From Longibacter salinarum (lineage in GTDB: Bacteria; Bacteroidota; Rhodothermia; Rhodothermales; Salinibacteraceae), in the NCBI RefSeq assembly GCF_002554795.1, contig NZ_PDEQ01000002.1:372001-436000 (forward strand): 64,000 nucleotides of DNA. The letters run 5' to 3'. Below the pieces are notes generated by a model. That model ran no database searches. It saw only the letters and a program-made list of their open reading frames with translations, and was not told the DNA's origin. Position numbers and translations under genes: made by a program. Below are positions 1-64,000 of this stretch, in pieces (position 1 is the stretch's first letter; every line of letters starts with the position of its first letter).

Positions 1-246
1 GCGGCCTCAGGCAACCTCCAGTGCGATGATCTCTCGGGTCTTACGGCAAGTGAACGTGAACGTCGTCAGACGCAGGTCGAGGCGCTTCAGTACGTCGAAG
101 AGTCCGAGACAGAGGGCCAGTATTGCGATAACTGTTTGTTCTACCAGCAACCCGAAGAAGGATCTGAGTGCGGTGGCTGCCAGCTCTTCCCGGGCCCGGT
201 GAACCCGAAAGGATGGTGCAACACGTGGCAGGCAAAAGCTGGGTGA
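1..246 (+). CDS. High-potential iron-sulfur protein (HiPIP), 5' end missing
   Basis: The reading frame is open from base 1 and gives the last 81 residues. The C-terminal half has the HiPIP pattern: YCDNC, then GCQLFPG, then GWC. The four probable [4Fe-4S] ligands are Cys42, Cys45, Cys60 and Cys73 of this fragment. Two extra cysteines (Cys8, Cys57) are not part of the classical set. HiPIPs are small periplasmic one-electron carriers, in some bacteria donating to terminal oxidases or photosynthetic reaction centres. The signal peptide would lie upstream of the window. A hairpin follows the stop. Family assignment is firm; the redox partner is unknown. Confidence 0.9.
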   Translation, partial: AASGNLQCDDLSGLTASERERRQTQVEALQYVEESETEGQYCDNCLFYQQPEEGSECGGCQLFPGPVNPKGWCNTWQAKAG

Positions 247-282
247 TTTAGCCCCGATGTAGCACCGGATTCAATCGAGCAC

Positions 283-320
283 GGCTCTCGACTTCGTTCT
301 CTCATAACGGATCGAGGGCC
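283..320 (+). terminator. Hairpin after the HiPIP gene
   Basis: The arms GGCTCTCGA (283-291) and TCGAGGGCC (312-320) pair with one G-U. An inner CGTT/AACG pairing extends the stem. The following sequence (GTTGCTATGTT) is only moderately T-rich, so this is a likely but not ideal intrinsic terminator. Confidence 0.45.
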
Positions 321-475
321 GTTGCTATGTTCGGATGACGTGGTAGCCGCACCGCGGTACAAATTCTGATGGAGAGCCAGGCGCGGATGAATACGGGCCG
401 TGCAACCGGCTCGGGTTGCTCCGCGTGCAACGCCCGGCTCATCGCTTCCCCACGAATTTCCGATTCCGGTTACAG

Positions 476-1261
476 ATGCGCAGTTTTTTTCGCGACGAAT
501 GGCGTCGTCTACGTCGAGCCGTGGAGTCTCTCGACCTTCAGACGATGGTGGTGCTGACGCTTGCCGCCTTTATCGTGATTCTGCACTTCAACATTGGGAG
601 TCGCAGCGTCTTTCTGAGCAACTTCGCAGACGGATTCGATCCATCCTGGCGGACTCTCTGGTCGTGGGGATGGTGGTTTGGCACGAAGGGTATTCTCGGC
701 TTCGTCGTCCCGCTGCTCGTGTTGTACTTCGCCTTTGGTCGTTCCGCTCGCGAGTGTGGTGTTGGGCTGGGCAACTGGCGTCTCGCGTCGGGAATCGCCG
801 CCCTCTACCTGCCGCTCGTGGCCATCGGTACGTGGATTCTAAGTGACGGCGCTGCCTTCCAGAGCCAGTATCCACACTTCCGTGGAGCCGCCTTCAAATG
901 GCAGTTCTTCCTGATCTACGAAGCCCTGTTCCTGTTTTACTGGATGGGCTGGGAGTACCTCTGGCGTGGCTTCGTCCTGTTCGGGACGGTACATAAACTC
1001 GGGCTCTATGCCATTTTCGTTCAAGCGGTGCCGTTCGCCGTGCTCCACGTGGACAAGCCGTGGCCCGAAGCGATGCTGTCGATCGTAGGAGGCGTGGCTC
1101 TCGGGGCGCTCTGCTGGCGGTGCCGCTCGTTCTGGATCGCCGTCCCGATTCACGCCGCACAGATGATGTTGCTGGATTTCTGGTGCACGCTCCGAGCGAG
1201 AACAGAGGTCGATGGCTGGGGCCTATCCGCACTAATGGACGCTCTTGCCGCTCTTACGTGA
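476..1261 (+). CDS. CPBP-family intramembrane protease-like protein
   Basis: A 261-residue membrane protein with several hydrophobic segments (about residues 24-40, 72-88, 105-122, 143-158, 174-190, 201-212). The C-terminal half carries the CPBP/Abi (type II CAAX protease) signature in a degenerate form. WEYLWR (E160, R164) stands where the family has EExxxR, FAVLH gives His191, and a later His226 sits in IHAAQ. The first Glu of the motif is replaced by Trp159, so activity may be altered. The start at 476 was chosen over an upstream in-frame start at 416 because the membrane protein begins naturally there. Substrate unknown. pheA begins 128 bp downstream. Confidence 0.7.
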   Translation: MRSFFRDEWRRLRRAVESLDLQTMVVLTLAAFIVILHFNIGSRSVFLSNFADGFDPSWRTLWSWGWWFGTKGILGFVVPLLVLYFAFGRSARECGVGLGNWRLASGIAALYLPLVAIGTWILSDGAAFQSQYPHFRGAAFKWQFFLIYEALFLFYWMGWEYLWRGFVLFGTVHKLGLYAIFVQAVPFAVLHVDKPWPEAMLSIVGGVALGALCWRCRSFWIAVPIHAAQMMLLDFWCTLRARTEVDGWGLSALMDALAALT

Positions 1262-1389
1262 GACTTCAGGCTGTGCGCGCCTCGCCACGCGGCGCTGAAG
1301 TCGCCCGTCGTATACCGCAACGGTTGATCTTCGCCCTCAACGGCGCCATTTTTCAGCACCTCCCGATTCATCGTCTCAGTCGGACATCC

Positions 1390-2253
1390 ATGACTGTTGC
1401 TTTTCAGGGTGAGCTCGGTGCCTACAGTGAGGAAGCCGTTCGGCGGGTATATCCCGACGCCGACCTCGTTCCGTGTACCACATTCGTGGACGCATTCGAA
1501 GCGGTCGCGGATGGCGCAGCCGACCGTGCGGTCCTGCCTATCGAAAACTCGCTGTTTGGCAGTGTGCATGTCAATTACGACCACCTCCGATCGTACGATG
1601 TGACGATCATCGGAGAAGTCCAGGTTCGCATCCGGCACTGCCTGATGGCGCCGGACGGGGCGACGATGGACTCGATTCGGTGTGTGCGATCTCATCCGCA
1701 GGCCATTGGGCAATGCCGCCAGTCTCTCCGAGAGCTCACGCCTGAGGCGCGCACCGAACCCGCGTCAGATACCGCCGGAGCGGCCCGTGAAGTCGCCGAG
1801 CAAGGAGATATGAGTGTCGCGGCCATTGCGAGCCGGCGTGCGGCCGAGCGGTATGGGCTGACGGTGGTGGCGGAAAGAATTGAGGACAACCCTCAGAACT
1901 ACACTCGTTTCCTCGTCCTGGCCGACGCAGACGATGACGCTACGCCGATCGGTTCGGACGATGCGCCCTTCAAGACGTCGATCGTCTTTGCCCTGAGGGA
2001 GAATGTCCCGGGAGCGCTGTTCAAGAGTCTGGCGGTTTTTGCCCTTCGTGATCTCGACCTCGAAAAGATCGAAAGCCGGCCGTTGGTCGGTGCACCGGGA
2101 CGGTACCTCTTCTATCTCGACGTGCGTGGCCGGGCGTCGGACCGTTCGCTCGAGCGAGCCTTTGATAATCTCCGCGAAGTTGCCACAGATCTTCGCGTTC
2201 TGGGTTCGTATCGCGCCTCTCAAATCGAGTCGTCCGATGGTCCCATCAAGTGA
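1390..2253 (+). CDS. pheA: Prephenate dehydratase
   Basis: A 287-residue protein that should convert prephenate to phenylpyruvate, the committed step to phenylalanine. The N-terminal dehydratase domain opens with VAFQGELGAYSEEA and includes the catalytic TR motif (NYTRF, about residue 170). The C-terminal ACT domain contains the ESRP motif (about residue 230) that binds phenylalanine for feedback inhibition. There is no chorismate mutase domain, so this is the monofunctional type. The ATG at 1390 is the natural start by homology, although the frame is open further upstream. No Shine-Dalgarno sequence is visible. ftsX follows after 129 bp. Confidence 0.93.
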   Translation: MTVAFQGELGAYSEEAVRRVYPDADLVPCTTFVDAFEAVADGAADRAVLPIENSLFGSVHVNYDHLRSYDVTIIGEVQVRIRHCLMAPDGATMDSIRCVRSHPQAIGQCRQSLRELTPEARTEPASDTAGAAREVAEQGDMSVAAIASRRAAERYGLTVVAERIEDNPQNYTRFLVLADADDDATPIGSDDAPFKTSIVFALRENVPGALFKSLAVFALRDLDLEKIESRPLVGAPGRYLFYLDVRGRASDRSLERAFDNLREVATDLRVLGSYRASQIESSDGPIK

Positions 2254-2382
2254 AGGTGCGGCGGGGCAAAGATCGAATCGACGTACCTGCAACTTCGGAT
2301 CATAGTTCGTATCCTTCGGTCGCCCTCCCGTATCGCGACGCCAACGGGGCGGTCGCTCGTTTTGCTCATCGCGTTCCCCAGC

Positions 2383-3267
2383 ATGTTGCCGTACTCTATT
2401 CGCGAAGGCATCGCCAACTTCCGGCGAGCCAAATTTGCTGTATTCGCCTCGACCAGCGCCATGTCGGTGGCCCTCGTTCTCGTCGGCCTTTTTGCGCTGG
2501 TTACCTTCGAAGCACAGAACGTCTCATCTTGGCTGCGCGATCGCGTCGGTGAGGTGGAGGTGTTCGTCGACGAAGACGCGTCCACGCGACAGGCCGAGGC
2601 GCTTCACACGCGACTGAAGACGATTCCTGCCGTCGCATCGACCACGTTCATCAGCAGGGAGGAGGCCCAGACCATCTTCGCTGAGGAGTTTGGAGAGGGC
2701 GCAGAGATCTACGACGACGGTCCTTTCTTGCCGGCGTCCGTTCGGTTAAGGCTCAAGACCAGCTACATCCATACGGATAGCATTTCGCAGATGGCGGGTC
2801 AAATTCAGAGCTTTGACTACGTCGACGATGTTGTCTTCGATCAGGCGCTGCTGGCTCGCGTCCAGCAGAACGTACGTCTCGTCAGTCTCGCCGGCCTGGT
2901 GCTGGGAGCGATCGTTATTCTCGCAGCGATTTTCCTCGTTGGCAACACCATTCGTTTGACGATCTACGCCCGGCGCCTGCTTATTCGCACGATGAAACTC
3001 GTTGGGGCGACGGACGCATTCATTCGACGACCCTTTCTCGTCGAGGGCGTGCTGCAGGGTCTGATTGCTGGCACGGTGGCGTCCGGCATTGTCTGGGGGC
3101 TGTACCGGCTGATGCTGGAAGAACTTCCGGACCTCGCGATCAGCTACGTTGTCCCTCATGCCGAGCTCATTCTTGTGGGCGGGCTCATTGTGGGCGGCAT
3201 TCTGCTTGGGTGGGTCGGGTCGTTTTTCGCCGTTCGACGTTTCATTAAAAGCGTCGACATACACTAG
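2383..3267 (+). CDS. ftsX: Cell division ABC transporter permease FtsX
   Basis: A 294-residue membrane protein. A short N-terminal tail leads into a first transmembrane segment (about residues 22-44). Next comes an extracytoplasmic domain of about 110 residues (DRVGEVEVFVDED onward), then three C-terminal transmembrane segments with the FtsX/MacB-type permease core (NTIRLTIYARR, MKLVGATD). FtsX works with the ATPase FtsE at the septum and controls peptidoglycan hydrolases. Its partner FtsE is not adjacent but lies at 52543-53226. Start taken at the ATG at 2383 rather than the TTG at 2362. Confidence 0.88.
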   Translation: MLPYSIREGIANFRRAKFAVFASTSAMSVALVLVGLFALVTFEAQNVSSWLRDRVGEVEVFVDEDASTRQAEALHTRLKTIPAVASTTFISREEAQTIFAEEFGEGAEIYDDGPFLPASVRLRLKTSYIHTDSISQMAGQIQSFDYVDDVVFDQALLARVQQNVRLVSLAGLVLGAIVILAAIFLVGNTIRLTIYARRLLIRTMKLVGATDAFIRRPFLVEGVLQGLIAGTVASGIVWGLYRLMLEELPDLAISYVVPHAELILVGGLIVGGILLGWVGSFFAVRRFIKSVDIH

Positions 3268-3324
3268 CAGACGTATCCCGTTGTCGGCCTCTCGCTTCTT
3301 TTTCGTAACCGTATACTCTCTCTT

Positions 3325-4404
3325 ATGACCGCCGGAATTCTTTGTCGCCCGAGACTATGGAGCGGTATCGCCGGGGCACTCCTTGTTGTGTTCGCCGGAT
3401 GTGAGCCGAGTGGGACGTCGGACGTTGTAACCGAGGCGGACGGTCGTGCGCGCGTCGGGCCGGCCGTGGAGTCGGAGACGGTGCGGCGCGGAGTCGCTCC
3501 CGGCGACCGGACGCTCGTTTTGAAAGGCTTTCGCGGGAGCGTCATGCTTGAGGGAACGACGCAGAGCACGGCGGAGCTTGAGTTCGTGAAGCGAGGCCTG
3601 GGCGGAACCGAAGAGGAGGCCAGAGAGAGCCTGAATGGCATTCGGGTGATGGAGGAGGGAACGGCGGATGAATACACCTACACGGTGCAGTCGGATGACG
3701 AGAGGCGGAGTGCGACCGATATCCGGGGCACGATTCCGTCCGGTGTTCGCCTGCGCGTCGAGCATGCCGCCGGACCCGTGGCGATGATCGGCGTCGACGG
3801 ACCGATTCAGATTGAGCACGAACACGGATCCGTCGACATTCGGGAGGCAGAATCGAGTGTCACGGTCGAAATCAAAAACGGCGACGTGATGGTCCAGCAT
3901 CGTCAACTGCCGCCAAGCGCGAAGATCAATCTCTCCACGGAGAATGGAGACATGGCGCTGGCTATTCCTTCGGATGCATCGGTACAGGTCGAGGCCGAAA
4001 CCAACGCGGGCGACATTTTCATTCGCGACCTGACGTTCAATCCGCAGCGCCTGACGCCGCTTCGTGCCGGGGCACGGTACGCCGCTCAGCGCGGTGCGGG
4101 CGAGGCCGTCGCGACGCTCCGAACGGAAAACGGTTCGATCGTGATACAGAAAACGCCGAGCGCACTGCCGGATGCTGAGTCTCTCCTGGATACGACGGCG
4201 ACGGACTCGACAGCGGCTCCGCACGGGGACTCGGCACAGGCCGACACGTCGAGCGGAGCAGAACTCGGCGTTTTCGGCCCGCCGCCCCGCGATACCGGGA
4301 CGACTGAGGACACGATGCCGCCTTCTGACTCGCTCGACGCGCCGACGCCCGAGCCATCCGACACCGTGCTCTCAGATACCGTCGATACCGACACGAGTCG
4401 ATAG
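3325..4404 (+). CDS. Lipoprotein with DUF4097-like beta-repeat domain
   Basis: A 359-residue predicted lipoprotein. The hydrophobic signal ends in VVFAGC, giving lipidation at Cys26. The middle (about 55-275) is made of short beta strands with repeated phrases such as GSVDIREAESSVTVEIKNGD and STENGDMALAI. This resembles the repetitive beta-helix of DUF4097/putative adhesin proteins. The last 75 residues are a low-complexity Asp/Thr/Ser/Pro tail. Function unknown, probably envelope. Transcription is probably ended by the strong palindrome at 4474. Confidence 0.7.
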   Translation: MTAGILCRPRLWSGIAGALLVVFAGCEPSGTSDVVTEADGRARVGPAVESETVRRGVAPGDRTLVLKGFRGSVMLEGTTQSTAELEFVKRGLGGTEEEARESLNGIRVMEEGTADEYTYTVQSDDERRSATDIRGTIPSGVRLRVEHAAGPVAMIGVDGPIQIEHEHGSVDIREAESSVTVEIKNGDVMVQHRQLPPSAKINLSTENGDMALAIPSDASVQVEAETNAGDIFIRDLTFNPQRLTPLRAGARYAAQRGAGEAVATLRTENGSIVIQKTPSALPDAESLLDTTATDSTAAPHGDSAQADTSSGAELGVFGPPPRDTGTTEDTMPPSDSLDAPTPEPSDTVLSDTVDTDTSR

Positions 4405-4473
4405 CCTTCTGGAACTCCGGTCCTTACCAATCCGCGGGAACGACACGCCTGGCACCCGTTTGCCAGGGCTCGA

Positions 4474-4502
4474 AGCGTCGCACGGCCGTGCGACGCTTTT
4501 TT
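4474..4502 (+). terminator. Strong intrinsic terminator after the DUF4097-like gene
   Basis: A perfect 24-base palindrome (4474-4497; arms AGCGTCGCAC / GTGCGACGCT around GGCC) runs directly into six T residues. Its 14-base core CGCACGGCCGTGCG also occurs at 46452-46465 after argH. Confidence 0.9.
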
Positions 4503-4593
4503 ATGTCAGTACATCTGTTTCCGTCGGATCCTTCTGCTGTGTACCTCAAACGGTCCGGCCCACTGCTTGCTCATAGCGACTGACCTCGATCGT

Positions 4594-4628
4594 TGAACCC
4601 TGAACTTTGAACACTGAACCCAGAACCA
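4594..4628. repeat. TGAACNN heptad tandem repeat
   Basis: Four contiguous 7-base units TGAACCC, TGAACTT, TGAACAC, TGAACCC (4594-4621) are followed by the variant AGAACCA. They lie between two convergent genes and have no coding potential that I can support. Confidence 0.7.
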
Positions 4629-4630
4629 GA

Positions 4631-4668
4631 AACGCGGAGCTCCTCCCGGTCGGGAAGAACTCCGCGTT
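4631..4668 (-). terminator. Hairpin after the SGNH hydrolase gene
   Basis: The arms AACGCGGAG (4631-4639) and CTCCGCGTT (4660-4668) match perfectly. An inner TCCCG/CGGGA pairing sits at the tip. On the minus strand it is followed by TTCTGGTTCTGG, a weak T tract. It lies just past the stop of the minus-strand gene ending at 4713. Confidence 0.55.
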
Positions 4669-4712
4669 GACATCTCGCGAGTCACGCAAGCGTGACAGGG
4701 GATGTGTTGGTG

Positions 4713-6008
4713 CTACGGCGTCACGCTGGGCACGGAGGGTGCATCGATCGTTTCGAGCGATGTGTCATACTCCGTATTGACGGCCTCGATGATGAGGTTG
4801 GTGACCACCTCGTGTGTGTCTCCGCTCGGATGGACGCCGTCCTCACTGAAGAACTGCCCAAAGGTCGGCGTGCTCGTGTTTGGAAACTTCGGCACGAGGT
4901 CGTCCGACGGGTCCATCGGCGTGTTGCTACCGGCAGCATACAGCGCCTGCAACGACGGGTTCACGTCGACGTACGCCCAGCCGCGTTGGTCGGCCTGGCT
5001 CTGGATGAAGTTGTTGAAGGCCGTGAGGCGGGCGACGATCTGCTGGGCCTCGGCTCCCGTGAGGATGATCTCTGGAGCCGTTGCTGGGTCGCAGACGAGC
5101 GTTACGTTTTGTCCCTGAAGTGCCTGCTGAAACAGCTCTCCAAACCCGTAGCTAAAGGGAACCCGCGATGCGTCTCCGCTGCCGCCCGGTGCGCAAGAGC
5201 TGTCCACGGTGTAGCTTCCCCAGGCGGGAGACTGCTGTGAGCCGAACTGGTTCAGCTGTGCTTCTGCCGCCGCGTATGCTGGGCCAGGCGACAGGTTGGG
5301 GACGAAGGCGACGTTGGCGACCGACACGAGCACACCGCGGTCCACGCCACCGTTTTCGAGTTCATCCAGCATGGCCGTGTACTGCGACTCAAAGTCCGCG
5401 ACGGGTGTCATGCCATCCGGGTTGCCGGCAAGGGCGGCGCCCAGCACGTCGTTATTGCCGATCCAGACGCTGGCGAACGTCGGGTTCGCATCCAGGGCCG
5501 CTTCCGTCTGCGTGCGGTTGCCAAGGACCAGCCTTGTGAGAGGGGACGGGCTGGCGCCTTCGGACGGATCGTTCGTTGTGACATCGATCGTGAGGGCGCC
5601 CGGAACCGCTACGTTGTTCAACACGAGCGGAGCGGGTGTGGAGCGAAACGCACAATCGCTCCGGCTCGCGCCACTGACGCGCTCGCCAGTCAGAATGTTT
5701 GTGTAAGGAGGTGGGCAACCCGGAGTGCGGACCTCCGGGATATCGAACGGCGTGCCCATCTGATCTGCAAGGAGGACGGCGTAGGATTCGTTCTGGGTGT
5801 TACTGTTGATTCCGTCGGATTGGAAGCCGGCGGTGATGCTATTGCCGATCGACACGTAGCGGTCGAAGATCGGGTTGACCGACGACTCGCGTGGGTCGGT
5901 GTCGGAAAGGCTATCGCTGTCGCACCCGGCCACGAAGGGCAGTGCGAACGCAATCAGCAGCAGGCCCCAGGCAGCGGAGCGGTTGAAGAAAGACATATCA
6001 GTTCGCAT
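4713..6008 (-). CDS. SGNH/GDSL-type hydrolase lipoprotein
   Basis: 431 residues. A signal peptide ending FVAGC predicts a lipoprotein. SGNH blocks are visible: block I YVSIGNSITAG (about 50-60, with GNS in place of GDS), block III VWIGNND (about 180-187) and block V DGVHPSGDTHE near residue 395, supplying the catalytic Asp and His. The enzyme probably hydrolyses esters in the periplasm or at the outer membrane. Six bases separate it from the upstream FadL-type gene, so the two are very likely co-transcribed. A second in-frame ATG at 5996 is an equally possible start. Confidence 0.82.
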   Translation of the reverse strand: MRTDMSFFNRSAAWGLLLIAFALPFVAGCDSDSLSDTDPRESSVNPIFDRYVSIGNSITAGFQSDGINSNTQNESYAVLLADQMGTPFDIPEVRTPGCPPPYTNILTGERVSGASRSDCAFRSTPAPLVLNNVAVPGALTIDVTTNDPSEGASPSPLTRLVLGNRTQTEAALDANPTFASVWIGNNDVLGAALAGNPDGMTPVADFESQYTAMLDELENGGVDRGVLVSVANVAFVPNLSPGPAYAAAEAQLNQFGSQQSPAWGSYTVDSSCAPGGSGDASRVPFSYGFGELFQQALQGQNVTLVCDPATAPEIILTGAEAQQIVARLTAFNNFIQSQADQRGWAYVDVNPSLQALYAAGSNTPMDPSDDLVPKFPNTSTPTFGQFFSEDGVHPSGDTHEVVTNLIIEAVNTEYDTSLETIDAPSVPSVTP

Positions 6009-6014
6009 GGTGGT

Positions 6015-7451
6015 TTACAGGTGGACAGTGAGCGTCAGGCCGACGAGGTGAGCGTCGAAGGAGTACAGACCTTCGTTCAGGTCTGCGAGCGAGTCGACGT
6101 TCTCGCCCGGGCGCACGTCGCGAACGCGACCTGCGCGATCCGCTTGCCCGAGATACTGGTAGGCTGCATTGATCTCGAAGCTGTCGGCCGGGCGGTAGCC
6201 AAGGCCCACGGTGTAGTGCGTACGGTCATTTTCCGGAAGAAGCGGGGTGACCGTTGCGGCCGGAGCGGCTGCCGTGTTGTAGATGAACCCGGCCCGCGCC
6301 TCTACGTTGTCGGCCACGTCGTACTGTGCACCGAGACGCACGCCGTGTGTATCTTCGTAGTTCAGCTCCCGTGTTGTGTCGAGGGCGTCTTTCTCAAAGT
6401 CGAGAGGAATTGCGCCCAGGCTCGACCAGCGCGTCCACTGATAGTCTGCCAGAACGGTCAGGTCGGCGGTGGCGTCATAGCTCACGCCGAAGATCAGCTG
6501 GCTTGGAAACGTGATTTCTGTCTCGATGGACTGATCAATGAGCGTCCCTGATCCTTCGGCAAATTGCGTCTGCGCGAGAATTCCGTCGATTCCCGTCCCG
6601 TCGGGAAGAACGATTCCGGTCTCAATCTGGGTGAATGTGGCATCGCCGTCGAACGTTACTCTGACGGGTGTCGTGAAGCGCGTCGCGATCGATAGCTGGT
6701 CATTCACGTCAAACGTTGCACCGATGTTCGCGCCGAATCCGATGGCATTGTGCCCTTCGAGCTTGACGTCGACGAACGCGGTATGGTGGGGCACGCCGAG
6801 CTGAGAAAAATACGTTCCAGGTGATGCCTCCTGTTGCGAGAGATCTTGACGCTGGTTCAGTTCGACACTCGAGATGGCAACGATTGGCCCGCCCCCGATA
6901 CTCAACCGACCATCGCTCATCGCAATGGTTGGTTGCACGTAGATCGACTGAACGCCGCTGTCATATCCTTCAAAGGCCCCTTCAAACGTCGGGCGCCACT
7001 CCGTGGCGAGTCCGTATGGGACGTAGACTCCGAGGCCTGCAGCAGTAGATTCGTTAATTTCGTATGTTGCGAACGCGTGCGGGACGTAAATCGGGTCGTT
7101 TTGCAGTTCGCTCACGTTGCCGGTGAGGCCACTCGTGTAATCGCCTCCGGCTGCGACCATCGTCGCGCCGGCCGAGATGACCAGGCCCTCGTTGTCAACG
7201 ATGTTGGCCGGGTTGAAGTAGAGCGATGAGCCGTCGCCACAGCCCTGTGCGACGGTAGCACCCGCCCGCGCCATTGCGCAGGCTCCCTGTTCGTAGACGC
7301 CGAATCCCTGAGCCTGTACCTGTGCGGCGGGAGCGGCAAACCAGATGAATAGAGCGACGAGAAGTCCGAGGCCGACCCGAGTGACGCGCCGTGGAGGCGG
7401 CACCCATGCCGAGGCCGAGGGGCGCGAGGCCCCGCAGATTGGAGACTGCAT
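6015..7451 (-). CDS. OmpP1/FadL/TodX-family outer membrane transport protein
   Basis: About 478 residues from the chosen ATG at 7451; the frame is open further upstream but that part does not look like protein. The basic N-terminus and hydrophobic stretch LLVALFIWFAAPAAQVQAQ form a signal peptide. The mature start, GFGVYEQGACAMARAGA followed by LYFNPANI, is the FadL hallmark (AMGRAG, NPA). The rest alternates like a beta barrel and ends in a short hydrophobic strand (LVGLTLTVHL). FadL proteins import hydrophobic molecules such as fatty acids. The following SGNH hydrolase suggests coupled ester cleavage and uptake. Confidence 0.85.
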   Translation of the reverse strand: MQSPICGASRPSASAWVPPPRRVTRVGLGLLVALFIWFAAPAAQVQAQGFGVYEQGACAMARAGATVAQGCGDGSSLYFNPANIVDNEGLVISAGATMVAAGGDYTSGLTGNVSELQNDPIYVPHAFATYEINESTAAGLGVYVPYGLATEWRPTFEGAFEGYDSGVQSIYVQPTIAMSDGRLSIGGGPIVAISSVELNQRQDLSQQEASPGTYFSQLGVPHHTAFVDVKLEGHNAIGFGANIGATFDVNDQLSIATRFTTPVRVTFDGDATFTQIETGIVLPDGTGIDGILAQTQFAEGSGTLIDQSIETEITFPSQLIFGVSYDATADLTVLADYQWTRWSSLGAIPLDFEKDALDTTRELNYEDTHGVRLGAQYDVADNVEARAGFIYNTAAAPAATVTPLLPENDRTHYTVGLGYRPADSFEINAAYQYLGQADRAGRVRDVRPGENVDSLADLNEGLYSFDAHLVGLTLTVHL

Positions 7452-8311
7452 GAGACAGAGGAGTGAGTGGTGAAGAGCGGTTAATGGCGCTTTGCCGACC
7501 ATCGTCACATCAAAACTCGCGGTCGTTACTCGCGGAATCTGGGTTCCAACCGAGGATCGGCAACTCGTTTCGACGGACATCTGACGAGACCAAAGATCTC
7601 GAGTCGGGCCGACGTTTCGGAACCGCTTTCGAATGCGACGGCGCCCTCGTTGATACGGTTTGAGCGCGGCTGCGTTAGCAGAAAAAAAGACGTTCTCGAA
7701 AGCGGCTTCAGCGGCGATGCGCAAGTAATTAACAGTGTTAACAAATTGCAAACGTAATACGCGCATCAACTGTACTTCCTGCAATTCTTCTTCGATCTGG
7801 CGATATCATAATTTGTCGATTTACCCATGGAAAAATGAGGGCATACGGAGTGTGATGAACGGCCTCGAACGCGGATGATGTCGTCGGAATGCCGAACGGT
7901 GTTCGCATCCGTCGTCTCGTCTACGTATTCTCCGATCCTCCGATCAACAATTGTCGAGATGTGTGCGTTGGTGTGCCTGGTATGAGGAAAATGCGAACGT
8001 CCTCTCGACCATGTGGACGAGCGAGAAGAATGCACTGACCGTGTATACGGAGGCAGTTGAGCACGCACGACACACGATGTCGGCCCAGCTTTCATTACGA
8101 AACGTAAAACGAAGAGAACCTGTTTGGCGGACAGCCTTCGGCGATTCAATCGTACAGTCCGTCCGCTGGTCGGTCCTCGCAACGTTCGTCACACCAGTCT
8201 TGGTTGATCTCGCGCACTGTGTCTGCCGCGTCCGTGCAAACGGATGACCTTCAACCCAGCCGGAGACGCGACCTTCTTCCTTGCTTTTTTTATCCATCCG
8301 CCAAACAGGTT
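7452..8311. other. 860-bp intergenic region, no supported gene
   Basis: This separates the minus-strand FadL gene from the plus-strand small gene at 8312. The part at 7665-7815 is markedly AT-rich and contains the 13-base palindrome TTAACAGTGTTAA (7729-7741). On the minus strand there is a TAnnTTTG-like element (TACGTTTG, 7749-7756), which resembles the Bacteroidota -7 box, though no well-spaced -33 box was found. Open frames here have atypical composition and no recognisable domain. Confidence 0.5.
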
Positions 8312-8617
8312 ATGAGCACCACGCAGAAGGCACTGATTGTCCGAACCGGTCCGGACGGACATGAAGGACTCGACGAACTGAACATCGAGCTTGAGCGTGG
8401 TTGGACGGTCGCCGAGGTTGCGCCGATGGGTGGCGCCGGCGGGGCCACGGACGCACCAGTCGTCGCAGCACTCGTTATTCTGGAGCATAACGACCGTCCT
8501 GAGACCGAGCCTCAAATTGCTACGGAAGCAGTCGAGATCGAGGAGGAAAAGGCAGAAGAGGTGGTCGATGAGGTCGTCGAAGAAATGGACGATGTCGTGG
8601 AGGGCGATGGGATATAG
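8312..8617 (+). CDS. Small protein with acidic C-terminal tail, function unknown
   Basis: 101 residues from ATG 8312. The first ~60 residues look folded (LDELNIELERGWTVAEVAPM, then AALVILEHND). They recall small DUF4177-type proteins with a LNELxxxGW core, but I cannot make a firm family call. The last ~35 residues are almost entirely Glu, Asp and Val, a highly acidic and probably helical tail. It sits 194 bp upstream of the ATP-grasp gene with repeat arrays between. Confidence 0.6.
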   Translation: MSTTQKALIVRTGPDGHEGLDELNIELERGWTVAEVAPMGGAGGATDAPVVAALVILEHNDRPETEPQIATEAVEIEEEKAEEVVDEVVEEMDDVVEGDGI

Positions 8618-8623
8618 GGGAAG

Positions 8624-8665
8624 GCGAAATGCTAAGTGCGAAATGCTAAGTGCGACATGCGACGT
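8624..8665. repeat. 14-bp tandem repeat GCGAAATGCTAAGT
   Basis: Two perfect copies (8624-8637, 8638-8651) are followed by a diverged third (GCGACATGCGACGT, 8652-8665). They begin seven bases after the stop of the small acidic-tailed gene. Confidence 0.8.
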
Positions 8666-8743
8666 GGGAATGTAAAGCGCAAAATCGCGAGGCTTCACAC
8701 GGCACGACGCCGACACGCTAATACGTCGATACGTTAGCATCTA

Positions 8744-8810
8744 ACACTTCCAAAACTTCCACACTTCCAAACCTCCAAACTTCCACACTTCCAAACCTAA
8801 AAACCTCCCA
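8744..8810. repeat. CTTCCA-type degenerate repeat array touching a start codon
   Basis: An A/C/T-only array runs up to the ATG at 8812. It is built from variants of ACACTTCCAA and ACCTCCAA. A 22-base segment (8753-8774) is repeated exactly at 8777-8798, a period of 24 bases. There is no G on this strand across the array, so the transcript would be unstructured. Confidence 0.8.
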
Positions 8811-8811
8811 C

Positions 8812-9813
8812 ATGGACATCGGTCTGATATACGATGTATTCGAGGATTACCCGTGGCGTGAGGACGAGGCGCCGGACGCGGATGCGGAGTATGAACCGGT
8901 CGAAACTGTGGATGCTCTTGCGGAGGCCGTCACGGGTCTGGGGCATCGCCCGGTGCGGATCGGAACGGCGTTCGACCTCCAGGAGAAGCTGAGAGAGGGG
9001 CTTTCCCTCGACGCCGCGATCAACATCTCGGAGGGTGCACGGAGCCGAAATCGTGAGGCGTACGCACCCATTCTGCTCGAAATGGCGGGAATTCCCTGTC
9101 TCGGTTCGGATGCCCTTACGTTATCTCTTACGCTCGACAAGGCGTGGACCAAAGACATCGTTTGCGCTGCCGGCGTCCCGGTCCCGGAGCACCGCGTCTT
9201 CGGCCGGGCGGAGGAGGTAGCCGAAAACGACCTACCCGATTTCCCGCTGTTCGTCAAGCCACGATACGAGGGATCCTCGAAGGGCATCGCGCCATCAAGT
9301 CGCGTGACAACCGTCGGCGAGCTTCGGGCGGAAGTTGCCCGGCAGACAAACCTGTACGATCAGGACGTTATCGTCGAGTCGTTTGTCGAGGGCGGCGGCG
9401 AATATACCGTCGGAGTTATCGGCCACGATCCGCCTGAGGCGCTTCCGGTTCTGCAGCGCGCGGTGGAGTCGTCCACGCGCATCGGGTTGCATGCGCTAGA
9501 GCATCGGGGCGCGGAGCAACCGGCGGACGAATGGGCGTATGACCTGGAAGGGGAGATGACGCCGGAGCTGGAAGAGCAATTGCAGCAGCTTACGCTGACG
9601 GTATTCGACACACTCGAGTGCGTGGATTTTGCCCGGGCGGATTTTCGGGTTGATGCCAGTGGTCGGCCCTGGTTTCTTGAAATCAATCCATTGCCGACCT
9701 TTGCACCGGATGGCACATTCGCTATCGCCGCCGAACTGATGAATCAATCCTATGATGCCTTTCTGGCGGACGTCTTCCAGCGCGCGCTTCGTCGACTTCA
9801 GTTGGGAGACTGA
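8812..9813 (+). CDS. ATP-grasp ligase related to D-Ala-D-Ala ligase
   Basis: 333 residues with the D-alanine-D-alanine-ligase-like ATP-grasp fold. PLFVKPRYEGSSKGI (about 145-160) forms the ATP-binding Lys region, VIVESFVEGGGEYTVGV follows, and DFRVD...WFLEINPLPTF (about 275-300) is the metal-binding end. It is not a canonical Ddl: the N-terminal GGxxxEHEVS motif is absent and the usual NTxPGMT segment is replaced by NPLPTFAPDGTF. A canonical ddl exists at 29714. It therefore probably joins different amino-acid-like substrates. A radical SAM aminomutase-like gene begins 160 bp downstream, which suggests a shared pathway. Confidence 0.78.
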   Translation: MDIGLIYDVFEDYPWREDEAPDADAEYEPVETVDALAEAVTGLGHRPVRIGTAFDLQEKLREGLSLDAAINISEGARSRNREAYAPILLEMAGIPCLGSDALTLSLTLDKAWTKDIVCAAGVPVPEHRVFGRAEEVAENDLPDFPLFVKPRYEGSSKGIAPSSRVTTVGELRAEVARQTNLYDQDVIVESFVEGGGEYTVGVIGHDPPEALPVLQRAVESSTRIGLHALEHRGAEQPADEWAYDLEGEMTPELEEQLQQLTLTVFDTLECVDFARADFRVDASGRPWFLEINPLPTFAPDGTFAIAAELMNQSYDAFLADVFQRALRRLQLGD

Positions 9814-9973
9814 ATTGCCCCGGTAATGACTTGCGGATGGGGAGTGGAGCGAACATATGTGCACGATTTGTGGAAACCGCGACAATCCGCGTCCGGACGC
9901 TCCAGGTGGAGCAACGTTGTGTGTTCGTCAGGCGTAGGCATAGTGTTATTCATCATCACCCTCGATTCGCGTC

Positions 9974-11158
9974 ATGTCTGCAATGCCTGAAGCAACGCTT
10001 TCCCCGCCGACCGTGGCCAGTGAGGACTGGACCGACTGGCGGTGGCAGATGCGGAATCGAATCCACAGCGTGGAGGCTCTTCGGGAATGGATCGAGCCGA
10101 CCGAGGATGAGATTGAGGCGATCGAGAAGACCGAGGGTGTCTTTCGGTGGAACGTGACGCCGTATTACGCCCAGTTGATGGATCGAGAGGATCCCAACTG
10201 CCCGATTCGCCGGCAGGTCATTCCGACGATGAATGAACTGGAGGAGGATCTTGTCGGGGTGGAGGACCCGCTGACCGAAGTTGCGCACTCGCCGGTCAAG
10301 AACCTGATTCACAATTACCGTGATCGGGTCGCCTTCTGCGTTACGGCCGAATGCGCGATCTACTGCCGGTACTGCCTCCGCAAACGCATGGTGGGAGACG
10401 CAGACTTTTTCATGCGAACGGGCGAATTGCAGGAGGCGATCGACTACATCGCCGCGCACGACGAGATTCGAGACGTGCTGCTGACGGGGGGCGATCCGCT
10501 GACGTTCAACGAGGCGCATCTCGAATGGCTTCTCTCGCGGCTACGCGCTATCGACCACGTCGAGATTATCCGGTTTGGGTCTCGCATGCCAGTCAAGCTG
10601 CCCTACCGTATCACGGATGACCTCTGCTCGCTATTGGCGAAGCACCACCCCGTCTGGGTCAATACCCACTTCAACCACCCGAAGGAATTGACGGCAGACG
10701 CTGCGGCAGCGATCGACCGCCTTACATCAGCGGGCGTTCCTGTTGGGAATCAGACCGTGCTTCTGCGCGGCATCAACGATGACGTCGAAACGATGAAAGC
10801 GCTCAACGAAGGGCTGGTCCGAATGCGCGTGCGACCCTACTACCTGTATCAGGCCCAGCTTATCGGGGGAACCGCGCACCTGCGGACGCCGATCGAGACC
10901 GGCATGCATATCATGCGCGAATTGCGGGGGCGGACAACCGGGTTTGCTATTCCAGACTACGTTTTGGACACACCTCATGGAAAGGTCCCGCTTCACCGAA
11001 GCTACGTGCGGGGGCGTGCGGGCGACCGCGTCGTGATGGAAACGTACAGTGGGCAACTCTGGGCAGAACCGAACCCGATCCCGAGTGACGAAAACGTTCC
11101 ATTACAGCTGCCGCCGATTGATCTGCCGCCCGAAGCAGACACAATCGATATACGTTGA
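9974..11158 (+). CDS. Lysine-2,3-aminomutase-like (KamA family) radical SAM/PLP enzyme
   Basis: 394 residues, aligning along its length with lysine 2,3-aminomutase: DWTDWRWQMRNRI start, radical SAM cluster Cys127, Cys131, Cys134 (CxxxCxxC), GGDPL, NTHFNHP, VRPYYLYQ. The PLP lysine is Lys337 in DTPHGKVPL. In the clostridial enzyme two aspartates, 37 residues apart, hold the lysine side chain (Asp293, Asp330). Here they are Gln295 and Asp332. Glutamate 2,3-aminomutase has Lys and Asn. The substrate is therefore uncertain. No ablB-type acetyltransferase is adjacent; instead a Ddl-like ATP-grasp gene precedes it. Confidence 0.85.
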   Translation: MSAMPEATLSPPTVASEDWTDWRWQMRNRIHSVEALREWIEPTEDEIEAIEKTEGVFRWNVTPYYAQLMDREDPNCPIRRQVIPTMNELEEDLVGVEDPLTEVAHSPVKNLIHNYRDRVAFCVTAECAIYCRYCLRKRMVGDADFFMRTGELQEAIDYIAAHDEIRDVLLTGGDPLTFNEAHLEWLLSRLRAIDHVEIIRFGSRMPVKLPYRITDDLCSLLAKHHPVWVNTHFNHPKELTADAAAAIDRLTSAGVPVGNQTVLLRGINDDVETMKALNEGLVRMRVRPYYLYQAQLIGGTAHLRTPIETGMHIMRELRGRTTGFAIPDYVLDTPHGKVPLHRSYVRGRAGDRVVMETYSGQLWAEPNPIPSDENVPLQLPPIDLPPEADTIDIR

Positions 11159-11312
11159 TGTCCAGAGTGTATTGCCCCTTCCGATCGGTTGGCGTACGAT
11201 CGTGTCATCTGGACGTACCGCAACCCCTGGTTGACATTCCCCGCCGACCGAAATAGATTTAACGCTTGATCTCCTTCTCTTCCGATGGCAGGTCTTGCCA
11301 ACCTCCGCTCGC

Positions 11313-13022
11313 ATGATCCGTGCCTTGCTCGTCGTCCTCGTTGTTCTGATCGCCATCATGGCGTTCTGGCTGGATAATACGTGGCTTTACGTGCTGTCCG
11401 GTATTTCGCTCGTGGCATCCCTCGGATGGTTCGCGTTATATGGGTGGAGCGCATATCACCGCCGTAAGCGGGACGCAGCCCGCAATGACGTCGACCGTGA
11501 GCATCGTCTACAGGACTTCGGCATCGTTTCCATCCGTCCGCAGGACAAGCGATCTGCGGAAAAGCACTCCCAAACCCCTGTTCAGTCTGAATCTGCTTCT
11601 GTGACCAGCGCCTCATCGTCTGCCGAGACGGCACCCTCGACGAGACCCTCCAGCACGCCCCGGGGACGGACGGACGGTCGCGGTGCGAGCGAGAACAAAG
11701 GCTCGCGTCAGGGTGATAGGGCTTCGACAGCAGGGGCAGCGACGGCGACGACCGGTGCTGCGGTGACAGCTACGGAGACGATGGATGAGGACGTGTCACC
11801 GTCGCCGACGGAGGATGGGCCGGGGATTACGACATCCTCCCGCGCGACAGAGCCCGTACTCGTCCCGCTCGTGGAATCGTTGCGTGCGGCCGTAGATGCT
11901 CACTCCGTCTGCCTGCTCGTTCAGGAGGACGTTGTTCTAGAGTACCATATTCGTGCGATCGCGAGCCAATCGGACGCGGTTAAGCGCGAGGGGATGTTTT
12001 CCACAAGCGATCCTCTCCTCACCGCGTCGATGTCGCGTCAGCCAATCAGCGTGCGGCGGATCGAAGGCGGTCGAGATGTGGTGGCCGGATACCTGCGCTA
12101 CTATGACGACCCGCCGACCATCGATCACATCGCGTTGGCCCCCGTGCAGTTGCGAGACACCGCTACGACGACGTTCCTGCTCGTGGATGCAACCGGCGAA
12201 GGCGACCTCGGAGCGCCGAACGCGCGTGCTATTATCGAGCAGTATGCGGAAACGATCGCACTCGTCCTGCAGTCGAAGGCATCCGCGTCGAATCGTTCGG
12301 ATGACGGCGATGCACATCGAGCCATTCACGGGGACAGTGCACCATCCCGGACAGGAACGCCGCGTGTTCGCGAGTCGGATCCCGTCCCGAAGGATGAAGA
12401 CCAGCATCCAGATCTGTTTACCGAGCCTGAACCGACGAAACGTGAGGGAGGCGCTCGCGCGGAGAACAACGAGCCAGCCGCCGATGACAAGCCATCCGAA
12501 GAGGTCATGCCGCCGGATCCAGACGACGTCGAAGTCGGTGAGCATGCCGTCCAGGACGAAATGGAGACTGAAAACGAACGCGAGGAGACCAAACCGCGAC
12601 CGCGCCGCGAAATCATTGCGGAAGAAATGGAGGCGGCCGACCGCCACGGGACAGACATCGCGCTCGTGCTCGTGCATTTGAACCGTGCTGAGGCGATTGC
12701 GCGTGCCGGAGACGATGCCGTTGAATCGGCGGAAGCCTCGCTCCGCTCGCGATTGCAGGAGGCGTCGCCCGAGCATCGCGTCGAACGGTTCGGCGAGCTG
12801 ACGTATGGCGTGTTTTTCTACGGAGGGATTGACAAGGTTGAGCCGTGGGCGATCGACCTGCAGGAGACGATGGATGCAGCTACCGGTGAGCTCGAAGGCG
12901 GCGCAAGCATTGGCGTCGCCCTTCGGGGGCGCCGACATGAGACGCCCGAAGCCCTCCGCGCGGACGCGACCGAAGCCCTGAAGGAGGCGTACGAAACCGG
13001 GACCTGTACAATTATCCAATAG
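11313..13022 (+). CDS. Membrane protein with GAF-like and degenerate GGDEF-like domains
   Basis: 569 residues. Two transmembrane segments (about 3-20 and 24-43) anchor it. A long Ser/Thr/Pro-rich linker follows to about 175. A GAF-like domain (VESLRAAVDAHSVCLLVQEDVV, about 185-325) is next, then a second acidic linker. The C-terminal domain (about 435-569: RPRREIIAEEMEAADRHGTDIALVLVHL, then RFGELTYGVFF) has the outline of a nucleotide-cyclase/GGDEF fold. No GGDEF motif is visible, so diguanylate cyclase activity is unlikely. Probably a signalling or scaffold protein. Start at ATG 11313 rather than the TTG at 11295. Confidence 0.65.
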   Translation: MIRALLVVLVVLIAIMAFWLDNTWLYVLSGISLVASLGWFALYGWSAYHRRKRDAARNDVDREHRLQDFGIVSIRPQDKRSAEKHSQTPVQSESASVTSASSSAETAPSTRPSSTPRGRTDGRGASENKGSRQGDRASTAGAATATTGAAVTATETMDEDVSPSPTEDGPGITTSSRATEPVLVPLVESLRAAVDAHSVCLLVQEDVVLEYHIRAIASQSDAVKREGMFSTSDPLLTASMSRQPISVRRIEGGRDVVAGYLRYYDDPPTIDHIALAPVQLRDTATTTFLLVDATGEGDLGAPNARAIIEQYAETIALVLQSKASASNRSDDGDAHRAIHGDSAPSRTGTPRVRESDPVPKDEDQHPDLFTEPEPTKREGGARAENNEPAADDKPSEEVMPPDPDDVEVGEHAVQDEMETENEREETKPRPRREIIAEEMEAADRHGTDIALVLVHLNRAEAIARAGDDAVESAEASLRSRLQEASPEHRVERFGELTYGVFFYGGIDKVEPWAIDLQETMDAATGELEGGASIGVALRGRRHETPEALRADATEALKEAYETGTCTIIQ

Positions 13023-13061
13023 CCGACCCGCCCCGAGCCCTGGTTTAATGAAATGCACGAC

Positions 13062-13091
13062 GCGCCGCTGTTCCGTTCGGAGCAGCGGCGC
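13062..13091 (+). terminator. Hairpin after the GAF/GGDEF-like gene
   Basis: The arms GCGCCGCTG (13062-13070) and CAGCGGCGC (13083-13091) are perfect, and TCCG/CGGA continues the stem. ATTCAATTGTTGCTA follows, moderately T-rich. Confidence 0.6.
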
Positions 13092-13376
13092 ATTCAATTG
13101 TTGCTATTTCGCGACGGGGCGGTGGAGGCTCAGCACGTCCGTAAGGTCCCGTCATAACGTTCGATTGAGGGCGTGCGGTTTCGCTGGATCCTGGAGGCGA
13201 TTACAAAACTCCATTTGGGCTGCGCCCGGCTTTGAGGGGCTTTCGCGTCGTTCTGCACCAGAGGCACTAGCTTTGGGTCGCTGCATCGCCGTAGCTCGCA
13301 CTAGGCCTGCTTCGCATGTCTTGCCAGAGACCCACTCGCTCGGGCTCGACGAACAAAGCAACGTTTCCAAGAGCCT
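13092..13376. other. Convergent intergenic region without a supported gene
   Basis: It lies between the plus-strand GAF/GGDEF-like gene and the minus-strand ArsR gene. The only structure I see is AAGAGCC-TTTA-GGCTCTT (13369-13386), whose loop contains the ArsR stop codon. This could be a weak terminator for ArsR. Confidence 0.4.
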
Positions 13377-13700
13377 TTAGGCTCTTTCCGTCACGGGATT
13401 CGCCGGCGTCTCCAAAAATGCATCGAACGACGACTGCATGTCGCGGAGGGCGGCCCGATCCAGGCAATAGCAGGAACGTGGCCCGTCCGGCGTGACACGG
13501 ATGATGCCAGCCTCTTGGAGGACACGGAGGTGGCGCGAGACGGTGGATTGCGCGAGGGGCAGCGATTCGACAATGTCCCCGCAGATGCACTCGTCGTGTG
13601 TGGCGAGGTGACGAATGATCGCGAGACGTGCTGGATGCGAGATTGCTTTCGCTCGCTCGGCAATCGCTTCAAGATCGGGAGAGAAAGACTGCGCTGACAT
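13377..13700 (-). CDS. ArsR/SmtB-family transcriptional regulator
   Basis: 107 residues with a winged helix-turn-helix: ISHPARLAIIRHLATHDECICGDIV followed by recognition helix AQSTVSRHLRVLQEAGII. The Cys-Ile-Cys in the helix before the HTH matches the position of the CxC thiol sensor in arsenic-type ArsR proteins, and a second cysteine pair (SCYC) lies near the wing. It could sense a metalloid or thiophilic metal. No arsenic or metal-resistance gene is nearby, so the targets are unknown. A weak inverted repeat (GTTG-N8-CAAC, 13715-13730) just upstream of the start may be its own operator. Confidence 0.85.
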   Translation of the reverse strand: MSAQSFSPDLEAIAERAKAISHPARLAIIRHLATHDECICGDIVESLPLAQSTVSRHLRVLQEAGIIRVTPDGPRSCYCLDRAALRDMQSSFDAFLETPANPVTERA

Positions 13701-13932
13701 GTGCAGACAGAACCGTTGGTAAGGTACAACAATCTCAAGCAGTTACGCCCGGATGGACAAACAGGTTCGGCGCCATAGACACTGTCACCATGTTTTAAAC
13801 AATTCGCCTGGGAAGACATCCCATCGTCATGTGGTTCGTCGTGGTGGGGGCGCCTTCCAGAAACAGTAAGTGGTATATACGCACCCGGCGCGAAATGTCA
13901 CCGCACGTCCCGACGTTCTCATCGGGTGCGTG

Positions 13933-15714
13933 TTACTGTGCGCTTATGTGGCGTTCAGCCAGTTTGAGTGCCTCCACAACATTCACGATTCCCCCCGTTG
14001 TCGAGAGAGAAGAGAACGGGACCTGGCGGTTGCCACCGGGCACGACGACCATCCGATCCGGGAACGTGGTTGTCGACTCTAGCAGGATCGATCGAACGTC
14101 CATCGCAGAGAGTTCGGGGTAATGCGCCATGATGAGCGCAGCGACGCCGGATACCATCGGCGCTGCCATACTCGTTCCGGGGAAGCGATCGTATTTGTGA
14201 TCGGGCGTGGTCGAGTAGATGTCGACTCCAGGGGCGAAGAGATCGACGCGGGCGGGACCGTAGTTACTGAAGGACGCCGCGAGGGAGGTGTCGCTCTTCC
14301 AGGACGAGGCTCCAACCGTAATCCATGCCTGCGGCGACTCGCCGTTCAAGTAGACCTCCGACGGGAAGTTGTCGGTTGAATCGACGTTGGCGCCGTCGTT
14401 GCCCGCGGCATGAATCATGAGCACGCCGAGTGAATCCGCATACCGCACTGCTGCATCAACGGCCTCCTTTTCAGGTGAATAGTCCTTCCCAAAGCTCATG
14501 TTGATGATGTCGGCGCCATTGTCCGCGGCGTAGCGAATCGCATTCGCGACATCTTTGTCCCGTTCGTCGCCATCCGGTACGGCGCGAAGGGCCATGATCT
14601 TTGTACCCTCTGCAATGCCATCAATTCCGAGCCCGTTGTTCCGTTCGGCGGCGATGATTCCTGCCACGTGCGTGCCGTGCGTAGCGTCCGGGCCGGTGAC
14701 GTCGTTGTTGCCGTAGAAGCGCTCGGAGAGGTCGTCCGGATTATCTCCAACAATCGGTCGCGGGTCGAACTCCAGATCGTATCCGTATCGGAGCTGGTTC
14801 TCGATGTTCGTTTTGTACTCCTCGATGTCCTCAAGCCGGAGATCATTCTTGGCGAAGTGGACGAAAATGTCGCGTGCCTGTTGGAGGTCGCGGCGCGGCG
14901 AGGTCAGGTTTTGAACCTTCGAGAGGGAGAGAGAGTCGGTGCCGAGCGACTGCTCCAACATCTGCGTCGCGTATTTCATTGCTTCGTACGCGTTGCGGAC
15001 ATTGTTGAACTCCTGCTGTTTGCTCGCCCGCATCTCATCAAGCTTGCTCTTCAAGCGCTGGTACCGCTCGTAGTCCTCGCGATATTCCGGTTTTACGGAA
15101 GCGGAATCCACGTTGGCGAACGTCTCGCCGAGCGTGCGAACGATACGGGTGAGCTCCATTGGAGCGTTATCGATGTTATCCCCGTCCGGTCCACCGAGGA
15201 AATTCCAGCCATGTACGTCGTCGACATACCCGTTGTTGTCGTCGTCAACGCTGTTGCCCGGCACCTCGTCTTCGTTGACCCAGATGTTGTCGTCCAGGTC
15301 ATCGTGCTCGGTGTCGACGCCAGAGTCAATGACTGCGACAACGACGGTCTGCCTCGGCTTCCGGCCCTGCAAAATGGTCTCATACGCCATCTTCGTTCCG
15401 ATGCCGGGGACGTCCCCATCGCTCAGGCTACGGTGCTGCCAATCCTTCGGAGCCGACTCGATGGCGTCGGCGAGACTCGGCTCGGGTTTCGCTTCCTTCT
15501 CGGGAGGACCACTTGGCGCCGGCCCGGACTCACTCGGCTTTGCCTGCTCCGTCGAGGACGCAGATTCGGCTGCCTGAGTATCCGCCGTATCCGCAGATGA
15601 CGTCTGAGTGGTCGGTTCAGACGTCTGCTGATTGGAAACGGTGGGTTGAGATGAGCTACATCCTGATACGAGGGCAAGGACGAGCAGAAAAACGAAAAGT
15701 CGAGCCTTCGGCAT
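13933..15714 (-). CDS. Subtilisin-like (S8) serine protease lipoprotein
   Basis: 593 residues from ATG 15714. The signal LVLALVSGC gives a lipidated Cys19, followed by a Ser/Thr/Ala/Pro linker to about 80. The subtilase triad is clear: Asp130 (VAVIDSGVD), His346 (HGTHVAG) and Ser515 (GTSMAAP), with oxyanion Asn439 (AAGND). About 216 residues separate Asp and His, far more than in classical subtilisins; the insert has a DDDNNGYVDD acidic turn and a helical, charged section. No C-terminal sorting domain is visible. Probably an envelope-anchored protease. Confidence 0.9.
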   Translation of the reverse strand: MPKARLFVFLLVLALVSGCSSSQPTVSNQQTSEPTTQTSSADTADTQAAESASSTEQAKPSESGPAPSGPPEKEAKPEPSLADAIESAPKDWQHRSLSDGDVPGIGTKMAYETILQGRKPRQTVVVAVIDSGVDTEHDDLDDNIWVNEDEVPGNSVDDDNNGYVDDVHGWNFLGGPDGDNIDNAPMELTRIVRTLGETFANVDSASVKPEYREDYERYQRLKSKLDEMRASKQQEFNNVRNAYEAMKYATQMLEQSLGTDSLSLSKVQNLTSPRRDLQQARDIFVHFAKNDLRLEDIEEYKTNIENQLRYGYDLEFDPRPIVGDNPDDLSERFYGNNDVTGPDATHGTHVAGIIAAERNNGLGIDGIAEGTKIMALRAVPDGDERDKDVANAIRYAADNGADIINMSFGKDYSPEKEAVDAAVRYADSLGVLMIHAAGNDGANVDSTDNFPSEVYLNGESPQAWITVGASSWKSDTSLAASFSNYGPARVDLFAPGVDIYSTTPDHKYDRFPGTSMAAPMVSGVAALIMAHYPELSAMDVRSILLESTTTFPDRMVVVPGGNRQVPFSSLSTTGGIVNVVEALKLAERHISAQ

Positions 15715-15875
15715 AACGAAAAGAGGTGTGGGGCAATCTGCGGAAGGGGGAGCGCCATGCGGCAGCAGCACCCGCCATTCTGTACCTGATTACAGGAGCG
15801 ATGTTGCGATTGAGGCTGTGGCACCGGCCGGCGTGCGCTCCTGACGTAGACAAAAGACCGCGGCGGAAGAACCAC

Positions 15876-16508
15876 TCAGGCGAGAATCGGGCCAGGAATG
15901 TCGCGGGCGGACTCCGGCGGTCCGAAGTATTCGTCACGGAAGCCGCCCAGTTCGTCCAGGGTTTCGTTGGATAGCTGGTGCATGATCTCATCCATCGCGG
16001 GTCCACCGATCGCCAGCGGCATGTGCGTCAGCAGCATTTCCCGCCCGATGCAATGACCGATCAGTTGATATTCGTGAAGGTCATTTATCGATGTGCCGTC
16101 AACGATGCAGCGATCGGTCCATCCTTCTGGGATTGCGGTCTCGTCTGACGACGGGTCAACCGAGCCAGGTCCGCCGTATGCCGGATTGCCCGGGAGGTTC
16201 TGCGAAAGCAGCATCGAAGCACGGTGGTGGAGGTTTGTGTTTTCGAGGAAGTACGTTTCCAGCGCGTGCTTCGACGCAGACGAGATCTTGGTCTGTAGGT
16301 CTGAGTGACATCGGAGGCAGAGAGCATATTCGATAATCACTTCCTGCACATCGTACTCAGGATGCTGGCGAATGGCCTTCTCGACGAGATACTCGACATC
16401 TGTGTCAAGGAGTGGACAGTCGCATACCAGACATGAATCGAGGGGAGAATGCGTCTCCGTCGAATAGAACTCTGTGGGGATCGGGATACGCCTCGGAAAG
16501 AAAAACAT
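15876..16508 (-). CDS. Conserved-looking hypothetical protein with two CxxC pairs
   Basis: 210 residues. The N-terminal part has CLVCDCP and, about 40 residues later, CLRCHSD. These two CxxC pairs could form a zinc ribbon or similar metal knuckle. The rest is helical and acidic with no motif I recognise (QLIGHCIGREMLL, PAMDEIMHQLSNETLDELGGF). The composition fits a real cytoplasmic protein. It stands alone between the subtilase and the E1 gene, both on the same strand. Confidence 0.65.
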   Translation of the reverse strand: MFFFPRRIPIPTEFYSTETHSPLDSCLVCDCPLLDTDVEYLVEKAIRQHPEYDVQEVIIEYALCLRCHSDLQTKISSASKHALETYFLENTNLHHRASMLLSQNLPGNPAYGGPGSVDPSSDETAIPEGWTDRCIVDGTSINDLHEYQLIGHCIGREMLLTHMPLAIGGPAMDEIMHQLSNETLDELGGFRDEYFGPPESARDIPGPILA

Positions 16509-16745
16509 GGGTCGGTCGTCAGCGAGCCAGTCGCGGAGGGAAAGCGAGTCCGGCAGAACGAAGGAGGTCTACGTGTGAACCGGGAGAGCCTGAGAGAATT
16601 GGCTCTCTGATAATAAATTTAACCTCCAGTTAGGGAAAGGGATTCAAGGTGCCTGCTGTTGAGGATATTGAGGAGGCCCGTGCCTGTGAATGCCACCTGC
16701 ATCGCGGGTATACAAGCTAAACCCCGACGGATCGATGGGGGTAAA
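16509..16745. other. Intergenic region upstream of the two-CxxC gene
   Basis: It contains an inverted repeat GAGAGCC (16584-16590) / GGCTCTC (16601-16607) followed by an AT-rich stretch (GATAATAAATTT). On the minus strand this is the probable promoter region of the gene starting at 16508. No well-spaced promoter boxes could be fixed. Confidence 0.35.
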
Positions 16746-16779
16746 TAAAAAAGCGGTGCCGTTCGAAAACGACACCGCT
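16746..16779 (-). terminator. Intrinsic terminator of the E1 dehydrogenase gene
   Basis: AGCGGTG (16752-16758) pairs with CACCGCT (16773-16779), and CGTT/AACG extends the stem inward. On the minus strand six T residues follow. It lies 31 bases past the E1 stop codon. Confidence 0.88.
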
Positions 16780-16809
16780 CGTATCTTCTGTCTCTAGATC
16801 AGGCGTGTG

Positions 16810-19050
16810 CTAGAACGCGAGCAGGTCGCGTGCTGCTTCAAGGATCTCGCTATCGCTCGGAAGCACCTCGCGCTCCAGAGAGTGAGCGAACGGAATCGAG
16901 GTGAAGTCGCCGGCGACGCGGCGGACGGGTGCGTCAAGGTACGTGAACGCAAGGTCGGCGATCTGTGCGCTGATCTCGGCGCCGAACCCGATGAACTCGT
17001 GATCTTCGTAGACCACGAGCGCGCGGTTCGTCTTCTTGACCGACTCCAGGATCGCGTCGCTATCGAGAGGCGTGATGCTGCGCAGGTCGATGATTTCGAC
17101 GATAGCGCCTTCTTTCTCCAGTTCCTTCGCAGCCTTCTCCGCGAACGGGACCATCTTGCCGTATGTGATGATCGTCATGTCCTCGCCCTCGCGCACGGTG
17201 CGCGCCTTGCCAATCGGGAGGGTGTAGTTCTCCGGCGGCGTGGGGGTGCGGGCGGCGGCGTCGCGGTAGAGCGCCTTGTGCTCGAGGAACAGAACGGGAT
17301 CTTTCGAGCGGATGGCAGTCGTGAGCAGCCCTTTCGCATCGGCGGCCGTCGACGGCATCACGACCTTCAGTCCGGGCATGTGGCCGAAGATCGACTCGAT
17401 GTTCTGGGAGTGGCAGAGTCCGCCGTGGATGTAGCCACCGCATGGCACACGGATGACCATCGGGCACTCCCAGTCGTTGTTCGACCGGTAGCGGAACGGA
17501 GCCACCTGGTTGCGAATCTGCTGCATCGCCGGCCAGATATAATCGGCGAACTGGATCTCGACCACGGGCTTGAAACCACTTGCGGCGAGCCCGACGGCCG
17601 TTCCAATGATCGACGCCTCGGCGAGAGGCGAGTTGAAGCAACGATCCTCACCGAACATGTCGGTGAGGTCTTTCGTCGCCGTGAAGACGCCGCCTTTGTT
17701 GCCGGCAACGTCCTCGCCGTAGACGACGATGCTGTCGTCCCGCTCCATTTCCTCTTTCAGCGTGCGGTTGACGGCGTCGACCAGCACCATCGGGTCGGCA
17801 TCCGGGTCGATGTCCGACTCCGAGCTGTACTCAATGTCGTCGTCTCCCTCGAAGTAGACGTACTTGGTCGCCGTTTCTGGATCCGGGTCGGCTTGCTCTT
17901 TGGCCCAGTTTGCGGCCTCGTCCACCTGCTGGCGGACGTCCTCGCGCATCTCTTCGGCGTCATCGTTGCTGATGATGCCGGCGTCGACCAGCGATTCCCG
18001 CATCCGCTCGATCGGGTCGATGCTCTTATCGGCTTCCAGTTCGTCCGGCGTGCGGTACTTGGAGTGATCGTCGGACGAAGAGTGCGGGTAGAGCCGCACG
18101 ACGTCGGCCACAAGGCAGACGGGTCCTTTTCCGCTGCGGAGGTGGTTCATGGCAGCATCCGCAGCCGAGGCGGCGGCGAAGAAGTCGGTGCCGTCGACGC
18201 GCATGCGGGTGAGCCCGTCGTAGCCGCGAGCAAGTTTGTATGCAGTGCCACCGGCGGTTTGGTCTTCGACCGGGACGCTAATCGCGTATTTGTTGTCCTG
18301 CACGAAGAAGAGGACCGGCGCCTGGCGGCGTGTCGCCCAGTTGAGGGCTTCGTGGAAGTCGCCCTGCGAGGTTGCACCGTCCCCGCACGAGGCGTACACG
18401 TAATTATCCTCGCCTCGCTGCTGGACGCCCATCGCAAAGCCAAGTGCCGGGAGGAACTGCGCGCCCACAGACGACGAGGTCGTCATGACGTTCAGGTCCT
18501 TCAGCCCGAAGTGCTCCGGCATCTGTCGTCCGCCGGAGTTGGGGTCGTCCGCCTTCGCGAGGTGGGCGAGTAGTGCATCCTCCGGGCTCATGCCGAGAGT
18601 GAGCGCCATGCATAGGTCCCGATAGTAGAAGCAGAACCAATCGTGTCCGGGACCTTGCCCGGGACGCGAATGCATGCCGACCGCGGATTGCGCGGCTTCA
18701 TGTCCCGCGCACCCGATGTGGAAGTGACCTTTGCCCTGTTTGAGAAGCGTCATCATCTTCTCATCGAGTCGCCGCGACAGCATCATCGTGCGGAGACGTG
18801 TGCGAAGATCGTCCGCGTCGAAGTCGTCGGGCGTCAGCAAATTTACGTCGAGGTCACCTTCATACGCAGGTGAATCCTGAAACGAGTGACCGTTCGGGAT
18901 GCTTTCCGAGGCGTCGGCCTCGGTGTGCGAATCCGGCGTGGCAAGGCCGTCGGGCGCAGAGCCAGAGCCGGCATCGGCGGTGCTCGGCGTCTCTTCTTGC
19001 ACGTCGGGCGTCTCCGGGTTCGACTCCGGCGAATTGCTCATCATCTCCAT
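16810..19050 (-). CDS. Fused alpha-beta 2-oxoacid dehydrogenase E1 (branched-chain type)
   Basis: About 746 residues. An acidic low-complexity leader (about 1-80) precedes an E1-alpha domain with the thiamine diphosphate motif GDGATSQGDFHEALNWA...VQDNKYAIS. An acidic linker leads to an E1-beta transketolase domain (VYGEDVAGNKGGVF, FADYIWPAMQQIRNQ, PCGGYIHGG). The segment RLYPHSSSDDHSKYR resembles the loop of branched-chain 2-oxoacid dehydrogenase, so 2-oxoisovalerate-type substrates are most likely, giving branched acyl-CoA. E2 and E3 genes are not in the window. The start is uncertain: several ATGs lie close together and the frame opens at 19224. Confidence 0.88.
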   Translation of the reverse strand: MEMMSNSPESNPETPDVQEETPSTADAGSGSAPDGLATPDSHTEADASESIPNGHSFQDSPAYEGDLDVNLLTPDDFDADDLRTRLRTMMLSRRLDEKMMTLLKQGKGHFHIGCAGHEAAQSAVGMHSRPGQGPGHDWFCFYYRDLCMALTLGMSPEDALLAHLAKADDPNSGGRQMPEHFGLKDLNVMTTSSSVGAQFLPALGFAMGVQQRGEDNYVYASCGDGATSQGDFHEALNWATRRQAPVLFFVQDNKYAISVPVEDQTAGGTAYKLARGYDGLTRMRVDGTDFFAAASAADAAMNHLRSGKGPVCLVADVVRLYPHSSSDDHSKYRTPDELEADKSIDPIERMRESLVDAGIISNDDAEEMREDVRQQVDEAANWAKEQADPDPETATKYVYFEGDDDIEYSSESDIDPDADPMVLVDAVNRTLKEEMERDDSIVVYGEDVAGNKGGVFTATKDLTDMFGEDRCFNSPLAEASIIGTAVGLAASGFKPVVEIQFADYIWPAMQQIRNQVAPFRYRSNNDWECPMVIRVPCGGYIHGGLCHSQNIESIFGHMPGLKVVMPSTAADAKGLLTTAIRSKDPVLFLEHKALYRDAAARTPTPPENYTLPIGKARTVREGEDMTIITYGKMVPFAEKAAKELEKEGAIVEIIDLRSITPLDSDAILESVKKTNRALVVYEDHEFIGFGAEISAQIADLAFTYLDAPVRRVAGDFTSIPFAHSLEREVLPSDSEILEAARDLLAF

Positions 19051-19224
19051 ACCTATCGGGCCAGTTGCGTCCATACAGAGCGGAATTCCGGATCCGTCGC
19101 GATTCTTTCCTGTGCCGTTAGTGACACCAGACGATGATGACGTGAACCTGCTGTGCAGGGTGTCAACTCCGTCGAGGGGTGAACGGCAAGACGGCGCACG
19201 GACCGGAGCGAACGGAAGCAGCAA

Positions 19225-19627
19225 CGGGACGAAGCGCTTCCAGCGGTGCAGAAGATGCGTACGGGTACATCAAGGATGTACGAACATGCGGTCTAGAGGT
19301 ACGCGTACGCATCGGTGCCGAGTCGGCATACGACCCGAAACCAAGATTAAGTATAGAGATGGGTGCTCGGAAGAAAAAGCGGCCGGACCCGGTCACGCGG
19401 AGTCTTCATTTTTTGTGCGACTTGTGTGTCGTGGGTGGTTGATTGTTCGTCGGATCATATCGGGCGGAGTGCGTTCGCCTTCGCTCTGTAAGCGCTGGGC
19501 GTTGACGCGTTGGACGTTTGGATCGTTGGATTGCTGAGTTTTCGGGATATTGAGTTTTTTCCCCTCATACATTCATTCTCTCAAACTTTTCCAGATCCAA
19601 ACCTTCCCACGTCCAGACCTTCAAACA
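19225..19627. other. Intergenic region upstream of E1 with nested inverted repeats and degenerate repeats
   Basis: It holds nested inverted repeats (19254-19313, listed separately). At 19497-19548 is a run of CGTTGGA-like variants (GCGTTGGA, CGTTTGGA, CGTTGGA), and at 19573-19625 a pyrimidine/A-rich stretch with CCAGATCCAAACCTTCC-like units. No gene is supported. Confidence 0.5.
19254..19313. promoter_or_regulatory. Nested inverted repeats upstream of the E1 gene
   Basis: The outer arms at 19254-19268 and 19299-19313 (15 bases each) are complementary with one mismatch. Inside, GTACATC-AAG-GATGTAC (19265-19281) is a perfect 7-3-7 inverted repeat sharing GTAC with the left outer arm. The two structures cannot form together. 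This could be a protein operator pair or an RNA switch in the E1 leader. Confidence 0.5.
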
Positions 19628-19662
19628 GAAAAAGGCGCCCCGGCCGAAAACCGAAGGCGCCT
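19628..19662 (-). terminator. Intrinsic terminator of the histidine kinase gene
   Basis: AGGCGCC (19633-19639) pairs with GGCGCCT (19656-19662), with additional G/C pairing toward the loop. On the minus strand the stem runs into TTTTTCTG. It lies 27 bases past the kinase stop. Confidence 0.85.
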
Positions 19663-19688
19663 CTGTTCAACTTAAATCGTTACCGGCC

Positions 19689-21158
19689 TTACGCCTCTTC
19701 CGGCTCAGCTTCTTCCGGCACGCCGGCGTAGGGAAGCTCGAACCAGAACCGGGTTCCGCGTCCTTTGGTGCTCTCGACGTGGGGATGTTCGCCGTGCGCC
19801 TGGAGGATTTGCTTCACGATGCTGAGTCCGAGTCCGGTGCCCCCACTGTCGCGGGAGCGATCGGGGTCGACCCGGTAGAAGCGATCGAAGATGCGCGATA
19901 GATGTTCTTCGTCGATTCCTTTCCCAGTGTCGACGACCTCGATCCGAACCTTATCGAGTCGGCGCTGGACGCGGCACCGAACGGATCCCTCATCGGTGTA
20001 CGCGATGGCGTTGTCGATAAAATTGACCAGCACCTGACGGATGCGATTTCTGTCGGCACTCACGAGGTACCGTGGAATATCAACGTTCAGATCCAGGCCT
20101 TTCTTCTCCGCCTTCGGGCGCAGCATCTCGCTGACCTCGTTGACGAGATCCTTGAGGTCGAACTCGCTGCGGTTGATTAAGTCCTCGCGGTACTCGAGAC
20201 GCGCGATCTCGATCAGGTCATTGAACAGGTTTTGGAGCCGTTCAAGGTTGATCAGTGCCTTCTCAGCGTACCGCTTACGCATATCGTCGGTCAGGCTCGG
20301 CGTCCCGAGTGCTTCCAGGTATCCGCTAATCGCGAAAATCGGATTGCGGACCTCATGCGAGACGTTGCCGATGAACTCCTTCTGCAGCGCCGTCAGCCGC
20401 TCCAGTTCCTCGATCTTTTCTCGGAAGGCGTCAGAGGCGCGATTCAGGCTCTCGGCCACATCCTGAAATTCGGCCGCCCGCGAATTTATACGGATCCGCC
20501 CCGTTATCCGACCATCAGCGACTTTGCTCGCGGTGTCACGTATTCGCTTGAGGGGTGTCGTAACCTGGTAGGCTGCGATCCAGCTTCCGATGATCGAGAG
20601 AATGAGCGCGAGCACCATTCCCAGGACAAGCACGATCTGCGTCCGCTGTGCCAGTTCGTAAAGCGGAGGCGTCGGTTGCCCCACCTGGATGATCAGGTTC
20701 GACTTCGGGCGATACAGCGCTGCGTAGAACACGGTCGTCCCGTCTAGGCCGACCTGCTCGGTAAACCGCGACTCCGGCGTGTCGATTGCTGCCAGTCGAT
20801 TCGGGTCGATGAGCGTCGAGTCCGCCGTCTGCGACTGCCCATTGGGGTCGTAGTACACCGTATCCGGTGTTGCGACGGAGATGTGCAGATCCGTCAGGCG
20901 GCTCAATTCCTCGACGATGCGGAGGCGAGCCTGGGGGTCGGGTTCGTTCTCGATTTGCACGGCGACGCGCTCCGCCTGGTCGCGCAGCGTTTGCTCCATC
21001 GCGGTACGCATCTCGGTGGTCAGGACGAGAACCACGTAGAGCGCGACGACGGCGACGGCCATGCCGACGAAGAGGGCGAACGTGAGGACCATCCACGTTT
21101 GCGTCGATGCGCGATCCGGCAGAAACCACTCGCCGATTCGTTTGAAGGGAGACGGCAT
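19689..21158 (-). CDS. Sensor histidine kinase (PhoR-like)
   Basis: About 489 residues from ATG 21158 (an upstream in-frame start at 21200 is possible). TM1 (about 20-45), an extracytoplasmic sensor of about 130 residues and TM2 (about 170-195) are followed by HAMP (QVTTPLKRIRDTASKVADGRI), HisKA (FIGNVSHEVRNPIFAISGY, phospho-acceptor His) and HATPase_c with N box (FIDNAIAYTDEG), G1 (DTGKGID) and G2 (GGTGLGLSI). It should phosphorylate the response regulator encoded just upstream. A hairpin (21212-21246) lies between the two genes. Confidence 0.93.
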   Translation of the reverse strand: MPSPFKRIGEWFLPDRASTQTWMVLTFALFVGMAVAVVALYVVLVLTTEMRTAMEQTLRDQAERVAVQIENEPDPQARLRIVEELSRLTDLHISVATPDTVYYDPNGQSQTADSTLIDPNRLAAIDTPESRFTEQVGLDGTTVFYAALYRPKSNLIIQVGQPTPPLYELAQRTQIVLVLGMVLALILSIIGSWIAAYQVTTPLKRIRDTASKVADGRITGRIRINSRAAEFQDVAESLNRASDAFREKIEELERLTALQKEFIGNVSHEVRNPIFAISGYLEALGTPSLTDDMRKRYAEKALINLERLQNLFNDLIEIARLEYREDLINRSEFDLKDLVNEVSEMLRPKAEKKGLDLNVDIPRYLVSADRNRIRQVLVNFIDNAIAYTDEGSVRCRVQRRLDKVRIEVVDTGKGIDEEHLSRIFDRFYRVDPDRSRDSGGTGLGLSIVKQILQAHGEHPHVESTKGRGTRFWFELPYAGVPEEAEPEEA

Positions 21159-21211
21159 AGGGAGGGAAAAAGGGCGTGCAATACGGATAGATGGATGCAT
21201 CCGACAAACGG

Positions 21212-21246
21212 AAGCCCGCAGCGCCCACGGATGGGGCTACGGGCTT
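21212..21246 (-). other. Hairpin between response regulator and kinase genes
   Basis: AAGCCCG (21212-21218) pairs with CGGGCTT (21240-21246), with AGC/GCT pairing inside. The following T tract is weak on the minus strand. It may set the regulator:kinase expression ratio rather than fully terminate. Confidence 0.4.
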
Positions 21247-21322
21247 ACGCGTGCGGATGGAGGTATCCCCGGGAAACGGATTCGGTCGTACCCGGGATGT
21301 GTATACCAGCCATGCCGTGCGG

Positions 21323-22036
21323 TTACGCTTCGGCAGATTCTTCCTCGCGGACGAACCGGTAGCCTACGCCGCGAACCGTCTGGATGTGCTTGGCGAACTC
21401 GCCGAGCTTCTCGCGGAGGTTCTTGATGTGGGCGTCGACCGTACGCTCGGTCACCATCATGGCATCCTTCCAGATCGTTTCCAGAAGCTGCTGGCGCGTG
21501 AACGCCTTGCGCGGATGGCGAACGAGGTAGCGGAGGAGTTCGAACTCAGTGAGCGTGAGGCCGAGGTCTTCTCCGTTCAGCTCAGCGCGATACTCGTCCT
21601 CGTAAATCGTGAGGTTGTCGACCTCGAGGATGTTGCTTTCTTCGACGCCGGACCGACGGAGGACGGCTTTGACGTGCGCCACGAGAACCTGGGGCGACAC
21701 CGGCTTTGTGAGGTAGTCGTCGCCGCCGAGCATGAGGCCTTCGATCTGGTCCTCTTCTTCGGTTTTCGCGCTGAGGAAGATGATCGGGATCATTTCCGTC
21801 TCGACGCGGGAGCGAAGGCGGCGGCAGACCTCATACCCATCGAGGCCCGGCAGCATGATGTCCAGGACGATGAGGTTGATGTCGCTGCCGGCCTTTTCGA
21901 GGGCTTCTTCGCCGTCAAATGCGGTTTCGACGTTGTAGCCTTCCTCCTGAAGGAAATGGCTGACGACCTCGACGACGTCCTTTTCATCGTCGACGACGAG
22001 GATGTTGATATCGCTGGGATCTGCGGTAATCGGCAT
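21323..22036 (-). CDS. OmpR/PhoB-family response regulator
   Basis: 237 residues from ATG 22036. The receiver domain has the acidic pair Asp16-Asp17, phospho-acceptor Asp59 (VLDIMLPG) and conserved Lys111 (YLTKP). The C-terminal winged helix (LTLTEFELLRYLVRHPRKAFTR, VTERTVDAHIKNLREKLG, RGVGYRFV) is of OmpR/PhoB type. It precedes its kinase by 164 bp on the same strand. The signal sensed is not apparent from the neighbours. Confidence 0.94.
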   Translation of the reverse strand: MPITADPSDINILVVDDEKDVVEVVSHFLQEEGYNVETAFDGEEALEKAGSDINLIVLDIMLPGLDGYEVCRRLRSRVETEMIPIIFLSAKTEEEDQIEGLMLGGDDYLTKPVSPQVLVAHVKAVLRRSGVEESNILEVDNLTIYEDEYRAELNGEDLGLTLTEFELLRYLVRHPRKAFTRQQLLETIWKDAMMVTERTVDAHIKNLREKLGEFAKHIQTVRGVGYRFVREEESAEA

Positions 22037-22325
22037 GGGTGGATACGAATTCAGTGGTGGAGAAATACCGAATCGTGTCAACAGGCAAGATGGGTGATCA
22101 CGTATCTTCCGTCAGGTCGTCAGCGTCAATCGCCGCACGGAACGGGAAGTGGGGGGTAATCACCGGAGGGCAACGCATGGGCCGAAAGACCCCGCGATGA
22201 CTCATCTTGTTATTACACTGGAATCACGGTGTAGAGGTCCGCGCGCATAGGCGCAGTGTTCTACTATCGGTATGTAGTCGAAGAAATGCGTCTCGAGACG
22301 CGTGTGATCGGGTGCAGCAGAATGC
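22037..22325. other. Intergenic region between alr and the response regulator
   Basis: 289 bp. It should contain the minus-strand promoter of the two-component operon. A TTGACA hexamer is present on the minus strand (22081-22076) but without a convincing -10 partner. No gene or strong hairpin was seen. Confidence 0.35.
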
Positions 22326-23519
22326 TTAGCGGTTGGCCTCGTCCTCGGAATCCTCACCGTCGGTGTAAATCCGTGGGACACGTCGTGACAAACCGCAGCA
22401 AATTTCGTACGGAATAGTTCGAGCCCATCGGGCCACATCATAGATGGTGGGTCCGTCGGGACCGAAGAGGGTGGCTGCATTGCCGACCTCGACCCGCCGT
22501 GCCAGAGGGCTATCGGGCGGGCCGAGGTCGACCATGCACATGTCCATGCAGATGGTGCCGACGACGGGGCGGAGCTCGTCGCCGATGCGAACGCGTGCAC
22601 TTCCGCTGCCGAGGCGCGGGTATCCGTCGGCATAGCCGGCGCCCAGGGTTGCGATTCGAGTTGGACGGTCGGCCGTCCATGTGGCACCATAGGAAACCGA
22701 TGTCCCAGCATCGATCGTGTGCAGGTGCGTTACTCGTGCTCGCAACGCGAGCGCGGGACGGAGCTTGGATGCAACCTCTCCACTGCTCAACTCAGACGTA
22801 GGCGCGAGGCCGTACACGGCGATTCCCGTGCGTACGTAGGACGGGTACGTCTGAGATGCGGGACCTTCAGGTGACGGCAGCGTGCCGTCCCCCGTCAGGA
22901 GAGCCCCGGTATTATCCGTGTGAAACGAAAGGGGAAGGTCGAGTTCGCGGCGAAGTGCGTCGAAGCGCTCGCGCTGTGTGGCGGTCAACGGGTGACCCGG
23001 GGCGTCGGCGGTTGCAAAATGGGTCCATACGCCTCCGACAGTGACGCGGCGTTCCTTCTGTAATGTGCGGTAGACATCCGATACGTCTTCGGGGGAGACG
23101 CCGAGCCGGCTCATGCCGGTATCGACCTTCAGGTGAACACGAAGGGGTTGAACTCTTGCGTAGTCACGTACGCGTTCAGCGACTTCGAGAGAAGACACGG
23201 TTACATCGAGATCGTGGTGCGCACAGACGGGAAGATCACCCGGAAGTGGGGCACCCAGAACGAGAATTCGCGTCGTGATGCCCGCCTCCCGGAGTTCGAC
23301 GCCCTCTGTGGGCCGAGCTACAGCGAAGGCGGCCACGCCTTCTTGCTCCAGAACCGGTGCGATCTGCGTCGCTCCATGGCTGTACGCGTCGGCCTTCACC
23401 ACCGCCATCAGCTGTGCCGGGGCCGCGCGCTCCATGAGCAGACGGGTGTTCGACCGGATTGCAGCCAGGTCAATCTCTGCGTACACCGAGCTTCCCGCAG
23501 CCGGAACGTCTCCGGTCAT
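22326..23519 (-). CDS. alr: Alanine racemase
   Basis: 397 residues; supplies D-alanine for peptidoglycan. The PLP-binding Lys42 is in MAVVKADAYSHGA. The second catalytic residue is the Tyr of VSYGATW (about 270-275). AGYADGYPR and VVGTICMDMCMVDLG are typical of the C-terminal beta domain. Its length is normal for the family. The product feeds D-Ala-D-Ala ligase, encoded at 29714 on the other strand. Confidence 0.95.
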   Translation of the reverse strand: MTGDVPAAGSSVYAEIDLAAIRSNTRLLMERAAPAQLMAVVKADAYSHGATQIAPVLEQEGVAAFAVARPTEGVELREAGITTRILVLGAPLPGDLPVCAHHDLDVTVSSLEVAERVRDYARVQPLRVHLKVDTGMSRLGVSPEDVSDVYRTLQKERRVTVGGVWTHFATADAPGHPLTATQRERFDALRRELDLPLSFHTDNTGALLTGDGTLPSPEGPASQTYPSYVRTGIAVYGLAPTSELSSGEVASKLRPALALRARVTHLHTIDAGTSVSYGATWTADRPTRIATLGAGYADGYPRLGSGSARVRIGDELRPVVGTICMDMCMVDLGPPDSPLARRVEVGNAATLFGPDGPTIYDVARWARTIPYEICCGLSRRVPRIYTDGEDSEDEANR

Positions 23520-24198
23520 TGCGACAGGCGATCGTGCTGGAGCCTGAGGGTCAATGTGGGGGGATGAAGCAGAAATAGCGGCAAAAGTCTTTCGATTAGG
23601 CGTTCACAGACTCCGTATAGGAACAGCATCCCGTGATGGTTCCGCCCGATCCTGGCCGCTGAGGCTAGACTCTGTGAAGATGAAGACCCAAACTGCACAC
23701 GAACACCATCGTGCCTTCGTCTATCTACAAATCATTCACATGGGAGCGACGCTCGAGATTCATTCTCCGCTGCGTCTCCGAGAACCAACACGACGCCCAT
23801 GTAGACAGGTTGAGGCCGACAGACACCGATCGGATGCAAGAAAATACCCCTAAATGGCAGAGCGCCCGGGCAGATTTCTCCGCCGGGCGCTCTTCCCCAC
23901 AGGGTCGATGAAAAGAAATGCGTTCATCGGAAAGAAGTGACCTCTTCGGCGTCCCGGCCGAAAAGGGAAGGCCTCATGGCCAAAATGACCACGTGCCCTT
24001 CATCGTGTAAATCGACAAACGAGACCGAAACCGGACACCCTTCTTTCTATCTTCATGAAAGTGGCGTTTGGAAAGGCCCTCTTCGAACACGTAAGTAGGC
24101 CAGGGTTGAGAAAAGGATTCGAGCGGGATACATTCTTCTGTCCGCCCGTACTGCCGATGATCTACCGCCACATGCATCGACTTTCCGTTCCTCCTTCT
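23520..24198. other. 679-bp divergent intergenic region with an isolated hairpin
   Basis: Located between alr (minus) and the DPP-IV-like gene (plus). The notable element is the hairpin at 23859-23893. A 99-codon frame (23554-23853) ends six bases before the hairpin, but its product (Arg- and His-rich, no motif) is not convincing. Confidence 0.4.
23859..23893. terminator. Perfect 11-bp hairpin far from any recognised gene
   Basis: AGAGCGCCCGG (23859-23869) pairs with CCGGGCGCTCT (23883-23893), loop 13 bases. Only TCTTCCCC-type sequence follows on the plus strand. It lies in a divergent intergenic region, where terminators are not expected unless a small transcript ends here. Confidence 0.45.
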
Positions 24199-26562
24199 AT
24201 GTCGCAACTTCGTACTGTCGCAGTCGTCCTTGCTTTATTCGTCTGGACGACCTTCCCCTCGGCGAGCCATGCGCAGCAGGCTGAGTCCGTCCCCGATTTC
24301 ACGCTGCGCACGATTCACGCCAGCAATGAGTTGTCTCCCGATCGCTTTCAGGGAGGACGTTGGGCTGACGAAGGGCCCGTCGTTACGTACATCGAGCCCG
24401 TTTCCGATAGCGATGCGACGCATCTCATGCGGTTTAACCTCGAAACCGATGAGCGTACGCGCATCATTGATGGAACGACCCTTCAGGCGGATGATGTCGA
24501 TCGCCTGATTCAGATTGAAGGCTACGAGTACAGCCGTGATGGCTCGAAAGTGCTGCTTTATACCGACTCCAAGCGGGTATGGCGTCAGAATACCAAAGGA
24601 TTCTACTACGTATACGACACCGAGACGGAGGAGCTGACGCCCATTGCGGACCGTGAAGACGGCTACCAGATGTTCGCGAAGTTCAACCCGGACGCGACGA
24701 AGGTGGCCTTTGTCCGGAAGCGAGATCTCTTCGTCGTGGACCTCGGGACGGGGAACGAAACGGCGCTCACGACGGACGGAGCCGATGGATCGATCATCAA
24801 CGGCACGTTCGATTGGGTCTACGAGGAAGAGTTTGGTCTACGCGATGGATTTTCCTGGAGCCCGGACGGCGCATACATTTCGTTTTACAAGCTCGACGAG
24901 TCCGACACCCGCGAGTTTGCCATGACCGATTTTCGGACGCGCTATCCCGAGTACGAACGCTTCCGCTATCCGAAGGCCGGTGAGGTCAATAGCGAGATCA
25001 AAGTTGGCGTTGTCGACATGACGGCTCTGGATACGACGCAGACCGGCCAGCCGGACGCCATTCAGTATTTTGAAACCGAAACGTGGGACCCCGAACTGGA
25101 CAAGGAGACGGAGGCATCCGACCCGACGGAGTACATCTCGCGGATGGGGTGGACCCCGAAGATTGATGGGAAGCATCGCGTCTGGATGTTCCGGATGAAC
25201 CGCGGCCAGAATCGACTCGATGTCCTGTACGGAAATCCGGACGACGCGAGCGCGGAGACCGTTCTGCAGGAAAATCTCGATACCTACATCGACGTCGAGG
25301 ATGGAAAGCTGCAATTCCTGGACGATGGTAAGCACTTCGTCTACCTGTCCGAGCGGACCGGTTACAACCACATCCACCTATACAAGAACGACGGCACCTA
25401 CCTCGGCCCGATCACCGACGGAGAGTGGGAGGTAACCACCTTTCACGGAATCGACGAGGGAAGCCTGCAGGCGTACTTCACTTCGACGAAGGCCGGGTCG
25501 ATCGAGCGCCAGCTGTACCGCGTGGGCGTGTCGATGGGCAAGCACGAAGCGGCGATGGAGCCGGAGCGTGTTTCCGAGGAGTCCGGCTGGCACAGCATCA
25601 ACATGTCGAACGACCTCAGTTACTACATCGATCAGTACTCCAACGCGACGACGCCCCCGGCGTGGACGCTGCACGAGGCGGATGGTACGCTCGTGACCAC
25701 GCTCGAAAGTAACGACTCGCTGCGGAATACGATCGAGAGCATGGAACTGCCGGCACCGTCGTTCACCACGCTGCCCGGAGCGGACGAAACGCCACTGAAT
25801 ACGTACATCATCAAGCCGAACGACTTCAACGAAAACCGTCCCCATGCCGTGCTGATGTACGTGTATGGCGGGCCGGGGGCCCAGACGGTAACAAATCAGT
25901 GGGGTGGACGCCGTATGATGTGGTTCCAGTACCTTGCCGAAACGTATAACGTCGTGGTTGTCAGCGTCGATAATCGCGGGACCGGCGGACGCGGCAAAGC
26001 CTTTCAGGACGTGCCGTACCGGAATCTCGGGACGCCGGAATCGGCCGACCAGATCGCCGCGGCACAGAGTCTCGCCGATTCGTCCTGGGTTGACGCCGAC
26101 CGCGTCGGAATCTGGGGCTGGAGTTACGGCGGCTACATGACGCTAATGTCCATGCTCTCTGGCGAAGGCCCGTCGACATTCTCGGCCGGGCTCTCGGTGG
26201 CTCCGGTCACCGACTGGCGCTTCTACGACACGATCTACACGGAGCGCTACATGTCGACACCGCAGAACAACGAGGCGGGCTACGATCGCGGTGCGCCGCT
26301 CGATTATGCCGATCAGATGGCCGAGACGCAGGACCTGCTCCTCGTCCACGGCGACTTCGACGACAACGTTCACTTCCAGAACAGCATGCAGATGGCCGAT
26401 GCGCTGCAGGAAGCGAACAAGCAGTTCCAGTTCATGGTGTATCCGGGCCGGAATCACGGCATCTATGGGGGCAACACGCGACTGCACCTCTTTACGATGC
26501 TGACCGACTTCGTCGAAGAAAGCCTCGTCGAAGAGGAACCGATGATTGGCGCGACCGAGTGA
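24199..26562 (+). CDS. S9-family peptidase (dipeptidyl peptidase IV-like)
   Basis: 787 residues from ATG 24199 (in-frame upstream starts give an unlikely N-terminus). A signal peptide (VVLALFVWTTFPSASHAQ) predicts export. A DPPIV N-terminal beta-propeller is visible (SRDGSKVLLYTDSKRVW, DWVYEEEFGLRDGFSWSPDG with the Glu pair that binds the peptide amino terminus). The C-terminal alpha/beta hydrolase carries the Ser in GWSYGGY, the Asp in GDFDDNVH and the His in RNHGIYGG. It should remove dipeptides from exported peptides, preferring proline at position 2. A strong terminator follows. Confidence 0.94.
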   Translation: MSQLRTVAVVLALFVWTTFPSASHAQQAESVPDFTLRTIHASNELSPDRFQGGRWADEGPVVTYIEPVSDSDATHLMRFNLETDERTRIIDGTTLQADDVDRLIQIEGYEYSRDGSKVLLYTDSKRVWRQNTKGFYYVYDTETEELTPIADREDGYQMFAKFNPDATKVAFVRKRDLFVVDLGTGNETALTTDGADGSIINGTFDWVYEEEFGLRDGFSWSPDGAYISFYKLDESDTREFAMTDFRTRYPEYERFRYPKAGEVNSEIKVGVVDMTALDTTQTGQPDAIQYFETETWDPELDKETEASDPTEYISRMGWTPKIDGKHRVWMFRMNRGQNRLDVLYGNPDDASAETVLQENLDTYIDVEDGKLQFLDDGKHFVYLSERTGYNHIHLYKNDGTYLGPITDGEWEVTTFHGIDEGSLQAYFTSTKAGSIERQLYRVGVSMGKHEAAMEPERVSEESGWHSINMSNDLSYYIDQYSNATTPPAWTLHEADGTLVTTLESNDSLRNTIESMELPAPSFTTLPGADETPLNTYIIKPNDFNENRPHAVLMYVYGGPGAQTVTNQWGGRRMMWFQYLAETYNVVVVSVDNRGTGGRGKAFQDVPYRNLGTPESADQIAAAQSLADSSWVDADRVGIWGWSYGGYMTLMSMLSGEGPSTFSAGLSVAPVTDWRFYDTIYTERYMSTPQNNEAGYDRGAPLDYADQMAETQDLLLVHGDFDDNVHFQNSMQMADALQEANKQFQFMVYPGRNHGIYGGNTRLHLFTMLTDFVEESLVEEEPMIGATE

Positions 26563-26614
26563 TCGCGAAGCCGCGGTTCGACCTCGGGTTGAACCATCGC
26601 CGGACGACGAAAAG

Positions 26615-26658
26615 AACGGCACCGCTTTCCGGAGGGAAGGCGGTGCCGTTTTGTTTTG
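26615..26658. terminator. Bidirectional intrinsic terminator between convergent genes
   Basis: AACGGCACCGC (26615-26625) pairs with GCGGTGCCGTT (26640-26650), and TTCC/GGAA continues the stem. TTTTGTTTT follows on the plus strand and TTCTTTTC on the minus strand, so it can serve both the peptidase gene and the AhpD-like gene. Confidence 0.92.
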
Positions 26659-26701
26659 TGCCGCATTTTTCTTGTCAACTGAAGCGCAACCATCGTGGAT
26701 T

Positions 26702-27034
26702 CTACCGGAAGGCTTCGTCAATCTCCGTTCCTGCAATGTGATTGATGTAGTTGCTGATGGTCTTGAGGCCGATCAATCCGACGATTTCGTAGAGCACGTC
26801 GCGATCAATTCCGAGCTCGGAGAAGTCGTTCTCCTCGGCATCCGTGAGCAGGCCGTTGCCGAGTGTCTGGCCGGCCTCCAGACAGGCGCGGGCGACTGTC
26901 GGGTTGTGGTTGCTTATCTCTGTGATCAAGTTAGGAACCATGCCGAGCGCTTGACGCGCACTCTCTCGGACGGACGAGGCATCGGCGGTTGGTGCTGAGG
27001 GTGTGCTACTCATCGGAAAAGGGAGTTCAGTCAT
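26702..27034 (-). CDS. AhpD/carboxymuconolactone decarboxylase-family protein lacking the catalytic core
   Basis: About 110 residues. The N-terminal part (ALGMVPNLITEISNHNPTVARACLEAG) and the C-terminal part (VLYEIVGLIGLKTISNYINHIAGTEIDEAF) match the two ends of AhpD-like proteins. The central segment, which normally carries the CxxC and His needed for peroxidase activity, is absent: LTDAEEN passes straight into DFSELGIDRDV. The protein has no cysteine in the expected place. It is either a remnant kept in frame by a deletion, or a non-enzymatic paralogue. Starts at 27046 (GTG), 27034 and 27013 are all possible. Confidence 0.6.
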   Translation of the reverse strand: MTELPFPMSSTPSAPTADASSVRESARQALGMVPNLITEISNHNPTVARACLEAGQTLGNGLLTDAEENDFSELGIDRDVLYEIVGLIGLKTISNYINHIAGTEIDEAFR

Positions 27035-27339
27035 GTCTAGGGTCACGTCGGGCGAGAATTCTTCCGCCTGCTACATGTCACTGTGATGCTAACTCCGATG
27101 ACGTTACGCAGCGTATCGGCAAGTAGTAGGTACGATATGCGCTGGTGCCATCACCGAACACGTTAGAAGACGGGGGGATAAGGCCGAAAGAAGGGTTTGC
27201 TTTATGAGTGCCGTCCGAATCCAACAGGTCTTCGCGCAGTGAGTCGTTGACCCTCCAACGGTTCATCTCTACGTTATGAGTGGCCGCAGTAAAATCGCGG
27301 CCGGACTCCTGCCCCTTTCCTCTATGCATCGATTCCAGC

Positions 27340-28635
27340 ATGCCCGCCGACCTGCTGATCCGTCACGGTACCATTCTCAACCCGGAAAACGGGGAGACGC
27401 GACAGGCTGATATTCTCATCCGCGACGGGCGAATCGAGAAGATCGGTGCATCGCTCGACGCGGACGTTGATGTCACGGTTGTCGACGCATCCGGGAAGAT
27501 GATTTCGCCCGGGTGGATGGACATGCATGTTCACTTCCGTGAGCCCGGATACGAGCACAAGGAAACCGTTGCGACCGGCGCACGGGCGGCAGCCTTCGGC
27601 GGATTCACATCGGTGGCCTGCATGCCGAACACGAACCCACCGATCCACACGCGGGATGTCGTGGAGTTCGTGCTCGAGCGCGCTGAAGACACGCCGGTTC
27701 ACGTTCACCCGATCGCGACGGTCTCGAAGGAGCGGGAGGGCGTGGAGCTCGCAGAGATGGCCGACCTCCAGGAAGGAGGCGCGGTCGCGTTCAGCGACGA
27801 CGGGTCGCCGGTTCAACATGCGGGATTGATGCGACGGGCGCTTGAGTACAGCTCGATGCTGAACGCGCCGATCATCAACCACATGGAGGAGCTTACGCTC
27901 AACCCGGAGGGTCACATGCACGAAGGCGAAGTCTCGGCCCGTCTCGGCGTGAGCGGCATCCCGGCGCTGAGTGAAGACGTCATGATCGCTCGGGACATCG
28001 AGATTGCGGCGGCCACCGGCGGACACGTTCACGTTGCCCACATTTCCACGGCCCGGGGCGTGGCGCTTGTGCGGGAGGCGAAAGCTCGCGGCGTAAACAT
28101 TACGAGCGAGGTTTGCCCGCACCACTTCACGCTTACCGACGAGGCGGTCGAGACCACCGGCTTTTCCACGCACACGAAGATGCATCCGCCGCTACGCAGT
28201 GCCGCAGACGTGGACGCGATCATCGAGGGGCTCGTCGACGGAACGATCGACGCAATTTGCACCGATCACGCGCCCCACGCCCCGCACGAGAAGGACGTCG
28301 AGTTCAATGCCGCACCGTTCGGGATTCTCGGTCTGGAGACGGCGTGGGGACTTACCGTTCGCGAGCTGGTGGAGCCGGGACATCTCTCCGTCGCGGAGGC
28401 CGTGCGCAAGCTTACTGTGACACCTCGAGAGATTATGAATCTGCCGCTGCCTGTGATGGAGGAAGGCGCTACGGCCGAACTGACAATTTTCGACGCGTCG
28501 ACGCGCTGGACCTTCGAAGAGACGGACATCCGGTCGAAGAGCCGGAATACGCCGTTTGTTGGCGAGGAACTGATCGGCCGGGCCTTCGGCATTTACAGCA
28601 AAGGCCAGTGGGTGCCGGCGACGCGCGAGAAATAA
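27340..28635 (+). CDS. pyrC: Dihydroorotase
   Basis: 431 residues; closes carbamoyl-aspartate to dihydroorotate in pyrimidine synthesis. The amidohydrolase metal site begins with His63 and His65 (DMHVHFREPG), followed by ACMPNTNPP for substrate binding, later His positions (INHMEE, VAHIST) and the catalytic Asp in CTDHAPHAPHEK. This layout is the type I (Aquifex/Bacillus-like) enzyme. ATG 27340 is chosen because the family starts at PADLLIRHG. upp, the pyrimidine salvage gene, lies at 56950. Confidence 0.94.
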   Translation: MPADLLIRHGTILNPENGETRQADILIRDGRIEKIGASLDADVDVTVVDASGKMISPGWMDMHVHFREPGYEHKETVATGARAAAFGGFTSVACMPNTNPPIHTRDVVEFVLERAEDTPVHVHPIATVSKEREGVELAEMADLQEGGAVAFSDDGSPVQHAGLMRRALEYSSMLNAPIINHMEELTLNPEGHMHEGEVSARLGVSGIPALSEDVMIARDIEIAAATGGHVHVAHISTARGVALVREAKARGVNITSEVCPHHFTLTDEAVETTGFSTHTKMHPPLRSAADVDAIIEGLVDGTIDAICTDHAPHAPHEKDVEFNAAPFGILGLETAWGLTVRELVEPGHLSVAEAVRKLTVTPREIMNLPLPVMEEGATAELTIFDASTRWTFEETDIRSKSRNTPFVGEELIGRAFGIYSKGQWVPATREK

Positions 28636-28666
28636 GCTGCGCCCGTTGCCTTCCGCGCTTTCCGCT

Positions 28667-29368
28667 TTACGCGCCTTCGAGGAGTCGGTGGGCTAGGCGA
28701 TCTGGAAGCCCGGCGGCCTGTAGCTTGCGTGCCGTCGTCTCCATGTCGTAGTCCAACCGGACGTTCCGGTACTGCATCGACGCCGTGTCGAACAGCGCAA
28801 AGCTGAGCTTCGGATTGTTGTCTCGCGGTTGCCCGATGCTGCCTGGGTTGATCATGAACCGGTGTCCGGGCCGAACTTTCAGTACGCCGAGACGGTCCGA
28901 CACGACGCTCGGGACGTGGGTGTGGCCGACGAAACACACAGGTGTGTCGAAGTGCTCGAACTGGCGCTTTGCTGCGGGAAACGAATTGATGCGCTTCCAC
29001 GCTCGGGGTTCGTCCGGTGTGGCGTGGACGAAGGTGCAGTCGTGCTCAACAATTTCATCCGGCCACGACAGAATTTCCTCCCTGTGTGTATCACTGAGGA
29101 GCTCTTGATTATGCCGCGCTGCCTTCTGAGCGTCCGGTGGCAACTGCTCGATGCCGTCCCCCGTAGCGACTGCGAGGTCGTGGTTGCCGACCACCACACC
29201 GTCGCAGTGCTCGGCGACGAGATGCATGCACTCGACCGGGTTGGCGTTATAGCCGACGACATCACCGAGACAGTACATTCGGTCGACGCCGACGCGCTCG
29301 ATGGCCCGGAGCGCCGTTTGCAGGGCTTCCAGGTTCGAGTGAATGTCGGAGATGATGGCTAGACGCAC
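28667..29368 (-). CDS. Metallophosphoesterase (YfcE-type)
   Basis: 233 residues from a GTG start at 29368; the frame opens earlier but homology starts at RLAIISDIHSNLEAL. The calcineurin-like metal ligands are all present: DIH (start), GDVVGYN, GNHD, and GHTH near residue 165. The family includes diadenosine tetraphosphatases and small phosphodiesterases; the substrate cannot be told from sequence. It converges with pyrC and diverges from ddl. Confidence 0.85.
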   Translation of the reverse strand: MRLAIISDIHSNLEALQTALRAIERVGVDRMYCLGDVVGYNANPVECMHLVAEHCDGVVVGNHDLAVATGDGIEQLPPDAQKAARHNQELLSDTHREEILSWPDEIVEHDCTFVHATPDEPRAWKRINSFPAAKRQFEHFDTPVCFVGHTHVPSVVSDRLGVLKVRPGHRFMINPGSIGQPRDNNPKLSFALFDTASMQYRNVRLDYDMETTARKLQAAGLPDRLAHRLLEGA

Positions 29369-29713
29369 AGGCGGGACGAACTGGGGAGTAGAACGGATGG
29401 ATGATGCGGAATCAGATGTGCAATCTACGGGAGTCCGAAAGGTAAAACCAGACGACTCGCTGCGTCGACATGCGTTTTCAACGGGATTGCTAGACCCATT
29501 CGTGCGTTGCACGACGCCAGCGCGTTCGAGTTTGTCCTCCGGTGTCGCTTATTATGATCGCGTATTTTCCATCGCGCACGTGAAGACGTGTACGCGGACG
29601 GCTTTGTCCAATGTGGAAGACATGGCCGTATCACCTCTTTCCTGCCGACGTGTTTCCGGTTATCAACCGAACGCGCACGCTGGTTCAAAATGTCGTCTCA
29701 AACCTAATAGTGT
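29369..29713. other. Divergent intergenic region upstream of ddl
   Basis: 345 bp between the metallophosphoesterase and ddl. A short inverted repeat CGGTT-ATC-AACCG (near 29660) lies about 45 bases before the ddl start and could be an operator. No gene is supported. Confidence 0.35.
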
Positions 29714-30964
29714 ATGTCCGATACGGCTCTTACGGTAGGTGTCGTCCTTGGAGGCGTCGCCCCCGAGCACGAAGTCTCCATCATTTCAGCATTGCAGGCC
29801 GCAGCGGCGCTCGACCGTTCGAAGTACGAGCCCGTTCCGCTTTACATCGCGAAGGACGGTATGTGGTACACCGGCGACCACTTGCTCGATGTCGAGGCGT
29901 ACCGGGATATCGATGAACTGCGCGAAACAGCGATCCCGCTGGCTCTTTTTCCGGGTCCACATGGCACGCTCGAATGTGTAGAAGTCCGGGACGGAGGGGC
30001 GTTATCGCATTTGACGCGGCCCCCACGCCGATTCTCGATTGATGTCGTTCTTCCCGGCCTCCACGGCGGCGCCGGTGAGAACGGCGGAGTGCAGGGACTG
30101 TGCGAGACGTTTAATGTACCGTACACCGGAAGCGGAATCTTCGGTTCGGCGATCGGCATGGACAAAGTGCTCTCGAAGCACCTGTGTCAAGAAGTGGGCA
30201 TCCCGGTTGTGGACTTTGTAGCATTTTACGAGCACGAGTGGGCCCACCGGGAGGAGGACGGGCTGGACCGGTGCGAGAAGGAGGTCGGCTATCCGGCGAT
30301 TGTGAAGCCGGCGCGCGGAGGGTCGTCGATCGGGATCATGCGGGCAGAAGATCGCGAACAGCTGGATGCGGCGATCGAGGACGCGTTTCGGTACGACGAT
30401 AAGGTCGTTGTCGAACGGGCCGTGCAGGAGCTTCGAGAGATCAACTGCTCGCTTTTGGGCGATGGAACGCATGTCGAGCCGAGCGTGCTGGAGGAGCCCG
30501 TCGCGTCTGATGACGACGAGGTGCTAACCTTTCAGGACAAGTACATGCGAGAGGATGATGGCGGGGTAAAAGGCGGAGACAAGGTCGACGGCCCCGGCCC
30601 GGAAGGCATGGCATCGCTCGACCGCATCATTCCGGCGGATCTGTCAGATGAGCGCACGCAGGAGATTCAGGATCTCGCCATCCGTATCTTCCGGCTGTTC
30701 GAATGTGCCGGTGTCGCACGCATCGACTTCATGATCGACGAGGCGACCGACGAGCTGTTCTTTAACGAGATCAACACGATCCCCGGCTCGTTCTCATTTT
30801 ACCTCTGGGATCCGTCCGGCGTGCCGTTCGATGAGCTCATGGACCGCATGATCCAGATTGCGCGGAAGCAACACCGGGAGAAAAATGGTCGGGTTCGGAC
30901 GTATGACGTCAACCTTCTGGCTGAGCGTAGTCTCTCAGGTCTGAAGGGCGCGAAAGGGGAATAG
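29714..30964 (+). CDS. ddl: D-alanine-D-alanine ligase
   Basis: 416 residues; ATP-dependent synthesis of the D-Ala-D-Ala dipeptide of peptidoglycan. The N-terminal VLGGVAPEHEVSIIS is the Ddl signature. GSGIFGSAIGMDKVLSKHL, PAIVKPARGGSSIGI (ATP lysine), ARIDFMIDE and the C-terminal FNEINTIPGSFSFYLW complete an ATP-grasp ligase. Its length is slightly above the usual 320-370. It is the canonical copy; the ATP-grasp gene at 8812 is a divergent relative. Alanine racemase is encoded in the same window. Confidence 0.93.
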   Translation: MSDTALTVGVVLGGVAPEHEVSIISALQAAAALDRSKYEPVPLYIAKDGMWYTGDHLLDVEAYRDIDELRETAIPLALFPGPHGTLECVEVRDGGALSHLTRPPRRFSIDVVLPGLHGGAGENGGVQGLCETFNVPYTGSGIFGSAIGMDKVLSKHLCQEVGIPVVDFVAFYEHEWAHREEDGLDRCEKEVGYPAIVKPARGGSSIGIMRAEDREQLDAAIEDAFRYDDKVVVERAVQELREINCSLLGDGTHVEPSVLEEPVASDDDEVLTFQDKYMREDDGGVKGGDKVDGPGPEGMASLDRIIPADLSDERTQEIQDLAIRIFRLFECAGVARIDFMIDEATDELFFNEINTIPGSFSFYLWDPSGVPFDELMDRMIQIARKQHREKNGRVRTYDVNLLAERSLSGLKGAKGE

Positions 30965-31051
30965 CGGGCATAGTATCGTATCCATCACGTGCGTCGAATC
31001 TGGGGAATGACGGGCCGAAGCGTTTCCGAGTCGGATTCCAGGCAGAGCGTT

Positions 31052-32518
31052 TCACACGTTTGCTGCAAGATTCTCCGCGGACTGGCGGATTGATCGCATA
31101 TGTTCGGGGGCGCTGGTGATCTTTTCGTGGAGGTCCTGCACCTGTTCTGCGATCGCGTCATCATGGAAGGAGTAGGCGAAGTTGCGAACCTGTTCGATGC
31201 GCTGATCGCGATCGGCCTCGGTTCGGTCGCCCTCAGGCAGCGGACGTGCAGCTCCCCAGTCGATATGCATGAGGTCGCCCGTTTCCTCGTTGACGATGAA
31301 GTTGGCAGAATGCCAGTCCGGGTTGTTGACCCCGAGAGCCTCGCAGACGTGCTGTGTGGTTAAGACGCGGCGGTAGAGGTCTTCGGTCATACGACTCGAA
31401 TCGTTTTCGATGTACTCCTGAAGGGTCGGGCCGGGCACGTGATCTTCGATGATAAAACCCAGAAGTGCGGAGAATCGAACGTCGTGGTTAAATGCGGCAT
31501 GAAGGCGAGGCACAACGTTTTCCTCAAGAACGATACGGACCCGGCCGCGCGGCGTCACCACGGCACCGTTTTTCTCAAGGACCGGCCAGTTCTCCGGCTT
31601 GCCATCATAGGTGCGCGCCCCCAGGTTGATGTCGTGGAAGGGCTCGGGTCCAGGCTGTTTGATGACGATACCAAGGGATGGGACTAGGCAAATTGTGCTG
31701 CGGCGGTGACGTCCTGCGACATACTCTCCCTTGAGAATGATGTGCACGTCATATTCGGCAGCCCATTTTTGTTGCTGCACGGCGTGTCGTTCGACGGCAT
31801 CTTCGTCCCCTCGCGCCGCCACGTCGCGCCGGGATTGTTCGACACGCACGAGTCGGTCCAGGAGCGCGTCGCATAGGAGCGGTTGCGGAATCGGTATGCC
31901 GTCGGCGGTTCGAAGTGATTGTCTATCGTCGATTGCGGCTACCAGGAGAGGAATCTGCTGCTCGGGAGCAAAGCCCGTCTCTCGGTCGAGAGCGTTCAGA
32001 CGAACGATCCCTCCAATGATGGCCGTAAGAGGCGCATCTAGTTCCTCCTGGACTCGCTCGACCACATGCTCGCGCTCTGCCCCGAATGCGGCGATGTTCT
32101 TTCCGTATCGCGTAAGGGTTTCGGCATGCTGAAGGAACGGGTCCGGAGCATCGCTGCCCAACATGTTTGAATCACCAACACCGACCACACCAAAGTAAAT
32201 CGGTGTCCAGCCGCCGAGATTGAGCGAAATAAAGTCGGGATCGTCCAGAAAATGAGATGGGATCAACCGGTCGGTGGGAACGCGACGGAGATGGGTATGC
32301 GGCGAATCAATCGATAGCAGCGGACCGATGGCGTCTTCGGGGGCTACGTGCGTCGGTAGCTCGTCTAGCGAGCGGGCCCAGGCATCCATCGCGTCGCGCG
32401 TCGGTCGCTGCCCGATCACCTCGACGAGCGTACCTCGAGCCTCCTCGTGGTCGGCAGCCGACTGAAGAAAGTCTCGCACCTCCGGGCGGTTGAGCGGAAC
32501 GGCGACAACGGCGTACAT
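31052..32518 (-). CDS. Kinase-fold (APH-like) protein with a large unknown N-terminal domain
   Basis: 488 residues from ATG 32518. The C-terminal ~200 residues look like a protein-kinase/aminoglycoside-phosphotransferase fold. GIVIKQPG could hold the ATP lysine. NPDWHSANFIV gives catalytic-loop Asp401 and Asn406, and HIDWGAARP gives metal Asp420. The first ~280 residues match nothing I recognise (GGWTPIYFGVVGVGDSN, RYGKNIAAFGAEREHV). It starts 46 bases after the alpha-glucosidase stop and is probably co-transcribed, so a sugar or sugar-nucleotide kinase is one possibility. Function unproven. Confidence 0.6.
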   Translation of the reverse strand: MYAVVAVPLNRPEVRDFLQSAADHEEARGTLVEVIGQRPTRDAMDAWARSLDELPTHVAPEDAIGPLLSIDSPHTHLRRVPTDRLIPSHFLDDPDFISLNLGGWTPIYFGVVGVGDSNMLGSDAPDPFLQHAETLTRYGKNIAAFGAEREHVVERVQEELDAPLTAIIGGIVRLNALDRETGFAPEQQIPLLVAAIDDRQSLRTADGIPIPQPLLCDALLDRLVRVEQSRRDVAARGDEDAVERHAVQQQKWAAEYDVHIILKGEYVAGRHRRSTICLVPSLGIVIKQPGPEPFHDINLGARTYDGKPENWPVLEKNGAVVTPRGRVRIVLEENVVPRLHAAFNHDVRFSALLGFIIEDHVPGPTLQEYIENDSSRMTEDLYRRVLTTQHVCEALGVNNPDWHSANFIVNEETGDLMHIDWGAARPLPEGDRTEADRDQRIEQVRNFAYSFHDDAIAEQVQDLHEKITSAPEHMRSIRQSAENLAANV

Positions 32519-32564
32519 GGCGGACGTTTTGCGAGGAAAAAGGCGAGCGCAAATGGATGCGAAA

Positions 32565-34175
32565 TCAGGCCGACCGGTCGACACAGATAAGGACGCCTTC
32601 ATCCGGGCGCAACGGGACGATGCCGCTTACCGCCTCGTCCTGTCGTCCATATCGTGTGCTGACCTTGATTTTACCATGCACACCTTCTGCTAACGACCAG
32701 GTGCGGGTTTCGCCTGTAAAATTCAGAACGACGACGAACCGATCGGCATCGTCGGTTGAGGCACTGCGAGCGTAGGCAAACACACCGTCTGGAGCGTCGA
32801 AGGACCGGTAGCTGCCCGCGTGGAGCGCCGGATGCTTCCGCCGAAGCCGAATCAAACGCTTCGTCAGTGACAGCATCGACGCGGGTTGATCTCGCTGGAC
32901 CTCCACGTTGACAACGTCCTCCTTGGGCCCGACGGGCAGCCATGGTTCGGCGTCCGGCGGGCAAAACCCGGCATGGAGCGCCGGAGACCACTGCATCGGG
33001 GTACGTGCGGGATCGCGGCCAAGGCCGATATCTGGAGTTTTGAGCTCCCACGGGTCTTGGATCATCCCCGGCGGGATGCGTCCATCCAGCATGCCGAGTT
33101 CATCGCCGTAGTAAAGGGTTGGCGTTCCCCGGAGCGTGAGCAGGAGCATGTATCCGACGCGAGCCTGGCCCGGCCCGACGCGAGCGGCCAGTCGGTGCTG
33201 GTCGTGATTGCCGAGCACATAGTTCGGCCACCCCGATTCCGGCACGTGCCGCTCGTATGCGTCGACGTGCTGCTGCACGGCTTCGGCCGTCCATTCCGAG
33301 TGGATCAGGTTGAAATTGAACGGGAGGTGATATTCGTTTGCGTCCTCCCCGTAGAACGCGGTTAGCCGATCCACGGGAAGGGTGACTTCACCGATCAACA
33401 CGCGGTCATCGTACTCGTCCACGACGTCCCGCAGCATGCGACCGACGACGTGCGCATCGGGGAGATTCTTGGTATACGTCTCCTGCAGTTTCTCATACGG
33501 ATCCATTCCCGGCTTCCATTCCGGGTTTGGCGGATTGTCTCGCCACTGCGGAGCCACTTTTGCCCGATACGCCACGTCGACGCGGAACCCGTCGACTCCA
33601 CGATCCATCCAGAAGCGGAGCACGTCGAGCATGGCATTCCGGAGATCCTCGTTGCCCCAGTTCAGGTCGGGCTGTTCCGCAAGGTAGGTGTGCAGGTAGT
33701 ACTGCCCGGTTGGTTCGTCGAACTCCCAGGCTGACCCCCCTCCGAAGCGACTCACCCAGTTCGTCGGGGGACCACCGTCCGGGCCGGGGTCTTTCCAGAA
33801 GTACCAGTCTCGCTTCGGGTTGTCCCGTGAGCTGCGCGACTCTTGAAACCACGGATGTTGATCCGAGCTGTGGTTCACGACATAGTCGAGAATCACCTTC
33901 AGGCCAAGGTCGTGCGCCGTCTCGATCAAGCGGTCCGCGTCGTCCAGCGTACCGAAGAGTTCGTGGACATCGGTGTAGTCGGCAACGTCGTACCCAAAAT
34001 CCGCCATCGGGGATAGATAGATGGGCGAAATCCAGACAGCATCCACGCCAAGCTGAGCGAGGTACGGAAGCCGGTCGGTAATCCCGGGCAGATCTCCGAC
34101 GCCATCACCATTGGTGTCCTGAAAGCTGCGCGGGTAGACCTGGTACACGATGCCGTGTCTCCACCAGTCGGACAT
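32565..34175 (-). CDS. GH13 alpha-glucosidase
   Basis: 536 residues with a full GH13 set: YQVYPRSFQDTNGDGVGDLPG start, region I DYVVNH (about 97-102), nucleophile Asp200 (GFRVDVAY), acid/base Glu263 (IGEV), transition-state Asp325 (GNHDQHR), and a C-terminal beta domain. The pattern resembles oligo-1,6-glucosidase/alpha-glucosidases that act on short alpha-glucosides. There is no signal peptide, so it is cytoplasmic. A kinase-fold gene follows in the same direction, suggesting joint handling of an imported or compatible-solute sugar. Confidence 0.92.
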   Translation of the reverse strand: MSDWWRHGIVYQVYPRSFQDTNGDGVGDLPGITDRLPYLAQLGVDAVWISPIYLSPMADFGYDVADYTDVHELFGTLDDADRLIETAHDLGLKVILDYVVNHSSDQHPWFQESRSSRDNPKRDWYFWKDPGPDGGPPTNWVSRFGGGSAWEFDEPTGQYYLHTYLAEQPDLNWGNEDLRNAMLDVLRFWMDRGVDGFRVDVAYRAKVAPQWRDNPPNPEWKPGMDPYEKLQETYTKNLPDAHVVGRMLRDVVDEYDDRVLIGEVTLPVDRLTAFYGEDANEYHLPFNFNLIHSEWTAEAVQQHVDAYERHVPESGWPNYVLGNHDQHRLAARVGPGQARVGYMLLLTLRGTPTLYYGDELGMLDGRIPPGMIQDPWELKTPDIGLGRDPARTPMQWSPALHAGFCPPDAEPWLPVGPKEDVVNVEVQRDQPASMLSLTKRLIRLRRKHPALHAGSYRSFDAPDGVFAYARSASTDDADRFVVVLNFTGETRTWSLAEGVHGKIKVSTRYGRQDEAVSGIVPLRPDEGVLICVDRSA

Positions 34176-34561
34176 GTGGTCTCTGAGGTCGGGTGTTAGG
34201 ATGGACGGAAGTCACGAACGTACGAAGAAACGGCGTCGAGAAAAAGAGGCCGAGGTTGTCGTCACGAAACGTGGACAGTGCAACGACATGTGCGACGAGA
34301 GAAATGGCGAACGCGACGCAGATTCCCTGTATCACGAAGACGTAGCCGCGAAGTCTAGGCGGCCTTTTTCGGTCGACATTTCCCGTTGGCCCACATGTGA
34401 AGATGTAGCATGCGCCACATGCACGGCCTGAACAATTACGATTCCGTCCATATTTCCATGAGGCAATGGTGTCGTTCTACGGTTGAATGTCATACGCCGC
34501 TAGCTTCCTGGTGAAAGCACTTGGGTGGCTACGGCTTCTTCCTTCTAAATGACTCTGCGCC
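34176..34561. other. Divergent intergenic region between alpha-glucosidase and NDH-2 genes
   Basis: 386 bp with promoters presumably facing both ways. I see no strong hairpin, no convincing small gene and no clear promoter pair. Confidence 0.35.
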
Positions 34562-35971
34562 ATGAATAATACAGTCAACGGCGATCTGCCAGACGTGAAC
34601 GGTGATGTTCAGAGAGCTGAACATTCGCTGACGGGCGACACCGGCCGGCCGCACGTTGTCGTCATCGGTGCGGGATTCGCTGGGTTGGATGTTGCGAAAG
34701 AGCTGACCGACACGGAGTGCGACGTCACGCTCGTCGATCGAAACAACTACCACAAATTCCAGCCTCTGTTGTATGAAGTCGCGATGGCGGGGCTAGAGCC
34801 GGACGACATCGCGCACAACGTGCGTCACATTTTCCAGGACGCTGACAACGTCACCTTTCGGCTCGGCACGGTCTGCGGAATTGATGCGGACGGGCAAAGG
34901 GTCGAGATCCGCGGTTCCGATCCGATTGCCTACGATTACCTCGTGATGGCGGCGGGAGCGGTGAGCAATGACTTCGGCATTGATGGCGTGAAGGAGCACG
35001 GTTTTCCGCTCAAGAACGTCCCGGATGCGGTGAGCCTCCGCAATCACGTTTTGCGGCAGTTCGAACGGTATGACCGTAATCCGAACGCGGTGGAGGAGGG
35101 GGCTCTCAACTTTGTCATTGTGGGCGGAGGGCCGACCGGCGTGGAGATGGCGGGCGCGCTCGTCGAACTTTTCGATACGCTGAACGAGGATTTTCAGTCA
35201 TTCGACACGCGCGAGGTCGCTCGCTGCATCCTGCTTGAAATGGAAGATCACCTTCTACCGCCGTATGAGCCATCACTGCGGCAGTACACGCGAAAAGTGC
35301 TGGAGCGTCGCGGCGTGGAGGTGCGGACGGGTACCGTCGTGGACCGCGTGACAGAGAAAGCTGTGATGCTCAAGGACGGGACGCGCATTCCGACGCAGAC
35401 GCTCGTCTGGGCAGCGGGCGTTCAGGCCAGCCCGGTTGCTGGCTTTGTCGATGCAGCGCATGCGCGCGACGGGCGGCTCATCGTGAATCCAGACCTGAGC
35501 GTGGCCGACCGACCGAACGTATTTGCCGTCGGCGACATGGCGGCAATGAAAGATGAAGAGGACAGCGACTCATTCTATCCCCAGCTCGCGCAGGTGGCCA
35601 TGCAATCCGGACGGCACGCGGCGCGGCAGATTCTGAACCGAATTCGGGAGCGCGAGACGGAAGCGTTTTCCTACACCGACCTCGGACAGATGGCGACGAT
35701 CGGGCGCAATGCAGCGGTCGCCGAGTTGCCCGGTGGAATCAAGCTTAAAGGCTTTCTGGCCTGGGTCATCTGGGTCTTCATCCATATCGCCAAGCTGGTC
35801 GGCTTTCGAAATCGACTCAGCGCCTTCATCAACTGGGGCTACAACTACTTTACGTACAGCCGCTCGGCCCGTCTCATCCTCGACATGGTCCCGATTGACG
35901 ACGACATTCCCCTGGAGGTCGAAGAAGTCGACCAGAAAATCCGACAACGGCTCAAGGAGGTTGAGGCGTAG
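34562..35971 (+). CDS. ndh: Type II NADH:quinone oxidoreductase
   Basis: 469 residues. FAD-binding Rossmann motif VVVIGAGFAGLDVAKEL (about 32-48), NAD-binding VIVGGGPTGVEMAGAL (about 185-200), second FAD motif NVFAVGDMA, and the quinone-site region FYPQLAQVAMQSGRHAA are typical of NDH-2. The C-terminal part (GFLAWVIWVFIHIAKLVGFRNRL) is hydrophobic and would anchor it to the inner membrane. It oxidises NADH and reduces quinone without pumping ions. Monocistronic by appearance. Confidence 0.92.
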   Translation: MNNTVNGDLPDVNGDVQRAEHSLTGDTGRPHVVVIGAGFAGLDVAKELTDTECDVTLVDRNNYHKFQPLLYEVAMAGLEPDDIAHNVRHIFQDADNVTFRLGTVCGIDADGQRVEIRGSDPIAYDYLVMAAGAVSNDFGIDGVKEHGFPLKNVPDAVSLRNHVLRQFERYDRNPNAVEEGALNFVIVGGGPTGVEMAGALVELFDTLNEDFQSFDTREVARCILLEMEDHLLPPYEPSLRQYTRKVLERRGVEVRTGTVVDRVTEKAVMLKDGTRIPTQTLVWAAGVQASPVAGFVDAAHARDGRLIVNPDLSVADRPNVFAVGDMAAMKDEEDSDSFYPQLAQVAMQSGRHAARQILNRIRERETEAFSYTDLGQMATIGRNAAVAELPGGIKLKGFLAWVIWVFIHIAKLVGFRNRLSAFINWGYNYFTYSRSARLILDMVPIDDDIPLEVEEVDQKIRQRLKEVEA

Positions 35972-36103
35972 ACGGCGGGATCGGCTTATTGGTATTGCGG
36001 AGGCTATTCAGCGGATGGGGAATTCACGACGGGATCGACTCCGCATCCAGGACGTGCGATTATATTCCATCGCTCGCCTCCCGCCTTTTGAACGACCGCT
36101 TAG

Positions 36104-36628
36104 ATGTTTACCCGCGACCTGATTCCGTTTGCATTCGTTTGCGCCCTTGGTTTCGCGTTGTTTGGGACGGGGTGTGATGATGGAAAAGGGACCCCGCCGG
36201 ACGTGCCCACCGGTCGATTCGAGGTCCGAGTCGAAGGGGCGATGGATCGGACCTTTACAGGGGAGGCTCGCTATCGACTGGTAGATGGTGATCTTGCGGG
36301 GTTCGAACTCGTGATCGATTCCACAAGCGGCCTTTCGATCGATGTGGAAAAGGGGCCGATTCGTCGCAAGACGTATCAGGTGGTGGAGTGGCAACTCATG
36401 CAGGTGGAACGACCCGGCGGTCCACCGGGAGCCATGGCGTTTCTCGAAACCCCGGACGCGGCCTTTGAGGCAAGGAATGGAACCATCCAGGTGACGTACA
36501 CCGGAGAGGAGGCAATTGGAGGAAAATTGAGTCTGACGATGGAGGGATCCCGCGAAGGCGTACCCGAGGACACGCACTCGATTCGTGCGGAAGGTGAATG
36601 GACCGCGACGCAGTTGCTGGTAGATTAG
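36104..36628 (+). CDS. Hypothetical lipoprotein
   Basis: 174 residues. A signal peptide with lipobox FGTGC puts the lipidated Cys at residue 24. The mature part is a beta-rich domain of about 140 residues (GRFEVRVEGAMDRTFTGEARY, GTIQVTYTGEEAIGG) with no motif I recognise. The stop is 113 bases before the arginine leader ORF. Confidence 0.7.
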   Translation: MFTRDLIPFAFVCALGFALFGTGCDDGKGTPPDVPTGRFEVRVEGAMDRTFTGEARYRLVDGDLAGFELVIDSTSGLSIDVEKGPIRRKTYQVVEWQLMQVERPGGPPGAMAFLETPDAAFEARNGTIQVTYTGEEAIGGKLSLTMEGSREGVPEDTHSIRAEGEWTATQLLVD

Positions 36629-36701
36629 GTGAAGAAGTGGTCTGTCATTCGGCGATTGCGGGCGTAGAAGCAGTAAGTGAGCATTTTATGTCCTCGGGCA
36701 C

Positions 36702-36731
36702 TTGACAAACCACGTCCGTTCCCCGTACCGT
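36702..36731 (+). promoter_or_regulatory. Candidate promoter of the arginine operon
   Basis: A perfect -35 hexamer TTGACA (36702-36707) is followed after 18 bases by TACCGT (36726-36731), which keeps the first, second and last bases of the -10 consensus. Transcription would begin near 36738, only about four bases before the leader ATG at 36742, so the leader ORF may be almost leaderless. Confidence 0.55.
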
Positions 36732-36741
36732 TAAAAGCACC

Positions 36742-36849
36742 ATGACGACCCAAACCGTCCATACCACCCGTGCCCGACGACGCGCTCGACGTGAGCGACG
36801 TATTCGCACCCGTATGGACGGAATCGACGCGCTGGGCACCATGGCATAA
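36742..36849 (+). CDS. Arginine-rich leader peptide of the arg operon
   Basis: A 35-codon ORF: MTTQTVHTT, then RARRRARRERRIRTR (residues 10-24, ten arginines), then MDGIDALGTMA and TAA. Arg codons are four CGT, four CGA and two CGC. It ends 155 bases before argG and is followed at once by a terminator and a competing pairing element. Position, size and codon content are those of a sensing leader peptide such as those of his, leu or thr operons. A ribosome short of charged Arg-tRNA would stall at 36769-36813. It is too short for a structured protein. No Shine-Dalgarno sequence is visible, as for most genes here. Function is inferred, not shown. Confidence 0.75.
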   Translation: MTTQTVHTTRARRRARRERRIRTRMDGIDALGTMA

Positions 36850-36939
36850 ACGTTAGCAAAACGTACTGACCAGGGAACGCCCTTCCCTCTTTGAGACAGG
36901 CGTTGGTTCCGACAGGAGCCGACGCCGTTTTGCGTTTGT
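36850..36939 (+). promoter_or_regulatory. Transcription attenuator of the arginine operon
   Basis: The terminator stem is 36899-36910 with 36915-36926, 12 pairs (two G-U) and loop GACA, followed by GTTTTGCGTTTG. An upstream element GCAAAACG (36856-36863) is perfectly complementary to CGTTTTGC (36926-36933), which covers the last stem base and the T tract, so it can act as an antiterminator. It starts six bases after the leader stop codon. A ribosome finishing the leader would cover it and let the terminator form; one stalled at Arg codons would leave it free. A small hairpin GGGAA/TTCCC (36873-36887) lies between and may be a pause site. Confidence 0.72.
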
Positions 36940-37004
36940 GTGGCTCCTATAGGTTTCGCGCTCCTCAGGCCTTCTTGTCGCTCGCCACGCAACCGCACGC
37001 TCTC

Positions 37005-38273
37005 ATGTCTATCATTCTCGCATTCAGCGGAGGACTCGACACGTCCTTCTGCGTCCCATATCTGAAGGAAACGTACGATACGCCGGTCCACACGGTCACG
37101 GTGGACACCGGCGGGCTGCGACCGGGCGATGCAGAGGCGATTGTACAGCGTGCAGAAGACCTCGGCGCAGCGAGTCACTCCCTTGTCGATGGTAAGGCGG
37201 CGCTCTACGAGGATCACCTCTCTTATCTCATTCAGGGCAATGTCAAGCGCGGGGGCGTCTACCCTCTGTGCGTGGGACCCGAGCGGGTCGTTCAGGCACG
37301 GGTGATGGTGCAGGCCGCCGCTGAACTCGGTGCCACCGCCATCGCGCACGGCTCCACCGGCGCCGGCAACGACCAGGTCCGGTTTGACGTCGCCACGCAG
37401 ATCCTGAGCCGGGCGATGCTGGGGAAAGAGCTCGACGTGCTCGCTCCCGTTCGGTCTCTCGGGCTCACCCGGGAAGCTTCCACGGCCTACCTGGAGGAAC
37501 GGGGATTCGACGTTCCCTCCTCGACGACCGACTATTCCATCAACCGGGGGCTCTGGGGCACGACCGTGGGTGGGGCGGAGACGCTCACGACGCACGGACC
37601 GCTACCCGACAGCGCCTATCCCGACACCACGGCACCGAAAGACGCGCCGGACGAGCCACTCACACTGAAGATTTCTTTCGAGAAGGGGTTGCCCGTCGCC
37701 GTCAATGGAGAAGCGATGGACGGCGTCTCGCTCGTTGAGCATCTGAACGAGGTGGGAGGTCAGCACGGGGTCGGGCGGGACATCCACGTCGGCGACACCA
37801 TTCTCGGCATCAAAGGGCGGGTCGGATTCGAAGCACCCGCCGCGGAGATCCTCATCACCGCCCACCGGGAGCTGGAGAAACTCGTGCTCTCGAAGTGGCA
37901 GCAGGTCAAGAAAGATGAGCTCGCGCAGTTCTACGGGATGCTTTTGCACGAAGCGCAGTACTTCGATCCGGTCATGCGCGACATCGAGGCGCATCTCACA
38001 TCGTCGCAAGAGACCGTCGACGGGACGGTGACTCTGGAACTCTACAAAGGCGTTGCCCGCGTCCTCGGGGCGGATAGTTCGAACTCGCTCTTCAACGCCT
38101 CCCTCGCCACGTACGGGGAGGAAAATGCGCTCTGGGATGGGCGCGACGCGGAGGGGTTCACCCGACTTGCCGGGGTTCAGTCGCTATTGGCGGCGGAGGT
38201 CCACTCGTCTTCCACATCGCCCTCGGGTGGCGACGGGGCGCTGGCGCCGCTCGCAAAGGCCGAGCCGCGATAG
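37005..38273 (+). CDS. argG: Argininosuccinate synthase
   Basis: 422 residues; joins citrulline and aspartate using ATP. The N-type ATP pyrophosphatase motif AFSGGLDTS is at residues 5-13. GSTGAGNDQVRF and DYSINRGLWGTTVGG are further family signatures. ATG 37005 is chosen by homology although the frame opens upstream at 36891. It is the first structural gene after the leader/attenuator. In the operon each gene is separated from the next by 38-54 bases. Confidence 0.95.
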   Translation: MSIILAFSGGLDTSFCVPYLKETYDTPVHTVTVDTGGLRPGDAEAIVQRAEDLGAASHSLVDGKAALYEDHLSYLIQGNVKRGGVYPLCVGPERVVQARVMVQAAAELGATAIAHGSTGAGNDQVRFDVATQILSRAMLGKELDVLAPVRSLGLTREASTAYLEERGFDVPSSTTDYSINRGLWGTTVGGAETLTTHGPLPDSAYPDTTAPKDAPDEPLTLKISFEKGLPVAVNGEAMDGVSLVEHLNEVGGQHGVGRDIHVGDTILGIKGRVGFEAPAAEILITAHRELEKLVLSKWQQVKKDELAQFYGMLLHEAQYFDPVMRDIEAHLTSSQETVDGTVTLELYKGVARVLGADSSNSLFNASLATYGEENALWDGRDAEGFTRLAGVQSLLAAEVHSSSTSPSGGDGALAPLAKAEPR

Positions 38274-38327
38274 GTTCGAAGCCGCCCGCCCGCACTGATA
38301 CCTCCCCGACGCCTGACTTTTCCCGTT

Positions 38328-39452
38328 ATGCCCCTCCACGCGATGAACGACGCTGCCCGTACCAGCACAACCTCCATTCAGCCGGACCTGATTGCCTCCA
38401 GCACAGCTCGATGCCAGCTTGGCCCCGACATCGAAATCTCGCCCTACGTCGTCGCCGAAGCCGGTTACACCGTGGCGGTTCGGGCGCTGGAAGAAAAAAC
38501 GCACTACAACCAGGTCGAGTGCTGTGACGGAAGCTTCCGAACGATCCGAAAGGGTGACGTCATCATCGGCGTGCTCGGCGAGCGGCAGGCGCTGAAAGGC
38601 TACAGTGGTGAGATTCCCCGGCATGTGGAGGCGGGAGACACGCTGCACGTGCTCAACCTGGGTGGCATCATCGGGCACTGTGCCTCCGCGCTGCCCGATC
38701 TCGGTCCGGCGCTGCGGGTGGAGGTGCTCGGTGCCCCGGTGGTTCACCGAAACGACCGAACGGTCCATGCCCGCATCCAGGACGGTGCACTGGAGCCGAA
38801 GCACACGCTGACGGACTCGGTGCCGCTGGTGATGGTCAGCGGAACAGCGATGAACACCGGCAAGACGATGGCCGCGTGCCGTCTCGTGCAGGGCCTGACG
38901 GAGAGCGGCTACTCGGTGGCGGCGGCGAAGCTGACCGGCGCCTCGCTCATGCGAGATGTGCGGAAGATGAAGTCGCACGGCGCGACGAATGTCGCCACGT
39001 TCACCGATGCCGGGGTCGTCTGCTCGACGAAGGGAGACATGGCGCCGGTGGCGAAGGGGATCGTCCATCACCTGAATCAGGCGGCGCCCGACGTCATCGT
39101 GCTCGAGTTGGGGGACGGTTTTATCGGATACTACGGCGTCGACGATCTGCTCTCGGATCGCGAACTCCAGCATCACACGGCTGCACACGTCGTCGCCGCG
39201 ACGGATCTCGCCGGGGCGTGGGCGGCAGAGCGCATGTTCTTCGAGCGCTACCGGGCGCCGATTACGGCGATAACAGGTCCGGTGACTGATAACGCCGTCG
39301 GCCGCCGCTATATCCAGACGCAGCTGGGCATTTCCGCCATGAACGCCCTTCAGCAACCGAACAAGCTGACTGCTGCCGTCCGCGCCACGCTCGACGGTGC
39401 CGCGAGCCCGGTGGTAGCCGGGTCGGCGCACGTTGCCCAGGATGCAGCGTGA
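38328..39452 (+). CDS. P-loop NTPase of unknown function (DUF1611-like) in the arg operon
   Basis: 374 residues. The first ~155 residues form a beta-rich domain without a recognised family. The C-terminal domain has a Walker A motif SGTAMNTGKT (about 180-189) and a Walker B-like VIVLELGDG with IGYYGVDDLL. This is the style of SIMIBI-class NTPases such as dethiobiotin synthetase or DUF1611 proteins. It lies between argG and argC with the same ~54-base spacing as the other genes, so it should be part of the pathway or its control. No gene for N-acylglutamate synthase is present; whether this protein relates to that gap is speculative. Confidence 0.7.
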   Translation: MPLHAMNDAARTSTTSIQPDLIASSTARCQLGPDIEISPYVVAEAGYTVAVRALEEKTHYNQVECCDGSFRTIRKGDVIIGVLGERQALKGYSGEIPRHVEAGDTLHVLNLGGIIGHCASALPDLGPALRVEVLGAPVVHRNDRTVHARIQDGALEPKHTLTDSVPLVMVSGTAMNTGKTMAACRLVQGLTESGYSVAAAKLTGASLMRDVRKMKSHGATNVATFTDAGVVCSTKGDMAPVAKGIVHHLNQAAPDVIVLELGDGFIGYYGVDDLLSDRELQHHTAAHVVAATDLAGAWAAERMFFERYRAPITAITGPVTDNAVGRRYIQTQLGISAMNALQQPNKLTAAVRATLDGAASPVVAGSAHVAQDAA

Positions 39453-39505
39453 CCTCCGGTCGCACCGCGCACAGGACATTCCGCTCCCCCACGTTTTTGA
39501 TCTCC

Positions 39506-40555
39506 ATGTCGCATTCCATTGCCCTCCTTCACGGCGCCGGTTACGTCGGCGGTGAACTCGTGAAGCTTCTCCATTCCCATCCGAACCTCGACCTCGCGGC
39601 GATAACGAGTCGCACCTACGCCGGTGAGCCGGTATATCAGGCGCACCCGGCGCTGCGAGGACAGGTGAATCTGTCGTTCTCCGATCCTACAGATCTCGAC
39701 CTGAGCGACGTGGATGCTGTGGTGGTGGCAGCCGAGCACGGTCGCGGAATGCATCTCGTGCCGCAGCTCCTGGCGTCCGGGTTTGCCGGTCCCATCGTTG
39801 ACCTCAGCGCGGACTTCCGGTTGAGCTCGCCCGCCATGTACACCGAGTGGTACGAGGAAACCCACGTCGCGCCGGACCTGATCGACGCCTTCGTCTACGG
39901 CCTCCCGGAGCTCAACGCGCCGTACGCGTCCGAAACCAAACTCATCGCGAACCCCGGATGCTACGCGACCGGTCTCGCGCTGGCTCTCGCTCCGCTCGCA
40001 GCGCAGAACGTGAAGCTTAGCGCTCACGTCACCGCATGCACTGGGGCGTCGGGGTCCGGCGCGTCTCCCTCCGCTGCCACGCACTTTCCCGATCGCGACG
40101 GAAACGTTCGAGCGTACAGCGTCCTCTCGCACCGGCACACGGCCGAAGTGCAGCAGTCGGTTGGCGAGCACATCGACCTGTCGTTCGTGCCGGTCAGCGG
40201 ACCGTGGACGCGCGGCATCTGGGGCACGATTCACCTCTCATGGCCGGCGGCGACTGCGGAAGCTGAGGTGTCTGAGTGGTTCGCCGCGGCCTACGCGGAT
40301 GCGCCCTGCGTCCGCCTCTCCGCTGGTTCGTTGCCCGAACTGCGGCCGGTGGTCGGCACCCCGTTCATGGACATCGGATGGCATGTTTTGGGCGAGAAAC
40401 TGGTCGTCGGGTTTGCGCTGGACAATCTGCTGAAGGGGGCGGCGAGCCAGGCGATTCAGAACCTGAATCTGCTCCTGGGACTCCCGGAAACTGCCGGCTT
40501 GCTTGCCTCACCGTCCGCGATGCCGTCCCACAAACTCGCCGTCTCTGCAGGGTGA
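39506..40555 (+). CDS. argC: N-acetyl-gamma-glutamyl-phosphate reductase
   Basis: 349 residues; NADPH-dependent reduction of N-acetylglutamyl phosphate to the semialdehyde. The N-terminal Rossmann motif is HGAGYVGGELVKLL, DLSADFRL follows, and the catalytic Cys152 is in NPGCYATG. The C-terminal half has GASGSGASPS and the usual dimerisation segment. The ATG at 39506 matches the family start; the frame is open earlier. Third gene of the operon. Confidence 0.95.
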   Translation: MSHSIALLHGAGYVGGELVKLLHSHPNLDLAAITSRTYAGEPVYQAHPALRGQVNLSFSDPTDLDLSDVDAVVVAAEHGRGMHLVPQLLASGFAGPIVDLSADFRLSSPAMYTEWYEETHVAPDLIDAFVYGLPELNAPYASETKLIANPGCYATGLALALAPLAAQNVKLSAHVTACTGASGSGASPSAATHFPDRDGNVRAYSVLSHRHTAEVQQSVGEHIDLSFVPVSGPWTRGIWGTIHLSWPAATAEAEVSEWFAAAYADAPCVRLSAGSLPELRPVVGTPFMDIGWHVLGEKLVVGFALDNLLKGAASQAIQNLNLLLGLPETAGLLASPSAMPSHKLAVSAG

Positions 40556-40593
40556 ACTCGCACCGTGCGAATGGCCCCCAAGATCTCATTTTG

Positions 40594-41790
40594 ATGACCG
40601 AACTCATGACGACTGACGAAACGATTGCCGTCGAACAGGCGCTCGAAATTCCGACTTACAGCAAGATGCCGATGGCGCTGGTGCGAGGCGACGGTTCTTA
40701 CGTGTACGACACGGAGGGAAACGCCTACCTCGACTTCTACGGAGGCCACTGCGTCTGCATCCTCGGTCACTGTCCTCCACGCGTGGTGAAGGCCATCCAG
40801 AAGCAGGCGGGCGAGCTCCTGTTTTACTCGAACGTCGCGCATAGCCCGATTCGGGCGGCGGCGGCTCAGTCCGTCGTCGAACTCGCGCCCGACGGACTCG
40901 GCAACGTCTTTTTCGCCAACTCCGGCTCGGAAGCAAACGAGACGGCCCTGAAGCTTGCGCGCAAATACACCGGTCGCTCCGGTGCCGTGGCGATCAGCGG
41001 GGGCTTTCATGGTCGAACCCTCGGCGCGCTCGCGACGACCCACAAGTCTATGTACCGCGAGCCGTACCTCGACGTGCTGCCGGAGACGCACTTCGCACCG
41101 TACGGCGATATCGATGCGATCGCCGATCTCCTCGCGTCGGGAGAGATCGCGGCCGTCATTCTCGAGGCCATCCAGAGCATCGCCGGCATGCGCATGGCCT
41201 CTACTTCCTTCATGCAGGAGCTTCGCGAGCTGTGCACGGAGCACGGCACGATGCTGATTCTGGACGAGGTGCAGACGGGCGTCGGTCGCACCGGGACGTT
41301 CTCGATCAGCGAGCACTATGGCATCACCCCCGACCTGATTACCATGGCGAAGAGCCTGGGAGCCGGCGTGCCGGTCAGTGCGGTGCTCGTGCATGACGAC
41401 ATCGCCGAGACAGTCGAGTCCGGCGATCAGGGTTCGACGTTCGGCGGTGGAATGCTGGCGATGGCAGCCGTGAAGGCCACGCTGGATCAAATCGTCGACG
41501 AGCGTCTGATGTCGCGCGCCGAAGAGATCCACTCCCGTCTGGCCGACGCGCTCGGTTCATCCGTCGCGGAGCTGCGAGGGAAAGGCTGTTTGATCGGCCT
41601 CAAGCTGGATCAGCCGGTCGCGCCGGTGATCGAGGCCCTTCGCGACCACGGTGTTCTCGTGGGAGGGTCGGTAGACCCGCACGTGATGCGTCTCATGCCG
41701 CCGCTCACGACGACGGATGCCGAGATCGAGGTCTTCGCCTCGGCCCTCACCGCTGCCCTCGACACCGTCGCCGATCTGGAGGTCGCCTGA
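40594..41790 (+). CDS. argD: Acetylornithine aminotransferase
   Basis: 398 residues, class III PLP aminotransferase converting N-acetylglutamate semialdehyde to N-acetylornithine. YVYDTEGNAYLDFYGG at the start, FFANSGSEANETALKLARKYTG, DEVQTGVGRTG, and the PLP lysine in TMAKSLGAGVP are all seen. ATG 40606 is an alternative start. Its operon position, between argC and argF', supports the specific function over other class III enzymes such as 4-aminobutyrate aminotransferase. Confidence 0.93.
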   Translation: MTELMTTDETIAVEQALEIPTYSKMPMALVRGDGSYVYDTEGNAYLDFYGGHCVCILGHCPPRVVKAIQKQAGELLFYSNVAHSPIRAAAAQSVVELAPDGLGNVFFANSGSEANETALKLARKYTGRSGAVAISGGFHGRTLGALATTHKSMYREPYLDVLPETHFAPYGDIDAIADLLASGEIAAVILEAIQSIAGMRMASTSFMQELRELCTEHGTMLILDEVQTGVGRTGTFSISEHYGITPDLITMAKSLGAGVPVSAVLVHDDIAETVESGDQGSTFGGGMLAMAAVKATLDQIVDERLMSRAEEIHSRLADALGSSVAELRGKGCLIGLKLDQPVAPVIEALRDHGVLVGGSVDPHVMRLMPPLTTTDAEIEVFASALTAALDTVADLEVA

Positions 41791-41844
41791 GCGCCCTTCG
41801 TCAAGCGACCCCGGTCTTCTTCACGTTCCGATCGAACGATCAAA

Positions 41845-42939
41845 ATGACTCCCTCCACTGCATTGTCCCATTCGTCCGCCTTTTCCAAAGAGGCACCTGC
41901 AACCATTCACTCGCTACACGAGAGCAAGAAGCAGCGACATGTCCTCAGCATCGGCGACCTCGACGATGCGACCTGGCGCCATGTCATCGATTCGGCGATC
42001 ATCTACAAGAAAGCAGGGGTCCCGAGCAAGCCGATTGCGAGCGGGAAAAGTCTCGGGCTGGTTTTCCTGAATCCGTCGCTACGCACGCGGACGTCGATGG
42101 AGCTCGCGGCCCAGCGCCTCGGGGCCAACGTCACAACGCTGACGCCGGGACAGGACGCCTGGCAGCTGGCCTTCGGCGACGGCGTCGTCATGGACGGCGT
42201 GGAGGCCGAGCACGTGCGCGATGCGTTCGCCGTGCTATCGCGCTATGTGGATGCCCTCGGCGTGCGGGTGTTTGCCTCGGGGACGGATCATGAGAAGGAC
42301 GTTGCCGACGTGATGATGAAGGAAATCGCCGACGCCGCGACGGTGCCCGTGATTAACCTCGAGTCCGCGATGCATCATCCGTGTCAGGCGCTCGCCGACG
42401 CCGCCGTGATGGCCGATCACTTCGACGGAAAGGCCGCCGGGAAGAAATTTGTGCTCACCTGGACGCATCATCCGAAGGCCTTGCCGATGGCGGTGCCGAA
42501 CTCGGCTCTCCTCGCTGCGGCGCGGTCCGGCATGCACGTCACGGTCGCGCGGCCGGATTCCCATGTGCTGGAGTCCTCCGTGATGGACACGGCATCGACC
42601 CTCGCCGAAACGCACGGCGGTAGTGTCATGGAGAGTAGCGATATGGACGCCGCGATCGAAGGAGCCGATGTCGTCTACGCGAAAGCGTGGGGCGGACCGA
42701 TGACCTACACGGACCCGGAGAAAGAGGCATCGCTCCGCACGTCGCTGTCAGACTGGCGGGTCACGGCCGAGCACATGGCATCCACGCGAAACGGTCGGTT
42801 CATGCACTGCCTGCCGGTGCGTCGCAACGTGGTGGTCGATGATGCCGTGCTCGATGGGCCGCAGGCGATGCACATCGATCAGGCGGAATATCGTCTTCAC
42901 GCACAGCAGGCGCTCCTGGAGCACGTGTTCGACTGCTGA
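41845..42939 (+). CDS. argF': N-acetylornithine carbamoyltransferase (argF')
   Basis: 364 residues. Carbamoyl-phosphate binding FLNPSLRTRTSME, HPCQALAD and HCLPVRRNV are transcarbamylase motifs. TWTHHPKALPMAVPNSAL and the VVMDGVEAEHV segment match acetyl/succinyl-ornithine transcarbamylases rather than ordinary ArgF. The acidic residues in MDGVEAEH resemble the acetyl-specific Xanthomonas enzyme (MDGDTEEH) more than the succinyl-specific Bacteroides one, so N-acetylornithine is the likelier substrate. The product N-acetylcitrulline would be deacetylated by the argE product two genes on. Confidence 0.9.
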   Translation: MTPSTALSHSSAFSKEAPATIHSLHESKKQRHVLSIGDLDDATWRHVIDSAIIYKKAGVPSKPIASGKSLGLVFLNPSLRTRTSMELAAQRLGANVTTLTPGQDAWQLAFGDGVVMDGVEAEHVRDAFAVLSRYVDALGVRVFASGTDHEKDVADVMMKEIADAATVPVINLESAMHHPCQALADAAVMADHFDGKAAGKKFVLTWTHHPKALPMAVPNSALLAAARSGMHVTVARPDSHVLESSVMDTASTLAETHGGSVMESSDMDAAIEGADVVYAKAWGGPMTYTDPEKEASLRTSLSDWRVTAEHMASTRNGRFMHCLPVRRNVVVDDAVLDGPQAMHIDQAEYRLHAQQALLEHVFDC

Positions 42940-42990
42940 CACGTGCCGGAGCGATGAGAGCGTTTTTCTTCCCCATAGAACGTTGTGACC

Positions 42991-43809
42991 ATGAAGGCAG
43001 ATGACTCAGATTCCTCCCCCTCGGAGGCCGGAGTGACCGTCGTAAAGATTAGCGGCACCCTGCTGGATCAGCCGGCAGACCTGGACGCATTCTGGCGTTC
43101 CGTCGCAAATCTCGCGGACAGCGGACCGCTCGTGCTCGTGCACGGCGGGGGAAAGCAGGCCACGGCGCTCGCCGAACGGCTGGGACATACGCCGACGGTG
43201 GTGCAGGGGCGTCGCGTGACCACCGACCTCGACCTCGACATCGTGCAGTGGGCGCTCTGCGGGAAAATCAACACCCAGCTGGTCGCCGCCGCGAAGCAGC
43301 ACGGCCTGCGTGCGGTCGGCCTCTCCGGCGCCGACGACTCGATGCTTCAGGTGGAGAAGCGTCCGGCCTGGACGGTGGACGGGGAGCAGGTAGACTTCGG
43401 CTGGGTGGGCGATGTCGTCGGGGTCGATCCCGACGTCCTGCATCATCTCGTGGCGTCTGGCCGCGTGCCCGTCGTGGCTCCGCTCGGTATCGATGACGCC
43501 GGTCAGGTTTACAACGTCAATGCGGACACCGTCGCGCAGAACATCGCCGCAGCGCTCGGGGCGTCGAAGCTGCTTCTGGTGACAGCATCCGGTGGCGTCC
43601 GGCGCGAGGCCGAGTCAGCGGAAACACACCTCGACACCTGCGACGCCGACATGGTGGCGACGGGCATCGCGGAAGGCTGGATCGAGGGCGGCATGCGCGT
43701 GAAAGTTGAAACCGCCCTCGCTGCTCTCGACAGCGGTGTCCGGGAAGCATTTATCTGCGCCGCGAACGACCTTCTGGCCCGCTCGCATGCAACTCAGGTC
43801 GTTGCTTGA
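42991..43809 (+). CDS. argB: Acetylglutamate kinase
   Basis: 272 residues from ATG 42991 (a GTG two codons earlier is possible). Amino-acid kinase fold: VVKISGTLLDQ start, LVLVHGGGKQATALAERLG for phosphate and N-acetylglutamate binding, GKINTQLVAAAKQHG, VYNVNADTVAQNIAAALGASKLLLVT, and EGGMRVKVETA at the end. It phosphorylates N-acetylglutamate. It lacks the N-terminal helix extension associated with arginine-inhibited hexameric forms, so feedback control may rest on gene expression. Confidence 0.93.
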   Translation: MKADDSDSSPSEAGVTVVKISGTLLDQPADLDAFWRSVANLADSGPLVLVHGGGKQATALAERLGHTPTVVQGRRVTTDLDLDIVQWALCGKINTQLVAAAKQHGLRAVGLSGADDSMLQVEKRPAWTVDGEQVDFGWVGDVVGVDPDVLHHLVASGRVPVVAPLGIDDAGQVYNVNADTVAQNIAAALGASKLLLVTASGGVRREAESAETHLDTCDADMVATGIAEGWIEGGMRVKVETALAALDSGVREAFICAANDLLARSHATQVVA

Positions 43810-43856
43810 AACCCCATTTCGGTACGCCACTCCTTCCCGCTTGATTTCACCTGACA

Positions 43857-44990
43857 ATGCCTCTTCCCACCGTTCCATCTTCGACGGATCAGCAGACCGA
43901 TCCCGTCGACCTGCTCCGCTCATTGATAGCCATTCCCTCGCTCAGCGGGGAGGAAGGCCCGGCTGCGGACTTGATCGAGCACGTCGGGCGCAGTGCCGGA
44001 GTTGATGTCTGGCGAAAAGACGACAACGTAGTGCTTTCGGTTGGCGAGGGGGAGAACGTCTTGCTTCTCAACTCGCACCTCGACGTGGTGCCGCCGTCCG
44101 ACGGGCACCACTACGCGCCGTTCGATCCGGTGGTGAAGGACGGATGGCTCTTCGGGCGCGGCAGCGTCGACGCGAAGGCAAGCGGAGCAGCGATGATGTC
44201 CGCTCTTCTAGAGGCGGCTTCCTCCGGATCGATGCCAGCAAATGGGCAACTCATGGTTGCACTCACGGCCTGCGAGGAGGGCGGAGGGATGTACAACGGA
44301 CTCCAGGATATTCGCCCCGACGTGCCGGAGCCGGCCGCGGTGGTTATCGGCGAACCGACGGGCCTCATTCCGTGCGTGGCGCAGAAGGGCCTGCTCATTT
44401 TGAAAATCCACGCGCACGGGACATCCGCTCACGCCGGGCGGCCGCACCTCGGCGTCAACGCAATCACGCGAGCGGCAACAGCGGTTCAGGAGATCGAGCA
44501 GCTCATTCTGGAGAAGGAAGATCCTCATCTCGGCGCCCCGACGGTTACCGTGACCACGATCGAGGGCGGGAGTGCGAGAAATGCCGTTCCCGAGCACTGC
44601 GTGTTTGCTGTCGACATCCGTACAACACCGGCTTACACGCACACGGAGATTATCGACAGGGTGCGGTCGGCGCTGCAGCCGTATGACGGCGTCGAGGTCG
44701 AGGTCTACAGCAACCGTTTCGTGCCGTGCGCCACGCCGGAGAACGCTCCGATCCGGCAAGTGGCGATCGACGCCTCCTCGGCGCTGCACGGAGAAGCGGT
44801 CGTCCCATTCGGGTCGCCTACCGCCTCCGACTGGATCTTCGTCCAAGACCTTCCCGCCGTCAAGCTGGGGCCGGGCGACAGCAACCGTTCGCACACCGCG
44901 GACGAGCGAATCCGCGTGTCGGATGTCCACAGCGCGCAGCGACTCTACCTCAATCTCGCCCGCACGTATTTCGAGCGGACTGCAGCGTAG
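43857..44990 (+). CDS. argE: Acetylornithine deacetylase/acetylcitrulline deacetylase (M20 family)
   Basis: 377 residues. M20 metallopeptidase motifs: SHLDVVPP (metal His and adjacent Asp), GRGSVDAKAS (bridging Asp) and TACEEGGGMYNG (catalytic Glu pair). The lid domain carries GTSAHAGRPHLGVNAI and a late His-rich end (SNRSHTADERIRV). Because the transcarbamylase is of the acetylornithine type, the physiological substrate is probably N-acetylcitrulline. It sits between argB and argH. Confidence 0.9.
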   Translation: MPLPTVPSSTDQQTDPVDLLRSLIAIPSLSGEEGPAADLIEHVGRSAGVDVWRKDDNVVLSVGEGENVLLLNSHLDVVPPSDGHHYAPFDPVVKDGWLFGRGSVDAKASGAAMMSALLEAASSGSMPANGQLMVALTACEEGGGMYNGLQDIRPDVPEPAAVVIGEPTGLIPCVAQKGLLILKIHAHGTSAHAGRPHLGVNAITRAATAVQEIEQLILEKEDPHLGAPTVTVTTIEGGSARNAVPEHCVFAVDIRTTPAYTHTEIIDRVRSALQPYDGVEVEVYSNRFVPCATPENAPIRQVAIDASSALHGEAVVPFGSPTASDWIFVQDLPAVKLGPGDSNRSHTADERIRVSDVHSAQRLYLNLARTYFERTAA

Positions 44991-45041
44991 CTCAACTGCC
45001 CCGCCGAACCGCGTCCCAACCTCTTTACTGCACCGCATACC

Positions 45042-46388
45042 ATGCCGAATCTGTGGGAAAAGTCCACGACCGATGCTGCTACCGCGACGACCGCGCCCGA
45101 CGACTGGGTCATGCGCTTCACCGTGGGAGACGACTATCTGTGGGATCGTGTGCTGCTGCCGTATGACGTCACGGCGACGCGCGGTCACATCTGGGGGCTC
45201 AAGAAAATCGGTGTTCTATCGGAGAAGGAGTACGCTGATGTCGAAGACGCACTCGACGACGTGATGGCCGCGTTTGAGTCCGGCACGATCACCGTCACCC
45301 CTTCGGACGAGGACAGCCACACCGTCATCGAAAACGAACTGACGGAGAGGCTCGGCAGCGTCGGGGAAAAGATTCACGCGGGGCGCTCCCGAAACGATCA
45401 GGTGCTCGCGGCCCTCCGGCTGTACCTTCAGGATGCGATCCAGCACATCGGTCGGCAGGTCGGGGGACTGGTGGACGCGCTGTGCGGTCTGGCGGAGAGG
45501 CATCCGGATACGCTGATGCCCGGCTACACGCACCTGCAGCGCGCCATGCCGTCGACCGTGGCGCTGTGGGCGCTCGGTTATGCTGAGACGCTGGTGAGTG
45601 ATCTCGACGGGTTGCGGCACGTACGCGAACAGGTTAACGTCTCGCCGCTGGGAAGCGCGGCGGGCTACGGTGTCCCGCATCTGGACCTGCCGCGCGAAGA
45701 GGTGGCCGAGCGCCTCGGCTTTCGCGCTGTGCAGACGCACGTGACGAGTGTGCAGCTGAGCCGGGGGAAGCACGAGATGGCAGTGGTTCACGCCCTCGTC
45801 CAGATGATCGGCACCGTCAACCGACTGGCGTCGGACCTCATCCTGTACGCGACGAGCGAGTTTGGCTTCGTCGATCTTCCGGATGCGCACTGCACCGGGT
45901 CGAGCATCATGCCGCAGAAGAAGAATCCGGACGTGCTGGAGCTGTCGCGAGGGGCATACGCGGGGCTCGTGGGCGAACTGCAGAGCCTGGCTGTGCAGCC
46001 GGCGAACCTGCCGGGCGGGTACCACCGTGATTTGCAGCGCACGAAGGGCGCGCTGATGCGGAGTTTGCAGCAGAGCCGGGACGTCCTCGATGCTGTTACC
46101 GCCGTGGTCGAGGGCGTGACGTTCCAGAGGGAGCGAACCGAAGCCGCGTGTACGCCGGACCTTATGGCAACGCACCGTGCGCTGGAGCAGGTCGCGGAGG
46201 GCGTCTCGTTCCGGACGGCGTACCGGGAGGCGGCGGTCGATCTGAACGGAGCGGCCTCGCTCGACCCCGCGGACGTGCTGGCGACGTACGCGACACCCGG
46301 CTCCCTGGGGCGGGAGCGGCCGCAGGTTGTGCGGGTGATGCTGGACCAGCAGGAATGGCTGGAAAGGGTTGAAAGTGGGAAAGGGTGA
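45042..46388 (+). CDS. argH: Argininosuccinate lyase
   Basis: 448 residues; splits argininosuccinate into arginine and fumarate and ends the pathway. IHAGRSRNDQV, PGYTHLQRAMP (catalytic His) and the fumarase/lyase signature GSSIMPQKKNPD are all present. It is the last gene of the operon. Its 3' end overlaps the purine-rich degenerate repeat, and a palindromic hairpin lies 60 bases after the stop. Confidence 0.95.
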   Translation: MPNLWEKSTTDAATATTAPDDWVMRFTVGDDYLWDRVLLPYDVTATRGHIWGLKKIGVLSEKEYADVEDALDDVMAAFESGTITVTPSDEDSHTVIENELTERLGSVGEKIHAGRSRNDQVLAALRLYLQDAIQHIGRQVGGLVDALCGLAERHPDTLMPGYTHLQRAMPSTVALWALGYAETLVSDLDGLRHVREQVNVSPLGSAAGYGVPHLDLPREEVAERLGFRAVQTHVTSVQLSRGKHEMAVVHALVQMIGTVNRLASDLILYATSEFGFVDLPDAHCTGSSIMPQKKNPDVLELSRGAYAGLVGELQSLAVQPANLPGGYHRDLQRTKGALMRSLQQSRDVLDAVTAVVEGVTFQRERTEAACTPDLMATHRALEQVAEGVSFRTAYREAAVDLNGAASLDPADVLATYATPGSLGRERPQVVRVMLDQQEWLERVESGKG

Positions 46389-46420
46389 AGGTATGAAAGT
46401 GTAAAGGTCGGAATGGGGGG
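46358..46420. repeat. Purine-rich degenerate repeat at the end of argH
   Basis: An almost pure G/A/T run made of AAAGGGT/GAAAGTG/GTGAAGG variants. It is the reverse-complement style of the CTTCCA array at 8744. It begins inside the last ten codons of argH (ERVESGKG) and continues into the intergenic space. Confidence 0.6.
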
Positions 46421-46751
46421 CGCGAGCGCAGAAGCCTTCCCGTGACAGCGGCGCACGGCCGTGCGCCGGTAAATTCATGGGCCTCTATCGGATCGCCAGC
46501 GTTTCAACGTGAGGAGAAAGTTTCGTTGAACCCGCGGGTGGGTGTTGCCGCAGGCGAACCGACTGTAAAGCTGCTGCGTAACGGAAAAGCTATTACCTGC
46601 AGAGGTCTTTGCACGGGAGTAGCTTTGCGTCCCCTGTGAGTGACCACGGTTTCGACACATTGCCCCGCCAGTGCGGGCCGATGTCGAGTCCGCGCTGCTC
46701 TCTGGATGCATTCTTTTGCCAGCCCTTTCATTTGTGTGTCGGAGGCGACGC
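46421..46751. other. Intergenic region between argH and nrnA
   Basis: It contains the palindrome 46449-46468 and a looser hairpin TTCAACG/CGTTGAA near 46503-46531. At 46741-46745 is GGAGG, six bases before the nrnA ATG, a rare Shine-Dalgarno sequence in this window. No gene is supported. Confidence 0.45.
46449..46468. terminator. 20-bp perfect palindrome after argH
   Basis: CGGCGCACGG/CCGTGCGCCG forms an uninterrupted hairpin 60 bases after the argH stop. It lacks a T tract (GTAAATTC follows). It shares the 14-base core CGCACGGCCGTGCG with the terminator at 4474. Confidence 0.5.
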
Positions 46752-47825
46752 ATGGTCAACGAAATCCTTCCGCTCATCCGTGAGCACGACCGGTTCTTTA
46801 TCATCACCCACATCCGCCCGGACGGCGATGCATTGGGATCGCAGATCGCGCTCGGTCTCTTTCTCGAGAAAATGGGGAAGCAGGTCGCGATGATTAACAG
46901 CGATTCCCCACCGTACAACCTTGATTGGCTTCCGGGCTCGGAGAAGGTGGAGGTATACGACGGGGCGCTGTCTCAACGAGAAGCGATTCTCGAGGCGGAT
47001 GTCGCGTTCGTGCTCGACACCAATGATGAAGATCGGCTGGGACATCTCGGGTCGACCGTTCGGAAGACCGACGCCGTCAAGGTGCTGATCGATCACCACA
47101 TGGAGCCGGAGAAGTGGTTCGATGTGCCGTTTGTCCGCAACACGGCAGCAGCAACGGGGTCGTTGGTCTACGAAATTATTGATGCGCTGGACCCGTCGCT
47201 CATCGACGCGGATATCGCCACGGCGTTGTACACAGCGATCATGACGGACACCGGTTCGTTCCGCTACAGTCACGTCACGCCCGACCTGCACCGCATGATC
47301 GCTGACATTCTGGAGCGCGGAGAGATCGAACCCGCACCGATCCACGAGAATATTTTCGACCGGAAGTCAATGCCGGGGCTGCGCCTGCTCGGTCGGATGC
47401 TCAATCGGATTCGCACGCGCCACAACGGGCAAGTTGCCTACTCCGTCGTGACGCAGCGGATGGTGGATGACACGGGAGCAAGCTGGGACGACAAGGACGG
47501 CTTTGTCAACTATATCTTGTCGATCGACGGCGTGAAGGCGGCTCTTCTCTTCTCTGAGGTAAGCGATGGGGCGAAGATAAGCTTCCGATCTGAGGCCGAC
47601 ACGCGCGTCGATGAGTGGGCGCGCGCCTTCGACGGAGGGGGGCACCGAAACGCATCCGGCGCATACGTCAAGCGTCCGTCGTTTGAGGACGTCATCGAAG
47701 ACGTGATGGACGTGGCCGATCGGTACATCGATATCGATCCGCCCCACAATCTCGGCGATGGCCTGTCAGCGGAAGACGCGTCCTACCTGGAAACCATGAT
47801 GAAGGCCCGGTCTGGCGATAAGTAG
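46752..47825 (+). CDS. nrnA: DHH/DHHA1 phosphoesterase, NrnA type (oligoribonuclease/pAp phosphatase)
   Basis: 357 residues. The DHH domain has His20, Asp24 and Asp26 (HIRPDGDALGS), DTND, and IDHHMEP. The DHHA1 domain ends with GGGHRNASGAYV. NrnA enzymes degrade short RNA and dephosphorylate 3'-phosphoadenosine 5'-phosphate from sulfate assimilation. The start at 46752 is supported by an SD-like GGAGG six bases upstream, which is unusual here. pepA follows after 42 bases and is probably in the same transcript. Confidence 0.9.
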   Translation: MVNEILPLIREHDRFFIITHIRPDGDALGSQIALGLFLEKMGKQVAMINSDSPPYNLDWLPGSEKVEVYDGALSQREAILEADVAFVLDTNDEDRLGHLGSTVRKTDAVKVLIDHHMEPEKWFDVPFVRNTAAATGSLVYEIIDALDPSLIDADIATALYTAIMTDTGSFRYSHVTPDLHRMIADILERGEIEPAPIHENIFDRKSMPGLRLLGRMLNRIRTRHNGQVAYSVVTQRMVDDTGASWDDKDGFVNYILSIDGVKAALLFSEVSDGAKISFRSEADTRVDEWARAFDGGGHRNASGAYVKRPSFEDVIEDVMDVADRYIDIDPPHNLGDGLSAEDASYLETMMKARSGDK

Positions 47826-47867
47826 CCGCTGTTTCGACATACTCTCTCACGCACCCGACCCGTTCGC

Positions 47868-49397
47868 ATGACCGTTACCGTCGCGACTGATTCTCCGGCC
47901 GAATTATCTGCTGACCTTCTTCTGGTTCCTCTTCCGTCGGAGCGATCCGACGAGGTGCTGAGCGAACTGGAATCTCATCTGGGACAGGCCGCACGCCGCG
48001 CCGCGGATGACTTTGACGGGAAGGCAGGAGAATCTCTCCGGGTTTACGCCGATGTGGCGGCGGGTCGCGTCGTGTTCATCGGGACCGGGGATGCTGTGGC
48101 CGACGAAGACGAGGTGACGGAGACGCTCCGTCAGGCTGCGGCAGCAGGAGCCGCTGAGGCACAGAGCCTGAAAGCCGAAAGGGTTGCGGTCCTGCTTCCG
48201 CACGTGTTTGGAGATGCCAAGGCAGCCCCCGCCTTTTCTGAGTTTCGGGCCGCGCAGGCGATGGCAGAAGGCTTCACGCTTGGCTCGTACCGGTTCACGC
48301 AGTACAAGACCGATGACGAGAAGGCACCGAGCATTTCAAATTTAACGTTTCACGTGTCATCGACGGACGATGCGGACAGCGTTCAGCAGGGGGCGACGCG
48401 TGGCGTGCATCTGGCCGATGCGACCTGTTTTGCTCGCGACCTGGTCAACCTCTCCCCGAACGACAAGACCGCGCCGCTTTTCGCCGATCGGATTGCGGCG
48501 TCCGGCGAGGAACACGGATACAGCGTTGAGATCTGGGACCTCGAGCGCATCCAGAAGGAAGGCTTCGGGGGGCTGCTGGCCGTCAATCTCGGTTCGATCG
48601 AGCCGCCAACGTTCTCCGTTCTCGAACACAAACCCGATGACGCGACGAACGAGAAACCAGTCGTCCTCGTCGGCAAAGGAGTCGTATTCGATACGGGCGG
48701 GCTCTCGCTCAAGGACACGAAAGGCTCGATGGACCTCATGAAGTCCGATATGGCCGGCGCAGCAGCGGTCGTGGGAGCCTTCGAAGCACTCGCCGATCTA
48801 GATGTGCAGCTGCACGTGATTGGCTTAATCCCGGCGACCGATAACCGTCCCGGAGAGAATGCTTATGTCCCGGGCGACGTGATCACGATGCATTCTGGAA
48901 CGAGCGTCGAGGTCCTGAATACCGACGCGGAGGGTCGTCTCTTGCTTGCGGACGGACTCTCATACGCGAAACGATTCGACCCTGAACTCGTGATCGATCT
49001 TGCCACCTTGACCGGAGCGCAAGTCGTTGCTCTGGGGGGCGAGGCTGCAGCGGTCATGACCAGCGAAACCGACGGTTCGGCCGAGCATCTCTACGCCATA
49101 CAGCGCGCGGGAGAGCGGAGCGGCGAACGGGTCCATCCACTACCGATGTACGCGTCCTATAAAAAGCAACTGGAATCTTCCGTTGCCGATATCAAGAACG
49201 TCGGCGGCCGGGAAGCAGGATGCATCACGGCAGGAAAATTCCTTGAGCACTTTGTCGACTACCCCTGGATGCACATCGACCTTGCCGGTCCTGCATTTCT
49301 TTCTTCCGCGAAATCGTACCGCCCTGTGGGAGGGACCGGATTCGGCGTCCGCTTGCTGCTATCGTACCTCGAACAATACGCGACGACGCGCGGCTGA
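47868..49397 (+). CDS. pepA: Leucyl aminopeptidase (M17)
   Basis: 509 residues. The C-terminal catalytic domain contains VGKGVVFDTGGLSLKDTKGSMDLMKSDMAG (metal Asp and Lys) and the M17 signature NTDAEGRLLLADGL. The N-terminal ~170 residues form the usual regulatory macro-like domain. It is a cytoplasmic zinc/manganese aminopeptidase for peptide turnover. No Shine-Dalgarno is seen before the ATG. Confidence 0.94.
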   Translation: MTVTVATDSPAELSADLLLVPLPSERSDEVLSELESHLGQAARRAADDFDGKAGESLRVYADVAAGRVVFIGTGDAVADEDEVTETLRQAAAAGAAEAQSLKAERVAVLLPHVFGDAKAAPAFSEFRAAQAMAEGFTLGSYRFTQYKTDDEKAPSISNLTFHVSSTDDADSVQQGATRGVHLADATCFARDLVNLSPNDKTAPLFADRIAASGEEHGYSVEIWDLERIQKEGFGGLLAVNLGSIEPPTFSVLEHKPDDATNEKPVVLVGKGVVFDTGGLSLKDTKGSMDLMKSDMAGAAAVVGAFEALADLDVQLHVIGLIPATDNRPGENAYVPGDVITMHSGTSVEVLNTDAEGRLLLADGLSYAKRFDPELVIDLATLTGAQVVALGGEAAAVMTSETDGSAEHLYAIQRAGERSGERVHPLPMYASYKKQLESSVADIKNVGGREAGCITAGKFLEHFVDYPWMHIDLAGPAFLSSAKSYRPVGGTGFGVRLLLSYLEQYATTRG

Positions 49398-49604
49398 CGG
49401 TTCAATTCTACCGCGCCATGCAAATCGTATGCGTTATCGGGCATACATTGGGCTACGATCGGGTGGGCACGGCGCTTGCACGACATATCCGCCCGCGCAG
49501 CTCTGAGTGATCCTGCTCTCTGCTCGGCGACCGGCATCGGTCTGTATTCCACCGCTCCGGCGTTCTCTGACCTCGTGTTTGCACCTCGAACGACCCTTTT
49601 CTCT

Positions 49605-50672
49605 ATGCCGATACAGCGACCAACGTATCAGCGCCCCGACCCCTCGGATGCTCCCAACGGGGAGCGGACTCGCCTGGCGATTACGCTGGGGGACCCCAAT
49701 GGCATCGGCCCGGAGGTGTTGCTTAAATGTCTGCATGACCCGGAACTGACCACAACCATGGCGCCGATCGTGATCGGGTCGCCCCACGTACTGCGTGTAC
49801 ATGCGGACACGCTCGGCTATTCTGATCTCCCGATTCATTCAGTCACTGAGATTCCAGAGGACGTCCCGGAAACCGGCGTTACGGTTCTTGATGTGACCGA
49901 GGGCGAACCGTCGGAGGTGCAGTTTGGTGAGGTTACCGAACAGGGAGGAACCCTTGCGATGAAAGCGGTCGACCGCGCCGTGGACGCCTGCATGAGCGGG
50001 GACGTTGCGGCCATGGTGACCGCGCCGATTTCAAAGGACGCCATTGCTCAGGCTGGATATGACGTGCCGGGGCACACGGAGTTTATCTCGCAAAAAGTCG
50101 GCGGGTACGAACCCACGATGATGATGGTAGCCGGAACGCTTCGCGTCGGTCTGGTTACCGCTCACATTCCGATTTCACAGGTCGCGGAGGGTATCACCCA
50201 GAAAGCCATTCGCACGAAGCTCGACGTGATGGTGGAGTCGCTGGTTCAGGACTTTGCTATTCCCGAACCGCGCGTGGCGGTGCTGGGGCTGAACCCACAT
50301 GCCGGTGACGGCGGCGTCCTGGGCTCGGAGGAACAGGAAATCGTCGAGCCGACCGTGAATGCGGCTCGTGCGGATGGGTTGAACGTCCACGGCCCGCTGG
50401 CGGCAGACGGGTACTTTGCCACGCAGCTCAACCAGGGGTACGATGCCGTGCTGGCGATGTACCACGATCAGGGTCTGGTGCCGTTCAAGGCGCTGGCGTT
50501 CGACCGGGGCGTCAACTACACGGCGGGACTTCCGATTGTGCGGACCTCGCCGGATCACGGCACGGCGTACGGTATCGCCGGGCGCGGTATGGCCCTGCCC
50601 GGCTCCATGCGAAGCGCCATCGAGGAAGCCGTCGCAATTGCTCGCCATCGCGCAGCGAAAATGACGGTTTGA
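49605..50672 (+). CDS. pdxA: 4-hydroxythreonine-4-phosphate dehydrogenase
   Basis: 355 residues from ATG 49605; NAD-dependent step of pyridoxal phosphate synthesis (DXP-independent of the PdxST route). ITLGDPNGIGPEV opens the protein. Three metal-binding histidines are seen in VPGHTEFIS, LNPHAGDGG and YHDQGLVPFK. PIVRTSPDHGTAYGIAG ends the active site. PLP is used by argD, alr and the KamA-like enzyme in this window. A strong terminator follows. Confidence 0.94.
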   Translation: MPIQRPTYQRPDPSDAPNGERTRLAITLGDPNGIGPEVLLKCLHDPELTTTMAPIVIGSPHVLRVHADTLGYSDLPIHSVTEIPEDVPETGVTVLDVTEGEPSEVQFGEVTEQGGTLAMKAVDRAVDACMSGDVAAMVTAPISKDAIAQAGYDVPGHTEFISQKVGGYEPTMMMVAGTLRVGLVTAHIPISQVAEGITQKAIRTKLDVMVESLVQDFAIPEPRVAVLGLNPHAGDGGVLGSEEQEIVEPTVNAARADGLNVHGPLAADGYFATQLNQGYDAVLAMYHDQGLVPFKALAFDRGVNYTAGLPIVRTSPDHGTAYGIAGRGMALPGSMRSAIEEAVAIARHRAAKMTV

Positions 50673-50705
50673 CACGTCAGACATACAACATGTTAGCATC
50701 GACAC

Positions 50706-50738
50706 CGGGAGCTCCTCCATCGGGAGCTCCCGTTTTTA
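50706..50738 (+). terminator. Intrinsic terminator of pdxA
   Basis: CGGGAGCTC (50706-50714) pairs perfectly with GAGCTCCCG (50724-50732) and runs into TTTTTA. It begins 33 bases after the pdxA stop. Confidence 0.92.
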
Positions 50739-50945
50739 TATGGTGGAGCGGAGAGAGTGGACGACGAAATGGTCCTGGCCGCACGGTCTGAACATATGGC
50801 GTGGTCGGTGCTTCTGCGTTACCTTTCTGGGGGAAATAGCGGCGTAAATACATGCAGGTGCTGAAGAAAACGACTCATCCTGCCTTTCTTACCGCCACTC
50901 GGTGGAGCTTCGGTTTCGGTTGTAGATCCTCAGACATGTTTATCA

Positions 50946-51512
50946 ATGTTGACCACCCGGTTGCTGACGCTTTCACGATGGATGACGCTTCTTTTTATAC
51001 TGTTCGCCGTCGCGGGAGTGGGCTGCCGCTCCACGGGACCGCTGACCGTATCTGCCCCGATGCTTGCGGACGTGAACGATGCCATGGCAGGCGAGACCGT
51101 CCGACTCTATAAATCAGGGACCCAGACGTACAGGAAGGTGTCTCAAGTAACCCTTTCGGCCGACTCGATGTACTTCGTCGACGGTCCGCAGTACATGCGC
51201 GGTGGTCATGATCGGCCCATGGAGCAGATCGCCATCGGACGCGTGGACTCCCTGCGGATCAAATATGCCGGAGGCGGAGGCGTTGTCGGAGGACTCGTAG
51301 GGACGGTACCGGGGGCCTTTCTTGCTCTTGACGCCGCGGCGGCCGGGCGGGAATGCGAAACAATTTACTGTGGTATCTCGACCGCGATGGGGCAGGCGAT
51401 CGGCATTGGACTCGCCGTCATCGGGCTCGGCGTCGGCGCGATCATTGGCAATGCCGTGGACGACGACGTGCAGACGGTGTACAGGTGGCCGGTCGAGGAC
51501 TATCTGGAATAG
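50946..51512 (+). CDS. Hypothetical lipoprotein with glycine-rich hydrophobic segments
   Basis: 188 residues. The signal LLFILFAVAGVGC predicts lipidation at Cys27; ATG 50982 is an alternative start. A beta-type region (QVTLSADSMYFVDG, RVDSLRIKYAGG) is followed by two Gly/Ala/Val-rich hydrophobic stretches (about 115-135 and 145-170) that resemble glycine-zipper segments and could insert in a membrane. No known function. It stands alone between pdxA and the methyltransferase. Confidence 0.65.
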   Translation: MLTTRLLTLSRWMTLLFILFAVAGVGCRSTGPLTVSAPMLADVNDAMAGETVRLYKSGTQTYRKVSQVTLSADSMYFVDGPQYMRGGHDRPMEQIAIGRVDSLRIKYAGGGGVVGGLVGTVPGAFLALDAAAAGRECETIYCGISTAMGQAIGIGLAVIGLGVGAIIGNAVDDDVQTVYRWPVEDYLE

Positions 51513-51586
51513 GCGGAGTCGGGCACCCCGTCCACTGCCGCCCGATTCGCACGTGATCATGTACATCGAACGACTGGCGCTGGATC

Positions 51587-52342
51587 GTGGCTAACCCGTA
51601 CGACGCACTTGCTGAGGTATACGACGCAGCCATGGCACACGTCGACTATGATAGATGGGCGCGCTACGTTCATCAATGCCTGCAGGTACACGGGGACGAG
51701 GTGATCTCCGTGCTCGAGCTGGGAGGTGGGACCGGCTCGCTAGCACGACGACTTCAGCCGCTCGGCAACTACGAGTACGTTCTTACGGACGGGGCAGCGG
51801 CCATGGTCGAGCAGGCACGGGCAAAGCTGGACGCAGCGAACATGCCGGCGACGTGTGCGACGGCGGGGTTTACGACTGTTACGCTCGCTGGACTGGAGCG
51901 GCGAGAACCGTTTGATGCTGTCGTACTTGTCTACGATGGCCTGAACTACCTCACGGAAACGGAGGAGGTTCGAGCCTGTCTTGAGCGTGTGAAAGGCCTT
52001 CTCCGCGAGGGAGGCATTGCAGTGATCGACCATGCGACGCCGGCGAACTCCGAGGACCACGAGCGGGAGTTCTTCGATCGAGGTACCGTGCACGGAATGA
52101 CCTACTCGCGCCACTCCGAATACGACGCAGACACAGGGCTTCACCGGACGACATTCGACGTCGTTAAGCAAGGCCGCCACTTTCACGAGGAGCACGTTCA
52201 GCGGACCTACGCGCCGCATACGATCGCGGATCTGATTTCAGGCAGTGATCTCAAGGTAGAAGCCGCCTACGACGCATTCAGCTTCGACTCGGCTCATGAT
52301 CGCAGTCACCGGGTCCATTGGGTATTGCGAAAGGGGACGTGA
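51587..52342 (+). CDS. Class I SAM-dependent methyltransferase
   Basis: 251 residues from a GTG start; homology begins at NPYDALAEVYDAAMAHVDY, so the internal ATG at codon 15 is less likely. Motif I VLELGGGTGSLARRL (about 44-58) binds S-adenosylmethionine; VLTDGAAAMVEQARAKL and FDAVVLVYDGLNYL are the next conserved blocks. The substrate is unknown. No obvious partner nearby. Confidence 0.82.
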   Translation: MANPYDALAEVYDAAMAHVDYDRWARYVHQCLQVHGDEVISVLELGGGTGSLARRLQPLGNYEYVLTDGAAAMVEQARAKLDAANMPATCATAGFTTVTLAGLERREPFDAVVLVYDGLNYLTETEEVRACLERVKGLLREGGIAVIDHATPANSEDHEREFFDRGTVHGMTYSRHSEYDADTGLHRTTFDVVKQGRHFHEEHVQRTYAPHTIADLISGSDLKVEAAYDAFSFDSAHDRSHRVHWVLRKGT

Positions 52343-52542
52343 CACGCGCATCCGGACGCGAGCCGACGGTCTGGTCGACACCGTCGAATGAGACGATCCA
52401 GATTCGAATTGAGCTTTCGTGTGTCAGGCTTGATCGTGGAACGGAAAATCCCGACCTTGGTGGCGCTGATCCAATGCCGCTACGTTAGCGCCTCCTCGAA
52501 GCAGTTCGTTTTTTCCTGCCGTCCGGCTCCCCACCCCGTTCG

Positions 52543-53226
52543 ATGATTAGTTTTAATAATGTCTCCGTGTCGTTCGATCTTCCGAACGGAGAGTCCCGAA
52601 CCGTCGTCGAGAATGTGTCGATGGATCTCGATCGGTCCGACATGGCGTACCTGATTGGGCCCACCGGCAGCGGCAAGAGCACCCTTCTCCGCCTGCTGTA
52701 CATGGACCGGTTCCCTGACGAGGGCGTCGCGCAGATTGGCGATTATCGGTCGGATTTGATCGATCGCAGCGAAATCCCGTATCTGCGTCGCTCGATCGGC
52801 GTCGTATTTCAGGACTTCCAACTCCTCCCGGATCGAAGCGCCTACGATAACGTCGCGTTCGCGCTCTATGCGACCGGGAAGAAACGATCCGAAGTGAAGT
52901 CGCGCACGATGAAGGCTCTAACACGTGTCGGCCTGAATCACAAGCGCAGCAACTTTCCCCACGAGCTTTCTGGTGGAGAACAGCAAAGAGTCGTCATCGC
53001 ACGGGCCATTGCAAACGATCCGTGGGTTCTGCTGGCGGATGAGCCAACCGGGAATCTCGATCCGGTGGTTGCCGACGAAATCCAGGAACTGCTCGTTAGC
53101 CTTCATCGGCAAGGGATGACGCTGATGATGGCAACCCACGATTATCGCCTCGTGAAGAAATATCCGGCGCGAACGTTTGCCTTGATGAATCGGCAACTCA
53201 TCGAGATCGATCCGGAGTCGCTGTAG
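52543..53226 (+). CDS. ftsE: Cell division ATPase FtsE
   Basis: 227 residues. Walker [10 protein letters not shown] (about 39-47), Q loop VVFQDFQLL, signature [14 protein letters not shown], Walker [14 protein letters not shown] and switch His in ATHDY. Length and the [20 protein letters not shown] segment are characteristic of FtsE. It drives FtsX, whose gene is about 49 kb away at 2383, so the pair is not an operon here. The next gene encodes an unrelated membrane protein. Confidence 0.88.
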
Positions 53227-53381
53227 CATCGTACTGCATTTCCAATCGGTCGATGTTCGTGGCACCGGACCGGTATGATCCTGCGTCTTAACGCGAGCAT
53301 GCGTCATGCAGGTGTTGCTTCGTTGCCTAACAGAAGCCGTATGTGCGCCCGACGTCATTTACAAGACGGTAGCGGTAGACG

Positions 53382-54416
53382 ATGATGAATCGAATCCTGG
53401 ATCCGGCCGTGCGGCTGTACGACTGGATGGATCAGCGCTGGGAGGGCGCGCGGACTCGTCGGAGTGTGGGGAATGTTCTTTTGCTCAGCTTTTTTGTCTC
53501 GCTGATCGTGATCGAGCTGAGCCGGCAGGGGCTTGTCCCTGGCGTAATGGGGACGCGGATTCCCACAAATCATTTCTACGCGATTGATGTCGCGTTCACG
53601 CTCTTCCTCGTCGTCGAGGTGGTGGGGCTTGTGTTCGGACTTGCGACCAGCGTCGCGGACGCGCTCGGCAAACAGTTTGAGATCTTCTCGCTGATCTTGC
53701 TGCGGCAGTCGTTCAAAGAGCTCGTTCATTTCTCTGAGCCGATCCAGTGGGGGCTCGACTCCACTACCGGGTTCCTGGGCCTGCCTGAGGCGGTCCTTTA
53801 CGTGGTTGTCGATGCGACCGGAGCGCTGCTCATCTTTGCGATCATCTCGGTCTATTACCGGATGCAGCAGCACCGTCCGATCACAGACACCGAGGCGGAG
53901 CAGGCTCGCTTCGTGGCGGCGAAGAAGCTGCTCTCCGTCACCCTTCTCGCGATCCTTGGGGGACTTGTCGTGGTGACTGCGGTCGACTTCGTGATCCACG
54001 GACGCGCTCTGGCGTTCTTCGACACGTTCTATACGATCCTCATCTTCAGTGACGTGTTGATCGTGTTGATCTCGCTGCGCTACAGCGCAACGTACCACGT
54101 GGTCTTCCGGAATTCGGCCTTTGCCGCCGCTACCGTCATGATTCGGCTTGCTCTAGCCGGGCCGCGCGTTGTAGATGCCGCGCTGGGAATTATCGCTGCA
54201 GGCTTTGCTGTTGGGCTCACGGCAGCGTACAACCGAGTTGCACCCGCACTCGAGCAATCTCGCAAGCGGAATGTGGCCCGAAAAGGGCTCGGCGAAGAGA
54301 CGGGGGCGCCACCGCCTCCGGGAGAGCTGGAGCACGAAGCTACGTCCGGTACGAAAGATGACATAACCGAGCCCGATCTGCAGGGCCATGGCGGCGAGGA
54401 GTCGCTCGATTCATGA
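53382..54416 (+). CDS. Polytopic membrane protein of unknown function
   Basis: 344 residues with about six or seven hydrophobic segments (about 29-48, 66-88, 140-162, 185-205, 212-235, 245-285). Between the second and third lies SVADALGKQFEIFSLILLRQSFKELVHF, a charged, possibly re-entrant stretch. The C-terminal ~70 residues are a hydrophilic acidic tail with proline runs. I do not recognise the family. The two adjacent ATG codons at the start make the exact first residue uncertain. Confidence 0.7.
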   Translation: MMNRILDPAVRLYDWMDQRWEGARTRRSVGNVLLLSFFVSLIVIELSRQGLVPGVMGTRIPTNHFYAIDVAFTLFLVVEVVGLVFGLATSVADALGKQFEIFSLILLRQSFKELVHFSEPIQWGLDSTTGFLGLPEAVLYVVVDATGALLIFAIISVYYRMQQHRPITDTEAEQARFVAAKKLLSVTLLAILGGLVVVTAVDFVIHGRALAFFDTFYTILIFSDVLIVLISLRYSATYHVVFRNSAFAAATVMIRLALAGPRVVDAALGIIAAGFAVGLTAAYNRVAPALEQSRKRNVARKGLGEETGAPPPPGELEHEATSGTKDDITEPDLQGHGGEESLDS

Positions 54417-54556
54417 TCGCCGCGACCCGTGCGAGGTCACCGGGATTCCCCGACGGGCTGTTGATTGATCTAGCCGGGTTCTGCCCCGGCAAGGCTGGGC
54501 CACCGCAAATGACTCGGTGTGACGCGACGCTTGCACCAACCCTCTCCGTTTCCTAC

Positions 54557-54572
54557 ATTACAAAGATGTAAT
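54557..54572. promoter_or_regulatory. Operator-like inverted repeat
   Basis: ATTACA-AAGA-TGTAAT, a perfect 6-4-6 inverted repeat. It resembles TACA/TGTA operators of BlaI/CopY-type repressors but with four spacer bases instead of two. It lies about 440 bases before the symporter start. Confidence 0.4.
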
Positions 54573-54842
54573 CGGCGAGCGCTCTCACGCCCGCCTTATC
54601 AACGAACGTCTTGTTATGAGTCTACTGGCGGTTCTTTGTCGACACATGTTTGTGGGCGAGGTCTTCCCCGATCGTTCCACGATTCGAGCCGTCTATAATA
54701 ATACTGAATCCAAATGACGTTGTCCGGATGCTGTGTCTCGGCCGCAGGGGATGGTTCGGTCGAGAAAGGGTAAAAAGGCGTCGCTGGGAACGATCCATGC
54801 TTGTTTCTGCGGTTTGAATCACCCGGGCGAACGAAGCAGACC

Positions 54843-54871
54843 CCGACATTAGAATTTGGATTTGGTATAAC
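54843..54871 (+). promoter_or_regulatory. Candidate sigma-70-like promoter of the symporter gene
   Basis: CCGACA (54843-54848), 17 bases, TATAAC (54866-54871). The spacer is AT-rich. The transcript would have a leader of about 135 bases. Confidence 0.4.
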
Positions 54872-55012
54872 ACGTTCTCTTTCTGCCCTCGACGCATCTG
54901 AATTCGTCAGATCGTCCTGTGACCCGATGTGAGTTTTTGCGCGCGGTTGTCGATGTCGCCGACACGGGTCGCACGCACCATCACCCAAGGTATTCTCGCC
55001 ACGTCAACCTTT

Positions 55013-56833
55013 ATGCTTGAGTCACTCGAAATGGTCATCGGCGTCCTGGAACAGTATGTTTGGAATGAAGGGATCCCGACTGGCACCGGCAACGACATTC
55101 CGTGGGTTGTCATTCTTCTTCTCGGCGCCGGCCTCTACCTCACGTTCCGTCTTGGCTTTATCCAGTTTCGCCGCCTCTGGCACGGTTTCGCAGTTACGTC
55201 CGGTAAGTACGACGATCCCGACGAACCGGGCGATGTCCCGCACTTCCAGGCGCTGACGACGGCGCTATCGGCAACGGTCGGCATCGGAAATATCGCGGGT
55301 GTTGCGCTTGCGATTCACTGGGGTGGTCCGGGTGCGCTGTTCTGGATGTGGATCACCGCTCTCCTCGGAATGGCGACGAAATACAGTGAGGTGACCCTCG
55401 CCCAGTACTTCCGAGACGTCAACATCGGTGGCGAAGGCGAAACGAAGAGCTGGCTCGGGACGGTGTCTGGCGGGCCAATGTATTACATCGAAAAGGGACT
55501 CGGCTCCAACTGGACGTGGATGGCGATTTTCTTCGCTGTCATGCTGATGATTACGTCGTTCCTGACCGGTAATGCCGCTCAGGCGAACACTGTGACGGAC
55601 ACGATGATGGAGTACAGCGACTGGTTCGCTATGGACCCGGTGTCGTTCAAGTACGTCGTCGGTGCCATTGTCGCTGCGATCGTTGCCGTCGTCATCATCG
55701 GTGGCGTAACGCGAATTGGCCGCGTGACGAGTATTGTTGCACCGGTTATGGCCGGTATCTACGTGCTGGGCGGCCTCGTCATTCTCGCCCTCAACGCATC
55801 CGATGTCCCAGCGGCGTTCGGTGCCATCTTCACCGAGGCCTTTAACCCGAGCTCCGGTGTCGCCGGAACGGGAGCCGGCGTCTTCCTTCTGACGATGATG
55901 TACGGCGTTCGGCGCGGTCTCTTCTCGAACGAGGCTGGACAGGGATCGGCCCCCATTGCTCACTCGGCCGCAAAAACCGACGAGCCGGTGAGTGAAGGTG
56001 TGGTTGCGCTCCTCGAACCGTTCATCGATACGATTATCGTTTGCTCGATCACGGGTCTCGTCATCATCGTGACGGGTGTGTGGGACGATGCCGTTCCGAC
56101 GCGCATGGACCTCAACGCCGGCGCAATCAGCTACCGCGTTCAGGGAGAAAGTGGCGTGATGGCGGGAGGAGAACCGCCTGCCGAAGTTCCTGTCGTAAAT
56201 GGTACGCCACAGGTCCCGATGGGCACCTCGCAGCTCGCCTGGAATGAGGCGATCGTGGCGCGCTTCTACGTCTCCTGCGCCAACGACTGCGAAACCACGG
56301 ACGACTTCGGCGAGGCCTTCGATGGAACGATCTATCCGGAACGGGAGGTGGCGGTGTCGAGGGATGGAACCGAGTACACGGCGCTCTACGGCCCGGGGGT
56401 CGAAACCGGCGCTCCGCTCACGCAGCTTGCGTTTCAGCGCGGTCTCTCGCCGCTCGGCGACTGGGGCGGTGGCATCGTTGTACTCAGCGTACTCCTGTTC
56501 GCGATCTCGACGTCGATCTCGTGGAGCTACTACGGCGACCGCTGCGCTAACTACCTCTTCGGTCCGAAAGCCATTATTCCGTACAAGGTGGTCTTTGTCG
56601 GAATGAACTTCGTCGGCGCCATTGCTCCGCTGGCGACGGTCTGGACGATTGGCGACATCGCGCTCGGCCTCGTGGTCGTGCCGAACTTGATCGCCCTCGT
56701 GGTGCTCTCCGGCAAGCTCAAGAACATCACGGACAGCTACTTCGATCGAGAAGCCTGGCTCTCAAACGTGGAACCGGCTCGCCGCGCGAAAGAAGCGCGC
56801 AAGGCAGCAAAACAGGGTAAGTCCGACCAGTAA
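55013..56833 (+). CDS. Sodium:alanine symporter (AGCS family) with an internal extracytoplasmic insert
   Basis: 606 residues from ATG 55013 (starts at 54929 and 54953 are possible). AGCS features are clear: ALTTALSATVGIGNIAGVALAI, GPGALFWMWITALLGMATKYSE, MMYGVRRGLFSNEAGQGSAPIAHSAA. It imports alanine or glycine with Na+. Typical members have 450-500 residues. Here an extra ~110 residues lie after the GLVIIVTGVW helix (DDAVPTRMDLNAGAI to PLTQLAFQRGL), with a cysteine pair in SCANDCET. These would face outside the membrane. Confidence 0.9.
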   Translation: MLESLEMVIGVLEQYVWNEGIPTGTGNDIPWVVILLLGAGLYLTFRLGFIQFRRLWHGFAVTSGKYDDPDEPGDVPHFQALTTALSATVGIGNIAGVALAIHWGGPGALFWMWITALLGMATKYSEVTLAQYFRDVNIGGEGETKSWLGTVSGGPMYYIEKGLGSNWTWMAIFFAVMLMITSFLTGNAAQANTVTDTMMEYSDWFAMDPVSFKYVVGAIVAAIVAVVIIGGVTRIGRVTSIVAPVMAGIYVLGGLVILALNASDVPAAFGAIFTEAFNPSSGVAGTGAGVFLLTMMYGVRRGLFSNEAGQGSAPIAHSAAKTDEPVSEGVVALLEPFIDTIIVCSITGLVIIVTGVWDDAVPTRMDLNAGAISYRVQGESGVMAGGEPPAEVPVVNGTPQVPMGTSQLAWNEAIVARFYVSCANDCETTDDFGEAFDGTIYPEREVAVSRDGTEYTALYGPGVETGAPLTQLAFQRGLSPLGDWGGGIVVLSVLLFAISTSISWSYYGDRCANYLFGPKAIIPYKVVFVGMNFVGAIAPLATVWTIGDIALGLVVVPNLIALVVLSGKLKNITDSYFDREAWLSNVEPARRAKEARKAAKQGKSDQ

Positions 56834-56856
56834 CGTTCTCGCTTCGTCGGCTGCGC

Positions 56857-56902
56857 TCCGCCCGGTCGCCGTTTTCTCATAGAAACGGAGTCACCGGGCG
56901 GA
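56857..56902 (+). terminator. Long hairpin between the symporter gene and upp
   Basis: TCCGCCCGGT (56857-56866) pairs with ACCGGGCGGA (56893-56902), and CCGTTT (56869-56874) with AAACGG (56883-56888). No T run follows, so it may be a Rho-type or structural terminator, or a leader element of upp 47 bases downstream. Confidence 0.5.
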
Positions 56903-56949
56903 CGCGGATTCTGTTCGTTCCTACGTTTTCGTTATCAAACAGGCGCACT

Positions 56950-57579
56950 ATGTCTTCGCTCACCGTCGTCGACCATCCGCTTCTCAAACGCGATCTGACC
57001 ATCCTGCGCAGTCGCGAGACGCCGCACGGGGCCTTTCGCAAGACGGTCTCCGATGCCGCGGCTATTCTCGCGTACGAAGCGATGCAAGAGGTTGATCTGA
57101 AGGACAAGACCATCGAGACGCCGCTGGAGTCGACTACCGGATACGAAATTGCCGACGAGGTTATCGTCGTGCCGATCATGCGGGCGGGTCTCGGGATGGT
57201 CGACGGATTTGTGCGCTTCATCCCGGAGGCCCGCGTCGGTCACCTGGGCATGCAGCGGGACGAAGAGACGTACGACCCGGTGGATTACTACAGCAACATT
57301 CCCGACACAATCAGTGAGGCTCGCGTGTTTGTCGTCGACCCGATGCTCGCCACGGGCGGCAGCGCCTCTTTTGCCATCGAGCATTTGAAGCAACGCGGAG
57401 CCGAGCGGATTCACTTCGCCTGTCTCGTCGCTGCACCAGAAGGAATCGAGCGTCTTCAGAGCGATCATTCCGATGTGCCGATCGTCACGGCGACGGTCGA
57501 CCGGGAGCTCGATGACAACGCGTTCATCCGCCCGGGACTCGGTGATGCCGGGGACCGTATCTTCGGAACGACCGGGTAG
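56950..57579 (+). CDS. upp: Uracil phosphoribosyltransferase
   Basis: 209 residues; salvages uracil to UMP with PRPP. The PRPP loop is VFVVDPMLATGGSASFAI (about 125-142). VVPIMRAGLGMVDGF and the C-terminal uracil-binding segment LGDAGDRIFGT match Upp rather than other phosphoribosyltransferases. It complements the de novo pathway represented here by pyrC. Confidence 0.96.
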   Translation: MSSLTVVDHPLLKRDLTILRSRETPHGAFRKTVSDAAAILAYEAMQEVDLKDKTIETPLESTTGYEIADEVIVVPIMRAGLGMVDGFVRFIPEARVGHLGMQRDEETYDPVDYYSNIPDTISEARVFVVDPMLATGGSASFAIEHLKQRGAERIHFACLVAAPEGIERLQSDHSDVPIVTATVDRELDDNAFIRPGLGDAGDRIFGTTG

Positions 57580-57739
57580 GCCGACTCCCGTTGCGGAGTA
57601 GAGTCGACGGTCTGCGCCCGCACCGACGCATCTCATTTCACGCCCTCCGTCGGCGGTGTAGCGAGCCTGAATTCGCGCAGATCTCGTGGCTGGATGTCGT
57701 CGCCACGCCTCACTAGCCCCTCCCACACTTGTCTGCACC

Positions 57740-59698
57740 ATGCACCTCTCTCGGTACCTCGCAGTTGTTTTACTCGCCCTTCTCGGTCTTGGGTTAACCT
57801 CTCCGGCTATAGCCGGTCAGGAGAATCCGGAAGCCGAAATCACGGCGCCCTCACTTATCCTGACGGGGGTTGCGTTCGATGTCACCGTCGATGCGCCAGG
57901 CGACTCGGCAGGTCTGCAGGTGCGACTGGGAGAAGAGACCTTCTCGCTGGAGCAGGCCGAAGAGGAACCGCAGTGGAGAGGCGAAGGGCTCAAGGTGCCA
58001 TCCAGCGGCGCGGTGGAGATCTCCGTGATCAATGGCCAGGGCGCCGTTCTCGCGGAGACGACGTCTCGTGCGCTTCCAGGCTGGATCTCGATCCTTCCTC
58101 CGCTTCTCGCGATCGCGATCGCCCTCGCCTTCAAACGCGTTGTTCCTGCGCTATTCTTTGGCGTGTTTGTCGGGGCAGTTCTTGCAGTCGAAGTGTCGCT
58201 AGGGGGCGTCGCACAGGGCCTCCTCGATACCATGCAGGTGTATGTGCTGCAGGCGCTTGCCGATGAAGGCCATTCGTCGATCATTCTGTTTTCGCTGATG
58301 ATCGGTGGGATGGTCGGCATTATCTCGAAAAACGGCGGTACGCTTGGCATCGTTGATCGGATTACCTCGTATGCCAGCGACTCGCGTCGGGGACAGGTGG
58401 TGACGGGACTGCTCGGCCTCGGCATCTTCTTTGATGACTACGCCAACACCCTGGTCGTTGGCAACACGATGCGGCCGGTCACGGACAAGTTGCGGATTTC
58501 GCGGGAGAAGCTCGCGTACATCGTTGACTCTACCGCAGCCCCTGTCGCATGCCTTGCGTTCGTGACGACGTGGATCGGGTACGAGGTTGGAATCGTCGGC
58601 ACAGCCGTCGCGAACATCGAAGGGCTAACGATGTCTGCCTACTCGATCTTTCTCAACTCCATTCTCTACAGCTTCTATCCGCTCCTCGCTTTGTATTTCG
58701 TTTTTGTAGTGGCGAACTCGAAGCGTGACTTTGGTCCCATGGCGCGGGCCGAACGGCGTGCACGGCAGACCGGCCAGGTCCTTGCCTCCGGAGCAAACGT
58801 TGACGAGGCAGCGGGGGAAGGCGAAGAGTTGAAGCCGAAGGATGGAACACCGCGCTTTGCGTACAACGCGATCATTCCCGTCATCGTCTTGGTTGTGAGC
58901 GTCCTCGGGGGGCTCTACTACACTGGTCTGCAGGCGGTGTCGAACCCCGAAACAGCGACCTTGAGTCAGATTATCGGAGAAGCTGATTCGTACAAGGCGC
59001 TGATGTGGGGATCGCTCCTGGGCGTGCTCGTGGCCGCTGCGCTCTCGGTTGGCCAGCGCATCCTTACACTTGAGGAGACGGTCGAGGCGTGGTACTCGGG
59101 CCTTAAGTCGATGCTCTTTGCGATGATTATCCTCGTGCTTGCCTGGGCGTTGTCGGAGATCACGGCGGTCCTCCACACGGCGGAGTACCTCACCAGCGTG
59201 CTTGGTGACTGGCTGCCGGCCGGTGCGGTGCCCGCGGTCGTCTTTCTGCTCGCAGCAGCCACGGCGTTCGCGACGGGGTCGAGCTGGGGAACGATGGGCA
59301 TTTTGATGCCGCTTGTGGTCCCGCTCACGTGGGCGGTTCTTGCGGCGAACGGCATGAACGATCCTGCACACTACCACATCCTGTACTCGTCGGTATCCTG
59401 CGTCCTGGCGGGCTCCGTGTGGGGTGATCACTGCTCACCGATTTCCGACACCACAATCCTTTCCTCAATGGCGAGCGGCTGTGATCACATCGATCACGTC
59501 CGCACGCAGCTACCGTACGCTATGAGCGTGGGGCTCGTCGCTCTTCTCGTAGGCACACTGCCCGCAGGGTTTGGTCTACCGTGGTGGGTTGGACTCGTCC
59601 TCGGTATGGCGATTCTATCGGGCCTGCTGCGCGTCTTCGGGGAAGAAGTCGACATCGCCGATCCGGACATCGAGCCAGCTCGTGTAGCGAGCAGCTAA
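57740..59698 (+). CDS. NhaC-type Na+/H+ antiporter with exported N-terminal domain
   Basis: 652 residues from ATG 57740. A signal peptide (YLAVVLLALLGLGLTSPAIAG) is followed by an exported beta-sandwich-like domain of about 90 residues (DVTVDAPGDSAGLQVRLGEE). Then comes an NhaC-type transporter with about eleven helices. Family phrases are GLGIFFDDYANTLVVGNTMRP, TAFATGSSWGTMGILMPL and VWGDHCSPISDTTILSS. It should extrude Na+ and suits a halophile. The extra N-terminal domain is not part of ordinary NhaC. Confidence 0.87.
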   Translation: MHLSRYLAVVLLALLGLGLTSPAIAGQENPEAEITAPSLILTGVAFDVTVDAPGDSAGLQVRLGEETFSLEQAEEEPQWRGEGLKVPSSGAVEISVINGQGAVLAETTSRALPGWISILPPLLAIAIALAFKRVVPALFFGVFVGAVLAVEVSLGGVAQGLLDTMQVYVLQALADEGHSSIILFSLMIGGMVGIISKNGGTLGIVDRITSYASDSRRGQVVTGLLGLGIFFDDYANTLVVGNTMRPVTDKLRISREKLAYIVDSTAAPVACLAFVTTWIGYEVGIVGTAVANIEGLTMSAYSIFLNSILYSFYPLLALYFVFVVANSKRDFGPMARAERRARQTGQVLASGANVDEAAGEGEELKPKDGTPRFAYNAIIPVIVLVVSVLGGLYYTGLQAVSNPETATLSQIIGEADSYKALMWGSLLGVLVAAALSVGQRILTLEETVEAWYSGLKSMLFAMIILVLAWALSEITAVLHTAEYLTSVLGDWLPAGAVPAVVFLLAAATAFATGSSWGTMGILMPLVVPLTWAVLAANGMNDPAHYHILYSSVSCVLAGSVWGDHCSPISDTTILSSMASGCDHIDHVRTQLPYAMSVGLVALLVGTLPAGFGLPWWVGLVLGMAILSGLLRVFGEEVDIADPDIEPARVASS

Positions 59699-59763
59699 CG
59701 ATTGGTGTCGAAGGGCTGTAACGGATACGGTCTCCCGCACGTGTTGTGGGTGCGAAATGTCTG

Positions 59764-59793
59764 GGATGCCGCACGAGCTTGTGGGCGGCATCC
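59764..59793 (+). terminator. Hairpin after the NhaC-type gene
   Basis: GGATGCCGC (59764-59772) pairs perfectly with GCGGCATCC (59785-59793). TTGTCACG follows, a poor T tract. It lies 66 bases past the antiporter stop. Confidence 0.5.
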
Positions 59794-59868
59794 TTGTCAC
59801 GCGGTGGGCATCTCTCGCGTGCCGGGTGTTTCGCCAACAAAGACCGCGCTCCGTGCTTTTCTGTCCGT

Positions 59869-60390
59869 ATGTCCGACGTAGGAACCGCATCGTCTACATA
59901 CAAACAGGTCGTCCCCTTTGACCGGGTTCATCAAGATGCGCTCCGGTGGATGATTTCCCGGTTCGACGAGGCCGACATGCAGTACCAGCTCGTCGGTGGG
60001 GCGGCGGCCCGTGTCCACGGGGCAACGCGCCCGATCCACGATCTTGATTTCTACGTCCCTGCGGGGTGTCTCGACACCGTCCGTGAAACCGTCGAGCCAT
60101 ATGTGACCTACGGACCCGTGCGGCAACACGGTGAGGTGTGGCGGCTGTCTTATCTCAAAGCTCGCTACTTGAGCGTTGTTGTCGAGGTCGCCGATGCGTC
60201 GTCCACATCATACTTCGCCCGAAAACGGGGAATGTGGAAAGAGGCTCAGATCGACTTTGAAAACAGCACGGTCTGTTCAATCGGGGATGTAACGGCCAAG
60301 GTCATGCCGGCCGCACAACTCGTCGCCTATAAGCGCGCGATCGACAGGGAGGTGGATCGAATCGATCTCAAGCAGATGCGCGTCAAGTAG
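59869..60390 (+). CDS. Nucleotidyltransferase-fold protein (AbiEii/MNT-like)
   Basis: 173 residues from ATG 59869. LVGGAAARVHGATRPIHDLDFYV (about 42-64) is the GG...DxD core of polymerase-beta-type nucleotidyltransferases, close to the AbiEii toxin/MNT group. The rest (VVVEVADASSTSYFARKRGMW, PAAQLVAYKRAIDREVD) fits the small helical half. No partner antitoxin (AbiEi or HEPN gene) is adjacent, so a toxin role is unproven. It may modify RNA or a small molecule. Confidence 0.72.
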   Translation: MSDVGTASSTYKQVVPFDRVHQDALRWMISRFDEADMQYQLVGGAAARVHGATRPIHDLDFYVPAGCLDTVRETVEPYVTYGPVRQHGEVWRLSYLKARYLSVVVEVADASSTSYFARKRGMWKEAQIDFENSTVCSIGDVTAKVMPAAQLVAYKRAIDREVDRIDLKQMRVK

Positions 60391-60674
60391 AATCGCTTTC
60401 AGACAGTCCGTTCGCCGTATAGTTATCCAGCGAGTCTAGCCACATGGTCGTCGGAGAAGCGTATGGACCGATGCGAAGAGGATGCACTCGTTTCGCGCGC
60501 TCGCCGTTCAGTACGTAGAGGCGGAATGACGCCAGAAGTGTTCGATCAATCCGCTCGAAGTTCACTATCGGCTAGCGATTCCGCCGTTGTAGGTCTATCG
60601 CGTGTCGTCTATCCTTCTAGGTCAACGGACGACATGCGTCCGATCGATCTCATTTGACCAACTCCCTGAATTTT
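60391..60674. other. Intergenic region without supported features
   Basis: 284 bp between the nucleotidyltransferase-fold gene and the cupin gene. I see no hairpin, clear promoter or credible small gene. Confidence 0.35.
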
Positions 60675-61022
60675 ATGCTTCTCGATGCCGATAACCGCCC
60701 GTGGGGTCGCTGGGAAGAATATCTGAACGAGCCCGGCTACCGCGTCAAGCGCATCGTCGTGAACCCCGGTTCGCGCCTTTCTCTTCAGAAGCACGAACAC
60801 CGCAAGGAGCACTGGGTCGTCGTTCGCGGCTCGGGTGTATTCACTCGGAACGATGACAAGATTCGCGTCAGTGAAGGCGACACGTGCTTTATCGACATCG
60901 GCGATGTGCATCGTATCGAAAACGATGGCGACGACTACCTCGTGTTCATCGAGACCCAGATGGGGCTTTGCGTGGAGGACGACATCATTCGGCTCGAGGA
61001 TGACTATGGTCGGGCGGGATAA
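60675..61022 (+). CDS. Cupin protein, mannose-6-phosphate isomerase type II-like
   Basis: 115 residues from ATG 60675 (a TTG at 60654 is in frame). RPWGRWEEYLNEPGYRVKRIVVNPGSRLSLQKHEHRKEHWVVVRG is the metal-binding cupin of type II phosphomannose isomerase: the His-x-His and Glu-His ligands are visible, with a second cupin block GDTCFIDIGDVHRIEN. It is the isolated isomerase-type domain without the nucleotidyltransferase domain of the bifunctional enzymes. It could isomerise mannose-6-phosphate or a related sugar phosphate. Confidence 0.85.
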   Translation: MLLDADNRPWGRWEEYLNEPGYRVKRIVVNPGSRLSLQKHEHRKEHWVVVRGSGVFTRNDDKIRVSEGDTCFIDIGDVHRIENDGDDYLVFIETQMGLCVEDDIIRLEDDYGRAG

Positions 61023-61225
61023 CGCTCTGCCCTTTTGACGCATTGCGTGGCGGTCGCTCAATCCATGACGGCGTAGCGGTGGTCCGACTCGGCTGCCGCC
61101 GCTCCATTTGCACACGTGGGAAGGCAGAATTTGCTTGACACTGCGTTCATGCAGAGGAGGGCACTTGCCAGGGTGAACGGCGTTATAACGTTCTACGCCG
61201 AGGATACCCATATTCCTTTTCGCCC

Positions 61226-61804
61226 ATGGTATTGCCGATTTACACGTTCGGTCATGAGAAACTCCGCGAGGAGACCGAACCGGTCGAGGAAAACTCTGAG
61301 GAGCTGCAGTCGCTCATCGACGATATGGTCGACACGATGTATGCAGCCGCTGGCATCGGTTTGGCCGCTCCCCAGGTCGGTCGAGGTGAGCGTCTGTTCG
61401 TGATCGACGTAACGCCGATGGCCGACGAAATCCGAGAGGAAGGCCAGGAGATCCCGCCGCAGCCGATGGTCTTCATCAATCCCGAGATCGTCGCGGAAAG
61501 CGAGGTTACGTGTGATTACGAAGAGGGCTGTCTCTCTATTCCGGACGTCCGCGAAACCGTGACACGGCCTGAAGCGGTTCGGATTCGCTATCTAGATCGT
61601 GACTTCGAACAACGTGAACGGGAGGTGAGCAGCTTCCTCGCCCGCGTCATTCAACACGAGTTCGATCACCTCTTCGGGGTGCTCTTCACGGACTACCTGG
61701 GTAGTTTTCGTAAGCGCATGGTCCGTCGTTCGCTTCGCAAAATCGCGGATGGAGAGGTTGAGGCCAACTATCCGCTCGTAACGGCCGAAGGAGAGCGCGT
61801 GTAA
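61226..61804 (+). CDS. def: Peptide deformylase
   Basis: 192 residues; removes the formyl group from new proteins. The three motifs are GIGLAAPQVG (43-52), EEGCLSIP with metal Cys102, and QHEFDHL with metal His144 and His148 and catalytic Glu145. There is a slightly long acidic loop (EIREEGQEIPPQP) typical of Bacteroidota deformylases. A methyltransferase gene follows after 36 bases. Confidence 0.96.
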   Translation: MVLPIYTFGHEKLREETEPVEENSEELQSLIDDMVDTMYAAAGIGLAAPQVGRGERLFVIDVTPMADEIREEGQEIPPQPMVFINPEIVAESEVTCDYEEGCLSIPDVRETVTRPEAVRIRYLDRDFEQREREVSSFLARVIQHEFDHLFGVLFTDYLGSFRKRMVRRSLRKIADGEVEANYPLVTAEGERV

Positions 61805-61840
61805 GCCTCGTCTACGTCCAGCTTGTAACCACACGTTTCC

Positions 61841-62500
61841 ATGCTGTCTCGGGATAGACTCCGCGAGGTATACGACAGGGTGGGCTCGAGGCAGGATTCG
61901 CAGTCGTTCTACGAAGCTCCTGCGCTGGACCTCCTGGTACGGTACGGGGCTTTCGGTTCCGCGGAGACGGTTCTCGAGATCGGATGTGGTACGGGGGCAT
62001 TTGCCGAGCGACTTCTGGCGGGGGAGTGTCCGGAAACGACGACCTACGAGGCCATTGAGTTGAGCTGCACGATGGCGTCAATAGCCCGCGCACGACTCGA
62101 GCCGTGGGCGGATCGGGTAACGGTTCGTTGGACTGACGGTGCCCCACCAATCGACAACCCCAGCCGATCGGTGGATCGTGTGGTCGTGGCATACGTGTTC
62201 GACCTGCTTCCCCGCCCGGAGGTGCGCACGTTACTCAGCGAAGCGCGCCGGGTGTTGAAGCCGGGCGGACGGCTGTGCGCATGTGGGCTCGCGCCGGGAA
62301 TTGGACCGATGAGTCGCGCCGTCGAGTGGCTTTGGCGGAGCGTTTTCGCATTGCGGCCAACGCTCGTCGGCGGATGCCGACCGCTTGAGGTTCGACCCCT
62401 GCTGGGTCGCAGTTGGCGCGTACACCACCACGATCACGTGGCACCGTGGGGCGTGCCGTCCGAGGTTCTGGTTGCTACGCCGCGACCCGACACTGTCTAA
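61841..62500 (+). CDS. Class I SAM-dependent methyltransferase
   Basis: 219 residues. Motif I VLEIGCGTGAFAERLL (about 44-59), an acidic motif II (YEAIELS) and RVLKPGGRLCACGLAP (motif III/post) place it in the UbiE/type 11 methyltransferases. The substrate cannot be told. It is closely spaced between def and the znuA gene (30 bases to the latter), so it may be co-transcribed with def. Confidence 0.82.
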   Translation: MLSRDRLREVYDRVGSRQDSQSFYEAPALDLLVRYGAFGSAETVLEIGCGTGAFAERLLAGECPETTTYEAIELSCTMASIARARLEPWADRVTVRWTDGAPPIDNPSRSVDRVVVAYVFDLLPRPEVRTLLSEARRVLKPGGRLCACGLAPGIGPMSRAVEWLWRSVFALRPTLVGGCRPLEVRPLLGRSWRVHHHDHVAPWGVPSEVLVATPRPDTV

Positions 62501-62530
62501 CCATTTTTCTTCTTCTGGACTCCGACCTGA

Positions 62531-63508
62531 ATGCGCATCTTGCTCTCGCCGTGGCGTGGACGGTGCACGCTTCTTCTTATCTGCCTTTTGTTTGTCGGAT
62601 GTACCGATGATGAGGCCTCGTCGGAGCTTCCACCCGGTGCAGATGCAAAACCGTCCATTACGACGACCATCCCGCCGCTCGGGATGATTCTGCGCCCGCT
62701 CGTGGAGGGGCGCGCCGAGGTGCGTGTCCTGCTCGATCCCGGCCAATCGCCTCACACGTATGAGCCCACGCCGTCCGCCGTGCGAGAGCTTTCCGGTAGC
62801 CTAATGCTCGTGCATGCGGACGAACATCTGGATGGCTGGGTCGCATCCCTTCCGGCAAAGCAAACTGTTGCGCTCGTTCCGCTGCTGCCGGAAGCTCAGC
62901 GTCTACAAATGCCTCCTGCAGCGTCGAAGGACCACGCGCACGCAGAGGAATCCAACGGAGGGCATGAGCATGGCGAAGTCGACCCCCACTTTTGGACGTC
63001 GCCGCGAGCCGTGCATAGTCTGTTGCCCGCACTCGTGGACACATTATGCACGGCCGATCCCGGCGGCTGCGCCACCTATCAGATGAACGCAGATTCGCTC
63101 GGGACGCAGCTTGAGGCACTGGATGTTCGAATTTCGACGATGCTGAAGCCGGTTGAAGGCATGCACGTCGGATTGTCGCAGCCGTTCTTCCGCTACTTTC
63201 TCCAGCGATACGGGCTCCACGTCGCAGAAATTATCGAGCCTCGGCCTGCGAAGGAACCATCACCCCAACAGCTATCTCGACAGATTCGACAGCTTCAGGG
63301 CGCAGATGTCCGCGTCATTTTTACGCAGGCGCAGCTTCCCGATCGGTCGGCTCGTGCCGTAGCGGATGCAGCGGAGATTGCGACGGTTAATTTAGATCCG
63401 ATCGGTGGCGTTGAGGGACGGGCGAGTTATGCAGAACTACTCGAATACAACGCGACGCAGATTTTGAACGCACTCGGACCCGAACCCACATCGTCACCGT
63501 CACGTTAA
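62531..63508 (+). CDS. znuA: Zinc/manganese ABC transporter substrate-binding lipoprotein (ZnuA-like)
   Basis: 325 residues. The lipobox LLFVGC gives Cys24. The cluster A-I fold has metal ligands His75 (SPHTYEP) and His153 (DPHFW), and a His/Glu-rich loop (135-147) typical of zinc binders. In the usual HDAFGYF block the His is replaced by Gln217 (SQPFFRYF). The late Asp (VNLDPIGG) is kept. It should capture Zn2+ or Mn2+ for the ATPase encoded 60 bases downstream. The altered third ligand may change metal preference. Confidence 0.86.
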   Translation: MRILLSPWRGRCTLLLICLLFVGCTDDEASSELPPGADAKPSITTTIPPLGMILRPLVEGRAEVRVLLDPGQSPHTYEPTPSAVRELSGSLMLVHADEHLDGWVASLPAKQTVALVPLLPEAQRLQMPPAASKDHAHAEESNGGHEHGEVDPHFWTSPRAVHSLLPALVDTLCTADPGGCATYQMNADSLGTQLEALDVRISTMLKPVEGMHVGLSQPFFRYFLQRYGLHVAEIIEPRPAKEPSPQQLSRQIRQLQGADVRVIFTQAQLPDRSARAVADAAEIATVNLDPIGGVEGRASYAELLEYNATQILNALGPEPTSSPSR

Positions 63509-63568
63509 GCAGGACTTGCACGGGGGTTCTTCCCGTGCATCGAACCGACCGCACGCAGCCACGACTCT

Positions 63569-64000
63569 ATGTCTTCTCCCGCCGTTAGCGTCAGCGATCT
63601 TCTGGTCCGCTTTGGCGACCACCGTGTGCTGGACGGGATCACGTTCGAAGCTCAGGGAGGCGATTTCGTTGCCATTGTGGGGCCCAACGGTGCCGGAAAA
63701 ACGACGTTGATGAAAGTGCTCCTTGGGCTCGATGTGCCCGAAAATGGCATTGCGCGAATCTTTGGGCAGCACCCGCAGCAGGTAGATCCAGGCATCGTCG
63801 GGTACGTGCCGCAGATCAAAACGCTCGACCGATCCTTTCCTGCCCTCGCGATTGAATTGGTCGTGTCCGGGCTCTACGAACACTGGCCGTTTCGCATATC
63901 GCAGGAAGAACGGGAACTGGCGATCGATGCACTCGAGCACGTTCACGCTGAGAAACTAGCGGACCGCTCTCTGTCCGCCCTCTCCGGTGGAGAACTACAA
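63569..64000 (+). CDS. znuC: Metal ABC transporter ATP-binding protein (ZnuC-like), 3' end missing
   Basis: The first 144 codons are present. Walker A GPNGAGKTT (about 38-46), Q loop YVPQIKTLD, and the start of the ABC signature LSGGELQ at the window edge. The ALAIELVVSGLY segment is typical of metal-type ABC ATPases. With the ZnuA-like gene just upstream, it is the ATPase of a zinc/manganese importer. Walker B and the permease gene would lie beyond the window. Confidence 0.9.
   Translation, partial: MSSPAVSVSDLLVRFGDHRVLDGITFEAQGGDFVAIVGPNGAGKTTLMKVLLGLDVPENGIARIFGQHPQQVDPGIVGYVPQIKTLDRSFPALAIELVVSGLYEHWPFRISQEERELAIDALEHVHAEKLADRSLSALSGGELQ

Follow-up and report, generated by a model that had tools for sequence, protein, structure and literature searches.

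In textbooks, the repressor protein ArgR stands for the control of arginine biosynthesis operons, and ribosome-mediated attenuation for that of trp, his, leu and thr. Control by ArgR or AhrC serves the same task as the control proposed here, i.e. to keep the arg genes low at plentiful arginine, but it is exerted by a DNA-binding protein. The trp, his, leu, thr, ilv and phe attenuators of Proteobacteria consist of a leader ORF with codons for the cognate amino acid, an intrinsic terminator and the pairings 1:2, 2:3 and 3:4 between RNA segments (theory in PMC1183508). The leader described in this study resembles them in its sequence features, pairing 1:2 being less clear-cut than the others in the window. 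In contrast to the attenuators of Proteobacteria it would respond to arginine, is probably read from a leaderless mRNA without a Shine-Dalgarno sequence and belongs to a class without ArgR. Furthermore, its segment 2 is located inside the ORF about 13 nt ahead of the stop codon, not past the stop.

In mycobacteria, too, genes for an amino acid can be preceded by short leaderless ORFs in which the codons for this amino acid form a run, namely the polycysteine uORFs (PMC4633059). These sense cysteine and act by translation attenuation, as stated in PMC13236596; the arg leader differs from them by a covarying intrinsic transcription terminator. In Salmonella, two consecutive Arg codons of the orf34/speF leader likewise sense arginine via ribosome progress and alternative mRNA structure. 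Unlike the arg leader, orf34 controls the ornithine decarboxylase SpeF (polyamines) via Rho and RNase G and has no intrinsic terminator (PMC6386406). Pseudomonas aeruginosa carAB also possesses a leader peptide, and attenuation has been proposed for it in arginine and pyrimidine metabolism. There, attenuation is attributed to pyrimidines and arginine acts at the transcriptional level (PMC4997734), which is different from the arg leader. In the literature searched, no operon for arginine biosynthesis is described as being attenuated via Arg codons; many subscription journals lay outside this search, and an earlier description is possible.

The window, i.e. the whole stretch of DNA analysed here, comprises 64,000 nucleotides of Longibacter salinarum and contains an arg operon with an Arg-rich leader. 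The first-pass annotation of this DNA had suggested attenuation at the Arg codons. This idea is strongly supported by conservation in the class, covariation and the lack of ArgR, except for the antiterminator proposed with it, which did not stand. We consider it highly probable, judging from the sequences compared, that the whole arg operon is subject to ribosome-mediated transcription attenuation responding to charged Arg-tRNA.

Leader ORF, terminator and promoter ahead of argG

The first gene of the putatively attenuated operon is argG (37005-38273, plus strand; Pfam Arginosuc_synth and Arginosuc_syn_C). It is followed on the same strand, within 39503-46388, by argC (39503), argD (40609), an argF-like carbamoyltransferase gene (41845), argB (42985), an argE-like M20 peptidase gene (43857) and argH (45042-46388), all assigned by Pfam. 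Between argG and argC lies an ORF of 374 aa (38328-39449, plus strand) that is without a Pfam match and contains the P-loop-like motif GTAMNTGKT. It is present in the arg operon of many families and missing from others.

The leader ORF (36742-36849, plus strand) has 35 codons and encodes MTTQTVHTTRARRRARRERRIRTRMDGIDALGTMA, followed by the stop. Ten Arg residues are found among residues 10-24, and the corresponding codons (36769-36813; 4 CGA, 4 CGT, 2 CGC) form the predicted stalling site. With 10 Arg in 15 residues, the ORF ranks first in Arg density among the 867 small ORFs (12-70 aa, six frames) of the whole window, the next ones reaching 9 and 8. The leader of a relative from the same genus reads MTTQTVHTTRARRRARRERRTRTRMDGIDAEGAMA, again followed by the stop. 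The fold of the leader RNA is better than that of 200 out of 200 dinucleotide shuffles (z -4.75). Rfam gave zero matches up to E=5 across 36500-37200, with no T-box or riboswitch family among them, and similar DNA was not found in the plasmid collection.

An intrinsic terminator is located between the leader stop and argG. Its stem (36899-36926, plus strand, loop GACA) is composed of the 5' arm GGCGTTGGTTCC (segment 3, 36899-36910) and the 3' arm GGAGCCGACGCC (segment 4, 36915-36926), and a T-rich tail, GTTTTGCGTTTG, follows at 36927-36938. The tail is interrupted and weaker than that of most relatives, in which the T runs are continuous. The 3:4 helix shows strong covariation: over 41 sequences 92.4% of the cells are paired and 80 cells are changed on both sides, 11 of the 12 pairs show changes on both sides, and none of 500 shuffles was as good. 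All 48 leaders that were folded possess an intrinsic terminator.

The leader ATG is preceded by a -35 hexamer TTGACA (36702-36707) and, after N18, a -10 hexamer TACCGT (36726-36731), which ends 10 nt ahead of it, both on the plus strand. The promoter hexamers, the ORF, the 8-mer after its stop, the stem and the tail complement listed in the first-pass annotation were all recovered base for base at these positions. A sigma70-type promoter of the form TTG...N16-19...TAnnnT was recognised for 49 of 79 leaders, its end being 6-11 nt (7-10 nt in nearly all) upstream of an in-frame start codon; displaced positions gave a mean of 0.74 and a maximum of 4. A Shine-Dalgarno-like motif precedes 1 of the 79 leaders and 3 of the 79 argG genes. 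A transcription start about 7 nt past the -10 hexamer (at about 36738) predicts a 5' UTR of 0-4 nt, with the AUG at about +1 to +4. This promoter spacing suggests that the leader ORF is probably translated from a leaderless or near-leaderless mRNA, a point not made in the first-pass annotation.

Distribution in the class and absence of ArgR

The search for argG covered first 100 relatives and later 245 genomes of the class, and the upstream regions were compared. The gene order of the arg operon is the same in the relatives, and in every one of those examined argG precedes the other arg genes. An Arg-rich ORF plus terminator ahead of argG was detected in 84 of 90 testable genomes, belonging to 18 families. 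These leaders comprise about 18-45 codons and usually start 140-280 nt ahead of argG, with the terminator within about 75 nt. The argG genes from outside the class used as controls gave 2 chance matches out of 74, unlike in form. An apparent lack of the leader in family f14 turned out to be an artefact of the Arg density cut-off; this family has leaders of the MHASCTHTRRFVAFPSRLRRGC type.

A search with a covariance model of the element detected one copy in the L. salinarum genome, namely the argG leader (E 2e-15). Almost all high-scoring matches elsewhere are located ahead of argG, too. Twenty secondary loci from relatives, taken from the matches to the model, were considered as further Arg leaders and rejected, since they are plain terminators with no Arg run.

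The Arg residues are kept while their codons vary (CGA, CGT, CGC, AGG), indicating that it is the amino acid that is conserved. Over 48 leaders the Arg codons are CGA (44%), CGT (23%), CGC (23%) and CGG (5%); the corresponding values for the genes of the arg operon in these genomes are 8%, 12%, 46% and 29%. Theory on the sensitivity of attenuators asks for a skewed choice among synonymous codons, and the skew in the leaders fits its prediction that sensitive attenuators use particular codons (PMC1183508). In the leaders of many families, a His-Thr/Ile-Ala motif (CAT ACC GCC or CAT ATC GCC) often occurs 2-6 codons ahead of the Arg run. This motif might belong to segment 1 or serve as a signal in the peptide.

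The codon data bear on an alternative in which the RNA switch downstream is the same and the sensor is a different one. The Arg-rich nascent peptide, alone or together with a small molecule such as arginine or ornithine, might arrest the ribosome from within the exit tunnel, as in TnaC or SpeFL-type sensors, so that tRNA charging would not be what is sensed. Dense positive charge can indeed slow ribosomes, and the His-Thr/Ile-Ala motif is common to many leaders. However, the peptide flanking the Arg run varies widely (18-45 residues, with the His motif missing in several leaders), while the Arg codons are retained, as is the distance between them and segment 2. A peptide sensor does not require the strong synonymous Arg codon bias either, and the sister element at trpE, described below, carries Trp in place of Arg. 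We therefore regard arrest by the peptide as unlikely, and sensing of charged Arg-tRNA as the reading to be followed here.

The genome of L. salinarum lacks the ArgR domain (PF01316), as do 243 of the 245 genomes of the class; the same search was positive in 9 of 14 known control genomes. One of the two exceptions (G037, contig C1, L172-L176) carries a 127-aa frame in five identical copies, each with an ArgR-like domain (33 bits); these may represent a mobile element. In the other (G060, contig C181, L171/L226) ArgR is located directly ahead of an argG that is 50% identical to the argG of the window and has no leader. Horizontal transfer may have led to a replacement here, or the assembly may be contaminated. 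Two families manage without the Arg leader and without ArgR: f16 (L197-L207, L233, L234), with leaders in 0 of 13, and f15 (L151, L156, L162, L167, L169, L170, L209, L223-L225, L230, L231), in which the 2 formal matches among 14 look spurious. Thus, not all members of the class depend on the attenuator for this pathway.

Since ArgR is absent, another DNA-binding protein might act as repressor at the promoter and exert the main control, the ORF and terminator then being responsible for basal read-through or representing the remains of a small gene; f15 and f16, lacking both leader and ArgR, would agree with this. Over 18 families, however, a small gene would not retain an Arg run together with a terminator located 18-67 nt past the stop and a covarying competitor of this terminator, and we consider such a repressor very unlikely to be the main control, as opposed to attenuation at the Arg codons.

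In part of family f5 (L135, L208, L148) a small regulator frame resembling MarR/PadR (VTVGSLWVSLD...GRPRVYYALTPKGRRAL) was noticed close upstream of argG. In g31 it occupies the place of the Arg leader; the assignment is by the look of the sequence only.

Alternative pairings of the leader RNA

Segment 3 is common to the terminator (3:4) and to the putative antiterminator (2:3). The antiterminator strand, segment 2 (GGAATCGACGC, 36820-36830, plus strand), corresponds to leader codons 27-30 and can pair with 36900-36910 over 11 uninterrupted bp (-18.2 kcal/mol for the duplex; P 0.03 against shuffles). The strongest competitor of the terminator 5' arm consists of late leader codons, not of post-stop sequence. 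Over all leaders, segment 2 starts at a median of 21 nt past the Arg run and ends 13 nt ahead of the stop, which would place it directly in front of a ribosome halted at the Arg codons and close beneath one that has reached the stop codon.

When arms were swapped between leaders, the own 2:3 pair was better than the swapped ones, both with one leader per genus (n=25, P=5e-5) and with one per family (n=13, P=8e-4). A distance of +14 to +26 nt between Arg run and segment 2 was found for 14 of 25 genera, compared to 2.9 in shuffles and 6.9 in arm swaps (P=0.003). In register, 70% of the 2:3 cells are paired versus 34-45% when the strands are slid against each other. Taken singly, no more than 13 of the 48 leaders show a significant 2:3 pairing, and it is poor in several families (part of f5, f13, some of f2 and f9).

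Segment 1 (CCGTCCATAC, 36755-36764, plus strand) pairs with GTATGGACGG (36812-36821) around the Arg run in the fold of the free leader. The own 1:2 pairing exceeded the swapped ones in the test with 25 genera, too (P=1e-4), and L114 shows a compensatory pairing of segment 1, CCGTCCACG:CGTGGACGG. The protector hairpin 1:2 is clear in L119. At the window locus its overlap with segment 2 amounts to 2 nt only, so that the protector hairpin is not strictly exclusive there.

In constrained folds of the window leader, placing the ribosome on the last Arg codon, at a stage when the polymerase has just passed the loop, results in 2:3. This helix is missing if the ribosome is placed at the stop codon, and the free RNA folds into 1:2 plus 3:4. 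As a candidate antiterminator, 2:3 would compete with the terminator, and segment 2 is located directly in front of the predicted stalling position; the support is statistical over genera, and weak in some families.

The first-pass annotation had expected a different antiterminator, in which GCAAAACG (36856-36863) pairs with its complement CGTTTTGC (36926-36933) in the tail and is covered by a ribosome at the stop. Upstream of argG in the relatives, the Arg run and the terminator it described are conserved; the 8-bp complement is not. Scored in 48 leaders, the pairing of GCAAAACG with the U-tract was good in the window (P 0.02 against shuffles), weaker in the same genus, where it persists with one G-U pair, and in most others no better than shuffles (most P above 0.1). 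A helix using the U-tract forms too late to compete with intrinsic termination. Because the partner of GCAAAACG is the U-tract plus one stem base, this helix could form only past the termination point. As, furthermore, a different and conserved competitor exists (36820-36830 with the terminator 5' arm), we give this antiterminator hardly any credence and assume that pairing 2:3 has this function.

Proposed control of the operon and a parallel at trpE

From the elements found, their conservation, covariation and spacing we infer how stalling, termination and the direction of the response may be connected. Transcription would begin at or a few bases ahead of the leader AUG, and a ribosome would load at the 5' end of the RNA. 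If Arg-tRNA is scarce, the ribosome is expected to stall in the Arg run (36769-36813), with segment 2 beyond its front edge and thus free. Free segment 2 would pair with 36900-36910 once these bases are made; the terminator would not form and the polymerase would enter argG. If Arg-tRNA is plentiful, the ribosome would cover segment 2 up to the stop codon, no antiterminator would form and transcription would end at 36899-36926. In the case that no ribosome loads at all, 1:2 and 3:4 would form, and transcription should end, too.

A class-wide arg attenuator without ArgR would fill the arginine gap among attenuation systems and explain how the whole class controls its arginine pathway. Leaderless leader ORFs might, with roughly even chances, be the general sensor of tRNA charging for the amino acid operons of Rhodothermia, at least for arg and trp, and have replaced ArgR. 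In that case the ribosome would load on the newborn 5' end, and the attenuators would function without a Shine-Dalgarno sequence and perhaps without the early polymerase pause of trp. Leaderless attenuators of this kind would be a natural set for studying the timing of ribosome loading, with the trp leader as internal comparison.

The trp leader of L. salinarum is located upstream of trpE (291917-293305, minus strand, G000:C6, L288) and encodes MANAINNTTWRWWWPGLRVKGCACFHLASE (WRWWW), followed by the stop. No leader was seen at hisG of this organism, and none of its genes passed the family cut-off as ilvB or leuA, so that there is no operon for branched-chain amino acids to compare. The promoter of the trp leader, TTGCAG-N17-TATAGT, is separated from the ATG by 9 nt. 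The leader has a terminator, GACCCGCTGCTTCCCCGAGGCAGTGGGTTTTTTATTT, and its late codons are complementary to the terminator 5' arm. Thus, trpE of L. salinarum has a putative leaderless trp attenuator with the same layout as at argG. About 21 of 30 trpE loci of the order possess a WW-type leader (24 formal matches, three of which look spurious). In these leaders the complement is often located 10-15 nt past the last Trp codon, ahead of the stop.
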